A stretch of 64,000 bases of DNA from Phycicoccus sp. HDW14 (GTDB lineage: Bacteria; Actinomycetota; Actinomycetes; Actinomycetales; Dermatophilaceae), in contig NZ_CP049935.1 of the NCBI RefSeq assembly GCF_011383005.1, positions 930,001-994,000 of the forward strand, given 5' to 3'. The translations under genes and the position numbers were made by a program. This document shows positions 1 through 64,000 of this stretch, in pieces. How positions within the stretch are numbered: position 1 is the first letter of the stretch; each line of letters opens with the position of its first letter. The notes beneath the pieces were generated by a model. It was not told the origin of the DNA. It did no database searches and saw only the letters and a list, made by a program, of their open reading frames with translations.

Positions 1-1253
1 GGCGCCGCCGGCCCCTCGAGCGCCGACTGGTACCCCTCCTGCCGGCCGAGCTGGTCGAGGCTGCGACCCGCCTGCTGACGCCGGGTGAGCGTGAGCCCGC
101 TGGCGCGCAGGGCCGGCGACGCGGCATCGGCCGGCATCTCCTGCAGCTCGGTGATCGCCAGCCGCGGGATGGTCGTCAGGAACCGCTCGGCCTTGATGGC
201 GGAGCCGTCCGGGTCGACGTCGACGACGTCGAAGACCTCGGTGTCGCCGAGGGTCAGCGCGCCGTCGCTCCAGATGGGCGGGTCGGCCGGGTTCGGCTGT
301 GACACGAACGAGCCGTCCCGCAGCGCCCGCACCGCGAGCCGCGGTGAGCGGCAGGCGGAGTCGCCCCCGCGCGTGTGCACGACGGCCGCTAGCCACCGCG
401 CCCGGGCCAGGCGCGCGGCGTCGGCACGGACGGGCAGCAGCAGCCCGAGCCGGCGGAGGAAGACCGGGTGGTCGCCGGCGGACCCGACGCGCTCGTGGAA
501 CTCGGCCTTCGGCGGGGTGAGCGGCGTGACCTTCACCGGCGGGTCGGCCATGACCTGCTTCTCGGCCTGGCTCTCCGGGCGCTCGTAGAACCGGCGGGCC
601 AGGTGCAGCTGCCCGAGCGCGGTGCCCACGGACGCGGCGGGGTCCGCCGGCAGCTGGCCCGCGGAGAGGGTCGTCCACGCGCCGTCGGGGCCGCGCCGGA
701 CGCGCCGGTCGAGGTACTCGGTGAGCTTCGACTCGTCGTACCTCGGGATCCGCCGGCGACGGTCGCCGTGCGTGCCGCGTCCGTCGTAGGTGATGGCGTG
801 TGCCTCGTTCGCCTGGCCGACGACGCCCTCGAGCAGCGGGTGCCGGCTCGGCGGGACCGGCGTCAGGGGGTCGGCGGCGACCGTGGCGAGGTGCACGGCC
901 TTGGCGATGTCGGCGCAGTCCTTCGCGGCGAAGGTGCGCCAGTCGCGGGCCTGCCACTCGGGCACGCGGTTGGCGAGCACTGGCGTGTCCTCGCCGAAGG
1001 CCTTCTGCCACAACGCCGGGTCGAGGCCGGAGAGGTCGACGTCGGCGTCGAACTCCCCGTTCTGGTCGACGAGCGTGACCGTCACGCCGGCGGTCAGCGT
1101 CGCGGCCCAGTCGCGGAACAGGTCGAACTCGCCGAGCACAGCGCCGTCGTGGTCGGGGCGCAGGGTCGGGGCGACGAAGACGGTGACGTGCGCCGGGGCG
1201 TCGGCCGCGACGGACACGGGCAGTGCGATGGCGGTGAACCACTCGGAGCTCAT
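1..1253 (-). CDS. hypothetical protein, 3' end beyond window edge
   Basis: An uninterrupted minus-strand frame of about 417 codons runs from an ATG at 1253 off the left edge, so the C-terminus is not visible. It begins MSSEWFTAIALPVSVAAD, with no signal peptide or membrane segment. The visible part is a mixed alpha/beta acidic protein with internal WQARDWRTFAAKD and GDTEVFDVVDVDPDGS stretches. I do not recognise the family. The ATG overlaps the stop of the gene at 1250-5165 by four bases (ATGA), so the two are almost certainly co-transcribed and translationally coupled. That suggests they act together. The frame has normal high-GC codon use and no visible frameshift. Confidence 0.75.
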   Translation of the reverse strand, partial: MSSEWFTAIALPVSVAADAPAHVTVFVAPTLRPDHDGAVLGEFDLFRDWAATLTAGVTVTLVDQNGEFDADVDLSGLDPALWQKAFGEDTPVLANRVPEWQARDWRTFAAKDCADIAKAVHLATVAADPLTPVPPSRHPLLEGVVGQANEAHAITYDGRGTHGDRRRRIPRYDESKLTEYLDRRVRRGPDGAWTTLSAGQLPADPAASVGTALGQLHLARRFYERPESQAEKQVMADPPVKVTPLTPPKAEFHERVGSAGDHPVFLRRLGLLLPVRADAARLARARWLAAVVHTRGGDSACRSPRLAVRALRDGSFVSQPNPADPPIWSDGALTLGDTEVFDVVDVDPDGSAIKAERFLTTIPRLAITELQEMPADAASPALRASGLTLTRRQQAGRSLDQLGRQEGYQSALEGPAA

Positions 1254-4200
1254 GCCGGCACCTCCTCGGGGGCGAAGGCGAGCAGGTAGTCGTCCCAGGC
1301 CGGTGCGGAGCCGTCCGGTTCCATGACGACCTCCCGCAGGCTCGGGTCGCCGTTGGAGCCGGCGAACTGGCGCTCGGCCTCGATGGTCACGCTGGCCGAG
1401 AAGCAGAGGACGTCGACCTCGACGGTGATGCGCGCCCGGCCGATCATCTTCCCGGTGTCGAAGCTGTAGACCAGCTCCATGTAGAGCTCGATGCTCGCCG
1501 AGATGAGGCCGAGGACGTCGACCTCGCCGCGGAGGCGGAAGTACCCGGTGAGAGAACCCTTCTCGCCCTCGAGCCGGATGTAGAGCCCGATGGCCGCTGA
1601 GATCGACCCCGACGCGACACCGAAGTCGACGGCGAGGTACGCCCCCGCCTCGAGCCCGAGCTCGAGCACCTCGAGACCCTTGGGGGACAGGCGGATGAGG
1701 AACCATCCGCCACCGCCGAGGAAGACGACCGACAGCACGAACGGACGCTCGCGGGTGCAGAAGTTGAACCCGAAGCTGATCGTCTCGCCGAGGAACGGCA
1801 CCTTGACGTCGGCACCGAGCGACATGTTCGACAGGTTGAAGACGCCGACGGCGAGGTTCGGGAAGGTGAGGCTGAACCCGGCCGTCAGGCCCTCGGGCGT
1901 GACCTCGACGCTCGGGGGTCCGAGAAGCCGTCGAGCGGGATGAGGTCCTTGATCGTCTCGACGAAGGAGAGGAAGCCGCCGAAGACGATGTCGCCGAGGA
2001 CGACGTCGACCTCGGCCTTGCCCGACGTCCCGCCGTGGAACGACATCCGCTCGAACGGGATGGTCACGAGCGGTTCGGACGCGAAGAGGATGAGCGAGAA
2101 CTTCCGCAGCTCGGCCAGCACCTCGACGCTCGGCGGACCGGACGCCCGCAGCGTGCCGGCCAGGGCGATGACGAGGGAGTCCGGCTCGAGCTTGACGAGC
2201 GGGTCCTCGCCCTTCGGCCACGACTCGAGCGTCGGCGCCCACTCGTAGCGGAACGAGATCTCCTTGCGCTCCGGGTCGAAGCCCTGGAGCACGGCGAACG
2301 CGTCGTCGACCAGGGCGCCGGCCTCGGCGAGCCGCTTCAGGGTGTCGGCGACCTGGGTCAGGCGGGAGCGGGCGAACAGTGGCAGCGGTGGGCGCACCAG
2401 CGCCCGGGCCGCGGCCGACGTGGCCTTGAGCTGGTCCACGGGCCCGCCGAGCGCGTGCAGCGCCTTCCCGACGTCGTCCTTCCCCAGACCGGCCAGCGCT
2501 GCCGGGAGCCCACCGACGACGGCCAGCAGGTCGGTCACGGCGGTGGCCAGCGCCTGGGCGTCGTCGAGCAGCCCCTGGGCCTCGGCGAGGGCCGCCCCAC
2601 CGGCAGCCTGTACCCGGTCGCGCACTGCCGCAGCCTGGTTCGCGGCGTCCTGCGCGGTCGCGACCGCACGCTGCACCTCGCTCTCGATGGCCGAGAACGT
2701 GTCGAGGGCCTCGGTGACCAGCGCCGGGGCATCCGCGAGCGGGCCGAGCAGAGGCAGGAGGTCCTTCAGCTCGACGAGGCCGAAGAGCTTGGGCAGGGCG
2801 GCACCGAGGAAGGCGGCGGGGTCGAACGAGCCGCTCGCGACGGACGCGAGGTCGCCCACCGGCCGCGGCTCTGGGACAGCCCGGCGATCGTGAGGTTGGG
2901 CTGGACGAACCCGCCGGCCTGGTCGGACCCGACGTCGCCCGGCGCACCGCCGAAGCCGATGCGCGGAAGCTCCTGCGGCTCGTCGCGCGCCGGCCCGGTG
3001 GTGGCGAGGTCGTCCTTGTACTCGGCGGAGGTGTCGAGCCCGGGCAGCAGCGTCGAGGCCCAGACCCGGCCGGCGTTCCCCGGCGTGAACCCCTTGGCGC
3101 GGTACTCCGGGAAGTACGTGATGCGGGTGGCGCCGGTGCCGGCGACGGCCTGGGCCGCGGGCAGCACGACGTCGGCGGTCGACATCCGCGGGCTGCTCCC
3201 GCCCTTGCGGGCCGTGCCGAGGACGCGCAGCGCCCGGGTCTCGACGCGCGCGTCGCCGTCCGGACCGGCCGGGGCGAACGCGACGTGCTGGCCGCCGAGG
3301 TCGATGACCCGCCGGGGGTCCTCGGCGTAGGCCTTCTCGAGGGCTCGCAGCTGCGCGGCGGGTCCGACGTGCTCGGCCACCCAGACCATCGGCATCGGAT
3401 GGGTCTGCGGCCGGCCGTCGCGGTCGATGCCGTCGACCTTCCACGCGAAGGTCTTGCCGCCGACTCGTGGCCAGAACGCCTCTGACGGGCTGAGGCCGGT
3501 GACCGGGTCGTCGCCGGGCGGGTCGAGGGCGGGCGTGGCTCCGGGGCCGATGCGGGTGCTGAGGAACGGGAACCCGTGCACGGCGGTGTGGTCGCGGAAC
3601 GGGTCGATGACGACGAGGAACTGGCGCTGCACGAGGCCCGCGGTCGGGTGGTCCTGCGGGCGGATGCTGCGCTGGGTCAGCTTGACGCGCACCGTCGGCT
3701 GGCCGAGCGGGAAGAGGTAGCCGGGGTAGACGACGCGCACGTACTGGTCGCGTCCGGCCGTGGCGATGTGGTCCCACGCGAGGATCGAGGCGATCAGCTC
3801 GTCGGAGTAGGGCTTGGTGTCCCAGTGGCCGTGCAGGTCGAGCCACGCACCGAGCGCGGTGAGCCAGAGCTTGTCCGCGCCGACGGGCACCGGGTCGATG
3901 CGCTTGCGTCCGCTCGCGGGCCAGACCTCGGCCGTCTGCCGGACGAGGCGGTGCCGGTCGGCCCGGTCGAGCGAGCCGAGGAAGGGGTTCGTGGGGGTGG
4001 TGGTGCTCGTGACCGTGTCGGGGCCGAGCGGGTCGGTGTCCCCGCGGTCGGCTCCCGGGTCGCGCCAGACGAACGGCGAGACGTCGTCGCGGTCGCGGGC
4101 CCAGACCGCCCGGATCACCCGGGACTCGGCGTCGGCGGGGTTGCCGGGCCACAGCAGGTCCTCGTCGGTGCGTCGGCCGGTGTCGAGCCGGGTGTGCCAG

Positions 4201-5165
4201 AGCTCGAGGTGGCCGGGGCGTCCTTGGCCGGCACGGGTTCGGCGGCGTGGACCCAGTGGCCCTCCGAGGTGGGCGAGACCTGCAGCCGGAAGGGGCCTCG
4301 ATGGCCGTCTCGTCCAAGGTCGCCTTGCGGCTGTAGGTGCCTCGGCGGAAGAGGATCCCTTCCCGCTCGCGGCTGCCGACGAGGTCGCCGATCCGTCCGG
4401 GGAGCGTGGCGGCGTCGAGGCCGCGCCCGAGGCTGATGCCGCGGCTGCGGGCGTACTCCGCGACGACCCGGTCGTTGGCGGCCAGCGCCGTGAAGCCGCG
4501 GACCGTGCCGGCGTCGGGCACCACGGTGCCGGCGCTGCCGCGGCGGGTGATGAGCACGTCGTCGGCGCGCAGGACCGCGAAGAGGCCGCCGAGCAGCGGG
4601 AGCTCGAGGAACGGGTCGAGGACGAGCTTCCCGGTCGGCAGCTGGTAGGGCGGGGGCCGCCGGCCCGGGGCCTCACCGCGCGGGTGCAGGGCGGCCTCGA
4701 GCCGGGGAGGCGCCCGAGGATGCCGGCCGACGTGAGGTCGATGCGTTCGCCCTCGGCGAGGGTGAAGACCAGGCGGCTGCCGCGCGCGGGTCGGTACTGC
4801 ACCGGGGGGTGGGCGGGGAGGACGACGCTCGGCGTGGTGGTCGTGGGCTCGCGGTCGGGGTGCATCGGGTCGAGCTTCGGCGTGCCACCCGACTCGTACG
4901 ACGCCTCCTCGTGGGCGTGCTGGAAGGGCATGTCGACGACGAGGGACGCCGTGGGTCCGGCGACGACGACGGAGTGCGGGCGCCGGGCGGCCTTCGGGCC
5001 CTTGGTGACCGGCGGCTCCAGGGTGGCTCCGCGGACGGTGACGGTGAGCGCGACGAGGTCACCGGGGCGGATGACGTCGACGACGATGTCGTCCGCGCCG
5101 GGGCGGTGGTTGTACGGGTGCAGCTTGCCGGCGTCCGGGAGGCCCGGGACGGTGCGGTCGGTCAT
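1250..5165 (-). CDS. large beta-rich protein of unknown function (~1306 aa after frame repair)
   Basis: A single protein starting MTDRTVPGLPDAGKLHP can be read across five suspected one-base deletions, at runs 4704-4707, 4292-4295, 4215-4218, 2873-2875 and 1914-1918. Adding one C (coding strand) at each joins the pieces without loss. The first ~800 residues are mixed beta structure. A helical Ala/Gln-rich coiled-coil-like section follows (about residues 810-900). The last ~350 residues are strongly beta, with alternating hydrophobic/polar strands and a PPSVEV motif near both ends of the second part. No signal peptide or clear membrane helix is visible. I do not recognise a family or function. 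Its stop overlaps the ATG of the next gene. Confidence 0.65.
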
Positions 5166-5534
5166 CGCCAGCTCCGTGTCCGCGATCCGGGCGTCGGCGT
5201 CGCCGGCCGGATCGCAGAGCCGACGACCTGTACGCGAAGAGCCCGGACGGCGCCGGGTGATACGTGCCGGGCGTCGGTCCCCGGCCGGCACGGATGGAGG
5301 CAGCCCGTCGACGCTATCGCCGGGCGGAGCGCGCGGATATGGCTCGACCGGGCCATGGCGCCGGCTCTCGAGCCCTCGGAGGCATCTGGATGGGGGAGGG
5401 CGCGGGGCGCTGGGGGTCTCTGGCGGTGACTCTCGGATGAGTCAGCATCCGGTGCAACCGAGAGCGGTCGACGAGACACATCATCCGACCGACCGCGGAT
5501 CCGGGGAACCCGACCCGGCCACGAGGACCCCGAC
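5166..5534. other. intergenic region with hairpin, no gene seen
   Basis: This 369-base gap lies between the start of the large unknown gene (reading left from 5165) and the stop of the SulP gene, which reads the same way. No frame here has convincing coding character on either strand. It must carry the sulP transcript end and probably the promoter for the unknown pair. The only clear structure is the hairpin at 5430-5464; no strong -35/-10 pair was found. Confidence 0.5.
5430..5464 (-). terminator. possible terminator hairpin after sulP
   Basis: CTCTCGG at 5430-5436 pairs with CCGAGAG at 5458-5464. The loop can form a second small stem, GGATG with CATCC. It lies about 70 bases downstream of the sulP stop. 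There is no U tract, which is common for actinobacterial terminators, so the call rests on position and folding only. Confidence 0.35.
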
Positions 5535-7328
5535 CTAGGGAACGTGCCGAGGGGGCGGATCCGGCGCCGGCTCGTCGTCGTCCGCCGGCGGCTCGGGTTC
5601 GAGGTCGTCGAGGTCGGTGACGTCCGGCTCGTCGTCGACCTCGGGCGCGGACCGGGCGGCCTTGACCCCTGCGGCGATGGAGTGCCACAGGTGCCCCGGC
5701 CCGAGCTCGCCGAGCAGCCCGGCCCGCCCCAGCACCCCGCGCACCTCGCCGAACACCCGCACGAGGTGGACGTCGACGCCGTGCCGACGTAGCACGTGCA
5801 CCAGGTGGGTCAGCCGGTCGCTCGTCGTCGAGTCCATCTGGTTGGTCGCCTCGAGGTCGAGCACCACCGCCCGCAGCCCACCCTCGGCGGCCCGCGCGAG
5901 GGCGATCCGCTCGACCTGGGCCAGCACCGTCGTCGCGTTCGCCCAGAAGAGCGGACCGCTCGGCCGCAGCACGAGCACCCCGCGGTAGGTCCGCCGGGTG
6001 GGGTCGGACGCCAGCGACCCCCACGCCGCCTTCTCCGTGGACACCCGGCCCATCTCGTCGACGTCGACCTGCACCGAGCGGTAGACGAGCCCGAGCAGCG
6101 ACTGGGCGACGGCACCGAGCAGCCCACCGAGCGGACCGAGCGCCAGCACCCCACCGAACGCGACGAGCGCGGCCACCGCGTCGTTGCGCCGCAGCCGCGC
6201 GTACCGGACGAACTCGTGCGGACGGACCAGCGCCCACACCGCGTGGATGACGATCGCCGACAGCACTGTGCGCGGCAGGTCGGCCAGCGCACCCGTGGCC
6301 ATGACGAGCACCCCGAGGGTGACGACGGCCGAGGTGATGCCGCTCAGCTGGGTGTGTGCCCCGGCGCTGGCGTTGGCGGCGGTCTTCGACAGCGAGCCGC
6401 CCACCCCCATCCCGCCGAACAGGCCGGATGCGAGGTCGGCCGCGCCGTGGGCCACGAGCTCGCGGTCGTCGGTGCGGGCGTCGACCTCCTCGGCGGAGAA
6501 GGTCCGGACCGCCGCCAGCCCCTCCGCGATGCCGACCGCCGCGATGGCCAGGCCTCCGGTGACCACCCCGCTGAGCAGCCGGACGTCGACGACCGGCAGC
6601 GACGGCACCGGCAGCCCGCTCGGCACGGCACCGACGACGAGCACGCCGTGGTCGACCAGGGCCGCCTGCGACGACAGGACGATCCCGACGACGAGGACGA
6701 GGAGCGACCACGGCACGCGGGGGAGCAGCCGCTGCCCGCCGAAGAGCACGAGCAGGGCGGCGGCCCCGATGGACAGGGTCAGCCCGTCGAAGTCGCCGAC
6801 GCCGCCGACGAGGGTGACGAGGCGCTCGGCGAGGTTGCCGGTCGGAGCCGGAAGGCCCGCCAGCGCCGGCACCTCGCCGACGACGATGAGGACCACGAGC
6901 CCGGCGACGAAGCCCGTGACGATCGGCTCGCTGAGGAACTGCGCCACCCAGCCGAGCCGCAGCAGCCCCGCGACGACGAGGACGACCCCGGCCGTGAGCG
7001 CCAGGGCCGACGTGAGCCGGACCGCCAGCTCCACGTCGCCGCCGGACAGCGCGCGCACGATGGTGCCGGAGAGCACCGAGACCGTGGAGATCGGACCGAC
7101 GAAGAGCACCCGTGACGTGCCGAGCAGCGCGTAGGCCAGGAGGGCGGGCGGCAGCGTGTACAGACCGACCTGGACGGGCACCCCGGCGACGGCCGCGTAC
7201 CCGAGGGACTGGGGGACCGCGAGGGCCGCGACGAGCAGGCCGGCGAGCAGGTCGCCCGGGAGGTGGCGCCGGGGGTAGTGGCGCAGCGTCCGGAGGTTCT
7301 CCGGCACCACGGCCCACGGCACCTGCAC
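5535..7328 (-). CDS. SulP family anion transporter with STAS domain
   Basis: The ~597-residue protein shows the SulP layout: a conserved N-terminal motif (VPQSLGYAAVAGVPVQVGLY), 10-12 hydrophobic segments to about residue 430, and a cytoplasmic STAS domain (about 455-560). An acidic Pro-rich tail follows, ending PAPDPPPRHVP. SulP proteins carry inorganic anions such as sulfate or bicarbonate across the plasma membrane; the substrate cannot be read from the sequence. The start is uncertain: GTG at 7328 and GTG at 7322 are adjacent in frame, and the longer one is given. No frameshift is seen. It diverges from the gene at 7530, so both promoters lie in 7329-7529. Confidence 0.88.
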   Translation of the reverse strand: MQVPWAVVPENLRTLRHYPRRHLPGDLLAGLLVAALAVPQSLGYAAVAGVPVQVGLYTLPPALLAYALLGTSRVLFVGPISTVSVLSGTIVRALSGGDVELAVRLTSALALTAGVVLVVAGLLRLGWVAQFLSEPIVTGFVAGLVVLIVVGEVPALAGLPAPTGNLAERLVTLVGGVGDFDGLTLSIGAAALLVLFGGQRLLPRVPWSLLVLVVGIVLSSQAALVDHGVLVVGAVPSGLPVPSLPVVDVRLLSGVVTGGLAIAAVGIAEGLAAVRTFSAEEVDARTDDRELVAHGAADLASGLFGGMGVGGSLSKTAANASAGAHTQLSGITSAVVTLGVLVMATGALADLPRTVLSAIVIHAVWALVRPHEFVRYARLRRNDAVAALVAFGGVLALGPLGGLLGAVAQSLLGLVYRSVQVDVDEMGRVSTEKAAWGSLASDPTRRTYRGVLVLRPSGPLFWANATTVLAQVERIALARAAEGGLRAVVLDLEATNQMDSTTSDRLTHLVHVLRRHGVDVHLVRVFGEVRGVLGRAGLLGELGPGHLWHSIAAGVKAARSAPEVDDEPDVTDLDDLEPEPPADDDEPAPDPPPRHVP

Positions 7329-7427
7329 GAGCCCAGTCTGCCGTGTCCGGCACACCTCGCGACAGGGGTCACTCGGGTGTCCGGACACCGGCTCTCGACC
7401 GTTCGGTTGAGGGTGACATCGGTGTCG

Positions 7428-7457
7428 GTAAAGGGCGCTGCCGACCTTCGTAAAGGG
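7428..7457 (+). repeat. pair of GTAAAGGG repeats in divergent promoter region
   Basis: GTAAAGGG occurs at 7428-7435 and again at 7450-7457, 22 bases apart (two helical turns) on one face of the DNA. It lies in the 200-base gap between the divergent sulP gene and the gene at 7530. This could be a regulator site or part of a promoter (TTGAGG at 7407-7412 lies 16 bases before TAAAGG). No regulator is known. Confidence 0.3.
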
Positions 7458-7529
7458 TTGGTCAAGTGCCCTGTGAACTCCCTTCCGGCTCCGTAACTTT
7501 CGTGGTGCAGGAGGAGCCGGAGGAGTCAG

Positions 7530-8618
7530 GTGAGCATCACGGTCGACACCACCCCAGGTGTCAGCATTCGGGTTTCGAGCCCTGGTTTCCGGGCGACGTT
7601 CACGCCCCGGGTCGCAGCCGCGACCACGGACGCGAACGGCGTCGGGACGACCGCCGGCTCGCCGGTCGGTCAGGTGTCGGGTGCGTCGAGCCCCCAGCTC
7701 GCCGCCGTCGAGCGGACGCCCCGCCTCACCGCGGCCCACACGTCGGCCGCCAAGTCGGCGCTCGCGGAGTCGATCCTCGACGCCGAGGACGCCCTCACCT
7801 CCGTGCACCGGTCCTGGTTCGCGCCGGCCACCCGCCCGTGCGCCCCGTCGCCGGAGCGGGTCGACGAGTCGACGATCCGCACCCGTCACGCCGAGGCCGC
7901 CGTCCGCGGTGTGCCGTGGTTCGACCTGCCGAACCGTCGGCGGGCCGCCCGTGTCGCACAGCGCCGTGCCCTCACCGACATCGGGGTCGCCCGCCGGGCC
8001 GCCGAGGAGCGGGTGCAGGCCGAGGAGCAGCGCATCGACCAGTGGTGGGCCGCCCTGTGCGCCAACGACCCCCGCGTCGTCACCGAGCACGTCAACGGCG
8101 TCTTCGCCTCCGACCGTGGCACCCGTGCCGCGGCCCTCGGGACCCACGGCGCGTGCGTCGAGGTGGCAGTCGTCGTCTCGGGTGAGCACGTGCTGCCCGC
8201 CGAGGAGGTCCGCCTGGCCGCCGACGGCTCGCTGACCATCCGCCGCGCGTCCGTCGCGCACCGGGCCCAGCTGTACCGCCAGCACGTGGCGGCGGTCGTC
8301 ATCGCCACCGCCCGTCGTGCGCTCGCCGCCTCGCCCGGCGCCGACTCCGTCAAGGTGCACGCCCTGCGCGCCACCTGCACCGGACCCTTCGACGACCTGA
8401 ACCTCCTGGCCGTCGCCGAGCTGACCCGTGACGACATCCTCCACGCGGACTTCGGGATGGACGCCGTCTCGCTCCTGCTGCGCTTCGGTCGTGGCGTGCG
8501 CATCGGCGCGGCGGGGATCGACACCCCCGTCATGGTCCCGCTCGCGCTCGACACCGTGCCCGGGCTGGCCGAGCGGCTCGAAGAGGTCTGCGCCGGTCAC
8601 CACCGCGCGTCCGCGTAG
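7530..8618 (+). CDS. hypothetical protein, helical middle and alpha/beta C-terminus
   Basis: A 362-residue protein starting at GTG 7530. A purine-rich stretch (GGAGGAG at 7510-7516, then GGAGG 7519-7523) upstream could be the ribosome site. Residues 1-60 are low-complexity and Thr/Ser/Ala-rich. Residues ~70-175 are helical with charged repeats (RRRAARVAQRRALTDIGVAR). The C-terminal half is a compact alpha/beta domain. There is no signal peptide or membrane span, so a cytoplasmic location is likely. I do not recognise the family. The next gene begins six bases after its stop, so the two are probably one operon. Confidence 0.7.
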   Translation: MSITVDTTPGVSIRVSSPGFRATFTPRVAAATTDANGVGTTAGSPVGQVSGASSPQLAAVERTPRLTAAHTSAAKSALAESILDAEDALTSVHRSWFAPATRPCAPSPERVDESTIRTRHAEAAVRGVPWFDLPNRRRAARVAQRRALTDIGVARRAAEERVQAEEQRIDQWWAALCANDPRVVTEHVNGVFASDRGTRAAALGTHGACVEVAVVVSGEHVLPAEEVRLAADGSLTIRRASVAHRAQLYRQHVAAVVIATARRALAASPGADSVKVHALRATCTGPFDDLNLLAVAELTRDDILHADFGMDAVSLLLRFGRGVRIGAAGIDTPVMVPLALDTVPGLAERLEEVCAGHHRASA

Positions 8619-8624
8619 CCGGCG

Positions 8625-8987
8625 ATGCGGTTCACCGCACCTCCGACCTGGCCACCGATGCCGGAGGGGTGGTTCCCCGACCCCGGGTGGACCCCCGAGC
8701 CGGACTGGCCGGCGGCCCCTCGCGGCTGGAGCTTCTGGCGCAACGACTACGGCGTGGCCGTCCCCGGTCCCGCGGGCTTCTACGGCAGCAAGCCGCAGCT
8801 GCTGACGGGGCACGGCATCATGCTCGCGCTCGCCGTCGGCCTCCTGGGCCTGTACGTCGGTGCTGGTGGGGGCGCCGACGCCCGGGCGCAGGACCCGACC
8901 CCGGCGCGGACCGTCGTGTCCGTGCCGGGGTCCTCACTGCCGTCGACGTCGGGTTCGGGGATCTCCGTCACGCCGTCGACGAGGTAG
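8625..8987 (+). CDS. DUF2510-like single-pass membrane protein
   Basis: A 120-residue protein. The N-terminus carries MPEGWFPDPGW, resembling the WYPDP motif of DUF2510, a short domain common at the N-terminus of actinobacterial membrane proteins. One hydrophobic segment (about residues 66-82, IMLALAVGLLGLYVGAG) is followed by a Pro/Ser/Thr-rich tail. The expected topology is N-in with a short extracellular tail. It starts six bases after the gene at 7530, suggesting co-transcription. Function unknown. Confidence 0.7.
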   Translation: MRFTAPPTWPPMPEGWFPDPGWTPEPDWPAAPRGWSFWRNDYGVAVPGPAGFYGSKPQLLTGHGIMLALAVGLLGLYVGAGGGADARAQDPTPARTVVSVPGSSLPSTSGSGISVTPSTR

Positions 8988-9063
8988 CGCGCGGCTGGAC
9001 GGCCGATGCATCGGTGCGCACCCCGCGCGCCGGACGGGCCGTGCCCCGGCCTACGGTGGCCGG

Positions 9064-10074
9064 ATGGACTTCCGATACCTCGGCAACAGCGGCCTCAAGA
9101 TCTCCGAGATCACCTACGGCAACTGGCTGACTCATGGCTCCCAGGTCGAGAACGACGCCGCGACGGCCTGCGTGCGGGCCGCGCTCGACGCCGGCATCAG
9201 CACCTTCGACACCGCGGACGTGTACGCCAACACCAAGGCCGAGACCGTTCTGGGAGAAGCGCTCAAGGGTGAGCGACGCGAGAGCCTCGAGATCTTCACC
9301 AAGGTCTACTGGCCCACCGGTCCGGGCGGGAAGAACGACACCGGCCTGTCCCGCAAGCACATCATGGAGTCGATCAACGGCTCCCTCACCCGTCTCCAGA
9401 CCGACTACGTCGACCTCTACCAGGCGCACCGGTACGACACCGAGACCCCCCTCGAGGAGACGATGCAGGCCTTCGCCGACGTCGTCCGGCAGGGCAAGGC
9501 GCTGTACATCGGGGTGTCGGAGTGGACCGCCGACCAGATCCGGGCGGGTCACGCGCTGGCGAAGGACCTCGGCGTGCAGCTCATCTCGAGCCAGCCGCAG
9601 TACTCGATGCTCTGGCGGGTCATCGAGGACGAGGTCGTGCCGGCGTGCGAGGAGCTCGGGGTCAGCCAGATCGTCTGGAGCCCGATCGCGCAGGGCATCC
9701 TCACCGGCAAGTACAAGCCGGGCGAGGCGCCGCCGGCCGGTTCGCGCGCCACCGACGACAAGGGCGGTGCCGACATGATCAAGCGCTTCATGGACGACGA
9801 CCTGCTCACGCGCGTCCAGAGGCTGCAGCCGATCGCGGACGAGGCGGGCCTGACGATGGCGCAGCTGGCCATCGCCTGGGTGCTGCAGAACGACAACGTC
9901 GCGGCGGCGCTCGTCGGGGCGTCACGACCGGAGCAGGTCGAGAGCAACGTGGCGGCCGCCGGTGTGAAGCTCGAGGCGTCGGCGATGTCGGCCATCGACG
10001 AGGCGCTCGGCGACGTCGTCGTGCGCGACCCGGGGCAGACCGCGGCGAACTCGCCGAAGGGCCGCGTCGCCTGA
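9064..10074 (+). CDS. aldo/keto reductase, potassium-channel beta-subunit type
   Basis: A 336-residue NADPH-dependent oxidoreductase of the AKR6/KCNAB-like group. It begins MDFRYLGNSGLKISEITYGN, typical of the family. The catalytic residues are visible: Asp and Tyr in FDTADVYANT, Lys in IFTKVYW and His in YQAHRYD. The cofactor-site segment VGASRPEQVESN is near the C-terminus. The ATG at 9064 was chosen because homology starts exactly there; the open frame extends upstream without family sequence. The substrate is unknown. It is convergent with the quinone-reductase-like gene, with only 30 bases between stops. Confidence 0.9.
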   Translation: MDFRYLGNSGLKISEITYGNWLTHGSQVENDAATACVRAALDAGISTFDTADVYANTKAETVLGEALKGERRESLEIFTKVYWPTGPGGKNDTGLSRKHIMESINGSLTRLQTDYVDLYQAHRYDTETPLEETMQAFADVVRQGKALYIGVSEWTADQIRAGHALAKDLGVQLISSQPQYSMLWRVIEDEVVPACEELGVSQIVWSPIAQGILTGKYKPGEAPPAGSRATDDKGGADMIKRFMDDDLLTRVQRLQPIADEAGLTMAQLAIAWVLQNDNVAAALVGASRPEQVESNVAAAGVKLEASAMSAIDEALGDVVVRDPGQTAANSPKGRVA

Positions 10075-10104
10075 GGTTCCGGCGTTTGCCCGGGCCGCGC
10101 GGGT

Positions 10105-10956
10105 TCAGCTGCGGGAGAGGAGCTCTCGCAGCGACACAGGCGGCCGGCCGGTGACCCGTTCGACGTCGCCGGTGACGACGTCGAGCTCGCCGGCGCGCAC
10201 GGCGGTGTACGTCGACACCCAGGCGTCGAGCTGCCACGGTGGTGCGCCGTACGACGCGCGGGACGCGTAGGCCTCCTCGACGGTCTCGTCGTGGAAGGTG
10301 ATGTCGCGACCGGTGACCTCGGCGATGGTCGCGGCGATCTCGGTGAACGACAACGACTCCGGGCCGCTGAGGTCGTAGGACGCGCCGCGGTGCGCCTCGG
10401 GGTCGAGCAGTGCGGTGACGGCCACGCGCGCGACGTCCTCACGGGCGACGGCCCCGAGCCGTCCGTCGCCGGCCGGACCGCGGATGACGCCGTCCTCGCC
10501 GGCCATCAGCGGCAGGAAGTCGAGGTAGAGGCTGTCGCGCAGGAACGTGTGCGCGAGGCCGGCGTGGCGGACCAGGCCCTCGGTGGCCCAGTGGTCGCGG
10601 CCGAGGGTGAAGGTGCAGTCGGCCGCCGCGCCGAGGAACGAGGTGTAGACGACGTGCCCGACACCGGCGTCGGCCGCGGCCTCGACGGCGGAGCGGTGCT
10701 CGGCCATCCGGTCGGCGGACTCCGACGCCGAGACGAGGAACAGGACGTCGACTCCGGCGAGGGCGGTGCGCATCGCGTCGCCGTCGCCGTAGGTCGCCGC
10801 GACCACCTCGGCGCCCGGCAGCTGCGGGGCGCGCGAGGGGTCGCGGACGACGAGGCGTTGCGCCAGACCGCGGTCGGCGAGGTCGCGGGCGACGCGACCA
10901 CCGACGGCTCCGGTCGACCCGGTGACGGCGAGGCGGGGGCTTCTCGTGGAGCTCAT
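10105..10956 (-). CDS. qor2: NAD(P)H:quinone oxidoreductase-like SDR (QOR2/QorB type)
   Basis: A 283-residue protein with an N-terminal Rossmann motif (LAVTGSTGAVGGRVARDL) followed by an NmrA/SDR-a5-type body, like E. coli QorB (YtfG). These enzymes bind NADPH and reduce quinones without the classical SDR Tyr-Lys pair. The ATG at 10956 overlaps the stop of the upstream paralogue (ATGA), so the two form one operon. The operon diverges from an HxlR regulator, the same arrangement as qorB-qorR (ytfG-ytfH). Regulation by that regulator is inferred. Confidence 0.8.
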   Translation of the reverse strand: MSSTRSPRLAVTGSTGAVGGRVARDLADRGLAQRLVVRDPSRAPQLPGAEVVAATYGDGDAMRTALAGVDVLFLVSASESADRMAEHRSAVEAAADAGVGHVVYTSFLGAAADCTFTLGRDHWATEGLVRHAGLAHTFLRDSLYLDFLPLMAGEDGVIRGPAGDGRLGAVAREDVARVAVTALLDPEAHRGASYDLSGPESLSFTEIAATIAEVTGRDITFHDETVEEAYASRASYGAPPWQLDAWVSTYTAVRAGELDVVTGDVERVTGRPPVSLRELLSRS

Positions 10957-11820
10957 GCCCGATTGTCCACCGCATCGTTCACGGCCTGGGCCATCGTCGT
11001 CGGGGGCGACCGATGAGGCGCTCGAGGTCGCCGCTGGTCACCTCCAGGGCGCCCCGTGCGACGCCGCGGTCGGCGTCGGCCAGGACGGCCGCGTACGGCT
11101 GCGGGAGACCGGCGCCGACGAGGACGGCGGTCAGCTCGGCCTCGGGGAGGTCGCGGTAGGTGACCTGGGTCCCGGAGGCCTCGGTGACGGCGGCGGCCAG
11201 GTCGGTGAGGGTGAAGGCGGGGCTGCCCCGAGCTCGTGCACGGTGCCGCCCGTGGCCTCGGCGTCGAGGAGGACGGCTGCCGCGGCGTCGGCGTAGTCGG
11301 CGCGGGTGGCGGCGCTGATGCGTCCGTCCGCGGCCGCGCCGAGCACGGCGCCGTGCTCGAGGTAGGTGGGCACCTGCGGGGTGTAGTTCTCGAGATACCA
11401 GGAGTTGCGCAGGAAGACCCAGGGGAGGCCGGAGTCGCGGATGACCTGCTCGGTGGCCACGTGCTCGGCGGCGAGCTGGACGCCGGAGGTCTCGGCGTTG
11501 GCGATGCTCGTGTAGGCGAGGAGCCCGACGCCGGCGGCCTTCGCGGCCGCGACGACGTTCGTGTGCTGCGGGAGGCGCTGGCCGACCTCGCTGCCCGAGA
11601 CGAGGAGGACGCGGTCGGCGCCCTCGAACGCGGCACGCAGCGACTCGGGGTCGGCGTAGTCGGCGGCGACGGTGCGCACGCCGCGGGCGGCGAGGTCGGC
11701 GACCTTGGTGAGGTCGCGGCCGGTGGCGACGACGTCGGCGGGGTCGGCGCCGCGACGCAGCAGCGCCTCGACGACGAGGTGGCCGAGCTGGCCGGTGGCT
11801 CCGGTGACGACGATGGTCAT
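10953..11820 (-). CDS. qor2: NAD(P)H:quinone oxidoreductase-like SDR, first of tandem pair
   Basis: This is a second QOR2/NmrA-type protein (about 288 residues after repair), starting MTIVVTGATGQLGHLVVEAL with the GxxGxxG nucleotide motif. Two suspected one-base deletions break it: the run at 11226-11229 (restoring VHELGGSPAFTLTDLA) and 11002-11006 (restoring LIGRPPTTMAQAV). With both repaired, the stop falls at 10953-10955 and overlaps the ATG of the next gene. That coupling strongly supports the repair. Homology to its neighbour is clear but not close, so the pair is an old duplication. It diverges from the HxlR gene. Confidence 0.8.
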
Positions 11821-11899
11821 GGTGGTTCCTCTCGTGGGGGTGTCCGGTGGTTCTCTCCGTCGGCCCCAACCGGGCGGGGGATGGGTTGCTTCCCCTGGG

Positions 11900-11913
11900 G
11901 AAGTACGCACTTC
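11900..11913. promoter_or_regulatory. candidate operator between qor2 operon and HxlR regulator
   Basis: GAAGT-ACGC-ACTTC is an inverted repeat lying 16 bases before the regulator's ATG and 79 bases before the qor2 start. It is followed by GGTACTCAC directly before the ATG. HxlR proteins bind dyad sites in the intergenic region they share with their target, often autoregulating. The site is an inference from symmetry and position. Confidence 0.45.
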
Positions 11914-11929
11914 TGGGTAAGGTACTCAC

Positions 11930-12322
11930 ATGAGGGTGAGTGACGAGGTCAGCGCGGTGCGCGAGGCGTTCCCGGACGGTGTCTTCCCGGCGGCCTGCCC
12001 CAGTCGGGTGGTCATCGACCACGTGACGAGCAAGTGGGGGCTGCTCGTGCTGGTGTCCCTGGTCGACGGGCCGCAGCGGTGGAGCGAGCTGCGGCGGCGG
12101 GCGGAGGGGGTCAGCGAGAAGATGCTCGCGCAGACCCTGCGGACCCTCGAGGCCGACGGGTTCGTGCACCGCGAGGCGTTCCCGGTCATCCCACCGAAGG
12201 TCGAGTACGGCCTGACCCCGCTCGGCGAGGAGCTGGCGGCGCACCTGGTGCCCCTCATGGGGTGGGTCGCCCGGAACGCCCATGCGGTGGTGTCGGGGCG
12301 AGCGGCCGCGGTGCGCGTCTGA
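11930..12322 (+). CDS. qorR: HxlR family winged-helix regulator, QorR-like
   Basis: A 130-residue winged-helix protein with the HxlR signature: HVTSKWGLLVLVSL (helix 1 region), RWSELRRRAEGVSEKMLAQTLRTLE (helix-turn-helix) and a wing ending in YGLTPLGEEL. A single cysteine at residue 23 (AACPSR) sits where thiol-sensing members such as QorR and YodB/HypR carry their redox cysteine. Together with the divergent quinone reductases, this supports a redox- or quinone-responsive repressor. The ATG is only 9 bases after GGTAC, so the message may have little or no leader. Confidence 0.82.
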   Translation: MRVSDEVSAVREAFPDGVFPAACPSRVVIDHVTSKWGLLVLVSLVDGPQRWSELRRRAEGVSEKMLAQTLRTLEADGFVHREAFPVIPPKVEYGLTPLGEELAAHLVPLMGWVARNAHAVVSGRAAAVRV

Positions 12323-12328
12323 GGCGTC

Positions 12329-12363
12329 GGGGGCCGGCGGGACGGGTGGGGGCCGGCGGGACG
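12329..12363. repeat. 16-base direct repeat after hxlR
   Basis: GGGGGCCGGCGGGACG occurs at 12329-12344 and 12348-12363, directly after the HxlR stop. Each copy contains the palindrome GCCGGC, so it could fold in RNA. It may be a weak terminator or a slippage duplication. The rest of the 185-base gap to 12508 shows only a purine-rich ribosome site (GAGAGGA at about 12496). Confidence 0.5.
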
Positions 12364-12507
12364 CGTGGGGCGTGGTGGTCTGGCCGGTGGGTGACATCTC
12401 GGGGTGTCCGGTGGCCGCCTGTGGACAACTCCGGTGGCGGTCGGGGGGATCTTGGCTAGTTTGGGCGTGCTGGGGGTCGCCGAGGGGGTGACCCGGGAGA
12501 GGAACGT

Positions 12508-13095
12508 GTGGCACGCGCAGCGCGGTGGGCGGTGGTGGCGGGGATGCTCGCCGCCGGGATCCTGGTGGGGTGCGACTCCTCGTCCGATGATCCGGTCGTG
12601 ACGCCGAGCCCGAGCCCGTCCGTGTCGAGCTCGTCGCCCAGCCCGAGCCCCAGCTCGTCGCCGTCGGTGACCGAGTCGGGTCCGCAGATCCCCGCCGCCG
12701 CCCGCGAGAAGACACCCAAGGGCGCTGAGGCGTACGTGAAGTACTTCTTCGACCAGTTCAACCTCGCCTACACGCGCCCTCAAGTTGGTCTGATCGAATC
12801 AATGAGCACGCCAGGGTGCGAGTTCTGCTCGAAGTCGGAGGTCAGGGCGGTTGGTCTAGCCGAGGACAGGCAGCGGTACGCGCAGAATCCCGTGAAGCTC
12901 GAAGAGGCCGTGAGTTTTGGGGGCGCCCCGAAGAACGAGCAGTACGTGCGTATCCGCTTCACGCAGGTCGCAGCCACCATCGTGGATTCGAACGGCAGGC
13001 AAGTCAGCCAGGTGGCAGAAGGCACTGCAACGGCGAACGCGGCTTTGAGGTGGAGTGGCAGCCGGTGGTTTGTTCGCGGGATCGAGAAGGGCTGA
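12508..13095 (+). CDS. lipoprotein, DUF6318-like
   Basis: A 195-residue lipoprotein. GTG 12508 follows GAGAGGA by six bases. The signal peptide ends in a lipobox (AAGILVGC, Cys at residue 22), followed by a Ser/Pro linker (PSPSPSVSSSSPSPSPSS). Then comes a compact ~130-residue NTF2-like domain with a TPGCEFC cysteine pair, as in the actinobacterial DUF6318 group (family named from memory). It should be anchored on the outer face of the membrane. From about 12780 onward codon use shifts clearly to A/T-ending codons. The stop overlaps the ATG of the next gene by one base (TGATG), so they are coupled. Confidence 0.8.
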   Translation: MARAARWAVVAGMLAAGILVGCDSSSDDPVVTPSPSPSVSSSSPSPSPSSSPSVTESGPQIPAAAREKTPKGAEAYVKYFFDQFNLAYTRPQVGLIESMSTPGCEFCSKSEVRAVGLAEDRQRYAQNPVKLEEAVSFGGAPKNEQYVRIRFTQVAATIVDSNGRQVSQVAEGTATANAALRWSGSRWFVRGIEKG

Positions 13096-14014
13096 TGAAA
13101 AGCCTCACCCGCCGCATGCTGTCTGTGCTCGCTGGCATGCTGCTCGTGATGGCCATCGGGGCTCATTCCCTTGCAGCGAAGGAGCCCCCGGATGGCGACA
13201 TATTGGGTGACCTGTCGGATACCGGCAGCGTTGTAAAGACTCTGAACCGGGCCAACGTCGACGCCTTGTCCACTCACTACTTCCGCAATGTGACGGCCAA
13301 AGGACCGTTCTACGACTACGCAGCAGTGTCGGCGTGCAGCAATGCGGGGCCGGGGGAAAATGAAGGCGACCTTTGCCCAGCATCATGGGGGCTCTGCCGC
13401 GTGGCTTCCGGGGGCGGGGAGGGGCCAGCAGTGACTGTCTTCCAGCGGCAGGTGACGCGAGCTGGTGCGCCACTACCCGGAAGTGACGGCGAATGGCAGC
13501 GAGTCGACTTGACCTGTTGGCCCGAGCGAGTCCCGGGAAACGCGAACGCGTTAACGATGACGATGATCCGAAATGCGTTCCATGACACCGACTTCACGAA
13601 GCCGACGGTGAACATCCAGCCTGAGGGGGACGTCACGCTCGTCAACCTGCCGACGTTCTTCGAGGTGAAGTTCCCGGAGGCGGGATTCGGCCCTGAAGAA
13701 ATTGACCGCCCAGACCCCGCTCGATTGCTGGGGTACAGCATCGAGGTGCGTCCGCGGCTGAAGTCGGTGACCTACCACCTGGGCGAGCGGACGATCGGTC
13801 CGACGACCGACCTCGGGGGCCGTACCCGAACGGCTCCGTCGTCCAGACCTACAGGCAGCCCGGCACGCAGCAGGTCCGCGTCGACATCGTCTACACCGGC
13901 CAGTTCCGGGTCGGCGGCAGCGGGTGGATCGACATCCCCGGCGAGGTCGACCTCCAGGGCACGCCGTCGACCCTGACCATCCGCGAGGCGAAGTCACGGC
14001 TCTACACGAGCTGA
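13095..14014 (+). CDS. secreted PKD-like protein
   Basis: About 306 residues after repair. MKSLTRRMLSVLAGMLLVMAIGAHSLAAK is a Sec signal peptide. The middle has paired cysteines (SACSN, DLCPASWGLCRV, LTCWPERV). The C-terminal domain is PKD-like, with a GERTIGPTTDLG turn and a strand-rich end. One suspected missing G at 13815-13819 breaks it; repair gives GGPYPNGSVVQTYRQPGTQQ and a stop at 14012. Similar cysteine-rich PKD proteins sit beside DUF6318-like lipoproteins in other actinobacteria, by my recollection. Lower GC than the surroundings. It probably acts at the cell surface; function unknown. Confidence 0.75.
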
Positions 14015-14164
14015 GCACCTGGACCGGGCCCTGGTGGGTCCCGTGGCGTCAGAAGGGGGGTGATCACCCCGAGAACGACGCCAGGGAAGCGGCCAGGAGG
14101 GGCCCCATCGGGCCGCGAGCCGCCCGACCGGGTGCCCGAGGACCCACTCCGGAGCAGTACCCGA

Positions 14165-14192
14165 CGAAACCGGTGCCATGACACCGGTTTCG
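14165..14192. terminator. bidirectional terminator hairpin
   Basis: CGAAACCGGTG (14165-14175) and CACCGGTTTCG (14182-14192) form a perfect 11-base-pair stem with a six-base loop. It lies in the 212-base gap between convergent genes ending at 14014 and 14227, so it can serve both. Nothing else was seen in that gap. Confidence 0.8.
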
Positions 14193-14226
14193 CCGGGTGC
14201 TGGGTGGCCTGCCGCCCGGCCGCCCG

Positions 14227-15797
14227 TCAGGCGAAGAGCTTGGCCGCCGTGATGAGGGTCTGCACGACGCCGTAGGCCAGCAGGAGGATCACCACGCCCC
14301 ACGACAGGTACACCCGCAGCGACCCGCCGCGTGCGGCGGACCCCTCCGACTCACCCTCGGCGAAGTCGGCCGCAGCAGCCGACGCCGCACCCTCGGGCTC
14401 GTTGAAGCGGGCAGCGACCGGCTTGACCATGAGGTTCGCGACGAACCCGACGGCCAGCACCCCGACCATCGTGAACAGGGCCGGCCGGTAGTCGGCCGCC
14501 GTCAGCTTGCCCGGCGTGCCCGCGGCATCGAGGAAGCCGTTGATGATGAGCGGCCCGACCACCCCGGCCGCCGACCACGCCGTGAGCAGTCGCCCGTGGA
14601 TGGCCCCGACCTGGAAGGTGCCGAAGAGGTCGCGCAGGTAGGCCGGCACCGTCGCGAAGCCACCGCCGTAGAAGCTGATGATGATCGCGGCCACGAGGAC
14701 GAAGATCGCCGTCGACGTCGAACCGGCCAGCGCGAGAAGCAGGTACAGCACGATCCCGACGCCGAGGTAGAGCATGTAGATCGGCTTGCGACCGATCCGG
14801 TCCGACGTCGAGGACCACACGAAGCGCCCCGCCATGTTGAAGAGCGACAGCAGCCCGACGAACCCGCCGGCCGCGGCCACGGTGACGGCCGACTTGCCGT
14901 CGGAGCCGCGGAAGAAGTCCTGGATCATCGGCGCCGCCTGCTCGAGGATGCCGATCCCCGCGGTGACGTTGCAGAAGAGGACGACCCACAGCAGCCAGAA
15001 CTGCGGCGTCCTGATGGCGTTGGCCGCCGACACGCTGCGGTCGGTGATGAGGTCGCTCTTGTCCGACAGCGTCGACGGGTCGAAGCCGTCGGGCGTCCAT
15101 CCCGGCGCCGGCACGCGGACGTTCGTGACGCCGATCATCATGATGAGGAAGTAGATGACCCCGAGGCTGACGAAGAGCATCGTCAGGGCGTGCCCGTTCG
15201 CGAGCGACGACGCGACCGACGGGTCGTAGTCGGAGTCGTAGAACTTGAGGAGCTGGCGCGACAGGGGAGAGGCGACCATCGCCCCGCCGCCGAAGCCCAT
15301 GATGGCCAGCCCGGTCGCCAGGCCCGGCCGGTCGGGGAACCACTTGATGAGCGTCGACACGGGGGAGATGTAGCCGATGCCCAGCCCGATCCCGCCGATC
15401 ACGCCGTACCCGAGGTAGACGAGCCACAGCTGGGTCGTCGCCATGCCGATGGCGCCGACGAAGAACCCGAGGGCCCACGCGCAGGCGGCGGTGAACATCG
15501 CCTTCCGGGGCCCGACCCGGTCGACCCACGTGCCGAGGACGGCCGCCGAGAGCCCGAGCATGACGATGGCGATCGAGAAGACGATGCCGACGGCCGTCAA
15601 CGAGCTGTCGAAGTGGGCGACCATCGAGGCCTTGTACACGCTCGTCGCGTAGACCTGCCCGATGCACAGGTGGATGGCCAGGGCGGCCGGGGGATGAGCC
15701 AGCGGTTGTAGCTCTGCGGTGCCACGGTGTGGTGGCGGTCGAGGAGCGAGAGCAGGCCCCCCGACGGGCCTCCCCGCTCGTCGGTGGTGGCGGCCAT
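14227..15797 (-). CDS. OFA family MFS transporter (oxalate/formate antiporter-like)
   Basis: About 523 residues after repair of one missing base at 15689-15693, which joins MAATTDERGGPSGGLLSLLD and SYNRWLIPPAALAIHLC to the rest. Twelve hydrophobic segments, an MFS loop 2-3 motif (VDRVGPRKAMFTAA) and an extra C-terminal helix (VVILLLAYGVVQTL) fit the OFA group. These carry oxalate, formate or other monocarboxylates; the substrate is not determined. It is single, convergent with the secreted protein, and read from the region 15798-16087. ATG 15797 follows a GGAAGGGG site. Confidence 0.82.
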
Positions 15798-16087
15798 GGG
15801 CGTCCCCTTCCGTCGTCCCGGCGCCCCGTTGCGCCTCGGGCGCGCGTCTCCCGGCACGCGCCTCGACCGACAGTAGGCACCCGTCGCGCGGATCGGCCCG
15901 CTAGCGACCGACGACTTGGACGGCTGTCCCGGTCGTCCACAGGGGAGGGCTCGGCGGCCCGTCGTCCACAGGCGGGCCCCCGCCGCGGTGTGGCTCGGCC
16001 GTGGTGTCGGTGCTCGTGCCTAGGGTTGGGGCAGACGGCGACCGGAGGAGCGCTCGTCGGCCCACGGTCCGTGAGGAGGTGCGTGAG

Positions 16088-16860
16088 GTGGAGGTCCAGC
16101 AGGCCCTGGCGATGGGGCGTCGCCTGCTGCGCGAGCACGGGCTCGACGGCTGGAGCATCGTCGCCGACCGGGCCAAGACGCGCGCCGGGGTCTGTCGCTT
16201 CGGCCGCCGGCAGATCGGTATCAGCGCCCCGCTGACGGCCCTGCACTCCGAGGACGAGGTCCGCGACACCCTGCTGCACGAGATCGCCCACGCGCTCGTC
16301 GGTCCCGAGCACGGCCACGACGAGGTGTGGCGCGCCACCGCCGTCCGCATCGGGTGCTCGGGGAGCGGTGCGTGCCCGCCGACGCCCCGCGCGTCCCGGG
16401 CGACTGGGTCGGCCGGTGCCCAGCGGGTCACGAGCGCACCCGCCACCGCGCCCCCACCCGGCTGATGTCGTGCGGTCGGTGCTCGCGGCGGTTCGACACC
16501 GCGCACCTGTTCACCTGGTCCTACCGCGGGGGCCCGGCGTCCCTGCCACCCTCCTACGCGGCCGAGCTGGCCGAGCTGCGCCGCACCACGGTCGCCGCGG
16601 CGGCCGCGCGGCCGCCCGGGCTCGGTGAGCTCGTCGAGGTGTCGGTGGGCCCGTGGGCGGGGATGACGGGAGTGGTCGAGCTCGTGGGGTCGGTCCGCTG
16701 CCAGGTGCGGGTCGACGACGAGCTGGTGAGCCTGCCGCTCGAGGCCGTCCGACCCGTCACGTCGGCCGGCGCGGCCGCCGCGTCCGCCGCCACGTCCCGC
16801 AGCGCGGCCCGGGCGGTCTCGGCGGGGCGGGCCACCTCGGGGGCGGGTGATGCCGCCTGA
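16088..16860 (+). CDS. SprT-like zinc metalloprotease
   Basis: About 257 residues after repair. The N-terminal SprT-like domain has the zinc site HEIAH (residues 64-68) followed by GPEHGHDEVW, which provides the third ligand. A zinc-ribbon region follows (GRCPAGHER, MSCGRCSRRF), then a KOW-like beta segment (WAGMTGVVELVGSVRCQV). One missing G at 16360-16363 breaks the frame (repair: IGCSGERCVPADAP). GTG 16088 was chosen because GAGGAGG lies seven bases upstream; GTG 16079 is possible. Relatives (SprT, Spartan) act on DNA-bound proteins; the role in bacteria is unclear. It leads a likely operon with the downstream GDPD gene (11 bases). Confidence 0.8.
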
Positions 16861-16871
16861 CGACCGGACGG

Positions 16872-17642
16872 GTGACGGGGGATGTGGTGGTCGTCGCGCA
16901 CCGGGGGTCCGCGGGCAGCGCACCGGAGAACACCCTCGGTGCGGTGCGGCTGGCGCGTGAGCACGGTGCCGACGTCGTCGAGACCGACGTCAAGCGCACG
17001 CGTGACGGGGTGCTCGTCGTGCTCCACGACGAGTCGCTGACGCGCACCACCGATGTGCGGCAGGTGTACCCCGACCGCGCGCCGTGGTGGGTGGGCGCGT
17101 TCTCGCTCGAGGAGGTGCAGCGGCTCGACGCGGGCTCCTGGTTCGGCCCGGGGTGGGCCGGCGAACGGGTCCCCACCCTGCGCGAGTGGACCGAGGCCGT
17201 CGGCGACGCCGGGATGCTCGTCGAGGCCAAGGACCCGCACCTGCACCGCGGCATCGAGCACCAGCTCGCCGCCGAGCTGCAGGCCGTCCCCGCCCTCGCA
17301 CAGGCGCTCGCCGCCGGACGGCTCGCCGTGCAGTCCAGCGACCGCGCCTGGCTGCGCGCCTTCCACGACCTCGCCCCCGACGTCCCGCTGGCCCTCGTCC
17401 ACCACGGGGTGCCCGACGTCGATGTCCTGGCCGCCGACGCCGCCTGGCTGGACGCGCTCAACCCCGCCCTCGGCAACATCAGCCGTGAGCTCGTCGACGA
17501 GGTGCACCGCCTCGGCCTGGCCACGCACGTCTGGACCGTCAACGACGCCGACGACCTCGAGCGGGCACGGGCGTGGGGCGTCGACGGGGTCATCACCGAC
17601 CACCCCCATCGCGCCCGCACCCTCCTCGCCGCACCGCGCTGA
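16872..17642 (+). CDS. glycerophosphodiester phosphodiesterase
   Basis: A 256-residue GDPD-family TIM-barrel enzyme that hydrolyses glycerophosphodiesters to glycerol 3-phosphate and an alcohol. The HRGSAGSAPENT motif at the N-terminus carries the catalytic His, ETDVKRTRDGVLVVLHD holds metal ligands Glu/Asp and the second His, and VWTVNDADDLERA and DGVITDHP lie near the end. No signal peptide, so cytoplasmic. It starts at GTG 16872, 11 bases after the SprT-like gene; GTG 16884 is an alternative. Confidence 0.9.
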   Translation: MTGDVVVVAHRGSAGSAPENTLGAVRLAREHGADVVETDVKRTRDGVLVVLHDESLTRTTDVRQVYPDRAPWWVGAFSLEEVQRLDAGSWFGPGWAGERVPTLREWTEAVGDAGMLVEAKDPHLHRGIEHQLAAELQAVPALAQALAAGRLAVQSSDRAWLRAFHDLAPDVPLALVHHGVPDVDVLAADAAWLDALNPALGNISRELVDEVHRLGLATHVWTVNDADDLERARAWGVDGVITDHPHRARTLLAAPR

Positions 17643-17712
17643 CGTCCACTCCTCGACCGCCCCGACCCCGCCCCGACCACGCTCGACCACCCGGTGAGCA
17701 CGCTCACGGACC

Positions 17713-18678
17713 ATGGACGTGACCGGAGGCCCCCGTACCCCGAGAATGTCCGGCGTGGACGAGCAGGAGTTCGAGGGCAGCGCCCGCGTCGCCGACCCCA
17801 CGAGCCGCGTGTTCGCCGACTGGCAGCCACCGGGCGAGGGGCTCGAGCGCGCGCTCGTCCTCGCCGGCGGGGGCGCCACCGGCATCGCGTGGGAGGCCGG
17901 CATCATCCTCGGCCTGCGCGACGAGGGCGTCGACGTGCGGGAGGCCGACACGATGATCGGCACCTCGGCGGGCTCGATGGTCGCCGCCCACCTGCGGCTC
18001 GGCACCGACGAGGGCGACGCCTTCGCCCGGATCCGGGAGGGCGCACCACTGGCCAGCTACGGGCGGCTCGGCGCCGCCGACGCCGGCCGGTACGTGCGCG
18101 CCCAGGTGGCCCGCACCCGCGACCCCCGCGGCGGACGCGCCCTCGTCTCCCGGGCCGCACTGGCCGCGAGCACCCCCACCGAGAAGGAGTGGCTCGACAC
18201 CGTCGGCCTCGGCCTGATCGGCAGGCAGTGGCCGCAGGGCCGCCTGCTCGTCACCGCCGTCGACGCCGAGACCGGCACGTCCGTGGTCTTCGACGGCACG
18301 GGCGACGTCCCGCTCGAGCGGGCCGTCGCGGCGAGCTGTGCCGTCCCCGGGGTCTTCCCCGCGGTGGAGGTCGCCGGCCGGCACTACGTCGACGGCGGTC
18401 TGCGCAGCATCGCCAACGCCGACCTCGCCGCCGGCCACCGACGGGTGCTCGTGCTGTCGCCCTACCCGGTCGGCCCGCACCTGCGCGACCTGCCCCGGAT
18501 GCAGCTGCGGGCCCTGCGCCCACAGAGCCGCACCCACCTCGTCGTCCCCGACGCCAAGGACCTGTGGGCGATGGGCGCCAACCCGCTCGACATGACCCGG
18601 GGCGCGGCGACCTTCGAGTCGGCCCGGGCGCACGGCCGGCGCATCGCCCCGCGCGTCGCCGAGGTCTGGACCGGCTGA
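17713..18678 (+). CDS. patatin-like phospholipase
   Basis: A 321-residue patatin-like lipid hydrolase with a Ser-Asp dyad. The oxyanion loop is LAGGGATGIAW (residues 50-60), the nucleophile is Ser85 in GTSAGS, and the Asp lies in VDGGLRS. It may release fatty acids from phospholipids or act as an esterase; the substrate is unknown. The start is ambiguous: ATG 17713 or ATG 17746 (MSGVDEQEF), as neither has a strong ribosome site. No signal peptide. Seventy bases separate it from the GDPD gene. Confidence 0.85.
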   Translation: MDVTGGPRTPRMSGVDEQEFEGSARVADPTSRVFADWQPPGEGLERALVLAGGGATGIAWEAGIILGLRDEGVDVREADTMIGTSAGSMVAAHLRLGTDEGDAFARIREGAPLASYGRLGAADAGRYVRAQVARTRDPRGGRALVSRAALAASTPTEKEWLDTVGLGLIGRQWPQGRLLVTAVDAETGTSVVFDGTGDVPLERAVAASCAVPGVFPAVEVAGRHYVDGGLRSIANADLAAGHRRVLVLSPYPVGPHLRDLPRMQLRALRPQSRTHLVVPDAKDLWAMGANPLDMTRGAATFESARAHGRRIAPRVAEVWTG

Positions 18679-18796
18679 GCCGCGGACACACCCGGAGACA
18701 GCCCCACCCCGGGACGTATCAGGACCGACCCCTCGCCCCTCCTGCACGGGTGACGGCCGCCCCCTGCCGTCGCCCGTCCCGCCCCGGGAGGCCACC

Positions 18797-19180
18797 GTGT
18801 CGACACTCCGCTCCCTGCCGCTGCTGTCCGTCCCGGAGTCGTGGCCGCTGCCCGTCGTCGCCGTCCTCGCCATGAGCGCGCTCGCGGGTCTGGACCTCCT
18901 CGGCGCCATCGCCGCCAAGGAGTGGGCCGAGCGGGGGAGCCTCGTCGCGCTGACCGGCGGCGTCGTCTCGTTCGTCGTCCTCTTCTGGGTCTACGCGTCC
19001 TCGCTGCGCTACGCCGAGCTGGCCGTCGTGACGATGGGCTGGATCGTGCTGCTGCAGATCGGGATCCTCGTCGTCGACCGCCTGCACTTCGGCACCACCC
19101 TCCCGACCGGCAAGCTGGTCGCCGTCGTCATCTGCCTCGCGGCGCAGGGCTACCTCCTCCTCGGCCCGTCGGGGTCGTGA
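18797..19180 (+). CDS. small four-helix membrane protein, SMR-like
   Basis: A 127-residue protein with four hydrophobic segments (about 18-38, 45-65, 72-92 and 103-122), matching the size and topology of small multidrug resistance/EamA-half proteins. WVYASSLRYAELAVVTMGW resembles the third-helix region of that fold. The usual helix-1 Glu of drug-exporting SMRs is not obvious. It could instead be an unrelated four-helix protein. GTG 18797 follows GGGAGG by five bases. Confidence 0.6.
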   Translation: MSTLRSLPLLSVPESWPLPVVAVLAMSALAGLDLLGAIAAKEWAERGSLVALTGGVVSFVVLFWVYASSLRYAELAVVTMGWIVLLQIGILVVDRLHFGTTLPTGKLVAVVICLAAQGYLLLGPSGS

Positions 19181-19244
19181 CGCCCGTCCTCCCACGGACG
19201 CGGGCCGCCGCTCGGTAGTGTCGCGGGCAGAAGGAGGCCCGAGG

Positions 19245-20459
19245 ATGCCCGACCGCCCCGTGCTCGACAGCGGCGCCCACATCGCCCTGACCGAGCGCTA
19301 CGCCGCCCACAACTACCACCCGCTGCCCGTGGTGCTCAGCCACGGTGAGGGGGCCTGGGTCACCGACGTCGAGGGCCGCCGCTACCTCGACTGCCTCGCC
19401 GGCTACTCGGCCCTGAACTTCGGCCACGGCCACCCCCGCCTGCTGGCCCGCGCGCACGAGCAGCTCGACCGCCTGACCCTCACGAGCCGGGCCTTCCTCA
19501 ACGACCAGCTCGGGCCGTTCGCCGAGGCGCTGTGCCGCCTCACGGGCAAGGACATGGTCCTGCCGATGAACACCGGTGCCGAGGCCGTCGAGACCGCCAT
19601 CAAGGTGGCCCGCAAGTGGGGCTACCGGGTCAAGGGCGTCCCCGAGGGCGAGGCGAGCATCGTCGTCATGGAGGGCAACTTCCACGGCCGCACGACCACC
19701 ATCGTCAGCTTCTCCGACGACAAGATCGCGCGTGACGAGTACGGGCCCTACACACCGGGGTTCCGCACGGTCACGTACGGCGATGCCGACGCGCTGCGGC
19801 AGGCCGTCGACGACACGACGGTCGCCGTCCTCTTCGAGCCCGTGCAGGGCGAGGGCGGTGTCGTCATCCCGCCGGAGGGCTACCTGCGCGACGTCCGCGC
19901 CATCTGCGACGAGGCCGGCGCGCTGATGGTCGCCGACGAGATCCAGTCCGGGCTGGCCCGCACCGGCCGCACCTTCGCCTGCGACCACGAGGGCGTCGTG
20001 CCCGACGTCTACGTCCTCGGCAAGGCGCTCGGCGGGGGCCTGTACCCCGTGTCGGCCATCGCCGCCGACCACCACGTCCTGTCGGTCATCAACCCGGGCT
20101 CGCACGGCTCGACCTTCGGCGGCAACCCGCTGGCGGCGGCCATCGGCCACGAGGTCGTCGCGATGCTCGAGGAGGGCACCTTCCAGGCGGATGCCGCCCG
20201 GCTCGGTGCCCGGCTCGAGGAGGGGCTGCGGCCGCTCGTCGGCGCCGGCCTCGACGCGGTGCGCGTCCGGGGGTTGTGGGCCGGCCTCGACATCTCGCCC
20301 GGCGGCCCCGCCGGCCGAGAGCTGTGCGAACGGCTCCTCGGCAGGGGCATCCTCGCCAAGGACACCCACGGCTCGACGATCCGCCTCGCGCCGCCGCTCG
20401 TCGTCACCGAGGACGAGGTCGGGATGCTCGTCGACGCGCTCGTGGCCTCGCTCGGCTGA
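19245..20459 (+). CDS. rocD: ornithine--oxo-acid transaminase
   Basis: A 404-residue class III PLP aminotransferase that converts ornithine and 2-oxoglutarate to glutamate semialdehyde and glutamate. The N-terminus ALTERYAAHNYHPLPVVL is typical of RocD. MNTGAEAVETAIKVARKWGY and NFHGRTTTIVSFS are family blocks, and the PLP lysine is in VLGKALGGGLYPVSA (around residue 258). The ATG at 19245 follows AAGGAGG by seven bases, which decides it over upstream frames. No arginase or proline gene is adjacent. The stop is ten bases from the convergent hydrolase. Confidence 0.92.
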   Translation: MPDRPVLDSGAHIALTERYAAHNYHPLPVVLSHGEGAWVTDVEGRRYLDCLAGYSALNFGHGHPRLLARAHEQLDRLTLTSRAFLNDQLGPFAEALCRLTGKDMVLPMNTGAEAVETAIKVARKWGYRVKGVPEGEASIVVMEGNFHGRTTTIVSFSDDKIARDEYGPYTPGFRTVTYGDADALRQAVDDTTVAVLFEPVQGEGGVVIPPEGYLRDVRAICDEAGALMVADEIQSGLARTGRTFACDHEGVVPDVYVLGKALGGGLYPVSAIAADHHVLSVINPGSHGSTFGGNPLAAAIGHEVVAMLEEGTFQADAARLGARLEEGLRPLVGAGLDAVRVRGLWAGLDISPGGPAGRELCERLLGRGILAKDTHGSTIRLAPPLVVTEDEVGMLVDALVASLG

Positions 20460-20469
20460 GCCCGGCGCG

Positions 20470-21372
20470 TCAGCCGGCGTCGACCGTCGCCGCGCGGGCA
20501 GCGTTCTGCACGATGGCCTCCACGATCTCGCCGCGGCGCGCCCGCGGCAGGTCGTGGCCCATGTCGGGGAACATCAGCAGCCGCGAGCCCGGCACCGCCC
20601 TGGCCGTGGCGATGCCGCCGCTCGGCGAGACCAGCCGGTCGGCGAGACCGTGCACGACGAGGGTCGGCACCGACACCGACCGCAGGGCCGCCGTGCGGTC
20701 GGGGCTGTCGAGGATGGCCAGCAGCTGGCGCACCGTGCCGATCGGGCTGACGCTGCGGCGCACCGCGACCCGCACCATCTCGGTCATCTCGTCCTCGTCG
20801 AACAACGGCCCTGCGATGAGCCGCCAGCCCTCGACGCCGAGCCGGACGGCCTCGTCCTCGTCGGTCGGTCGGGCCGCGGTGAGCGACATCGCCATCGTCG
20901 GCAGGAGCTTCGGGTGCACGCCACCGTGCCGACGGGAGCCGGTGTTGGACATGATCGAGGTGAGGCTGAGGACTCGCTCCGGGTGGTCGATGGTCAGCTG
21001 CTGCGCGATCATCCCGCCCATCGAGGCGCCGACGACGTGGGCGGCGGCGATGCCGAGGTGGTCGAGGAGCGCGCGGGCGTCCCCGGCCATGTCGGTGAGC
21101 AGGTAGTCGGCGCCACCGGACCCGGGGCGCAGGAACGAGCGGACCACGGCCGAGCGCGCCGGGGGCGGTCCGCCGGTGAAGCTGGAGAGCCCGACGTCGC
21201 GGTTGTCGTGGCGCACCACCCGGAACCCACGCTCGACGAGGCCCTCGACGAGGTCGGCCGGCCAGCCGACGAGCTGGGTCCCGAGGCCCATGACGAGGAG
21301 CAGCGGCACCCCGTCGTCCGGTCCGTCGACCTCGTAGGCGATCTCCACGTCACCGAGCTGCACCGTTGCCAT
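20470..21372 (-). CDS. alpha/beta hydrolase
   Basis: A 300-residue alpha/beta hydrolase. The oxyanion region is LLLVMGLGTQL, the nucleophile Ser is in VGASMGGMIAQ, the acid Asp probably in VHGLADRLV, and the His in FPDMGHDLP. VVRHDNRDVGLSS matches the HDNRDxGxS motif of a well-populated actinobacterial subgroup. Cytoplasmic; substrate unknown. Start ATG 21372 (MATVQLGDVEIAYEVDG) is where the domain begins. Confidence 0.88.
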   Translation of the reverse strand: MATVQLGDVEIAYEVDGPDDGVPLLLVMGLGTQLVGWPADLVEGLVERGFRVVRHDNRDVGLSSFTGGPPPARSAVVRSFLRPGSGGADYLLTDMAGDARALLDHLGIAAAHVVGASMGGMIAQQLTIDHPERVLSLTSIMSNTGSRRHGGVHPKLLPTMAMSLTAARPTDEDEAVRLGVEGWRLIAGPLFDEDEMTEMVRVAVRRSVSPIGTVRQLLAILDSPDRTAALRSVSVPTLVVHGLADRLVSPSGGIATARAVPGSRLLMFPDMGHDLPRARRGEIVEAIVQNAARAATVDAG

Positions 21373-21472
21373 GGACGCAGTCTCGCACCCGCGCACCGTC
21401 CGCGGGCCGACCCCAACGCACCGCCCGCGCACCGGCCGCAGGCGGCGCAGGTCACGCGTCTAGCATGGCGAC

Positions 21473-21835
21473 GTGATCGCATGGCTGACGTACGTGGTCG
21501 TGGGCCTGTCCCTCGTCCACTGCCTCGGCGCGATCTGGTACGCCGCCCGCGACCGGCTCATCGACGACCGGCTGCTCCTCGTCGCCGCCCTCCTCGAGCT
21601 CGCCCTCGTCGTGCTGCTCGTCACCGGGCTGCTCGGCCTCGGCCACATCGACGACTCGGCCGAGCGCGCGACGTTCATCGCCTACCTCGTCAGCCTGCCC
21701 GTCATCCCGCCCGGTACCGCGTTCCTCGCCATCAAGGAGAAGTCCCGGTGGGCGATGGGCTCGATCGCGGTCGGGGCCTTCGCCGTCGGCGTGATGAGCG
21801 TCCGCCTCCTCCAGATCTGGATGTCCTATGACTGA
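21473..21835 (+). CDS. four-helix membrane protein of unknown function
   Basis: A 120-residue hydrophobic protein with four predicted membrane segments (about 2-20, 31-53, 62-82 and 92-114). It starts at GTG 21473 (MIAWLTYVVVGLSLVH). No family recognised. The stop overlaps the start of the next membrane-protein gene by eight bases (ATGACTGA), so the two are coupled and may form a complex. Confidence 0.65.
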   Translation: MIAWLTYVVVGLSLVHCLGAIWYAARDRLIDDRLLLVAALLELALVVLLVTGLLGLGHIDDSAERATFIAYLVSLPVIPPGTAFLAIKEKSRWAMGSIAVGAFAVGVMSVRLLQIWMSYD

Positions 21836-22313
21836 GCCCACCCCGGGCCCCGACGGCGTTGACCCGGCCGCGCGTCCCGATGGCACCGACCGCCGCGCCC
21901 TCGGCGGGCCGGGCGTGCTCCTCGTCGTCGTGTACGGCGTCCTGGCCTTGGCCGCCACCGGGCGCTCGGTGCTGCAGATCACCGAGTACTTCTCCCGGGC
22001 ACCGCTTTCCTACGTCCTGTCGGCGTTCGCGGCGCTCGTCTACGTCCTCGCCACGTGGTGCCTGGCCCGCGGCGGGGCGTGGGTGCGCGTCGGCATCGCC
22101 GCCTGCGCCGTCGAGCTCGTGGGCGTGCTCGTCGTCGGCCTGGCCTCGGTCGTGGCCGCCTCGGCCTTCCCGGACAAGACGGTGTGGTCGCACTTCGGGC
22201 AGGGCTACGGCTTCGTGCCGCTCGTCCTGCCCGTCCTCGGCCTGCTGTGGTTCCGGCGGGTCGAGAAGGCGGCGGTCAGCCCGCAGCGCGTTCGAGGAGG
22301 AGCACCGGGATGA
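21828..22313 (+). CDS. membrane protein of unknown function
   Basis: A 161-residue protein with a ~27-residue polar, Pro-rich N-terminus and four hydrophobic segments (about 29-48, 62-80, 86-109 and 124-142). Family not recognised; similar short four-helix proteins are common in actinobacteria. It overlaps the previous gene by eight bases. Its 3' end overlaps the oppositely read Ddn-like gene by 38 bases. Confidence 0.65.
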   Translation: MTEPTPGPDGVDPAARPDGTDRRALGGPGVLLVVVYGVLALAATGRSVLQITEYFSRAPLSYVLSAFAALVYVLATWCLARGGAWVRVGIAACAVELVGVLVVGLASVVAASAFPDKTVWSHFGQGYGFVPLVLPVLGLLWFRRVEKAAVSPQRVRGGAPG

Positions 22314-22710
22314 GCCGGTCGGTCTTCGTCTGGTACTCCGCGTAGGGCGGGTAGGCGGCAACGCACCGCTCCCACCACTGCTCGCGCTCCTCGCCGGTGA
22401 TCTCGCGAGCCACGGCCGGCCAGCTCTCGGTGCCGTCCTGCAGCGTGATCGAGGGGTCGGCCTGCAGGTTGCCGTACCAGACGGGGTGCTCGGGGGCGCC
22501 GCCCTTGCTGGCCACGGCCGCGTAGACGCCGTCGTGCTCGACGCGCATCAGCGGCACCTTGCGGACCCCGCCGGTCTTCCGGCCGCGCATCGTCAGCATG
22601 ACGACCGGGCGGTTCATCACCTGGACCGCGCGGGTGTCGCCGGCGGCCTCGATCTTCTCGACCTGGTCGCGGACCCAGCCGGTGGGGGAGGGGAGGTAGT
22701 CGTCGCTCAT
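22276..22710 (-). CDS. Ddn-like deazaflavin (F420)-dependent nitroreductase family protein
   Basis: A 144-residue split-barrel protein of the Ddn/F420-dependent reductase family. Markers are NRPVVMLTMRGRKTGGVRKV, VASKGGAPEHPVWYGNLQA and a C-terminal PPYAEYQTKTDR. Members bind F420 and reduce quinones or nitro compounds, as M. tuberculosis Ddn does. ATG 22710 is preferred to the TTG 12 bases further out. Its 3' end overlaps the convergent membrane protein gene. It is the second gene after the aldo/keto reductase (13-base gap). Confidence 0.82.
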   Translation of the reverse strand: MSDDYLPSPTGWVRDQVEKIEAAGDTRAVQVMNRPVVMLTMRGRKTGGVRKVPLMRVEHDGVYAAVASKGGAPEHPVWYGNLQADPSITLQDGTESWPAVAREITGEEREQWWERCVAAYPPYAEYQTKTDRLIPVLLLERAAG

Positions 22711-22723
22711 GTCAGGGTCCAAC

Positions 22724-23773
22724 TCACTTCGCGCTCGAGGTCTTCCAGAGGTTGATGCCCGCGTCGACGGCGTACTTGTCGATCTTCGCGAGCTCCTCCG
22801 CCGAGAACTTCAGGTTCTTGACGGCGTCGAGGGAGTCGTCGAGCTGGGCCACCGAGCTCGCCCCGATGAGGACGGACGTGACGCGCGCGTCGCGCAGCGC
22901 CCAGGCCAGGGCCATCTGCGCGAGGGACTGCCCGCGCGCCCTGGCCATCCGGTCGAGGGCCCGGATGTGCTTGAGCGCGGCGTCGGTGAGCAGCGACGGG
23001 TCGAGCGACTTGCCCTGTGCCGCACGCGAGCCCGCCGGGACACCCTTGAGGTACTTGTTCGTGAGCATCCCCTGCGCGAGCGGTGAGAAGGCGATGCAGC
23101 CGACGCCGGTCTCGCCGAGGGCGTCGAGCAGGCCCTCCTCCTCGACCCAGCGGTTGAGCATCGAGTACGACGGCTGGTGGATGAGCAGCGGCGTGCCCAT
23201 CGCCCGGAGGATGTCGACCGCCTCGCGGGTGCGCTGCGCCGAGTACGACGAGATGCCGACGTACAGGGCCTTGCCCGCGCGCACGAGCGAGTCGAGGGCG
23301 CCGCACGTCTCCTCGAGGGGCGTCGTGTCGTCGAAGCGGTGGCTGTAGAAGATGTCGAAGTACTCGAGGCCGGTGCGCTGAAGCGACTGGTCGGCCGAGG
23401 CGGTGACGTACTTCCGCGAGCCGCCGCCCTGGCCGTAGGGGCCGGGCCACATGTCGTAGCCGGCCTTGGAGCTGATGACGAGCTCGTCGCGGTAGGGCCG
23501 GAAGTCGCGGGCGAAGATCGTGCCGAAGTTGCGCTCGGCGCTGCCGTACGGAGGTCCGTAGTTGTTCGCGAGGTCGAAGTGCGTGACCCCGCGGTCGAAG
23601 GCCCGGCGCAGGGTCGCCTGCTGGCGCTCGAGCGGCACGTCGTCGCCGAAGTTGTGCCACAGCCCGAGCGAGATGGCGGGCAGGTCGAGGCCGGAGCGGC
23701 CGGTGCGTCGGTAGGGCATCCCGGCGCGGTAGCGGTTGGCGGCGGCCTTGTACTCGTCGGCGTGGAACGTCAT
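22724..23773 (-). CDS. aldo/keto reductase, YghZ/L-glyceraldehyde 3-phosphate reductase-like
   Basis: A 349-residue NADPH-dependent aldo/keto reductase. The long N-terminus (YRRTGRSGLDLPAISLGLW), FDLANNYGPPYGSAE (Asp/Tyr), VISSKAGYDMWPGPYG (Lys) and FYSHRFDD (His) match the AKR14/YghZ group, which reduces L-glyceraldehyde 3-phosphate and methylglyoxal. ATG 23773 was chosen because family homology begins there. It shares an operon with the Ddn-like gene and diverges from the metY riboswitch leader. Confidence 0.88.
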   Translation of the reverse strand: MTFHADEYKAAANRYRAGMPYRRTGRSGLDLPAISLGLWHNFGDDVPLERQQATLRRAFDRGVTHFDLANNYGPPYGSAERNFGTIFARDFRPYRDELVISSKAGYDMWPGPYGQGGGSRKYVTASADQSLQRTGLEYFDIFYSHRFDDTTPLEETCGALDSLVRAGKALYVGISSYSAQRTREAVDILRAMGTPLLIHQPSYSMLNRWVEEEGLLDALGETGVGCIAFSPLAQGMLTNKYLKGVPAGSRAAQGKSLDPSLLTDAALKHIRALDRMARARGQSLAQMALAWALRDARVTSVLIGASSVAQLDDSLDAVKNLKFSAEELAKIDKYAVDAGINLWKTSSAK

Positions 23774-23856
23774 GCCCCCATCCTGCCCCGTTCGGGGAGT
23801 GAGACGTGGTGGGGGAGAGGCGTGACCTGCCGTCGGGGCGTGCGTATCCTGAGCCC

Positions 23857-23974
23857 AGGTCATGAGTGCCAGCGCCAAGCCCCGGCTCGCTGGCCGGCAA
23901 CCCTCCTCCGCGGTGGGGTGCCCCGGGTGAGGACCTGGCGCACGGCACCCGCCGTGCGCAAGCGCGGGAGACCC
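23857..23974 (+). ncRNA. SAM-IV riboswitch upstream of metY
   Basis: The leader contains the SAM-IV core almost letter for letter: GGTCATGAGTGCCAGCG, CAAGCCCCGGCTCGCTGG, CCGGCAACCCTCC, GCGGTGGGGTGCCCCGGGTG. A hairpin (GCGCACGGC/GCCGTGCGC) and CAAGCGCGGGAGACC complete it. SAM-IV is an S-adenosylmethionine aptamer found in actinobacteria. It lies 78 bases before the metY ATG, so high SAM should lower metY expression. Confidence 0.93.
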
Positions 23975-24051
23975 TCCGGTACCCCCGCCGTGTACACGTC
24001 CGCGTGCGCCCGGCCGATGCGTCGGACGCACCCACGAGCCAGGAGCGACAG

Positions 24052-25419
<1,368 letters not shown>

Positions 25420-25452
25420 GGCCCTCTCCACGCACCGCCACCGCAGCACCCC

Positions 25453-25492
25453 GGACGCCCCGGTCGGCCCGCACGGGCCGGCCGGGGCGTCC
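25453..25492 (+). terminator. terminator hairpin after metY
   Basis: GGACGCCCCGGTCGGCCC (25453-25470) pairs over its full 18 bases, with one G-U, to 25475-25492 around a GCAC loop. It lies 33 bases after the metY stop. Confidence 0.85.
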
Positions 25493-25541
25493 CTGTGGAA
25501 AACCCGGAGGGCGGTGCGCGCGGTCGTCCTAGCGTGACGGG

Positions 25542-25832
25542 ATGACGTCGTTCCGGGTCGATGCAGAGGCCGTCCTCGAAGTGGGGGCCTCCCTCGTCGA
25601 GCTCGCCGAGGGCCTGGCGGCGATGGGCGACCCGCACGCCGACGCGTGGGCCCTCGGCCCGGGCCGCAGCGGTGCGGCGCTCGAGGAGCTGCTCGGCGGC
25701 TGGCGGCACGCCCGCCTGCAGCTGGCCGGCTCGCTCGCCGACCTCGGGGCGGCCGCGGCCGAGGCCGGTGGTGCCTACCTCGACACCGACGTCGGGGTCT
25801 CCCGCAGCCTCGACGGGGGTCCCACGTGGTGA
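25542..25832 (+). CDS. WXG100-like small helical protein
   Basis: A 96-residue protein of two helices separated near AWALGPGRSG, starting MTSFRVDAEAVLEVGASLVE. The size, all-helical pattern and a central GxxGxGRSGAALEELLGGW turn resemble actinobacterial ESX/WXG100-type proteins, but a strict WxG is not present (GGW is the nearest). It is coupled to the next gene by a four-base GTGA overlap. It may be a chaperone or partner for that protein; secretion is inferred, not shown. Confidence 0.6.
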   Translation: MTSFRVDAEAVLEVGASLVELAEGLAAMGDPHADAWALGPGRSGAALEELLGGWRHARLQLAGSLADLGAAAAEAGGAYLDTDVGVSRSLDGGPTW

Positions 25833-27043
25833 GCCGGATGCTGCTCGAGCCGGTGCCGGGCGACGCGGTCGGCGTCCGGGCGGTCGCCGAGGCCGTCGCG
25901 CTCACGGGCCGCCGGCTCGCGGCCACCGCGGCCACCCTCGCCCGGATGCGCGACGGCGCGGTCTGGGACGGCCCCGCCGGCGAGGCGTTCGGCGCCCGCA
26001 TCGCGGCGGCTCCCGCGGTCCTCGACGCCGCGGCCCGGCGCTTCCTCGGGGCGGAGGCGCCCCTGCGCGCCCACGCGGCGGTGCTCGAGGAGCAGCAGGC
26101 CGTGGCCCAGCGGGCCGTGCTCGTCCACCGCGAGGCCTGGGAGGTGTACGAGCACCTCGAGGACCGGGCCGTGGTGCTGCTGGGCACCGGTCTCGACGAG
26201 TCCGCGCCGGCGCTGCTCACCGTCCGGCTGGCCCAGCAGGACGAGATCCTCGTCGCCGGCCGGGCCGAGGCGGCCCACTCCGCAGCGCTCGACGCCCTGC
26301 AGGCCTCGGACGCGCGGTGCGCCGCGGTCCTCGGGGCGCTGGCCCGCGACGGCATCGGCGACCCCGTCGTCTACCGCGGCCTGCGCACCCTCTCCGGCGT
26401 GGGGCACGGCGCCGGCTACCTCGCGATGACCCCCGCCCGGGTGTGCCGGCCGCTCGCGGTCGCCGGCGCGTACGCCGACGCCCTCGGCACCGTGGCCGAC
26501 GGTGCCCTCCTCGTGGGCTACGACGAGGGCAGCTGGACCGACGTCGGCGTCGGCGCGCTGACGTCCGCCCTCGGCGCGGGCGGCGAGGCCCTCAGGACCT
26601 CCTCGAAGGCCGGCGCCCGGGTGCTGCCGAACGGCTTCGTCCTGGCCCGGGCGATGACCGCCGAGGAGCGGCTGCGTGCGGGCGTCGTCGCCACGGCCCG
26701 CGCCCGGGTCGCGGCGGCCGCCGAACGGTTCGGTGGCCGGGCGCGCCCGGTGGTCGCGGGCCACCTCGTGCGCAGCCGGTGGGGTGGCGCCGTGCCGGGC
26801 ACGGGCGTGCGCAACGCCGTCCGCCGCGGGGCGCTCACGCAGCTGCACCGGGCCCACACCGAGCTCGCCCTCGTGACGGCCGGTGGGACCGACACGGTGC
26901 GCCTCTACGCCGGAGGGGTCGCCCTCCAGGCCGCCTCGAAGGGGCTGCCGCACGTGGTCCCGAAGGACCGGCCGCCCGAGCCCACCCCGCCCGTCACCCT
27001 CCCGGGTGGGGAGCGGCCGGGAACTCGGAGGAGCTCGTGGTGA
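25829..27043 (+). CDS. putative WXG100/T7SS-like helical protein
   Basis: A 404-residue, Ala-rich protein with no Sec signal. The N-terminal ~100 residues are WXG100-like: helix, turn with AVWDGPAGEAFGARI (WDGPAGxAF matches the WxG turn), helix. The C-terminal part contains a Gly-rich region (GVGALTSALGAGGEAL) and a basic tail. The layout resembles effectors or substrates of type VII secretion, but no toxin domain or ESX ATPase is seen nearby. GTG 25829 overlaps the preceding stop (GTGA). It ends 22 bases before hrpA. Function not known. Confidence 0.55.
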   Translation: MSRMLLEPVPGDAVGVRAVAEAVALTGRRLAATAATLARMRDGAVWDGPAGEAFGARIAAAPAVLDAAARRFLGAEAPLRAHAAVLEEQQAVAQRAVLVHREAWEVYEHLEDRAVVLLGTGLDESAPALLTVRLAQQDEILVAGRAEAAHSAALDALQASDARCAAVLGALARDGIGDPVVYRGLRTLSGVGHGAGYLAMTPARVCRPLAVAGAYADALGTVADGALLVGYDEGSWTDVGVGALTSALGAGGEALRTSSKAGARVLPNGFVLARAMTAEERLRAGVVATARARVAAAAERFGGRARPVVAGHLVRSRWGGAVPGTGVRNAVRRGALTQLHRAHTELALVTAGGTDTVRLYAGGVALQAASKGLPHVVPKDRPPEPTPPVTLPGGERPGTRRSSW

Positions 27044-27064
27044 GCGCGACCTATCCTGTCGGAC

Positions 27065-30000
27065 ATGCCCGTCCGCCCCCTCGACGCGATCGACGCGGCG
27101 GAGCTGCACTACCCCGAGCACCTGCCCGTCGTCGAGCGGCGCGAGGACATCCTCGCGGCCATCCGCGACCACCAGGTCGTCGTCATCGCCGGCGAGACCG
27201 GGTCGGGCAAGACCACCCAGCTGCCGAAGATGTGCCTCGAGCTGGGCCGGGGCGTCCACGGCCAGGTCGGGCACACCCAGCCCCGGCGGATCGCCGCGCG
27301 CTCGGTCGCCGAGCGGATCGCCGAGGAGGTGCAGGTCGAGCTCGGGGGCTCGTGGGCTACCAGGTGCGCTTCTCCGACCACAGCAGCGACAGCACGCGCG
27401 TCAAGGTGATGACCGACGGCATCCTGCTCAACGAGATGCAGCGCGACCGCGAGCTGCGCCGATACGACACGGTCATCATCGACGAGGCGCACGAGCGGTC
27501 GCTGAACATCGACTTCATCCTCGGCTACCTCAAGCAGCTGCTGCCGCGCCGCCCCGACCTCAAGGTCATCGTCACCTCGGCCACCATCGACCCCGACCGC
27601 TTCGCCCGCCACTTCGGCACCGACGAGCGCGGTGAGGTGGTGCGCGAGGTCCCGGTCATCGAGGTGTCCGGGCGCACCTACCCGGTCGAGGTCCGCTACC
27701 GGCCGCTCGTCGAGCTCGACCCCGACGGTCGGCACGTCGTCGAGGAGCGCGACCAGGTCACCGGCGTCGTCGAGGCCGTCGAGGAGCTGTGGACCGAGGC
27801 GCCGCCGAGCCCGGATGCCACCGACATCCTCGTCTTCTTCTCGGGGGAGCGGGAGATCCGCGACGCCGCCGAGGCGCTCACGGCCCGCAGGCTCCCGGGC
27901 ACCGAGGTGCTGCCGCTCTACGCGCGCCTCTCGGCGGCCGAGCAGCACCGGGTGTTCCGTCGCAGCGGGGGCCGCCGGATCGTGCTGGCCACCAACGTCG
28001 CCGAGACCTCGCTCACCGTGCCCGGGATCGGCTACGTCGTCGACACGGGCACCGCGCGCATCTCGAGGTACAGCCAGCGCACCAAGGTCCAGCGCCTGCC
28101 GATCGAGCCGGTCAGCCGCGCGAGTGCCGCCCAGCGGGCCGGCCGCTGCGGCCGCGTCGCGCCCGGGGTCTGCATCCGGCTGTACTCGGAGGCCGACCTC
28201 GAGTCCCGCGACGAGTTCACCGAGCCCGAGATCCAGCGGACCTCGCTGGCCTCGGTGATCCTCCAGATGACCTCGCTCGGGCTCGGCGACGTCGCCCGCT
28301 TCCCGTTCGTCGACCCGCCGGACGCCCGTCAGGTGGCCGACGGGGTCCGGCTCCTCGAGGAGCTCGGCGCCTTCTCCACCGACGAGCGCGGCCCCGGCCG
28401 GCACCGGGGGAGGGAGCGTCGCCTGACCCGCACCGGGCGCACGCTGGCCCGGATGCCGCTGGACCCCCGCCTCGGGCGGATGGTCGTCGAGGCCGGCCGG
28501 CTCGGCTGCACCCGCGAGGTGCTCGTGCTCGTCGCCGCGCTCTCCATCCAGGACCCGCGGGAGCGCCCCGTCGACAAGGAGGCCCAGGCCGCCCAGAGCC
28601 ACGCCCGCTTCACGGACGAGCGCTCCGACTTCGCCGCCCTGCTCAACCTCTGGACCTACCTCAAGCAGCAGCAGAAGGAGCTCTCGCACAGCGCCTTCCG
28701 CCGGATGTGCAAGAACGAGTACCTCCACTACCTGCGCATCCGCGAGTGGCAGGACCTGCACGCCCAGCTGCGGCGGGCTGCCAAGCAGGTGCGGCTCGAC
28801 CCCGACCTGGCCACCGCGGCCCGAGGCGCCGAGCCCGACTGGGACACCGTGCACCGGGCGCTGCTGTCCGGGCTGCTCTCGCACGTCGGGGTCCGCGACG
28901 AGGCCAAGCGCGAGTACCTCGGCGCGCGCGGGGCCCGGTTCGGCATCAACCCGGGCTCGACCCTGTTCCGCCGCCGCCCGGAGTTCGTCATGGCCGGCGA
29001 GCTCGTCGAGACCTCGCGGCTCTGGGCCCGCACCGTCGCGGCCATCGAGCCCGAGTGGGCCGAGGAGGCGGGGTCGCACGTCGTGGCCCGCACCCTCAGC
29101 GAGCCCCGGTGGAGCCGCAGCGCCGGGGCCGCGGTCGCCACCGAGCGGGTCACCCTGTACGGCGTCCCCCTCGTCACCGACCGCGCGGTCCAGTACGCCC
29201 GCACCGACCCCGAGGCCGCCCGCGAGATCTTCATCCGCTCGGCGCTCGTCGAGGGCGACTGGGACCCGCGGCACGCCTTCTGGAAGGACAACCTGCGCAC
29301 GCTCGAGCGGGTCGCCGAGCTCGAGGAACGAGCCCGCCGCCGCGACATCGTGGTCGACGACGACGTCGTGTTCGCCTTCTACGACAAGCGGATCCCCGCC
29401 GACGTCCTCACCGAGCGCCACTTCGACCGGTGGTGGCGCGGTGAGCGGCGTCGCACCCCCGACCTGCTCACCCTCACCGAGGACGACCTGACCACCGCGA
29501 CCGGCGAGGCGGTCTCGGCCGAGGACTACCCCCGCACCTGGCGCCAGGGTGACCTCGAGCTCGACGTCACCTACCAGTTCGCACCGGGCCAGGCGGCCGA
29601 CGGCGTCACCGTGCACGTGCCCGTGGCCGTCCTCAACCGGCTGACCCCCGACGGGTTCGACTGGCAGGTGCCGGGCCTGCGCGAGGAGCTCGCCGTCGCC
29701 CTCCTGCGCTCGCTGCCGAAGGCCACCCGCCGGCACTTCGTCCCCGCGCCCGACCACGCCGTCGCCGCGCTGCGCGAGGCCGAACCCGGACGCGGGTCCC
29801 TCACCGACGAGCTGGCCCGGGTCCTGTTCGCGCGCACCGGGGTCCGTGTCGACCCCTCGGAGTTCGACCTGGCCCGCGTCCCGGACCACCTGCGCGTCAC
29901 CTTCTCCGTCGAGCGTCCCGGGCGACGCGGGCCGCTGCTCGTCGCCGCCGGCAAGGACCTCGAGGCCCTGCGCGAGCAGGCCGGGGGAGCGGTCCGCGAG

Positions 30001-30909
30001 GGGATGTCGCGCGCCGGCGCCTCCCTCGAGCGCAGCGGCCTGACGACCTGGTCGGTCGGCACCGTCCCCGAGACCTTCGAGGGACGGGCCGGCGGGCAGG
30101 TCGTGGTCGGTTTCCCGGCGCTCGTCGACGAGGGGACGAGCGTCGCGCTGCGGGTCCTGCCCGACGCCGGCTCCGCGGCGGCCGCCCACCGGGCCGGGGT
30201 GCGCCGCCTCCTGCTGCTCGGCACCACCGCGCCCTGGAAGCGGGTGCTCGCCCGGCTGACCAACGCCCAGAAGCTCGCCCTCGCCGACAACCCGCACGGG
30301 TCGGTGCCCGCCCTCCTCCAGGACTGCCTCGACGCCGCCGTCGACGACCTCGTCGCCGAGCACGTGACGGGCCCGGTGCGCACCGAGCAGGCGTACGAGG
30401 CGGCGCTCGCGGCCGTCCGCACGCACGCGGCGACGCGGGTGCTGAAGGTCGTCGAGGGGGTCGAGCCGGTGCTCGTGCGGGCCGCGCAGGTGCGGCGCAC
30501 GCTCGACGCGCTCGCGCAGGGCGCGGCGGCGGGCTCGACCGCGGCGGCCCGGGCCGACGTGCGGGCCCAGCTCGACGGCCTCGTCCGGCCCGGGTTCGTG
30601 GTCGCCACGGGGCTGGCCCGTCTGCCCGACCTCGAGCGGTACCTGCGGGCCATGCAGCACCGCCTGGAGCGGGTCGCGACCAACCCGCGCGAACCGGTGC
30701 TCCAGGAGCAGGTCGACGCGGTCGAGTCCGCGTACGCCGACCTGCTCGACGCGCTGCCCCCGGCCCGGCGCGCGGCCCCGGAGGTCACCGACATCGGCTG
30801 GATGGTCGAGGAGCTGCGAGTCAGCCTCTTCGCCCAGACCCTCGGCACCAGGGGCTCGGTGTCGGAGAAGCGCGTGCGGCGGGCCATCGCCGAGGCGGCG
30901 GCCCGCTGA
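27065..30909 (+). CDS. hrpA: ATP-dependent RNA helicase HrpA
   Basis: A DEAH-box helicase of about 1281 residues after repair, the usual HrpA size. Motif I is [10 protein letters not shown] (residues 43-52), motif II is DEAH in [11 protein letters not shown] (about residue 140), motif III is VTSATID, motif VI is QRAGRCGR, followed by HA2/OB regions and a long DUF3418 C-terminus. It unwinds RNA, and E. coli HrpA rescues stalled ribosomes. One missing G at 27344-27348 breaks it (repair: [15 protein letters not shown]). ATG 27065. Cytoplasmic, single transcription unit or read from the upstream pair. Confidence 0.9.
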
Positions 30910-30978
30910 GGCCCGGGGAATCCGGGGTGGCCCCCGGACGTTCACCCGCTACGAGATCCATCGTGAAAGGCGTGTCCC

Positions 30979-31902
30979 GTGCAGAACCCCTCAGACCTCT
31001 TCCGCCTCGAGACCGACGTCGACGCCTCGCGTCCCGGCGTCCTCCTCGTGCTGCTCGGGGGCTTCATCGACGCCGGGCAGATCCAGGAGACCCTCGGCTC
31101 GCACCTGCTCGAGACCGGTGACCCGGAGGTCGTCGCGTCCTTCGACGTCGACCAGCTCCTCGACTACCGCGGCCGTCGCCCGGCGATGGTCTTCGACACC
31201 AGCCGCTGGGTCGAGTACGACGACCCCGCGATGCTCCTGCACCGGCTCACCGACCGCGACGGGCAGACGTACTACCTGCTCACCGGCCCCGAGCCCGACT
31301 ACCAGTGGGAGCGCACCGTCGAGGCGATCCGCGAGCTCGCCGACCGGCTCGGCGTCACCCTCGTCGTCACGACCCACGGCATCCCGATGGGCGTCCCGCA
31401 CACCCGCCCGGTGAGCATGACGGCGCACGCCACCGACGACACCCTCATCGGCGAGGCGCGCTCGCCGTTCGGCCGCGTCCAGGTGCCGGCCTCGATCGGC
31501 GCCCTCCTCGAGCTGCGCCTCGGCGAGCTCGGCCGGCAGGCGCTCGGCTTCGCCGTGCACGTGCCGCACTACCTCGCGACGGCCGAGTGGGCCGAGGGCA
31601 CGCTGGCCTCGCTCAACGCCATCACCGACGCCACCGGCCTCAACCTGCCGAACGACGAGCTCGTCGAGCGGGCCCGGGTCAACCAGCAGGCCATCGCCGC
31701 CGAGGTCGCGAACAGCGACGAGGCGCGGCAGGTCATCACGGCGCTCGAGCAGCAGTACGACGCGTTCGTCGAGGGCCAGGAGCGCCCGAGCCTGCTCGCC
31801 ACCGAGACCTCGCAGATCCCGTCGGCCGACGAGCTCGGGGCCGAGTTCGAGACCTTCCTGCGCTCGGTGTCGGACGACGAGGACGAGGGCCCGCGCGCCT
31901 GA
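30979..31902 (+). CDS. PAC2 family protein
   Basis: A 307-residue PAC2-family protein (proteasome assembly chaperone-like fold). Typical features are VLLVLLGGFIDAGQIQ at the N-terminus, VASFDVDQLLDYRGRRP, YYLLTGPEPDYQWE and a GIPMGVPHTRP loop. A charged C-terminal tail follows (SVSDDEDEGPRA). In actinobacteria its partner is unknown; a link to the proteasome is suggested by fold only. GTG 30979 follows GAAAGG. It is convergent with the polymerase-like gene. Confidence 0.88.
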   Translation: MQNPSDLFRLETDVDASRPGVLLVLLGGFIDAGQIQETLGSHLLETGDPEVVASFDVDQLLDYRGRRPAMVFDTSRWVEYDDPAMLLHRLTDRDGQTYYLLTGPEPDYQWERTVEAIRELADRLGVTLVVTTHGIPMGVPHTRPVSMTAHATDDTLIGEARSPFGRVQVPASIGALLELRLGELGRQALGFAVHVPHYLATAEWAEGTLASLNAITDATGLNLPNDELVERARVNQQAIAAEVANSDEARQVITALEQQYDAFVEGQERPSLLATETSQIPSADELGAEFETFLRSVSDDEDEGPRA

Positions 31903-31915
31903 GCCCGGCTCGGGG

Positions 31916-33607
31916 TCAGTCCTTGGCCTCGGACCAGCGCCGCACCACCGAGGTGTCGGCGACGAACCGTACCGGCGCACCCCCGGACCAGTGGTGGGCC
32001 GCGCCCTGCAGCGAGGAGTCGACCCGCCGCACCGCCTCGTCGGCGGCGTCCTCGGGCACGTGGAGCAGCAGCTCGTCGTGGAGGCAGAGCACCACGGACG
32101 CCCCGAGGTCACGCACCGAGGCCCGCACCGTGGCCGCCCACGCCTTGAACAGCTCGGCGGCCGACCCCTGGATGACGGCGTTGCGCGCGAACCGTCCTCG
32201 CGCCGCGTCGAGCTGGGGGTCGGCGCCCGGCGGCCGGGACGCGAGGAAGCGGCCGGTCGGCACGAGCCGCCCCCCGTACGTGCGCAGCGGCTCACCGCGG
32301 CGCCCCGAGGCCGCGGCTCGCTCGAGCAGCCCCATCGCCACTGGGTAGGCGGCCTCGAGCCCCTTGAGGGCCTCGCCGGCCGCCCCGCTGCGCTGGCCGT
32401 ACATCGCCGCGAGCACGGCGATCTTCGCGACCGCCCGGTCGGACCCGAGGCGCTGGGCCACCGGGGCGTAGAGGTCGTCGGCGCGGGTGGCGGCCGCGAA
32501 CGCGGTGTCGCCGCTGACCACCGCGAGCACCCGCGGCTCGACCTGGCCGAGGTCGGCGCGCACGAACACGAACCCCGGGTGGGCGGCCACTCCGGGACGC
32601 AGCACGGCCGGCAGGTTGTGCAGGCCGTTCTCGGCGGTCATCCGGCCGGCGGCACCGTCGCAGGCCGTCCAGCGGCCGCGCAGCCGGTCGTCCGGGCCGA
32701 CGTGGGAGTCGAGCCACCGGTAGCCGTAGGTCGTCGCGATGCGCTCGTCGCGGCGCCAGGCGAGCAGGGCCTCGACGACCGGGTGCACCTCGCGGTAGGC
32801 CTCGAGCACCCACTTGCGCGTCGTCGGCACGTCGACCCCGACGGCGGCGAGCATCTCCTTGACCTGCACCGGGTTCCGCAGGTCGGTGGACTCGCGGCCC
32901 GGCACGTGGCGCAGGACCATCTCGTCGCGGGAGCGCCGGGCGGCGGCCGTCTCGGCGTCGCCGACGGTGCGGGGACCCACGGCGTCGGCGACGAGCTGCT
33001 CGGTGCGGGCACGGTCGAGGGGCAGGCCGTCGCGCTCGAGCTCGAGGCAGAGCAGGGCGGCCGCCGACTCGGACGTGACGGTGCCGGCGAGGCGGGGTGA
33101 GACGCCCCCGGCCCGGGCCAGCTGGCGGCGGGCGACGGTGAGCGCCGCGGCGGCCCACGCCTCGAGGTGGGCGGGGTCCTCGAGCCAGCGGACGTGGTCG
33201 GCGCGCAGGTGGCCGGCGGCGTCGACGAGCACGCCGGGCGGGGGCAGGTCGTCGGCGCCCACGAGGTCGAAGAGGTCGTCGCCCGGGGGAGCGGGGAGCG
33301 ACTCGGGCGCGAGGTCGTGGGCGGCGGCCCAGCACAGCGCCGGCGTGGCCTCGAAGCCGCCGTGCAGCAGCCGGTGGGCCTCCGCGACGTCCCAGGCCCG
33401 GGCCAGGTGCACGCGGGCCGCGACGAGCTCGCGGGCGGCCGCGCCGGCCGACCACCACACCCACCGCGGGTGGTGCGTCTCCTCGAGCGCGGCCACCGTC
33501 GCGGCGACCTCGGCGGGCGTGCCGGCGACGAACCGGTCGCCGTGCAGCAGGCCCGCCGCCGAGCCGCCGGTGCCCGCGACGAGCACCGCGACCTCGCCCG
33601 ACAGCAT
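31916..33607 (-). CDS. short PolA-like bifunctional 3'-5' exonuclease/DNA polymerase
   Basis: A 563-residue family A polymerase, far shorter than Pol I (about 900), with no 5' nuclease domain. The polymerase core has motif A as RADLGQVEPRVLA (around residue 350, where Pol I has DYSQIELR), motif B region AKIAVLAAMYGQRSG (about 400), and motif C as CLHDELLLHVP (about 512). The N-terminal third corresponds to a degenerate exonuclease region without obvious metal-binding DxE. Actinobacteria often carry such a second PolA-like protein; its role is not settled. ATG 33607 (MLSGEVAVLVAG). Confidence 0.85.
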   Translation of the reverse strand: MLSGEVAVLVAGTGGSAAGLLHGDRFVAGTPAEVAATVAALEETHHPRWVWWSAGAAARELVAARVHLARAWDVAEAHRLLHGGFEATPALCWAAAHDLAPESLPAPPGDDLFDLVGADDLPPPGVLVDAAGHLRADHVRWLEDPAHLEAWAAAALTVARRQLARAGGVSPRLAGTVTSESAAALLCLELERDGLPLDRARTEQLVADAVGPRTVGDAETAAARRSRDEMVLRHVPGRESTDLRNPVQVKEMLAAVGVDVPTTRKWVLEAYREVHPVVEALLAWRRDERIATTYGYRWLDSHVGPDDRLRGRWTACDGAAGRMTAENGLHNLPAVLRPGVAAHPGFVFVRADLGQVEPRVLAVVSGDTAFAAATRADDLYAPVAQRLGSDRAVAKIAVLAAMYGQRSGAAGEALKGLEAAYPVAMGLLERAAASGRRGEPLRTYGGRLVPTGRFLASRPPGADPQLDAARGRFARNAVIQGSAAELFKAWAATVRASVRDLGASVVLCLHDELLLHVPEDAADEAVRRVDSSLQGAAHHWSGGAPVRFVADTSVVRRWSEAKD

Positions 33608-33742
33608 GCGCCGAGGGTACGGCCGGGCACCGTCAGGCGGTGCGCGACCCCGCCGCAGGTTGGCCCCGGTGCGTGGCAGGATGGCCGCAGCCGGAGCACG
33701 AGCGTCGCCACCAGCGCCGCCCCGGTCGACCGGGAGGACACC

Positions 33743-34483
33743 GTGGGACTGCTCGACCGAGGCCGCCGCAGCAAGGACGCCGTGCAGGACGCCCGCACCG
33801 CGCTGGAGCGGGCGGGGGACGCGCCGGAGGACGACGGCGTGCTCGGACGCCAGGCCGTGCGCGTCGTCGACCAGATCCTCGACATCGGCATCGACGGCAA
33901 GGGCCCGTTCGACCCGGCCTCCGAGGTCGCCGACAAGGCGCTGCGCTCGAGCGGGGGAGACCGCGAGAAGGCCGTGTCGGCCATCATCGCGTCGCACACC
34001 CGGCTCGCCGGCGCCGAGGGCTTCGTCACCGGCCTCGGCGGCTTCGTCACCCTCCCGATCGCCCTGCCCGCCAACGTCGTCGCGTTCTACGCGCTCGCGA
34101 CCCGGATGACGGCCGCCATCGCGCGCGTCCGCGGCCACGACATCGACCAGCCGCAGATCCGCGCCGCCGTCCTGCTCACGCTCGTGGGCGCCGACGCCGA
34201 CGACCTCCTCGAGAAGGCCAAGCTTGCGGCCCCGATGGGCGGCACGCTCACCAACCTCGCCGCCCAGCGGCTGCCCGGCCCGGCGTCGATGGTCGTCAAG
34301 AAGGGCGTCTTCTTCAAGCTCGTCGCGAGCACCGGCAAGGGCGTGCTGTCCCGCTTCGGCCGGGGCGTGCCGGTCGTCGGCGGCGTCGTCGGGGCCGGCG
34401 TCGACGCGGTCCTGCTGCGCCGGGTGGCGGTCGACGCCAAGCGCGAGTTCCCCGCGGTCGCGGGCCACATCGGTCCCGCCTGA
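33743..34483 (+). CDS. EcsC family protein
   Basis: A 246-residue EcsC-like protein. GTG 33743 follows GGGAGGA. Features are EGFVTGLGGFVTLPIALPANV (a hydrophobic helix pair, about residues 93-113), LLTLVGADADDLLEKA, and a C-terminal Gly-rich hydrophobic segment (GVPVVGGVVGAGVDAVLLRR). EcsC is associated with an ABC transporter in Bacillus, but here no ABC genes are adjacent. Probably membrane-associated; function unknown. Confidence 0.8.
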   Translation: MGLLDRGRRSKDAVQDARTALERAGDAPEDDGVLGRQAVRVVDQILDIGIDGKGPFDPASEVADKALRSSGGDREKAVSAIIASHTRLAGAEGFVTGLGGFVTLPIALPANVVAFYALATRMTAAIARVRGHDIDQPQIRAAVLLTLVGADADDLLEKAKLAAPMGGTLTNLAAQRLPGPASMVVKKGVFFKLVASTGKGVLSRFGRGVPVVGGVVGAGVDAVLLRRVAVDAKREFPAVAGHIGPA

Positions 34484-34559
34484 CCGCCCCGCACGGGAAC
34501 CTCCCGTGCGCCCCGTCCGTCGACACAGCGGAAAGACCCCGCGAGCCAGGAGGAACACC

Positions 34560-34940
34560 ATGGCCAGAGCCCGCACCCTCGCCTACGTCGGCGCCCTCGG
34601 CCGGGCCGTGCGCCTGGCCACCCGCGCCGGCGGGCCGTCGCTCGGCGACCGTGCCGTCGCCGTGCCCCGGATGGTCAAGGCGGTGCGCTCGGGGGAGTAC
34701 ACCGGCATCTCGCTCGGCAAGGTCGCGCTCATCGGCGCCGGGGCGGCCTACGTGGTCTCGCCCATCGACCTCCTGCCGGAGGCCGCGCTCGGGGTGTTCG
34801 GGCTCGCCGACGACGCGATGGTCCTCGGCTGGGTCGCCACCACGCTCGTCGAGGAGACCGAGAAGTTCCTCGAGTGGGAGAAGACGCAGGGGCGCGGACC
34901 GGCGGCGTCGCCGACCGTGCCCTCCGACGTCGTGCGCTGA
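34560..34940 (+). CDS. YkvA/DUF1232 family membrane protein
   Basis: A 126-residue protein with the DUF1232 motif YVVSPIDLLPEAALGVFGLADDAM (quoted in part: SPIDLLPE), preceded by a hydrophobic helix (KVALIGAGAAYVV). The ATG at 34560 follows CAGGAGGAA. The family is small, membrane-bound and of unknown role. It sits 76 bases after the EcsC gene, reading the same way. Confidence 0.85.
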   Translation: MARARTLAYVGALGRAVRLATRAGGPSLGDRAVAVPRMVKAVRSGEYTGISLGKVALIGAGAAYVVSPIDLLPEAALGVFGLADDAMVLGWVATTLVEETEKFLEWEKTQGRGPAASPTVPSDVVR

Positions 34941-35044
34941 GGCCGTCCGCCTCCGTCGTCCACAGGCCGCGACTCCCGGGCCGTCGTCCACAGGCGCGAG
35001 CTCGGTGCTTCCGCCGGCCGGTGCCGCGCGAGCACCGTGGGCGG

Positions 35045-36123
35045 ATGAGCGAGACAGTCAGCGTCCACGGCCCCGAGGAGCTCCTCGCGGTCCTGCCCTA
35101 CCAGCTCGGGTACCACCCGCGGCGCAGCGTCGTCGCCGTCGCCCTCGACGGCCGGCGCGTGCACTTCGTGGCCCGCGTCGACATCCCACCCGACCGGTAC
35201 GTGCCGCAGACCGTGGCGGCGCTCGTCGGTCCGCTGCGGCGCGAGGTCCGCGGGCGGGTGCACCTCGTCGGCTACGAGGACGTCGAGGGCGAGTGCGACC
35301 CCCTGCTCCTCGCGGTGCTCGAGGCGGTCGAGTCCGGGGCGCCGAGGTCGCCGACGTGCTCGTCGTGCGCGACGGGCGGCGCTACTCACCCACCTGCTCC
35401 GGTCCGTGCTGCCCGGCCGGGGGCGTGCGGCTGCCGCCCCCCGAGGCGGTGCCGGCCGTCGCCGCCCTCGTGGCCCTCGGGCGGGCGCCACTCGCCGACC
35501 GAGAAGCCGTCGACCGCGTCGTCGACCCCGACCCCGTGCGCTCCGCCCTCGTGGGGCCGCTGCTCGCCGGGTCGCGTGCGCACCCGCCCCGGCACGGTGG
35601 CCGCCACGGCGTCCGGGCCTGGGCCACCGTCCTCGCACCCGGCGCCGTCGCCCGCGAGTCGCCCGTACCTCCCGCGGTCGTCGCCACCGCGGTCCGGGCG
35701 CTGCGCGACGTCACCGTCCGCGACGCGCTGATCGGCTGGCTCGCCCCGGGGGTCATCCCGCGCGAGGAGCTCGACCCCGTCGTCGTCGCCCGGCTCGAGC
35801 GGTGGCTGCCCCGGTGGGGCGGGATGGGCGACTGGCGAGCCGGCGGCGCCGAGCCCGGCGACCCCGACGCCGTCCTCGCCCGGCTGCTGGCGCTGTGCCG
35901 CGACGTCCCCGACGCCTGCCCCGACGACGCGGCGGCCGTCTGCACCACGGCCGCCCAGGTGGCCTGGACCCACGGTGACGGCGCGCTCGCCCGCGCCGCC
36001 CTCGAACGGGCCCTGCGGGTCGACCCCGGGTACCGGCTGGCCCGGCTGCTCGCCACGCTCGTCGACCGGGGGCTGCGCCCGCCACCGCCCGGTTCGGTGG
36101 TCCCCGAGCGGCGGGCGGGCTGA
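35045..36123 (+). CDS. DUF4192 family protein
   Basis: About 359 residues after repair of one missing G at 35336-35339 (restoring EAVESGGAEVADVLVVRDG). The N-terminus VHGPEELLAVLPYQLGYHP and RRSVVAVALDGRRV are the DUF4192 signature, a family almost confined to actinobacteria. The middle has RRYSPTCSGPCCPAGG (four Cys, possibly metal binding). The C-terminus contains a TPR-like helical region (ALARAALERALRVDPGYRLARLL). Function unknown. ATG 35045; the 104-base gap upstream shows no clear promoter. Confidence 0.85.
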
Positions 36124-36192
36124 GCGGTGGGCGGGCGTTCGAGGATCGGACGAGCACCTCCGCGGCCGGGGGTCGACGGGTACCATCGAGCC

Positions 36193-36306
36193 AGGTCATG
36201 AGTCCCAGCGCCAAACCCCGGTTTGCTGGGCGGCAACCCTCCTCGCGGTGGGGTGCCCCGGGTGATGACCCGGCCGCGGCGCCCGTCGCGGCAAGCGCGA
36301 GTGTCC
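36193..36306 (+). ncRNA. SAM-IV riboswitch upstream of metX
   Basis: This second copy of the SAM-IV aptamer starts GGTCATGAGTCCCAGCG at 36194, with CAAACCCCGGTTTGCTGG, CGGCAACCCTCC, GCGGTGGGGTGCCCCGGGTGATGACC and a final CAAGCGCGAG element. Compared with the metY copy, paired positions have changed together (GCCAGCG/CGCTGGC here CCCAGCG/TGCTGGG). That is the mark of a real RNA structure. It ends 16 bases before the metX ATG. Confidence 0.93.
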
Positions 36307-36321
36307 GAGGAGCCATCTGCG

Positions 36322-37455
36322 ATGACTGCCACCCCGACCCGGTCCACCGGCGCCGTCTGGCGCCCGGGTGACCCCGTCGGTGACCGCCGCTTCGCCGCCG
36401 TGGGCGACCTGCCCCTCGAGCGCGGCGGGGTGCTGCCCGCGGTCACGTTGGCCTACGAGACGTGGGGGACCCTCTCGCCGAGCGGCGACAACGCCGTCCT
36501 CGTCGAGCACGCCCTGACCGGCGACAGCCACGTCGTCGGCGAGGCCGGGCCCGGGCACCCCACGGCGGGCTGGTGGCCGGGCCTCGTCGGGCCGGGTGCC
36601 CCGCTCGACACCGACCGGTGGTTCGTCGTCGCGTCCAACGTGCTCGGCGGCTGCCAGGGCAGCACCGGGCCCTCGTCCGCCGCTCCGGACGGCCGGCCGT
36701 GGGGCGGGCGCTTCCCGTTCGTCACCATCCGCGACCAGGTCGCCGCCGAGGCCGCGCTCGCCGACGCACTCGGCATCGAGCGGTGGGCGCTGGTCCTCGG
36801 GGGGTCGATGGGCGGCATGCGCGCGCTCGAGTGGGCCACGACCCACCCCGACCGGGTGGCCCGCAGCCTCGTCCTCGCCTCCACCCCGGCGGCCACCGCC
36901 GACCAGGTGGCGTGGTGCCAGCCGCAGCTGCTGGCCATCCGGCACGACCCCGACTTCCAGGACGGCGACTACTACGACACCGGGCGGGCCCCGCTCACCG
37001 GGCTCGGCATCGCCCGGCGCATCGCGCACACCACCTACCGCCACGAGGGCGAGCTCGACGACCGCTTCGGCCGCCGGCCGCGCGCGGGGGAGGACCCGCT
37101 CGGAGGCGGGGGCCGCTACGACGTCGAGAGCTACCTCGACCACCACGCGACCAAGCTCGCGCGGCGCTTCGACCCCAACAGCTACGTCGTGCTGTCCGAG
37201 GCGATGAACAGCCACGACGTCGGGCGCGGGCGTGGCGGCGTGGGCGCGGCGCTCGGGGCCTACCCGGGGCACCTGCACGTCGTCGGCGTCACCACCGACC
37301 GGCTCTACCCCCTGCGGCTGTCCGAGGAGATGGCCCGACTCCGTCCGGGAACCGGTCTCACGGTGCTCGACTCGCCGCACGGCCACGACGGCTTCCTCGT
37401 CGAGACCGGTCGCGTGGGCGAGGTCGTCGAGCAGGTCCTCGCGGTCGCCGCCTGA
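36322..37455 (+). CDS. metX: homoserine O-acetyltransferase
   Basis: A 377-residue alpha/beta-fold acyltransferase that activates homoserine with acetyl-CoA, the step before MetY. The block [28 protein letters not shown] (quote shortened: HALTGDSH), [15 protein letters not shown], the nucleophile Ser in [14 protein letters not shown], and the Asp/His end ([18 protein letters not shown]) are all present. ATG 36322. Expression is expected to be repressed by SAM through the leader RNA. Confidence 0.93.
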
Positions 37456-37567
37456 GCACCCGCCCCGACCTGCGGCGGGCGCGTGTGATCCTCGAGGTCG
37501 TCTCCCCGGAACCGGGGCCCGACTGCGGTACGGTCGAGCGAGACCCAGCACCGCCGAGGAGGACATC

Positions 37568-37957
37568 GTGACGATCGTCGTTGGCTTCGTCCCGACGAAG
37601 GAGGGGCGAGCAGCTCTCGCCCGCGCCGTCGAGGAGGCGAAGGCTCGCCAGAGCCGACTCGTCGTCATCAACTCGCACCGTGGCAGCCTCGACGACGAGC
37701 AGGCCCGCGCGGCCGAGCAGGAGCTCCAGCGGGTCACCGACGAGATGTCGGCCAGCGGTGCCCAGGTCGAGGTGCGTCAGCTGGTGCGGGGCAACGAGCC
37801 CGCCGAGGACCTCATCGCCGTGGCCAACGAGACCTCGGCCGACCTCATCGTCATCGGGCTGCGCCGCCGCACCCCCGTCGGGAAGCTGATCCTGGGCTCC
37901 AACGCCCAGCGCATCCTCCTCGACGCGCCGTGTGCCGTGCTCGCCGTGAAGGGCTGA
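37568..37957 (+). CDS. universal stress protein
   Basis: A 129-residue single-domain UspA protein. It begins [19 protein letters not shown], and the ATP-type loop is [29 protein letters not shown] (core GxxxxxKLxLGSxAQ). GTG 37568 follows GAGGAGGA. Members bind ATP or act in stress and dormancy; partners are unknown. The 112-base gap after metX has no clear terminator. Confidence 0.88.
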
Positions 37958-38060
37958 GCCGCACCGGTTCCGCTCCGCCGCACTGCGTCGAGGGTGCGTG
38001 CATCACGGCGTCGAGGGGGTCATCGACCCACCGGATGTGCTCGCGGGCGCCCGGGAAAGT

Positions 38061-38066
38061 TATAAT
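38061..38066 (+). promoter_or_regulatory. -10 box of rpoD promoter
   Basis: TATAAT at 38061-38066 is a perfect consensus -10 element, rare in this GC-rich DNA, preceded by AGT. No good -35 is present at 16-18 bases. It lies 128 bases before the rpoD GTG, leaving a leader of roughly 120 bases. Confidence 0.65.
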
Positions 38067-38193
38067 GGTAGAGCGCACCTGGCCGGATGGGGTCGAACCG
38101 ATCCGCCGGGACGCCACCCCCGGACCCTCACCACCGCAGGCCGTGGACCTTCGCGTCCCCGGCTGCGCGGTTCTCCGCGACGAAAGGTAGTCG

Positions 38194-39746
<1,553 letters not shown>

Positions 39747-39759
39747 GGTCGGCGCGACA

Positions 39760-39800
39760 CGACGAGGGGCCCCGGGCACACCGCCCGGGGCCCCTCGTCG
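39760..39800. terminator. strong bidirectional terminator hairpin
   Basis: CGACGAGGGGCCCCGGGC (39760-39777) and its exact complement at 39783-39800 form an 18-base-pair stem with loop ACACC. It sits 13 bases after the rpoD stop and 31 bases after the stop of the convergent transglutaminase gene, so it can end both transcripts. Confidence 0.92.
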
Positions 39801-39810
39801 TCGTCGCCGT

Positions 39811-39844
39811 CGCTCAGCCCTCGTCGTTCGCTCAGCCCTCGTCG
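39811..39844. repeat. 18-base tandem duplication at the tgpA stop
   Basis: CGCTCAGCCCTCGTCG occurs at 39811-39826 and 39829-39844, a period of 18 bases. On the minus strand the duplication repeats the last codons and the stop (GACGAGGGCTGA) in frame, leaving a second in-frame stop after the true one. It has no effect on the protein. Confidence 0.8.
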
Positions 39845-42152
39845 CCCCCGGCGTCGTCCCCTGCCTCGTCGTCGGAGGACCGGCGGGCCGGCAGCCGCAC
39901 GAGGGAGCGCCAGTGCCGGCGCCCCTCCTCGGGCAGGAGCAGGGCCCGGACGCGGTCCGAGCGCCGCCGTCGCCCGAGCGCCGCCCGCCACACGGTGGAC
40001 GCGTCGTCCTGGACGTCGGGGAGCTCGGCACCGGGGCGGGCGTAGCGGGCGCGCTCGAGGGTCGCGACGACGCGGCCCAGGGCGGCGTCCTCGTCCGGGG
40101 TGAGGTAGGCGGCCCGGCCCAGCTCGTGCGAGGCCTGGCGCGGGGTCGACCCCTCGCCCGGCACGATGCCGATGTCGCCGAGGCGCGAGAGCAGCGACTG
40201 CCACTCGGCCTCGACCCGCTCGGCGTCGTCGCGTGCGCGGCGCCGAGCCCGCCGGCGGGCCAGCCAGGCACCGAAGGGGGTCAGTGCGGCGAGCACGAGC
40301 ACGGCCAGGACGCCGCCGAGGGTGGCCGCGTTGCGCCGCACGAGGTCGAGCAGGCCCGTGGCGGCGCCGGTCGAGCCGGGGTCGCTCGGGTTGTCGGCGG
40401 TGACGTCGCCGGTGGGACGCGGCGCGCTCGACGCGGACGGTGACGCCGACGACGACGGCACCGGGACGGCGCTGTTCTCGGGGGCGCTGCTCTCGCGGGT
40501 GTACAGCGGCGAGATGCCGCTGCGGACACCGGGCGTCGGCTCGAAGCGCATCCAGCCGAGGTCGGGGAAGTACAGCTCGGGCCACGCGTGGGCGTCGCTG
40601 ACGCGCACGACCCGCTCGTCGCCGTCGATCGCGCCGGGGAGGAAGCCCACGGCCATCCGCGCCGGGATGCCCGCGGCCCGTGACAGCATGATCATCGCGC
40701 TCGCGAACTGCACGCAGTACCCGCGCTTGCTGTCGAGGAAGCGCAGCAGCGGCTCCTCGGGGCGCTGGCCGCCCGCGGTGTCGTCGGCGAGGTCCTCGGA
40801 GTAGGTGAAGGTCGGGCCGCGCAGGTAGTCCTGGATCTTGCGCGCCACCTCGAGCGGCGAGTCGCCGGAGGCCGTGACCCGGTCGAGCAGGGCCCGGATC
40901 TCGTCCTCGGAGCGCGGCTCGAGCGCCAGGTCCTCGGAGTCGGGGGCGGCGCCGCCGGGCGTCGCGCCGAACTGGGCGGCCGACGGGGCCAGCTGCTCGT
41001 ACTCGACGGTGTACTCGGGCACCGAGGCGGTCAGCTCGACGAGCCCGGCGCCGGTGACCCGCCACGAGCCGGTGGGGAACGGGGTGCCGAGCGGGTTGGC
41101 CGGCATCGCGACCTGGGGGAGCCCGACCGACGAGGACGAGACGGTGATCTTCTCGGTGGTGCGGCGCACGTCGGGGGTCGCCGAGGACCCGGGCAGCCGC
41201 CCGTCGAGGGGGACGAAGGTGACGTCGGAGGAGGCCTGCCAGCGACCCCGCCGGTAGCTGTCGAGCAGACCGACCCGCAGCGGCTCGGGGTCCTCGGAGG
41301 TCGTCGTGTACGTGATGACCGGGTCGCTGGAGCGGTCGGCGAGGTCACGGGCGATGTCGATGCTCGTCGAGAGCCGCACCGAGCCGCCGTTGCCGCGGGC
41401 GCCGTCGCCGCGCGCGAGGCCGTCGGCGATGAAGGTGGTCGGGAAGTGGGGGACCAGGCCCGGGAGGACGACGGCCGCCGCGAGGGCGACGACGCCGACC
41501 ATCCGGCCGACGGTGGCGAACGAGCTCGCCGGGTCGGTGTCGCTGCGGCCGCCCGGTGCCGCCGTGCCACCCCAGGTGCGCAGCGACCGCACGCCCTGCC
41601 GCCCGACCATCGCCAGCCAGGCCAGGGCCGGGGCACGACGAGCCACGCCGCGAGCCCGGTGCCCGTGTTCGTCGCCGACGCGAGGTAGGCGCCGAGCAGC
41701 GGGAGGCCGGCCAGGGCGGGGCTGCGGTAGCTGACGGCCACGGCGTCGGTGGCCAGTGCGGTGAGGCCGATGAGCAGGCTGATGGCCAGGGTGGTGCCGC
41801 GGTCGGCGGGCGCGGGGGCGCTGTAGGTGGTGACCGTCGTGTAGGCGTCGGTGAGCAGGACCCCGAGGGCGTGCAGGGTGTCGGGCACCGGCACGACGTT
41901 CTTCCAGAGGTGCCCGCCCCCGTGGACGAGCGCGACCCCCTCGAAGAGGACGAGCGCCTGCCCGGCGACGACGAGCGGGCGGGAGGTCGTCACCATCCGC
42001 AGCAGGCCGCCCGCCACCGCGACGAGCGCGACGAGGAAGGCGCTGGGGCGCACCCACGCCGCCGTCGGGGTGAAGAGCTCGGTGAGCGGGAAGGTGACGC
42101 AGAGCGTCGCCACCGCGGCCAGCGCGGCGTCGGCGGGGCGGGCGCGGTTCAC
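39832..42152 (-). CDS. transglutaminase-like membrane protein (TgpA family)
   Basis: About 773 residues after repair of one missing base at 41630-41633 (restoring AAWLVVPPALAWLAMVG). Five or six N-terminal membrane helices (to about residue 200) precede a long external region, then a transglutaminase core with Cys in KRGYCVQFASAMIMLSRAAG and His/Asp in SDAHAWPELYFPDLGW. A Ser/Pro linker, one membrane helix (TLGGVLAVLVLAALTPFGAW) and a DUF4129-like cytoplasmic tail follow. GTG 42152 overlaps the stop of the DUF58 gene (GTGA). Together with MoxR and DUF58 it forms a conserved three-gene set, probably for cell-envelope protein processing. Confidence 0.88.
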
Positions 42153-43417
42153 CGGGCACCCACCAGTGCGCTCGACACGACGCTCGTCCAGGCCTCGGCC
42201 GGGCCGGTGGCGGCGTCGACGACCGTGGTGAGCCACCCCGAGGCGCGCAGGGTGGCCGCGGTGGCCTCGGCGACGTCGTTCGCGGCCGGGTCGCGCCGGC
42301 GCGAGCGGGACCCGCCGAAGCTGCCCGGCTCGACGACGAGGGCGACCCCGCTCGAGCCGGGCTGGCGCAGGGCGGCGAGGGTGTGTGCGTCGTCGTCGCC
42401 GAGCGGGCCCCCGACGTAGACCACGAGCCCGCCCTGACCGGTGAGGGCGCTGGCGTCGTGGAGCACCGAGCGCATGTCGTCGGTTCCGCCCAGCCGGACC
42501 CGGGCGAGGGTGTCGAGCGCCCGCTCGACGGTGGAGTCGTGGCGGGTGCCGGTGTCGGTGCCCGGATCAGCGGTCAGCAGGTGCACGGCGTGGGCGCCCT
42601 CGACGAGGTGGGCGGTGACCGACGCCGCCGTGGTGACGCACCACTCGAGCGAGCTCGAGCGGCCGGAGCCGCCGTGGCCCTCGGCCCGGGAGTCGAGGAG
42701 GACGACGGCCCGGCGCTTGGCCGGCCGGTCCTCCTGGCGGACCATGAGGTCGCCGGTGCGGGCCGTGGCCGGCCAGTGGATGCGGCGCAGGTCGTCGCCG
42801 TCGCGGTACTCGCGCACCGTCTGGTCGTCCTCGCCGTGCAGGGCCACCATGTGGGGGATCGAGCCCTCGCTGCCGATGCCGCTGCCGAGCGAGCGGCCGG
42901 CCGTCAGCGGCACGACCCGGGGGAGCACGACGACCTCCGCGTGCCCGCTGACCGCCGCGGTGCGCAGGGTGAGCCCGAACGGGTCGCGCACGCGCACCTG
43001 CAGCGGCCCGACGCGGTGCACGCCGCGCGTGTGCGAGCGGACCGTGTACTGCACCTCCTGCGTGACCCCGCCGCGCAGCGCCGGCAGGACGAAGCGCGGC
43101 CGGTCGCCGAGGGCGTAGTCGATCGACTCCTCGGCCATGAGGATGGGGGTGGCCGAGGTCTCGGTGTTGCGGACGCGCACGGTGACGACCGAGCGCTGGT
43201 CGATGGCCACGCGGCCCGGGGCGACCGAGCGCGACACCTCGAGGTGCAGCCCGTGCCGGCGCACGATGACGAGCGAGGCGACGGTGAGGGCCAGCAGGAG
43301 CACACCGACCCGGGTGACGTCGTGCTGCCCGAGGAGCACCCCGGCGAGGACGAGCACGACGCCGCTGCCGGCGAACGAGGCTCCCCGGGTGGTCAGCGTG
43401 CGGCGCAGCGCGTACAC
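42149..43417 (-). CDS. DUF58 domain protein
   Basis: A 422-residue protein with two N-terminal membrane helices (GSGVVLVLAGVLLGQ, VGVLLLALTVASLVIV) and a VWA-like DUF58 domain. Its signature is REYRDGDDLRRIHWPATART followed by RQEDRPAKRRAVVLLDSRAE. DUF58 proteins pair with MoxR ATPases, which are thought to remodel or load metal-binding VWA partners. GTG 43417 lies seven bases after the MoxR stop and the stop overlaps the transglutaminase start, so all three are coupled. Confidence 0.87.
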   Translation of the reverse strand: MYALRRTLTTRGASFAGSGVVLVLAGVLLGQHDVTRVGVLLLALTVASLVIVRRHGLHLEVSRSVAPGRVAIDQRSVVTVRVRNTETSATPILMAEESIDYALGDRPRFVLPALRGGVTQEVQYTVRSHTRGVHRVGPLQVRVRDPFGLTLRTAAVSGHAEVVVLPRVVPLTAGRSLGSGIGSEGSIPHMVALHGEDDQTVREYRDGDDLRRIHWPATARTGDLMVRQEDRPAKRRAVVLLDSRAEGHGGSGRSSSLEWCVTTAASVTAHLVEGAHAVHLLTADPGTDTGTRHDSTVERALDTLARVRLGGTDDMRSVLHDASALTGQGGLVVYVGGPLGDDDAHTLAALRQPGSSGVALVVEPGSFGGSRSRRRDPAANDVAEATAATLRASGWLTTVVDAATGPAEAWTSVVSSALVGAR

Positions 43418-43424
43418 GGGCGGG

Positions 43425-44429
43425 TCAGCGCGTGGGGGCGGGCACGCGCACCCGCTGGAGGAGGTCGCCGAGGACGTCGGCCGTGCTGCGCCGGGCCATC
43501 TGCGTCTCGCCGGTGGGGATGAGCCGGTGCGCCAGCACGGGGACCGCGATCTGCTGGACGTCGTCGGGCAGGACGTGGTCGCGGCCGGACAGGGCGGCGT
43601 GGGCCCGGCTGGCGCGCAGCAGGTGCAGCGTGGCCCGGGGTGAGGCGCCGAGCCGCAGGGCGGAGCTGGAGCGGGTGGACCCGACGAGGTCGACGATGTA
43701 CTGCCGCACCGCCGGCGCGGCGTGCACCTGGCGCACCGACTCGACCATCTGCGCGATGGTGGCGGCGTCGGTGACCGGCCGGAGGGACTCCAGCGGCGAG
43801 ACCCCGCCGTGCAGCTCGAGCATGTCGAGCTCGGAGCGCGGCGAGGGGTAGCCCATCGAGATGCGGGCCATGAACCGGTCGCGCTGGGCCTCGGGCAACG
43901 GGTAGGTGCCCTCCATCTCGATGGGGTTCTGGGTCGCCATGACGAGGAAGGGCCGGGGGAGGGTGTAGGTGGTGCCGTCGACGGTGACCTGCCCCTCCTC
44001 CATCGACTCCAGGAGGGCCGACTGGGTCTTCGGCGAGGCCCGGTTGATCTCGTCGCCGACGACGACGTTGGCGAAGATCGCGCCGGGCCGGAACTCGAAG
44101 TCGCGCACGTCCTGGTTGAACACCGAGACGCCGGTGATGTCGCTGGGCAGCAGGTCGGGGGTGAACTGCACGCGGCGCACGGAGGCGTCGATGCACCGGG
44201 CGAGGGTCTTGGCGAGGAGGGTCTTGCCGACACCCGGCACGTCCTCGAGGAGCAGGTGACCCTCGGCGAGCAGGACGGTGATCGCCGTCCGCACGACGGG
44301 CTGCTTGCCCTCGATGACCGAGTTCATCGCGGTGGCCAGCTGGCTGGAGACCTGGAGGACCTGGTCGAGGCCGGCCCCGCGGGTGCTCGCGGCGGTCGTC
44401 GTGCGGGGGTCGTGCTCGAGGTCGCTCAC
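43425..44429 (-). CDS. MoxR family AAA+ ATPase
   Basis: A 334-residue AAA+ ATPase. Walker A is EDVPGVGKTLLAKTLA, Walker B is VVVGDEINRASPKTQSALLE, the sensor 1 region is FLVMATQNPIEMEGTYPLPE, and the arginine finger region is EAQRDRFMARISMGYPS. It is likely a chaperone for the DUF58/transglutaminase partners. GTG 44429 (VSDLEHDP) follows AAGGGA and gives the normal MoxR length; an ATG 60 bases upstream is possible. It diverges from mraZ across a 433-base gap. Confidence 0.9.
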   Translation of the reverse strand: MSDLEHDPRTTTAASTRGAGLDQVLQVSSQLATAMNSVIEGKQPVVRTAITVLLAEGHLLLEDVPGVGKTLLAKTLARCIDASVRRVQFTPDLLPSDITGVSVFNQDVRDFEFRPGAIFANVVVGDEINRASPKTQSALLESMEEGQVTVDGTTYTLPRPFLVMATQNPIEMEGTYPLPEAQRDRFMARISMGYPSPRSELDMLELHGGVSPLESLRPVTDAATIAQMVESVRQVHAAPAVRQYIVDLVGSTRSSSALRLGASPRATLHLLRASRAHAALSGRDHVLPDDVQQIAVPVLAHRLIPTGETQMARRSTADVLGDLLQRVRVPAPTR

Positions 44430-44862
44430 GGGGGTCCCTTCGTCGGCTCGTCCCCCCCAACGCACGGCGGAGTGGACTGGTGCCCTCATCGTGCATCACG
44501 GACCGGCCGCGGGGGAGGGGTACGGCCGCGACGATCCCCGACGCGTCGACGCCGGACGTGCCCAGCGAGCCGGATCCCCACCGCGCCCCACCCCCGTCCC
44601 CACCGCGCTCCACCGGTGCCTCCGCAGCCGCCGTCCAGCGGGGTCGGACGGTGACGTCCGGGCCGTCGGAGGGTGTCCTCGGATCCGGCAGGACGTGTGC
44701 GGCGCGATCCTCCCCACTTCGCTCCACCGCTTCTGAACTGCATCAATGGGAGAATCAGACCGGCAATTGTGCTAAATCCGTGACGGATGGGGGCAGCGGT
44801 GGAGTAAAGTGGAGCGCACCGGAGGTCGAGGGAAGCTCCGGACGGGTCGAGGAGGTGGCGTC
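44430..44862. other. 433-base divergent regulatory region upstream of mraZ
   Basis: No convincing gene was seen on either strand. The part next to mraZ (about 44740-44820) is distinctly less GC-rich than its surroundings (AACTGCATCAATGGGAGAA, GGCAATTGTGCTAAATCC), as expected for a promoter. The MraZ-box candidate lies at 44799-44814. CTCCAC, the reverse of that repeat, occurs at 44722-44727. The moxR promoter must also lie here. Confidence 0.6.
44799..44814 (+). promoter_or_regulatory. candidate MraZ-binding repeats
   Basis: GTGGAG at 44799-44804 and 44809-44814 are direct repeats with a 10-base period, preceded by a TGGGGG at 44789-44794. MraZ binds direct GTGG/TGGG repeats spaced by a helical turn upstream of its own gene and represses or tunes the dcw operon. 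The match is by spacing and core sequence only. Confidence 0.55.
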
Positions 44863-45306
44863 GTGGACGAGTTCCTCGGTACCCACACGCCCCGGCTCGA
44901 CGACAAGGGCCGCCTCTTCCTCCCCGCCCGCTTCCGCGGTGCGCTCGCCGACGGGCTCGTCGTCACCCGCGGCCAGGAGGGCTGCCTCTACGTCTTCCCC
45001 ACCTCGGAGTTCCACCGGATCTCCCAGGAGATGCAGTCGGTGTCGGGCTCGACCAAGGGCGTGCGCGACTTCATCCGCGTCTTCCGCGCCAGCGCCCACC
45101 CCGACACCCCGGACAAGCAGGGGCGGGTCACCGTCCCGGCCGCGCTGCGCGCCTACGCCGGTCTCGACAAGGAGTGCACGGTCATCGGCAACGGCCCGCG
45201 CCTCGAGGTCTGGGACACCACGCGCTGGAGCGAGTACCTCGAGCAGGTCATGCCGGCGTACTCGGCCTACTCGGCCGGCACCGAGGAGGTGGTCCCCGGC
45301 CTCTGA
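44863..45306 (+). CDS. mraZ: transcriptional regulator MraZ
   Basis: A 147-residue AbrB-fold protein with two SpoVT/AbrB-like halves: FLGTHTPRLDDKGRLFLPAR and HPDTPDKQGRVTVPAALRAY, each with the DxxGRxxxP motif. It forms a ring that binds repeats in the dcw promoter. GTG 44863 follows GAGGAGG by seven bases; the longer frame upstream is not family sequence. It is the first gene of the division/cell wall cluster. Confidence 0.93.
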   Translation: MDEFLGTHTPRLDDKGRLFLPARFRGALADGLVVTRGQEGCLYVFPTSEFHRISQEMQSVSGSTKGVRDFIRVFRASAHPDTPDKQGRVTVPAALRAYAGLDKECTVIGNGPRLEVWDTTRWSEYLEQVMPAYSAYSAGTEEVVPGL

Positions 45307-45345
45307 GCGCGCCACCGCAGACCCGCCCACCGCACGACCGCAGCA

Positions 45346-45401
45346 CCGACCCGACCGCCGGCCTCCAGCCGACCCGACCGCCGGCCTCCAGCCGACCCGA
45401 C
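45346..45401. repeat. 23-base tandem repeat between mraZ and rsmH
   Basis: A 23-base unit, beginning CCGACCCGACCGCCGG and ending CCTCCAG, occurs at 45346-45368 and 45369-45391 with a third partial copy (first 10 bases) at 45392-45401. Further on (45466-45500) is a run of CACCCG/CACC repeats. The 221-base gap holds no gene; it separates mraZ from the otherwise tightly packed cluster. Confidence 0.85.
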
Positions 45402-45527
45402 ACCCGACGCGACTTCCCCCGCGCCGGGCGCGGATCGGATGGGGACCAGCCGCCGGGTCGACCCGCACCCGCACCACCCGCACCCGCACCCGCACCACCG
45501 CACCCCCGAGACCCGTGAAGGAGTGAG

Positions 45528-46508
45528 ATGACCAGCAGCCGAGGCGACGCCGGCGACCGCCACGTCCCCGTGCTCCTCGAGCGCTGCGTCGACCTCCTCG
45601 CCCCGGCCCTCGAGGCGCCGGGCAGCGTCTGCGTCGACGCCACCCTCGGGATGGGCGGGCACACCGAGGCGATCCTCACCCGCTGCCCGGCCGCCCGGGT
45701 CATCGGCCTCGACCGCGACCCCGAGGCCATCGCCCTGGCGAGCGAGCGGCTGGCCCCCTTCGGCGACCGGTTCACCGCCGTGCACGCCGTCTACGACGAG
45801 GTCGGCGAGGTGCTCGACGAGTACGCCGACGGCACGGCGCGCGGCATCTTCTTCGACCTCGGGGTCTCCTCGCTCCAGCTCGACGAGGAGGACCGCGGGT
45901 TCGCCTACCGCCACGACGCCCCGCTCGACATGCGGATGGACCAGTCGCAGGGGATGACCGCCGCCGACGTCCTCAACACCTACGAGCACGGCGACCTGGC
46001 CCGGGTCCTCAAGACCTACGGCGAGGAGCGGTTCGCCGGCCGGATCGCCTCGGCCGTTCTGCGCGAGCGCGAGAAGGAGCCGTTCACCACCTCGGCCCGG
46101 CTCGTCGAGGTGCTGCGCTCCGCGGTCCCCGCCGCGTCGCAGCGCACCGGCGGCCACCCCGCGAAGCGCACCTTCCAGGCGCTGCGCATCGAGGTCAACG
46201 CCGAGCTCGCCGTGTGGGAGCGGGCCGTCGACGCCGCCGTCGAGGCCCTCGCCCCGGGCGGGCGCCTCGTCGTCCTCTCGTACCACTCGCTCGAGGACCG
46301 CATCACCAAGCAGGCCCTCACGCGGGGTGCGCGCAGCCGGACGCCGGCGGGCATGCCCGTCGAGCTGCCCGAGCACGCGCCGTACCTGCGGCTGCTCACC
46401 CGCGGCGCGGAGGTCCCCTCCGAGTCCGAGCAGCACACCAACCCCAGGTCCGCCTCGGCCCGCCTCCGGGCCGCGGAACGTCTCTCGCCGAACGGAGTCC
46501 CCGCATGA
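45528..46508 (+). CDS. rsmH: 16S rRNA (cytosine-1402-N4)-methyltransferase
   Basis: A 326-residue SAM-dependent methyltransferase that modifies C1402 of 16S rRNA. The SAM motif is [38 protein letters not shown] is the conserved substrate region, and [15 protein letters not shown] lies near the C-terminus. ATG 45528 follows GAAGGAG by four bases. The stop overlaps ftsL (ATGA). Confidence 0.95.
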
Positions 46509-46990
46509 GCCAGCACGCGACGGCACGGCCCCAGGCCCGCCCGTCGGCGCGCCGCGCCACGACGCCGACGCCGCGCCGCCTGCGCGTCGTCGCCCCGACC
46601 GCCGCCGAGGGGAACGGGTTCTTCCTCGCGCTGTGCATCGCGCTCGTGCTCGCCGGCTTCGTCGGGGTCCTCGTCCTCAACACCGCGATGGCCAAGGGCT
46701 CGTTCACGATGCGCGACCTGCAGCACCGGTCCGACGAGCTCGCCGACACCCAGGACGACCTGCGCCACTCCCTCGACGCCGTCTCCGGCCCCGGACCGCT
46801 CGCGCAGGAGGCGCGCGACCTGGGCATGGTGCCGGCCGAGACGCCGGCCTTCCTCCGGCTGGCCGACGGCAAGGTCATCGGCGTGGCGCAGAAGGCCCGC
46901 GCCGACGCCACGTTTAGCGTGGTCACCGAGTCCTCCGCCGGGGCCCGTCCCCCGGCGAAGACCCCCGCCACGACACCGCCCAGCCGCTGA
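46505..46990 (+). CDS. ftsL: cell division protein FtsL
   Basis: A 161-residue bitopic membrane protein: a basic cytoplasmic N-terminus (~45 residues), one membrane helix ([21 protein letters not shown]) and a short external coiled coil ([22 protein letters not shown]). FtsL is poorly conserved, and the call rests on topology and position between rsmH and ftsI. It should form the FtsQLB-type scaffold. ATG 46505 overlaps the rsmH stop. Confidence 0.88.
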
Positions 46991-47012
46991 CGACCGCCAG
47001 GACGCACTCCCC

Positions 47013-49105
47013 GTGACCGCACCGAAGAAGCCGCCGCAGCGCCCGCGCGCCGGACAGCCGCGCCGCCCGGCGACCGAGCGGGGAGCGCGCCCGGGCACCA
47101 CGACCACGCGAACCGGTGCACGCCCGACGAGCTCCTCGACGGCGGCCCGCAAGGCCTCGACGGCTCCCCGCAAGCCCGCGGCGGCGCCGGGTCGCCCGAC
47201 CCCCGGCGGCGCCCCACCACGGCACCGACGGGTGGCGGCGCCGGCCGCCGTCCCGCGTCCCGCGCGGTCCAGGGTCCCGGCCCGAGCCCGCGCCGGCGGA
47301 TGCGGGCCCTGACCGTCGCGACGATCTTCGTGCTCAGCGTCTTCGGGGCCCAGCTCGTCCGCATCCAGGGCCTCGACGCCAGCGCCGTGGCCGCCGAGGC
47401 CGAGAGCAAGCGCGTGACGGCGCAGATCATCCCGGCGATGCGCGGGCAGGTCGTCTCCGCCGACGGCACCGTCCTCGCCTCGAGCGTGGTGCGCGAGGTG
47501 GTCGTCGCGAACCAGCAGGCCGTCTGCACCTTCCGCACGAAGAAGTCCACCTGCGCCCCGGAGACCTCGGACGCCGCCGTCCAGGCGGCCGCCGAGAAGC
47601 TCTCGCCGCTGCTCGGCACCCCGGTGAGCGAGCTCGTGACGCAGCTCTCGGGCACCTCGAAGTACCGGATCCTCAGCAAGGACGTCACCCCCCTGACCTG
47701 GAACCGGATCGACGCGCTCGGCATCCCCGGCATCGCCCGCGATCGCCGCGAGACCCGGTCCGAGCGCACCTACCCGCAGGGCACGACCACGGCCGCGCTC
47801 GTCGGGTACGTCACCGACGACGGCACCCCCGGCGGCGGCGTCGAGCTGATGGCCGACAAGCAGCTGCAGGGCACCCCCGGGAAGCAGACCTTCGAGGTGG
47901 GCCAGGACGGCACCCCCATCCCCGCCGGCCTGAGCAGCACCACGCCGGCGGTCAACGGGCGCGACGTGCACCTGACCATCAACTCGAGCCTCCAGTGGTA
48001 CGCCCAGAACGCCCTCGCGCAGCGGATCAAGGAGACCAAGGCATCCGCCGGCACGGTGGTCATCATGGACGTCAGGAGCGGCAACCTGCTGAGCGTCGCC
48101 TCCTACCCGACCTTCGACCCCGACACCGACGTGGGCAAGAAGGGCGCCCACCTCGACAACAAGGCGTTCTCCGACGCCTTCGAGCCGGGCTCGACCGCCA
48201 AGATCATGACGATGGCCGCCGCGCTCGAGGAGAAGACGGTCACGCCCGAGACGCCCGTCGTCATCCCGAACCGCCTGCCGCGCTTCGACATGCGGTTCAA
48301 GGACAGCCACGAGCACCCGACGCAGTACCGGACGGTCGCCGGCACGCTCGCCGAGTCGAGCAACATCGGGACGATCCTCGTCTCCGAGACGCTCAAGCCC
48401 TCGACCCTGGAGTCCTACTTCCGCAAGTTCGGCCTCGGGTCCCGCTCGGGCGTCGGGTACCCCGGCGAGTCCGCGGGCCTGCTCCCGAAGTCCGACACGT
48501 GGAGCGGCACGAAGAGGGCCACGGTGGCCTTCGGGCAGGGCATCTCGGTCACCGCCATCCAGGCCGCCTCGGTGTTCCAGACCATCGCCAACGGCGGGGT
48601 CCGGGTCACCCCGCGCCTCGTCGACAGCCTCACCGCGGCCGACGGCAGCCAGAAGACCCTGCCCGCCTCCAAGGGCACCCGGGTCGTCTCGGAGGACACC
48701 GCCAGCAAGGTCGGTCAGATGCTCGAGGGCGTCGTCAGCCCCGACGGCACGGCCGAGGAGGCGCAGATCCCGGGCTACCGCATCGCCGGCAAGACGGGGA
48801 CCGCCGAGTACTACGACGCCTCGGTCGGCAAGTACCGGGGCAAGACGGCCAGCTTCATCGGGTACGCACCGGCCGACGACCCGCAGATCGTCGTCGCGGT
48901 CATCGTCCAGAAGCCGACCTACCCCTTCTTCGGCGGCTACGTCGCGGGGCCGGTGTTCAAGGACGTCATGACCTACGCGCTCCAGGAGCTGAAGATCCCG
49001 CCGACCGGCAAGAAGTCGCAGCACCTCCAGCTCGAGGTCGACCCGGCCGAGGCGCTGGCCGACCCCGACGTGCTGCGTGACGGCAAGAAACAGCCCAAGC
49101 GGTAG
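47013..49105 (+). CDS. ftsI: peptidoglycan transpeptidase FtsI (PBP3)
   Basis: A class B penicillin-binding protein of about 697 residues after repair. A long Arg/Pro/Thr-rich cytoplasmic tail (~95 residues) precedes the membrane anchor (MRALTVATIFVLSVFGAQLV). A dimerisation domain and then the transpeptidase domain follow, with Ser in EPGSTAKIM (about residue 393), SSN in LAESSNIGT (about 448) and KTG in IAGKTGTAEYY (about 593). The suspected missing base is in the tail at 47200-47204 (less certain position, as the tail is variable). It cross-links septal peptidoglycan with FtsW. GTG 47013 is 22 bases after ftsL. Confidence 0.92.
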
Positions 49106-49115
49106 GGTCGTCCGG

Positions 49116-50662
49116 ATGGCTTCTCCCCGGCCGACCTCGCCCCGACGCACCCCGCTCCGGGAGGTCTCGACGCTCATCGGGGCCGCCGACCCCGCGTCGG
49201 ACGCCGTCGTCACGGGCGTCACCCTCGACTCCCGCGCGGTGCGCCCCGGCGACCTCTACGCGGCCCTGCCCGGCTCGCGCGCGCACGGTGCCGACTTCGG
49301 TGCACAGGTGGCCGAGGCCGGCGCGGTCGCGGTGCTCACCGACCCCGCGGGCGCCGAGCGGCTGGCCGCCGCTGGGGTCGACCTGCCCGTCGTCGTCGTC
49401 GAGGGTCCGCGGACCGTGCTGGGTGCGGTCGCGGCTCGCGTCTACGGCACCGAGGACCTGCCGGTGCGGATGGTCGGCATCACCGGCACCAACGGCAAGA
49501 CGACGACCGCCTACCTCGTGCACTCGGCGCTCACGGCCCTCGGCCACGAGGTGGGGCTCATCGGCACCGTCGAGACGCGCATCGGGGAGGAGCGGGTCGG
49601 CAGCGTCCGCACCACCCCGAGGCCCCCGAGCTGCACGCGCTCCTCGCGGTGATGGCCGAGCGCGGCCTCGACACCTGCGTCATGGAGGTCTCCAGCCACG
49701 CGCTGGCGCAGCACCGGGTCGACGGCGTGGTCTACGACGTCTCGCTGTTCACCAACCTCAGCCAGGACCACCTCGACTTCCACGACGACATGGACGACTA
49801 CTTCGCCGCCAAGGCCTCCCTGTTCACCCCCGAGCGCTCCCGGCGCGGCCTGGTCTGCGTCGACGACGCGTGGGGGAGGCGGCTCCTCGAGGAGGCGGGC
49901 GTGCCGGTCGAGTCGATCGGGCACGCCGACGACGCCGCGTGGCACGTCGGGGCCGACGGTGACGACCCGGCCGGGTTCCGGCTCATCGGGCCCGCCGGGG
50001 TCGACCTGCACCTGAGGTCGAGCCTGCCGGGGGACTTCAACGTCACGAACACCGCGATGGCCGCCGCCACCCTCGTCCTCGCCGGCGAGGACCCCGTGCG
50101 CGCCGGGCAGGCGGTGCTCGCAGACCCGCACGTCCCCGGCCGGATGGAGCGGGTCGAGCTCGACGAGGTCCCGTCCGGCGACCAGCCGCTGGCCGTCGTC
50201 GACTACGCGCACACCCCTGACGCCATCGCCGCAGCCCTGCGTGCGCTGCGCCCCACGACCGCCGGCACCCTCGTCTGCGTCACCGGAGCCGGCGGCGACC
50301 GCGACCGCGACAAGCGCCACGCGATGGGGGCCGCCGCCGCCGAGGTCGCCGACCTCGTCGTCGTCACCGACGACAACCCGCGTTCGGAGGACCCCGCCGC
50401 CGTCCGCGCCGCCGTGCTCGAGGGCGTCGAGTCCGTGCGGGCCGGGGGGCGCGAGGTCCGGGTCGTCGAGGTCGGTGACCGGCGCCGCGCGATCCGCGAG
50501 GCGGTGGCCGCCGTGGCCACCGAGGGCGGGTCCGCCACGGTCGCCGTCGTCGGCAAGGGCCACGAGAGCGGCCAGGAGGTCGGGGGGGTGGTGCACCCGT
50601 TCGACGACCGCGACGAGCTGCGCGAGGCCCTGCGGCGGGCCCTCGGGGTGGTGGCGCCGTGA
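49116..50662 (+). CDS. murE: UDP-MurNAc-tripeptide ligase MurE
   Basis: About 515 residues after repair of one missing base at 49615-49618 (restoring VRTTPEAPELHALLAVMAE). The ATP loop is [14 protein letters not shown], the ligase core has VSSHALAQHRVDG and NLSQDHLDFH, and the C-terminal domain has VDYAHTPDAI. The motif DDNPRSEDP (DNPR) is the diaminopimelate-selecting signature; lysine-adding enzymes lack that Arg. It adds the third amino acid to UDP-MurNAc-L-Ala-D-Glu in the cytoplasm. ATG 49116 is ten bases after the ftsI stop. Confidence 0.94.
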
Positions 50663-52064
50663 TCCCGATGACCCTCGCCGAGGTGGCCGCAGCCACCGGC
50701 GGGCGGCTCGCCGGGGTCTCCGACACCGAGGCCGCCGCGCTGGTCGTCGACGGCCCCGTCGTCACCGACTCCCGCGAGGCCGGGCCCGGTGGGCTCTACG
50801 TCGCACGGGTCGGCGAGCACGCCGACGGTCACGACTTCGCCTCCGCCGCACTGGGTTCCGGGGCAGTCGCCGCCCTGACCTCACGTCCGCTGCTCGGTGT
50901 GCCCTGCGTCGTCGTCGACGACACCCAGGAGGGCTTCGCCCGGCTCACCCGCGCGGTCGTCGACGCGCTGCCCGGCCTGGCCGTCGTCGGCATCACCGGC
51001 TCCTCGGGCAAGACGAGCACCAAGGACCTGCTCGGCACCGTGCTCTCGACCGCCGGGCCGACCGTGGCCCCCGTCGGCTCGTACAACTCCGAGGTCGGCG
51101 TGCCGCTCACCGTCTGCCGCGTCGAGCGGGACACCCGCTTCCTCGTCGTCGAGATGGGCGCCCGCGGCGTCGGGCACATCGCCTACCTCGCCCGGATGGC
51201 GCCGCCGCGCGTCGGGGTCGTGCTCAACGTCGGCACCGCCCACGTCGGCGAGTTCGGCTCGCGGGAGGCCATCGCCCGGGCCAAGTCCGAGCTGCCCGCC
51301 GCGCTGCCCGCCGACGGTCTCGCGGTCCTCAACGCCGACGACCCCGCCGTGCGCGCGATGGCCGCGGTCACCACCGCACGGGTCGTGCTCGTCGGGGAGG
51401 CCGACGACGCGCAGGTGCGAGCCGCCGACGTCACCCTCGACGACTCCGGCCGGCCCTCGTTCACCGTGCACACCACCGCCGGGTCGCGCGCCGTCCGGCT
51501 GGGGCTCGTCGGCCGCCACCACGTCGGCAACGCCCTGGCCGTCCTGGCCGTCGCCCTCGAGCTCGGCCTCGGCCTCGACGCCGCCTGCGACGCCCTCGAG
51601 GCCGCCCGCCCGGTGAGCCGGTGGCGGATGGAGGTCGTCGAGCGCGCCGACGGCGTCACCCTCGTCAACGACGCCTACAACGCCAACCCCGACTCGATGC
51701 GCGCCGCGCTCTCGGCGCTCGAGCGGATGGGGAGGGCCGGCGCACCTGGGCCGTCCTCGGGACGATGCTCGAGCTCGGGGAGGAGTCGGCCGCGATGCAC
51801 GCCGAGGTCGGCGCCGAGGTCGTGGCCCGCGGGGTCGACGAGCTCGTCGTCGTCGGGGCGGCGGCCGACCCCATCGCCGACGGCGCCCGGGCGGCCGGCG
51901 GGACGACGCGCGTCCGCTCGGTCACCGACGCGGACGCCGCCGAGGCCCTCCTGCGAGAGGAGCTCCGGCGCGGCGACGTCGCCCTGTTCAAGTCCAGCCG
52001 CGACGCCGGTCTACGGTTGCTCGGAGACCGACTCGCCACGACCACCGAGGAGCAGCAGACGTGA
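50659..52064 (+). CDS. murF: UDP-MurNAc-tripeptide--D-Ala-D-Ala ligase MurF
   Basis: About 468 residues after repair of one missing G at 51729-51732 (restoring [21 protein letters not shown]). The ATP loop is [16 protein letters not shown], with [15 protein letters not shown] and [15 protein letters not shown] as family blocks. It adds D-Ala-D-Ala to complete the pentapeptide. GTG 50659 overlaps the murE stop (GTGA), and the stop overlaps the mraY start, which supports the repaired frame. Confidence 0.94.
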
Positions 52065-53143
52065 AGGCCGTGCTCATCGCCGCCGTCGTGTCGCTGGTCC
52101 TCGCGCTCTTCGGCACCCCCACCTTCATCCGCTTCCTCGTGAAGAAGGGCTACGGCCAGTTCATCCGCGACGACGGGCCCACGTCGCACCACACGAAGCG
52201 CGGCACGCCGACGATGGGCGGGGCGGTCATCGTCCTGTCCTCGCTCGCCGCCTACGCCGTCGCGCACGTCGTCACCGGCCAGCTGCCCTCGGTCAGCGGC
52301 GTCCTCGTGCTCTTCCTCATGGCCGGCATGGGCCTGGTCGGCTTCCTCGACGACTACATCAAGATCTCCAAGCAGCGCAGCCTCGGCCTGCGCTCGGGCC
52401 AGAAGCTCGCCGGGCAGACCCTCGTGGCGGTGCTGTTCGCCATCGCGGCCCTGCAGTTCCCCAACGAGTCCTTCCGCACGCCGGCCTCGACGGCGGTCTC
52501 GTTCGTGCGCGACACCCCGGTCAACCTCGCGTTCTCCGGCACGGTCGTCGGCGTCATCCTCTTCGTCATCTGGGCCAACGTCATCGTCGCCGGCACCTCC
52601 AACGGCGTGAACCTCACCGACGGCCTCGACGGCCTGGCCACCGGCGCCTCGGTGATGGTCTTCGCCTCCTACGTGCTCATCGGCATCTGGCAGTTCAACC
52701 AGAACTGCCAGTGGAACCCGGGCACCAAGTGCTACGAGGTGCGCGACCCGCACGACCTGGCCATCGTCGCGGCCTGCGGGATGGGCGCGTGCTTCGGCTT
52801 CCTCTGGTGGAACGCCTCACCGGCCAAGATCTTCATGGGCGACACCGGCTCGCTGGCCCTCGGCGGCGGACTCGCCGGGCTGGCCATCCTCACCCGCACC
52901 GAGCTGCTCGTCGTCGTCCTCGGCGGCCTGTTCGTCACGATCACCCTCTCCGTGATCATCCAGGTCGCGTCGTTCAAGACCACCGGGAAACGGGTGTTCA
53001 AGATGGCACCGCTCCAGCACCACTTCGAGCTCCTCGGGTGGCAGGAGGTGACGATCGTCATCCGGTTCTGGATCGTCGCCGGCCTCTTCGTCGCGCTCGG
53101 CCTCGGGTTGTTCTACGCCGAGTGGGTGGTGGGCGCCGGATGA
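52061..53143 (+). CDS. mraY: phospho-N-acetylmuramoyl-pentapeptide-transferase MraY
   Basis: A 360-residue polytopic membrane enzyme with about ten helices that transfers phospho-MurNAc-pentapeptide to undecaprenyl phosphate, making lipid [17 protein letters not shown] is the N-terminal loop, FLDDYIK carries the Mg-binding aspartates, [10 protein letters not shown] is the next catalytic loop, and [11 protein letters not shown] and [12 protein letters not shown] (HHxE) follow. No frameshift. GTG 52061 overlaps murF; the stop overlaps murD. Confidence 0.96.
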
Positions 53144-54630
53144 GCGCCGGGTCCGCCCGCACCGGCGCGCTGACCCACCGCGACGCCGACTGGTCGGGCC
53201 TGCGCGTGCTCGTCGCGGGCCTCGGGGTCAGCGGGTTCGCGGCTGCCGACGCCCTGCTCGAGCGGGGCGCGCAGGTGGTCGTCGTCGACGCCGCCGAGCC
53301 CGCCGAGGGCTCGGCGATGTCCGAGCGCGCGCGCATCCTCGACATCCTCGGCGCGGCCCTGCGGTACGGCGAGGACGCCGTCGCGGCGCTGCCCGCCGAG
53401 CCGCTCGACCTCGTCGTCACCTCGCCCGGGTGGCGGCCCGACCAGCCCCTGCTCGCCGCGGCCGCCGCGGCCGGGGTGCCCGTCTGGGGCGAGGTCGAGC
53501 TGGCCTGGCGGATGCGTCCGCTCGAGGGCGCGGCACCGTGGCTCACGGTCACCGGCACCAACGGCAAGACCACGACCGTGCAGCTGCTCACCGCGATGCT
53601 GCGGGCTGCCGGGCTGCGCGCGTGCAGCGCCGGCAACGTCGGCACGCCCATCCTCGAGGCGGTGATGGACCCCCAGCCGTTCGACGTCATCGCCGTCGAG
53701 CTCTCGAGCTTCCAGCTGCACTGGTCGCACTCGATCGCGCCGCGGGCCTCGGTGTGCCTCAACGTCGCTCCCGACCACGTCGACTGGCACGGGTCGCTCG
53801 AGGAGTACGCCCGCGCCAAGGGCCGGGTCTACGAGAACACCGAGGTCGCCTGCGTCTACAACGTCCAGGACGAGCGGACGCGGCGCCTCGTCGAGGAGGC
53901 CGACGTGCAGGACGGCTGCCGGGCGGTCGGCTTCACCCTCGGAACCCCGGGGCTCTCCGAGGTGGGCCTGGTCGACGACGTCCTCGCCGACCGCGCCTTC
54001 GTGCCCGAGCGGCGCACCTCCGCCGCCGAGCTCGGCACGCTCGACGACCTGCGGGCCGACCCCGACGCACCGCCGCCCGCACCGCACCTCGTCGCCAACG
54101 CCCTCGCCGCCGCCGCACTGGCCCGCGCCCACGGGGTGCCACCGGCCGCCGTCCGCCAGGGGATGCGCGACTTCGTCCCCGAGCCGCACCGCATCGCCGA
54201 CCTCGGCACCGTGCGCGGGGTCCGGTGGGTCGACGACTCCAAGGCCACCAACCCGCACGCCGCGCAGGCCAGCCTCGCGGCCTTCGAGCACGTCGTCTGG
54301 GTCGCCGGCGGCCTGCTCAAGGGCGCCGACGTCGACGAGCTCGTCGCCGGTGCGGCACACCGGCTCCGGGGCGTCGTCCTCATCGGACGTGACCGTTCGG
54401 CCATTTCCGAGGCGCTGGCCCGACACGCGCCGGATGTCCCCGTCGTCGACGTCGCCCGAACGGACACTGGAGCCATGGACGCCGTGGTGTCGCACGCCCT
54501 CGACCTCGCCCGGGAGGGCGACGTCGTGCTGCTCGCGCCCGCCGCCGCGTCGATGGACATGTTCGCGAACTACGGTGCGCGCGGCGACGCCTTCTCTGCG
54601 GCGGTGCGGCGGCTCACCGGGCAGGGGTAG
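53140..54630 (+). CDS. murD: UDP-MurNAc-L-Ala--D-Glu ligase MurD
   Basis: A 496-residue Mur ligase. The N-terminal Rossmann region is [19 protein letters not shown], the ATP loop is [31 protein letters not shown] is typical of Mur[17 protein letters not shown] holds the metal and Lys region, and the C-terminal block is [16 protein letters not shown]. It adds D-glutamate. There is a short insertion before the C-terminal domain (residues ~290-310, [14 protein letters not shown]). ATG 53140 overlaps the mraY stop; ftsW starts three bases after its stop. Confidence 0.95.
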
Positions 54631-54633
54631 CCC

Positions 54634-55892
54634 GTGACGTCCGCGACCGCCCCGGCCCGTGGGACCGGCAGCGGGTCCTCCCGGCTGCAGGCCTGGGCCG
54701 CCCGGCTCGACTCGCCGGTGACGACCTACTACGTCCTGGTGTTCCTCACGGTCGCCCTCGTCGTCTTCGGGCTGATCATGGTGCTCTCGGCGAGCGCGAT
54801 CACCTCGCTCGAGGAGAACCGCTCGGCCTACACGATCTTCACCACCCAGGCCGTCTACGCCGTCATCGGCGCGGTCGCCCTGGCCGTCACGTCACGCATC
54901 CGCCCGGGGGCCTGGAAGCGGCTCGCCGTCCCGGTCCTCGTCGTCGGCATCATCCTGCAGATGCTCGTCTTCACCCCGCTCGGCGGGTCGTTCCAGGGCA
55001 ACCGGAACTGGCTCTTCCTCGGGCCGATCAGCGTCCAGCCGTCCGAGGCGATCAAGGTGGGGCTGGCCCTGGCCGGCGGTGCGGTCCTCGCGAAGAAGCG
55101 CAAGCACCTGCGCTCGCTCGGCCACGTCCTCGTGCCCTACCTCGTCCCGCTCGTCGCGGCGGCCGTGCTGGCCGTCGCCCTCGGCCACGACCTCGGCACC
55201 GTCATGGTGCTCGGCGCCATCGTCGCCGGGGTGCTCTTCTCCGCCGGCATCCCGCTCAAGTGGTTCGCCATCGCCGGCGTCCCGTTCATCGGCGCGGTCG
55301 TCGCCTTCGTCGTGACCAGCCCCAACCGCCTCGGCCGCTTCGACGTCTGGCTGGGTCGCGACACCGACCCCCACGGGGCCGCACGGCAGTCGATCCACGG
55401 GCGCTACGCCCTGGCCGACGGCGGCTGGCTCGGGCTCGGGCTCGGGCAGAGCCGCGAGAAGTGGGGCCGCCTGTCGGAGGCGCACAACGACTTCATCTTC
55501 GCGATCATCGGCGAGGAGCTCGGCCTCCCGGGCACCCTCGCGATCCTCGCGCTCTTCGCGGCCTTCGCGTTCGCCTGCTACCGGCTCGTCAGCCGTTCCG
55601 ACGACTTCTTCGTCCGGGTCGTCACGGCCGGGGTCATGACGTGGGTCATCGTCCAGGCGCTCATCAACATCGGCGCGGTCATCGGCCTGCTGCCGGTCAT
55701 CGGGGTGCCACTGCCCCTCGTGTCCTCCGGGGGTCCTCGCTCATCACGACGATGGGCGCCTTCGGCATCCTCCTGTCCTTCGCGCGCAGCGAACCGGGCT
55801 GTCGCGAGGCGCTGTCCGCGCGGCCGTCGTCGCTGCGCCGGTCGCTGTCCGTCGTCTCCGGGGCCGTCCGCGGGCGCAGGGGCACCTCGTGA
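54634..55892 (+). CDS. ftsW: SEDS peptidoglycan polymerase FtsW
   Basis: About 419 residues after repair of one missing G at 55729-55733 (restoring [19 protein letters not shown]). It is a ten-helix SEDS glycosyltransferase that polymerises lipid II at the septum with FtsI. Family blocks are [34 protein letters not shown] and [13 protein letters not shown] short basic cytoplasmic tail ends RGRRGTS. GTG 54634 follows murD by three bases; the stop overlaps the murG GTG, confirming the repaired frame. Confidence 0.94.
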
Positions 55893-56979
55893 GCGCAGCC
55901 GTCCCGGCGTCCGTGCTCCTCGCGGGCGGGGGACGGCCGGGCACGTGTCCCCGTTGCTGGCCCTGGCCGACTGCCTGCGCCGGCGCGACCCGTCGGTGCG
56001 CGTCACGGCGCTCGGCACGGCCGAGGGCCTCGAGGCGCGGCTGGTGCCCGAACGCGGCTACCCGTTGCTCGAGGTGCCGCGGGTCCCGTTCCCGCGGCGG
56101 CCGAACGCCGCGGCCCTGCGGCTGCCGGGCAACCTCCGGCGCGCCGTCGCCGCCGCCGAGGCGGCCATCGAGTCGACCGGAGCCGAGGTGGTCGTCGGGT
56201 TCGGGGGCTTCGTCTCCTCGCCCGCCTACCTCGCGGCGAGGCGGCGTCGGGTGCCGATCGTCGTCCACGAGCAGAACGCCCGCCCGGGCCTGGCCAACCG
56301 GCTCGGCGCGCGGTTCGCCGCCGAGGTGGGGGTCACCTTCCCCGGCACGCCGCTGCGCGGGGCCACCGTCACCGGCATGCCGCTGCGTCGCGAGATCGCC
56401 ACCCTCGACCGTGCCGCCCACCGGGCCGAGGCCCGGGAACGGTTCGGGCTCACCGACGCCCCCACCCTGCTCGTCACCGGCGGGTCGCTCGGCGCGGCCC
56501 GGCTCAACGGTGCGTTCTCGGCATCGGTGGCCGCCCTGTCGGAGGCCGGGGTGCAGGTCCTGCACGTCGCCGGCACCGGCAAGGAGTTCGACCCCGGGCC
56601 GGTCCCGGGGGCCCCCTACGTCGTCCTGCCCTACTGCGACCGGATGGACCTCGCCTACGCCGCCGCCGACCTCGTCGTGTGCCGCGCCGGGGCCGGGACC
56701 GTCTGCGAGCTGACCGCCGTCGGGCTGCCGGCCGTCTACGTTCCGCTGCCGGTCGGCAACGGCGAGCAGCGGCTCAACGCGGCGCACGTCGTCGCGGCAG
56801 GTGGCGGGCTCCTCGTCGACGACGCGGCGGTCGACGCCGCGTGGGTCCGCTCCACCGTCCTGCCCCTGGCCCTCGACGCCGAGCGGCTCGGGGCGATGTC
56901 CACCGCCGCGGCGTCCGTCGGGGAGCGGGGCGGCGACGAGCTGCTCGCCGACCTCGTCGTCCGGGCCGGGGGGCGCTGA
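55889..56979 (+). CDS. murG: lipid II synthase MurG
   Basis: About 363 residues after repair of one missing G at 55928-55932 (restoring [20 protein letters not shown]). It is a GT28 glycosyltransferase that adds GlcNAc to lipid I on the inner membrane face. Motifs are [51 protein letters not shown] and the donor-site end [23 protein letters not shown] 55889 overlaps the ftsW stop; murC follows after three bases. Confidence 0.94.
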
Positions 56980-56982
56980 GCC

Positions 56983-58434
56983 GTGGCCGTCACCAACCCC
57001 CGGTTCGACCTCGCCGCACCGGTTCCCGCCTGGGACGCCCTCGGCGCCGTGCACCTCGTGGCCATCGGCGGCGCGGGCATGTCGGCCGTCGCTCGGCTGC
57101 TGCTCGCCCGGGGCGTTCGGGTCAGCGGGTCCGACTCCGCCGACGGCCCGCTCCTCGACGCGCTGCGCGAGGCCGGCGCCACGGTGTGGGTCGGTCACGA
57201 CGCCGAGCACCTCCACGGCGTCGACACCGTCGTCGTGTCCTCGGCCGTGCGCGAGGACAACCCCGAGCTCGCGGCGGCCCGCGCAGCGGGTCTGCTCGTG
57301 CTGCACCGCTCCCAGGCCCTCGCGGCCCTGCTCACGGGCTCGCGCGCGGTCGCGGTCGCCGGCGCCAACGGCAAGACCTCGACCACCGCGATGCTCGTCG
57401 TCGCGCTCACCGAGGCCGGCGCCGACCCGTCGTTCGCCTGCGGGGGAGAGGTCGCCCAGCTGGGCACCAACGCCGCCCTCGGCAGCGGCGAGGCCTTCGT
57501 CGTCGAGGCCGACGAGAGCGACGGCACGTTCGTCGTCTACCGGCCCGAGGTCGGGGTCGTCACCACCGTGCAGCCCGACCACCTCGACTTCTACGGGAGC
57601 GCCGAGGCGGTGGCGGAGGCCTACACCGAGTTCGCCGCCACCGTCGGCGACCTGCTCGTCGTCAGCACCGACGACCCCGGCGCCCGGACCCTCGCCGAGG
57701 CCGAGCGGGCCCGCGGGCGTCGCGTCGTCACCTTCGGGTCCGCCGAGGACTCCGACCTGCGGCTGGGGGAGAGCGTCGCCGAGGGGCTCGGCACGCGGAC
57801 GGCCGTCGAACACCACGGCACGCCGTACGAGCTGGTCCTCGCCGTCCCGGGCGCGCACAACGTCGCCAACGCCGCCGCCGCCCTCCTCGCCGCGGTCGAC
57901 GGCCTCGGGGCCGCCCCGTCCGCCGTCCTGCGCGGGCTGGCCGGGTTCACCGGCGCCCGGCGCCGGTTCGAGGTCCGTGGCGAGGTCGGCGGTGTCACCG
58001 TCGTCGACGACTACGCGCACAACCCGGCCAAGGTCGCGGCCGTCGTCGGCACGGCCGCCGGGGTGGTCGCCCGGGCCGGCCGCGGGCGGGTGCTCGTCGT
58101 CTTCCAGCCGCACCTCTACAGCCGCACCCGCGACTTCGCCGGGGAGTTCGCGAAGGCCCTCGCCCCGGCCGACCACGTCGTCCTCCTCGACGTCTACGGC
58201 GCCCGCGAGGCGCCCGTGCCCGGTGTCAGCTCGGCGCTCATCGGCGACCCGCTCGTCGAGCTCCCCGGCCGGCGCCGCGTCGACGTCGGGCTCGGTCGCG
58301 AGGCCGCGGTCGCCACCCTCGTCGCCGCGGCCGCCCCCGGCGACCTCGTCCTCACCGTCGGGGCCGGCGACGTCACCGCCCTCGGCGCACCCCTGCTCGA
58401 CGCCCTGGCCGCCCGAGCGGAGGAGTCCCGATGA
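56983..58434 (+). CDS. murC: UDP-MurNAc--L-alanine ligase MurC
   Basis: A 483-residue Mur ligase, unbroken. It begins with HLVAIGGAGMSAVARLLLARG (MurC-specific IGGxGMS), the ATP loop is VAGANGKTSTTAML, and EADESDGTFVVYRPEV, NVQPDHLDFYGS-type (here TVQPDHLDFYGS) and DDYAHNPAKVAAVVG follow. It adds the first L-alanine. The P-loop has Ala-Asn where most MurC proteins have Thr-His; the rest is normal. GTG 56983; the stop overlaps ftsQ (ATGA). Confidence 0.95.
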   Translation: MAVTNPRFDLAAPVPAWDALGAVHLVAIGGAGMSAVARLLLARGVRVSGSDSADGPLLDALREAGATVWVGHDAEHLHGVDTVVVSSAVREDNPELAAARAAGLLVLHRSQALAALLTGSRAVAVAGANGKTSTTAMLVVALTEAGADPSFACGGEVAQLGTNAALGSGEAFVVEADESDGTFVVYRPEVGVVTTVQPDHLDFYGSAEAVAEAYTEFAATVGDLLVVSTDDPGARTLAEAERARGRRVVTFGSAEDSDLRLGESVAEGLGTRTAVEHHGTPYELVLAVPGAHNVANAAAALLAAVDGLGAAPSAVLRGLAGFTGARRRFEVRGEVGGVTVVDDYAHNPAKVAAVVGTAAGVVARAGRGRVLVVFQPHLYSRTRDFAGEFAKALAPADHVVLLDVYGAREAPVPGVSSALIGDPLVELPGRRRVDVGLGREAAVATLVAAAAPGDLVLTVGAGDVTALGAPLLDALAARAEESR

Positions 58435-59180
58435 GCCACACCGCGACCCGCGGCCCCCGGGGCCTGGAGTCCTCGGCCACCCGCTTCCGCGAGCGGGCCA
58501 TCGCCCGACGCCGCCGGCCCTGGCGCCGGGCCCTGTCCGCCCTGCTCGCCGTCGCGCTCGTGGCGGGCGCCGGGTGGGTCGTCGGCTGGACCGGCCTGCT
58601 CGGGGTCCACGACGTCGAGGTCGCCGGGGTCACCGGGGCCGAGGCGCAGGCCGTCGAGCAGCTCGTCCGCGTCTCCGAGGGCACGCCGCTCGTCCGGGTC
58701 GACACCGCGGCCGTCGAGCGCTCGGTGCGGGCCCGGGTCACCGTCGCCGAGGTGTCGGTGCGCCGGTCCTGGCCGCGCACCCTCGTCGTCGACGTCGTGC
58801 CGCGCGTGCCGGCCATCGTCGTCAAGGGTCCCTCGAAGTCCCTCGACGTCGTCGACGCCACCGGGGTCTCCTTCGGCCGGGTGACCAAGGCGCCGAAGGG
58901 CGTGCCGGTCGTCACCGCCACGGGCAGCCGGGCGATGACGCCCGAGGCCCTCCAGGCCGCACTGGCCCTGCTGCGCGACCTGCCCGAGGACCTCGCGAAG
59001 GACGTCTCGGCCGTCACCGTCAGCAGTGCCAACCTCGTGACCTTCACGATGCGCCGGCACACCGTGGTCTGGGGCGGCGAGGACGAGGCCGACCTCAAGA
59101 TCCGGGTCCTGCGCGCCCTGCTGACGACGACGGCGAAGGTCATCGACGTCAGTGCTCCGGACACCCCCGTGACCCGCTGA
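58431..59180 (+). CDS. ftsQ: cell division protein FtsQ
   Basis: A 249-residue bitopic protein: basic N-terminus, one membrane helix (ALSALLAVALVAGAGWVVG), a POTRA domain (about residues 60-130, GVHDVEVAGVTGAEAQAVEQ to VSVRRSWPRTLVVDVVPRVP) and a beta domain (DATGVSFGRVTKAPKGVPVV). It recruits FtsL/FtsI in the divisome. ATG 58431 overlaps the murC stop. The 229 bases after it form the ftsZ leader. Confidence 0.92.
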   Translation: MSHTATRGPRGLESSATRFRERAIARRRRPWRRALSALLAVALVAGAGWVVGWTGLLGVHDVEVAGVTGAEAQAVEQLVRVSEGTPLVRVDTAAVERSVRARVTVAEVSVRRSWPRTLVVDVVPRVPAIVVKGPSKSLDVVDATGVSFGRVTKAPKGVPVVTATGSRAMTPEALQAALALLRDLPEDLAKDVSAVTVSSANLVTFTMRRHTVVWGGEDEADLKIRVLRALLTTTAKVIDVSAPDTPVTR

Positions 59181-59247
59181 GACCCCTGGTGCGCGTGGGG
59201 CCGATGGGGCCGGTGTGACCCGGCCTGAGAGGCATGACAGGATTTGC

Positions 59248-59265
59248 GTCGCGGGATGTCGCGAC
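59248..59265. other. inverted repeat in ftsQ-ftsZ gap
   Basis: GTCGCG (59248-59253) and CGCGAC (59260-59265) flank GGATGT, about 70 bases after the ftsQ stop. It could be a protein-binding dyad or a small attenuator hairpin before the ftsZ promoter region. Confidence 0.35.
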
Positions 59266-59320
59266 ACGCCACGCGGGAGGGTGCAGCAGCCCCGGGCGGG
59301 ACGTAGCGTCACCCCATCGA

Positions 59321-59342
59321 GAACCGTGACCGAACCGTAACC
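59321..59342 (+). promoter_or_regulatory. tandem 11-base repeat upstream of ftsZ
   Basis: GAACCGTGACC (59321-59331) is followed directly by GAACCGTAACC (59332-59342), differing at one base. The pair begins 89 bases before the ftsZ GTG. The 11-base period places both copies on the same face of the helix, as expected for a dimeric regulator or overlapping promoter elements. No binding protein is known from the sequence. Confidence 0.5.
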
Positions 59343-59409
59343 CTGTACCTGAGGTCGAGGGTTGCACCGGTCTCCTGCACGCCGTGACCGACATCGGAAG
59401 GCCGTACCC

Positions 59410-60697
59410 GTGGCATCACCCCAGAACTACCTCGCCGTCATCAAGGTCGTCGGCATCGGCGGCGGAGGTGTCAACGCCATCAACCGGATGATCGAGGTCG
59501 GCCTCAAGGGCGTCGAGTTCATCGCGGTCAACACCGATGCGCAGGCCCTCCTCATGAGCGATGCCGACGTCAAGCTCGACGTCGGCCGCGAGCTGACCCG
59601 CGGCCTCGGCGCCGGCGCCGACCCCGAGGTCGGCAAGAAGGCCGCCGAGGACCACGCCGAGGAGATCGAGGAGGTCCTCAAGGGGGCCGACATGGTCTTC
59701 GTCACCGCCGGCGAGGGCGGTGGCACCGGCACCGGTGGCGCCCCCGTCGTGGCCCGCATCGCCAAGGGCCTCGGCGCCCTGACCATCGGTGTGGTCACCC
59801 GCCCCTTCACCTTCGAGGGCCGTCGCCGCGCGAACCAGGCCGAGACCGGCATCGCCGCGCTCCGCGAGGAGGTCGACACCCTCATCGTCATCCCGAACGA
59901 CCGGCTGCTCTCGATCAGCGACCGCGGCGTCTCGATGCTCGACGCGTTCCGCTCGGCCGACCAGGTGCTGCTCTCGGGTGTCCAGGGCATCACCGACCTC
60001 ATCACGACGCCGGGCCTGATCAACCTCGACTTCGCCGACGTCAAGTCCGTCATGTCGGGTGCCGGCTCGGCGCTCATGGGCATCGGCTCGGCCCGTGGCG
60101 AGGACCGCGCGGTCCAGGCCGCCGAGCTGGCCATCTCCAGCCCGCTCCTCGAGGCGAGCATCGACGGCGCCCACGGTGTGCTGCTCTCCATCCAGGGCGG
60201 CAGCGACCTCGGTCTCTTCGAGATCAACGAGGCCGCGCGCCTCGTCCAGGAGGCTGCCCACCCGAGGCGAACATCATCTTCGGTGCGGTCATCGACGACG
60301 CGCTCGGCGACGAGGTCCGGGTCACGGTCATCGCGGCCGGCTTCGACGGCGGCGCCCCCATCCGTCGGGCCGACGACCGCGCCCTCGGCACCATCCAGGG
60401 CCGGCCGGCCACCCCGCCGCCGCCCGCCGTGCCCTCGACGCCGGCCGCCCCGCCGAGCCCGGGAGCGGCCCCGGCCGCTCCGGTGCAGGCGCAGGCTCCG
60501 GTCCCGGCCTCGACGCCGTTCCCGACCCCCGTGCACGACAGCACCCCGACGCCGTCGCGCACCGAGCACCACTCCGACGAGGCGCCCGTGCGCACCGAGC
60601 GCGAGTCGACGCCCCCGAGCCGGCCCGCAGCCAGCCGCCGCGCACGGTGACCTTCGACGAGAACGACGACCTCGACGTCCCGGACTTCCTCAAGTAG
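59410..60697 (+). CDS. ftsZ: cell division GTPase FtsZ
   Basis: About 429 residues after repair of two missing bases: 60261-60263 (restoring [19 protein letters not shown]) and 60612-60616 (restoring [17 protein letters not shown]). The tubulin signature is [12 protein letters not shown], the N-terminus [17 protein letters not shown], and the T7 loop [18 protein letters not shown] Pro/Ala linker leads to the C-terminal peptide DLDVPDFLK, which binds SepF and FtsW in actinobacteria. It forms the Z ring. GTG 59410 follows GGAAGG. Without the repairs the protein would lose half its C-terminal domain, which is not credible for an essential gene. Confidence 0.95.
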
Positions 60698-60729
60698 GAG
60701 CCGTTCCCGCCCGCGTCTACGGTGGGTCC

Positions 60730-61434
60730 GTGTTCACCTGGGACGAGACGAGCAACGGGGCCCGCCGGGCGCTCACCGGCCGGCCCGGGGGCGTCAGCCG
60801 CGGACCGTGGGAGGGCCTCAACCTCGGCCTGCACGTCGACGACGACCCCGGCGACGTCGCCGAGAACCGGCGCCGGCTCGGGGCCGCGGTGGGGCACCCG
60901 GTCGTCTGGATGGACCAGTGCCACGGCGCCGAGGTCGCGGTGGTCGAGGCCGTTCCCGACGTCGCGCCGCAGTGCGACGCGCTCGTGACCACGGCGCCCG
61001 ACCTGGCCCTCGCCGTGCTCGTCGCCGACTGCGTCCCCGTGCTCCTCGCCAGCGCCTCCGGCGTCGTCGCGGCGGTGCACGCCGGCCGGCCCGGGATGGT
61101 CGCCGGCGTCGTGCCCGCCGCCGTCGCCGCGATGCGTGGGCTCGGTGCCGACGCGGTCGACGCCGTCGTCGGGCCGTCGGTGTGCGGGCGCTGCTACGAG
61201 GTGCCCGCCGAGATGCGCGCGGCGGCCGCCGCCGTCGAACCGGTCAGTGCCACCGTGTCGTGGACCGGCACGCCCGCCGTCGACGTCGCCGCCGGGGTCG
61301 TGGCCCAGCTGCGTGCGCTGGACGTCGGGGTCACCTGGGTGCCGGGCTGCACCCGGGAGAGCCCGGACCTGTTCTCGTACAGGGCCTCTCACGTCACCGG
61401 CCGGTTCGCCGGGGTCGTCGCGAGGGCGTCGTGA
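60730..61434 (+). CDS. pgeF: PgeF/YfiH family protein (multicopper-oxidase-like laccase domain)
   Basis: A 234-residue member of the PgeF (YfiH/YlmD) family. Key residues are [22 protein letters not shown] (Cys), [13 protein letters not shown] (His) and [12 protein letters not shown] (Cys). Family members act as purine nucleoside-modifying enzymes, and E. coli YfiH edits wrongly loaded peptidoglycan precursors. The usual HAGWRG is HAGRPG here. GTG 60730 is 32 bases after ftsZ; the stop overlaps the next gene. Confidence 0.9.
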
Positions 61435-62126
61435 CGTCGCGACGTGACGAGCTGGCCGCCCGGCTGGCCGCCGTGCGCGAGCGGGTCACCGCCGCCTGCG
61501 AGGCCGCCGGACGCCCCGACGAGCCGACCCTCGTCGCCGTCACGAAGTTCTTCCCCGCGAGCGACGTCGACCTGCTGGCCGGGCTCGGTGTCACCGACAT
61601 CGGCGAGAACCGCGACCAGGAGGCGTCGGCCAAGGTCGACGAGCTGGCCCACCGCGACCGCCTGACCGTCCACTTCATCGGGCAGCTGCAGAGCAACAAG
61701 GCCGGCTCGGTCACGCGGTACGCCGACGTCGTGCACTCCCTCGACCGCGCCAAGCTCGTCGGTGCCCTCGACCGGGGCGCCGAGCGTCACGGGCGCACCC
61801 TCGACGTCCTCGTCCAGGTGGGCCTCGACGACGACGCCGGACGCGGGGGAGCGCCGCCCTCCGAGGTGGCGGCCCTCGCCGACGCCGTCGCGGGCAGCGA
61901 GCACCTGCGGCTGCGCGGGCTGATGGCGGTGGCACCGCTCGGGGCGCCCCCGCGGCCGGCCTTCGCCCGCCTGCGCGAGCTCGCGGAGCGGCTGCGCGCC
62001 GACCACCCGGACGCCACGTGGCTCTCGGCCGGCATGAGCGCCGACCTCGAGGACGCCGTGGCCGAAGGGGCGACACACCTGCGTGTCGGGTCGGCAATCC
62101 TCGGATCTCGTGAGTCACACCGGTAA
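61431..62126 (+). CDS. PLP homeostasis protein (YggS/PROSC family)
   Basis: A 231-residue PLP-binding TIM-barrel protein. PLP Lys is in [43 protein letters not shown] and [27 protein letters not shown] complete the family signature (last one quoted in part: [11 protein letters not shown]). It keeps free PLP levels in balance and has no catalytic reaction. It is conserved between pgeF and sepF in actinobacteria. GTG 61431 overlaps the pgeF stop (GTGA). Confidence 0.92.
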
Positions 62127-62181
62127 CTTCAATCACGACGCACGGCCCTGACCGACGGGCCCGACGACCGAGGAGCACGTG

Positions 62182-62667
62182 ATGGCTGGCGCGCTGCGCA
62201 AGACGATGGTGTACCTGGGCCTCGCCGAGGACCAGGGCCACTACGACGACGAGTACTACGACGGCTACGACGAGCCCGAGGTCGAGGAGCGCGCCGAGCG
62301 CACGGAGCACCGCGGGGCCGAGGTCACGCCGCTGCCCACCCGCCGCCCGGTGGCCGAGGTCGTCCGCGGTCACGACGCCGGCAGCGTCTCGCGGATCACG
62401 ACGATCCACCCGCGCACCTACAACGAGGCCAAGACGATCGGGGAGAACTTCCGCGACGGCGTCCCGGTCATCATGAACCTCACGGACATGAGCGACGCCG
62501 ACGCCAAGCGCCTCGTCGACTTCGCGGCCGGCCTCGTCTTCGGCCTGCACGGCTCCATCGAGCGGGTCACCTCGAAGGTCTTCCTCCTCTCGCCCGAGAC
62601 CGTCGAGGTCAACGCCGAGGAGGGCCCCGTGGCCGTCACCGGCCGGAGTGTCTTCAACCAGAGCTGA
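62182..62667 (+). CDS. sepF: cell division protein SepF
   Basis: A 161-residue protein. The N-terminal amphipathic membrane-binding helix ([16 protein letters not shown]) is followed by an acidic Tyr-rich linker ([12 protein letters not shown]). The C-terminal SepF domain has [20 protein letters not shown] and [20 protein letters not shown]. SepF anchors FtsZ to the membrane, the main Z-ring anchor in actinobacteria, which lack FtsA. ATG 62182 is preferred to GTG 62179; GAGGAG lies upstream. Confidence 0.95.
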
Positions 62668-62716
62668 CGCCGGACCCGGTCACGGCCCGCACGGGTCGAT
62701 CAGTCACACTGCCTCC

Positions 62717-63007
62717 ATGCGCGCCGTCTTCGCCGTCCTCGCCTTCGTGGTCTTCCTGTACCTCGTCGTGCTCATCGGCCGGGTGGTCTTCGACTGGATC
62801 CGCATCTTCGCCCGCGAGTGGCGTCCCCGCGGGCCGGTGCTGCTCGTCGCCGAGCCGGTCTACACGCTCACCGAGCCGCCGCTGCGCGCCCTGCGCAAGG
62901 TGATCCCCCCGCTGCGGATCGGCGCCGTGTCGGTCGACCTGTCGTTCATGGTCCTGTTCGTCGGTGTGATCATCCTCCAGCTCGTGCTGTCCGGGCTGGC
63001 CCGCTGA
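62717..63007 (+). CDS. YggT family membrane protein
   Basis: A 96-residue protein with two membrane helices (VFAVLAFVVFLYLVVLIGRV and VDLSFMVLFVGVIILQLVLS) joined by a loop with EPVYTLTEPPLRALRKVIPP, the YggT signature. The position between sepF and divIVA is conserved. It may help membrane or division-site organisation; the exact role is unknown. ATG 62717 gives the family-typical start. Confidence 0.9.
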   Translation: MRAVFAVLAFVVFLYLVVLIGRVVFDWIRIFAREWRPRGPVLLVAEPVYTLTEPPLRALRKVIPPLRIGAVSVDLSFMVLFVGVIILQLVLSGLAR

Positions 63008-63048
63008 GGGCTTCCGTCCGCCCGGCGTTCGTCACTTCCGACCACATC

Positions 63049-63078
63049 TGTCACGCCAGCCCCGCCACCGGGTAGTCT
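63049..63078 (+). promoter_or_regulatory. possible wag31 promoter
   Basis: TGTCAC at 63049-63054 and TAGTCT at 63073-63078 are 18 bases apart, a reasonable -35/-10 pair for this kind of genome, about 80 bases before the wag31 ATG. The gap after yggT suggests wag31 has its own promoter. Confidence 0.4.
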
Positions 63079-63158
63079 GTCGAACCGGACCCCGACGCCG
63101 CACCCGCGACGCCGGACGGCCCCGACCCGTGACCCCCACCGGCCACCAGGAGTTGACC

Positions 63159-64000
63159 ATGGCTCTCTCGCCCGAGGACGTCCTCAACAAGACGTTCACC
63201 CAGACCCAGTTCCGTCGTGGCTACGACGAGCGCGAGGTCGACGACTTCCTCGACGACATCGTCGCCGAGATGCGGCGGATCACCAAGGAGGGCGAGGACC
63301 TGCGCGGCGAGCTGACCAGCTGCCGCGAGGGCAAGGGGATGGCCCCGACGACGGCCTTCGCCCGGCCCGACGCCGACACCTCCCGCGACCTCGAGGAGCT
63401 GCGCTCCAAGAACGCGACGCTGGCCGCCCGGGTCTCCGAGCTCGAGGGCACGCGCAGCGAGCTCACCGCCCGGCTCGGCGAGTTCGAGGGCAAGAGCGGC
63501 GACGGCGAGGCCCGCGCGGCCGAGCTGCAGGGCACGGTCGCCCAGCTGCAGGGCACCGTCACCCAGCTCACCGACCGCACCGCCGAGCTCGAGCAGCTGC
63601 TCCAGCAGCGCGACACCGAGATCGAGGCCCTGCGCGGGGCCAGCGGCGACGTCGACGCCCGCGTCGCCGACGCCGAGCGCCGCGCCGGTGAGTTCGAGAA
63701 CCACGCCTCGCAGCTCGAGCGGCACGCCGCCGGGCTCGAGGACAAGATCCGCGAGCTCGAGGCCCAGGCCGAGGAGGCGCGCCAGCAGGCCGCCGCCGCG
63801 GCCGGGGAGCGCGACGAGCACGCCGCGGCCCTCGTGAACGTCCGCGAGCAGCAGGGTGCGGCCACCGACGAGCAGGTCTCCATCCTCGAGGCCCGCCTCG
63901 AGGAGGCCCGCCGCGAGGCCGACGAGCGGGTCGCCGCCGCCGAGCAGCGCGCCCAGCAGCTCGAGGCCCAGGTCCAGGAGGCCGAGCAGCGCGCCAGCGC
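63159..64000 (+). CDS. wag31: DivIVA/Wag31 polar growth protein, 3' end beyond window
   Basis: The ATG at 63159 follows CAGGAG. The N-terminal DivIVA domain is MALSPEDVLNKTFTQTQFRRG (quoted without break up to 20: ALSPEDVLNKTFTQTQ) plus GYDEREVDDFLDDIVAEM, with the Phe and Arg residues that sense curved membrane. A very long Glu/Arg/Ala/Gln coiled coil then runs to the window edge (at least 281 residues and still open), including repeats such as AELQGTVAQLQGTVTQL. Wag31 marks poles and recruits wall synthesis. Typical Wag31 proteins total about 260 residues, so this one is long. Confidence 0.92.
   Translation, partial: MALSPEDVLNKTFTQTQFRRGYDEREVDDFLDDIVAEMRRITKEGEDLRGELTSCREGKGMAPTTAFARPDADTSRDLEELRSKNATLAARVSELEGTRSELTARLGEFEGKSGDGEARAAELQGTVAQLQGTVTQLTDRTAELEQLLQQRDTEIEALRGASGDVDARVADAERRAGEFENHASQLERHAAGLEDKIRELEAQAEEARQQAAAAAGERDEHAAALVNVREQQGAATDEQVSILEARLEEARREADERVAAAEQRAQQLEAQVQEAEQRAS

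Follow-up and report, generated by a model that had tools for sequence, protein, structure and literature searches.

A giant pair of adjoining genes in Phycicoccus and distant bacteria, tentatively read as a soluble carrier that some members export through Tat

The stretch of DNA considered here, called the window, comprises 64,000 nucleotides of Phycicoccus sp. HDW14 (G000:C1:930001-994000), the source genome being a single contig of 4.07 Mb with an estimated completeness of 92.7%. Its left end carries two very large genes, A and B, with the following features:

1250-5165, minus strand: gene A, broken by five frame changes; six pieces align with the intact copy L009, and five of them are under purifying selection
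2703..5165 (approximate), minus strand: N-terminal beta-rich part of A, after the model of L028, with borders transferred from L009 and L028 by alignment
2289..2702 (approximate), minus strand: helical part of A, corresponding to five helices at 720-855 in the L028 model; entropy 2.67
1253..2264 (approximate), minus strand: C-terminal beta domain of A with its tail, corresponding to strands at 864-1164 in the L028 model
1271..1918, minus strand: core of the C-terminal domain of A (C-domain profile E 3.4e-90; dN/dS 0.11; entropy 1.78)
1..1253, minus strand: first part of gene B, which continues left of the window to L022 position 15287 (G000:C1:926287); 81.9% identity to B of P. sonneratiae

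The stop codon of A occupies 1250-1252 and its start lies near 5165. An intact counterpart of 1,304 amino acids exists in Phycicoccus sonneratiae (L009:6752-10666), in agreement with the protein of ~1300 residues that an initial annotation of the window had placed at 1250-5165. Alignment with this protein divides the window copy into six pieces that differ in frame, with changes near 4704-4713, 4270-4294, 4214-4217, 2862 and 1894-1918; the same number of frameshifts had been counted from the letters alone. Relative to L009, dN/dS amounts to 0.50 (147 codons), 0.44 (139), 0.29 (451), 0.30 (313) and 0.11 (221) from the N-terminal end onwards, for five of the six pieces, all but the shortest one of 27 residues; three control genes nearby give 0.08-0.18. 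Given these low values, A is a real coding sequence under purifying selection, which is strongest in the C-terminal piece (96% identity to its P. sonneratiae counterpart).

The frame changes fit indel errors of the assembly, since 4 of the 19 other genes compared in the region also align in more than one piece to their P. sonneratiae relatives and B has one frame change, though A has more frame changes per kb than its neighbours. The four further genes lie at 10968-16755 of the window and themselves suggest such errors. The window copy could also be a decaying accessory gene without present function. This is unlikely: the density of frame changes in A, the split copies of A or B in other loci (L056, L076 and L062) and the lack of A in seven of the ten genomes listed for the genus (three have it) would be expected of such a gene, but dN/dS is well under 1 in five pieces, the broken genes nearby point to the assembly, and both other Phycicoccus genomes have open copies. 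Upstream of A, at 5604-7328 (minus strand), lies a gene that by eye looks like one for a sulfate-permease-type transporter, a relative of which adjoins the pair in both of these genomes.

The start of B overlaps the stop of A, and its window part spans leftwards from 1253. Intact B has 1,654 amino acids in L009, and dN/dS of the window part against it is 0.29. The initial annotation had advised looking for conserved neighbours left of the window, into which region gene B extends; that A is half of a gene pair had been overlooked. A match to B lies downstream of A, on the same strand, in all 47 distinct A loci from genomes and plasmids, every one of them found through A. This set leaves out two remote relatives (L080 and L109) and a Paraburkholderia fragment (L068), and in seven of its loci B runs off the available stretch (L012, L014, L026, L028, L069, L074 and L115). 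The nearest start codon of B is at most 40 bases from the stop of A in 36 of the 47 loci; in ten of the remaining 11 the B profile falls short of the B start, and for five of these ten the annotation places the start of B no more than about 45 bases from where A ends. Because all 47 loci had been found with A, a search with B as query carries particular weight: when the Phycicoccus A and B were compared separately with 72,556 plasmid records by tblastn, each matched 10 records, and the two sets are identical (with the S. meliloti A, 14 plasmid records are matched).

The two genes also diverge together. Identities of A and B co-vary across loci (Mantel r 0.84, with none of 2,000 permutations as high) and the nearest relative is identical for both in 27 of the 47 loci, a co-divergence to which the species history common to both genes contributes. 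No homology between A and B is seen (probability 0.2). Judged by these sequence comparisons, A and B very probably form one two-gene unit. Among the neighbours within 6 kb in 42 loci, there is neither a widespread third gene nor a conserved lipid gene; the widest neighbour cluster covers 6 loci and looks by eye like an ordinary ABC-type ATPase. In all three Phycicoccus genomes compared, B is followed by a gene for a membrane-protein-like product of 195 amino acids (L022:14536-15120, L009:17021-17608 and L027:18747-19334).

Carriers of the pair make up 1.5-3.4% of the genomes sampled and belong to Actinomycetota and Pseudomonadota. Gene A occurs in 5 of 149 genomes of the window's family and 10 of 297 of its order, its own included each time. 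For Actinomycetota the count is 13 of 396, likewise with its own (15 matches minus two on the helical part only), or 11 of 346 genomes by the C-domain profile. For the phylum of a Lysobacterales MAG it is 6 of 398 with that MAG included (7 minus one helical-only match); G208, G315 and G556, whose matches are confined to the helical part, are not counted as carriers. The pair is an accessory trait, patchy in distribution and often plasmid-borne. In the Lysobacterales MAG it lies on a contig of 14.4 kb (L010:5101-13844), has identities to the Phycicoccus pair of 60% in A and 55% in B, and reflects either a misbinned contig or a recent transfer. Split copies occur: A is annotated as two genes in Rhizobium ruizarguesonis TP23 (L056:11776-16018) and is also split in L076, and on a plasmid of Agrobacterium vitis (L062:15426-24117) the annotation divides B into two genes, with dpdE close by (PADLOC E 4.7e-223). 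The occurrence of such copies suggests that the pair is dispensable.

More distant versions of the pair exist as well. At L080, a protein with the same C-domain is followed by a relative of B of 1,426 amino acids (hhalign probability 95.5, E 1.6e-8, 304 columns), and a relative of L109 in Rhizobium has annotated adjoining genes of 2,489 and 2,569 residues; the B profile itself matches neither L080 nor L109. Relatives of the B-like protein of L080 are found on plasmids of Microvirga, Tistrella and Chlorohelix (Chloroflexota), each preceded by a large gene. In both Chlorohelix and Tistrella, catalase genes have been annotated in the vicinity of the remote pair (L129:4173-6347; L130:17428-19548), possibly by chance.

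No known family accounts for either protein. The intact A and B proteins from L009 and L015 reach no curated cut-off in Pfam or NCBIfam, and A goes without a name in four profile libraries, as the initial annotation had anticipated. The only rows with E below 0.01 in PHROGs and PADLOC, and all PDB sequence rows of A, fall on the helical part. The profile of the C-domain has no PDB row below E 0.19, and the best Pfam row of 36 C-domain members has E 0.034, with no porin among them. A tail or tape-measure protein was rejected because the PHROG rows (best E 3.2e-4) and the PDB rows are confined to this helical stretch, where the similarity is of the coiled-coil type; the label 'apolipoprotein A1/A4/E domain' given to one Rhizobium relative may be the same coiled-coil effect. 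A phage origin was likewise set aside: used as query, A has no match in 50,697 phage records, the 38 stretches retrieved from viral contigs with two peptide patterns (a search of limited sensitivity) contain no relative of A, and the viral fold library gives one row with E below 0.001, at TM 0.06-0.07. A defence system was also considered and rejected. No PADLOC model covers A, the rows being limited to the helical stretch of a single A (best E 0.0036) with none at E 0.01 for A of L028 and L059, and the defence genes near single copies (dpdE, an N-6 DNA methylase with a WYL gene, an HsdR-like gene and CRISPR genes) are too scattered. A link to phospholipases, raised by two copies that have a patatin-like gene and a zinc-dependent phospholipase C gene as neighbours, concerns too few loci. 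In the literature searched, by titles and beginnings of abstracts, no description of the pair was recognised.

Export signals are found in part of the family. A clear twin-arginine signal stands at the start of A in S. meliloti LMB1. With a fixed rule (a twin-arginine motif close to the start, with a hydrophobic stretch behind it), Tat signals are detected in A of 13 of the 47 loci (15 by eye), in B of none, and in 8 of 1,611 other open reading frames of the loci, a rough control in which the first 150 residues of stop-to-stop frames, mostly non-genes, were scanned, as against up to 60 residues past the profile start for A. The signal-bearing proteins are the large A of Sinorhizobium, Rhizobium, Ruegeria and Agrobacterium plasmids and of four further genomes; the actinobacterial ones are L065, L074, L075 and L076, with L079 added by eye. 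Even by eye, 32 of the 47 A show no such signal, the window copy included. None is seen in Phycicoccus, Cupriavidus, Diaphorobacter and some Streptomyces copies, nor at the start of A in the window, L009 or L026. The earlier statement that the protein has no signal peptide thus holds for the window copy and fails for the family. Signal-less A, including that of the window, may act in the cytoplasm or exit by another route.

In two loci the pair is accompanied by a gene for TatA, which in L059 lies about 50 bases downstream of B and in L105 about 770 bases downstream of B and on its strand. Both are called by Pfam TatA_B_E, with scores of 36.7 and 33.7 bits against a cut-off of 21. Pfam recognises none of the small genes that follow B in four other loci, and tblastn with both TatA finds no convincing third copy across the loci examined (next best E 0.044). 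Since the A tree groups L059 with L105 as sisters (support 0.955), the two placements perhaps go back to one event. Taken together with the signals, it is probable that the signal-bearing A are exported through Tat, whose cargo is folded and soluble prior to export.

The structure of A was modelled for L028 (1,199 residues, 29 sequences; mean pLDDT 76.1, pTM 0.62). Strands predominate to about residue 660, five helices follow at 720-855, and further strands occupy 864-1164, the last seven being 12-18 residues long. The model thus displays the three-part layout, beta N-terminal, helical and C-terminal beta, of the initial annotation, and its long alternating strands could, as then proposed, form an open sheet or barrel. 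The core at 976-1165 is the most conserved region of A (entropy 1.78), the N-terminal part being intermediate (2.29) and the helical part the least conserved.

When the more hydrophobic parity of each strand is taken as its hydrophobic face, the 16 strands of the C-domain show on this face a hydropathy of +2.14, 6% charged residues and an entropy of 1.74, compared with -0.99, 31% and 2.12 on the opposite face. Strands of the core alternate strictly; those at 909-958 of L028 A are weakly amphipathic. In five of the last seven strands the hydrophobic face is free of charged residues family-wide, the other two having 7% and 16%, and it is the more conserved face in five of the seven. These contrasts are only partly special to the domain, because strands of the N-terminal part also differ under the same face rule (hydropathy +1.08 versus -0.64; entropy 1.88 versus 2.40); the amphipathicity of the C-domain differs from theirs in degree, not in kind.

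Structural comparison by VIA aligns residues 976-1173 of A with CymA (Z 14.3, 3.9 A, 193 residues) and 976-1164 with OmpG (Z 12.8, 3.7 A, 180 residues). The other high rows for the C-domain are mostly outer-membrane barrels, and no other clear structural matches appear there, while the helices match pectin-methylesterase-inhibitor bundles and various helical proteins with Z values of about 10-11, a level that the tool treats as common. Foldseek places microsomal triglyceride transfer protein (MTP) first (E 2.4e-4, probability 0.18, TM 0.07-0.08), followed by porins, TamA, OrfX1-OrfX3, apoB100 and P47; its lipid-protein rows, with TM-scores of 0.03-0.10 and probabilities of 0.05-0.18, are too low to establish a fold match. 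The suggestion of a lipid-transfer protein made in the initial annotation is compatible with the data as a possibility; nothing found here supports the shell-like protein named beside it.

The likeness to porins opens the way to a membrane-active A, in which the C-terminal domain would be, or become, a beta-barrel spanning a target membrane, and delivery or recognition would fall to the N-terminal part and B, for example in microbial contests. The strict alternation of the core strands and the patchy, often plasmid-borne distribution would suit such a role. However, a Tat cargo, folded and soluble beforehand, is unlike a finished membrane barrel, and the core shows the highest conservation within A, whereas weapons often vary. 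Moreover, Trp and Tyr together make up 2.8% of the hydrophobic face and 5.4% at strand ends, so that the aromatic girdle usual in outer-membrane barrels is missing. A membrane-active A is on this evidence rather unlikely.

The model of B (L078, 1,200 residues, 23 sequences; mean pLDDT 76.7, pTM 0.68) matches chains of sandwich domains, with complement C3 and fibronectin-type and macroglobulin-type proteins in the first rows of Foldseek and VIA. Foldseek returns 29 rows with E up to 0.001, and the best Z is 8.0 (8.5 A, 293 residues), again a level that is common for the tool. A string of such sandwiches could serve as the binding arm of a structural or adhesive complex of the surface or matrix, for which A would be the anchor or scaffold. 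The very large size and the Tat signals on part of the A proteins would agree with this, but the common Z value, the members without a signal and a conserved C-domain left unexplained make a surface or matrix complex improbable. A large enzyme, with catalytic residues in the N-terminal part of A or in B, would explain why certain polar residues stay conserved across 88% or more of the rows, such as E222, R285, R381, D382 and R408 in A (L028 numbering; R381, D382 and R408 lie in the N-terminal part) and many D, R, W and H in B. These residues occur in strands and turns and may be structural, and neither protein matches an enzyme family, which makes an enzyme very unlikely.

What the sequences show is the pairing, the co-divergence, predicted Tat signals on A and not on B, tatA in two loci and the amphipathic strands. 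The reading preferred here is that of an exported carrier. In the cytoplasm A would adopt a fold of three parts: a beta-rich region at the N-terminus, a helical bundle, and at the C-terminus a curved sheet whose long strands are amphipathic. B, consisting mostly of beta-sandwich domains, would bind A as a permanent partner, and in part of the family the Tat signal on A would export the folded complex with B as a signal-less hitchhiker. Because Tat cargo is folded before export, the amphipathic sheet would have to hide its hydrophobic face. This face is the more conserved one in five of seven long strands and is poor in Trp and Tyr, and it is therefore more plausible as an inner wall than as an outer wall that faces lipid. 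It would line a groove or barrel holding a hydrophobic ligand, most likely a lipid, and a face that must be hidden and looks like an inner wall favours a soluble carrier as the work of the pair. As a whole statement, that A and B are one folded unit, exported by Tat in some members and carrying a hydrophobic ligand in soluble form, this is possible and put forward tentatively.

A giant protein pair that has no family name and always adjoins in distant bacteria would represent a novel type of two-protein complex. The S. meliloti LMB1 proteins have 3,052 (A) and 1,766 (B) residues, 4,818 in total or roughly 500 kDa at 110 Da per residue. If the link to Tat holds, members of ~3,000 residues are a natural test of the size of folded cargo that Tat can move; how the pathway accommodates substrates of so varied size is termed "perplexing" in a review (PMC9251779). 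If the sheet carries lipid, the pair would be a bacterial equivalent of the giant lipid carriers of animals. The boldest form, a counterpart of lipoprotein particles in the shape of a soluble carrier of lipid or another hydrophobic cargo that is built from two giant proteins (~500 kDa in S. meliloti LMB1) and exported folded via Tat with its own TatA beside some copies, is speculative and on balance doubtful.

The pair fits no described kind of system and is, in cautious form, an undescribed gene pair of unknown function. Several known systems share features with it. The large lipid transfer proteins (MTP, apoB100 and vitellogenin) resemble A in their very large size and beta-helical-beta order; MTP is its first Foldseek row, apoB100 is among the first ten, and the Vit_b-sht_shell model of vitellogenin gives a sub-threshold row with the Diaphorobacter A (E 0.19; 12 bits versus 27). 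In contrast to this likeness, the TM-scores are low, there is no sequence match (A of L009 and L015 has no row with the Pfam models of lipid transfer proteins), and A has five helices only where these proteins have a long helical superhelix. The TULIP-like P47 and OrfX proteins are among the first eleven Foldseek rows, but with TM-scores of about 0.05-0.10, probabilities of 0.09-0.15 and no sequence match. CymA and OmpG share the curved antiparallel sheet of 976-1173 with A, which differs in having no Sec signal that was seen and no sequence match to them, and in being part of a soluble-looking giant whose Phycicoccus host has no outer membrane. For B, the fibronectin-type and macroglobulin-type sandwich chains are alike in heading the structural rows, and unlike in the modest best Z and the lack of a sequence match. 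Finally, Tat hitchhikers, in which a single signal serves two partners, are described in two papers (PMC4273604, PMC10924467). The A-B pair is far larger than the hitchhiker complex of the PaoABC type and matches no cofactor enzyme family, but it shares with that complex (PMC4273604) the arrangement of adjoining genes in which one partner bears a Tat signal and the other does not.
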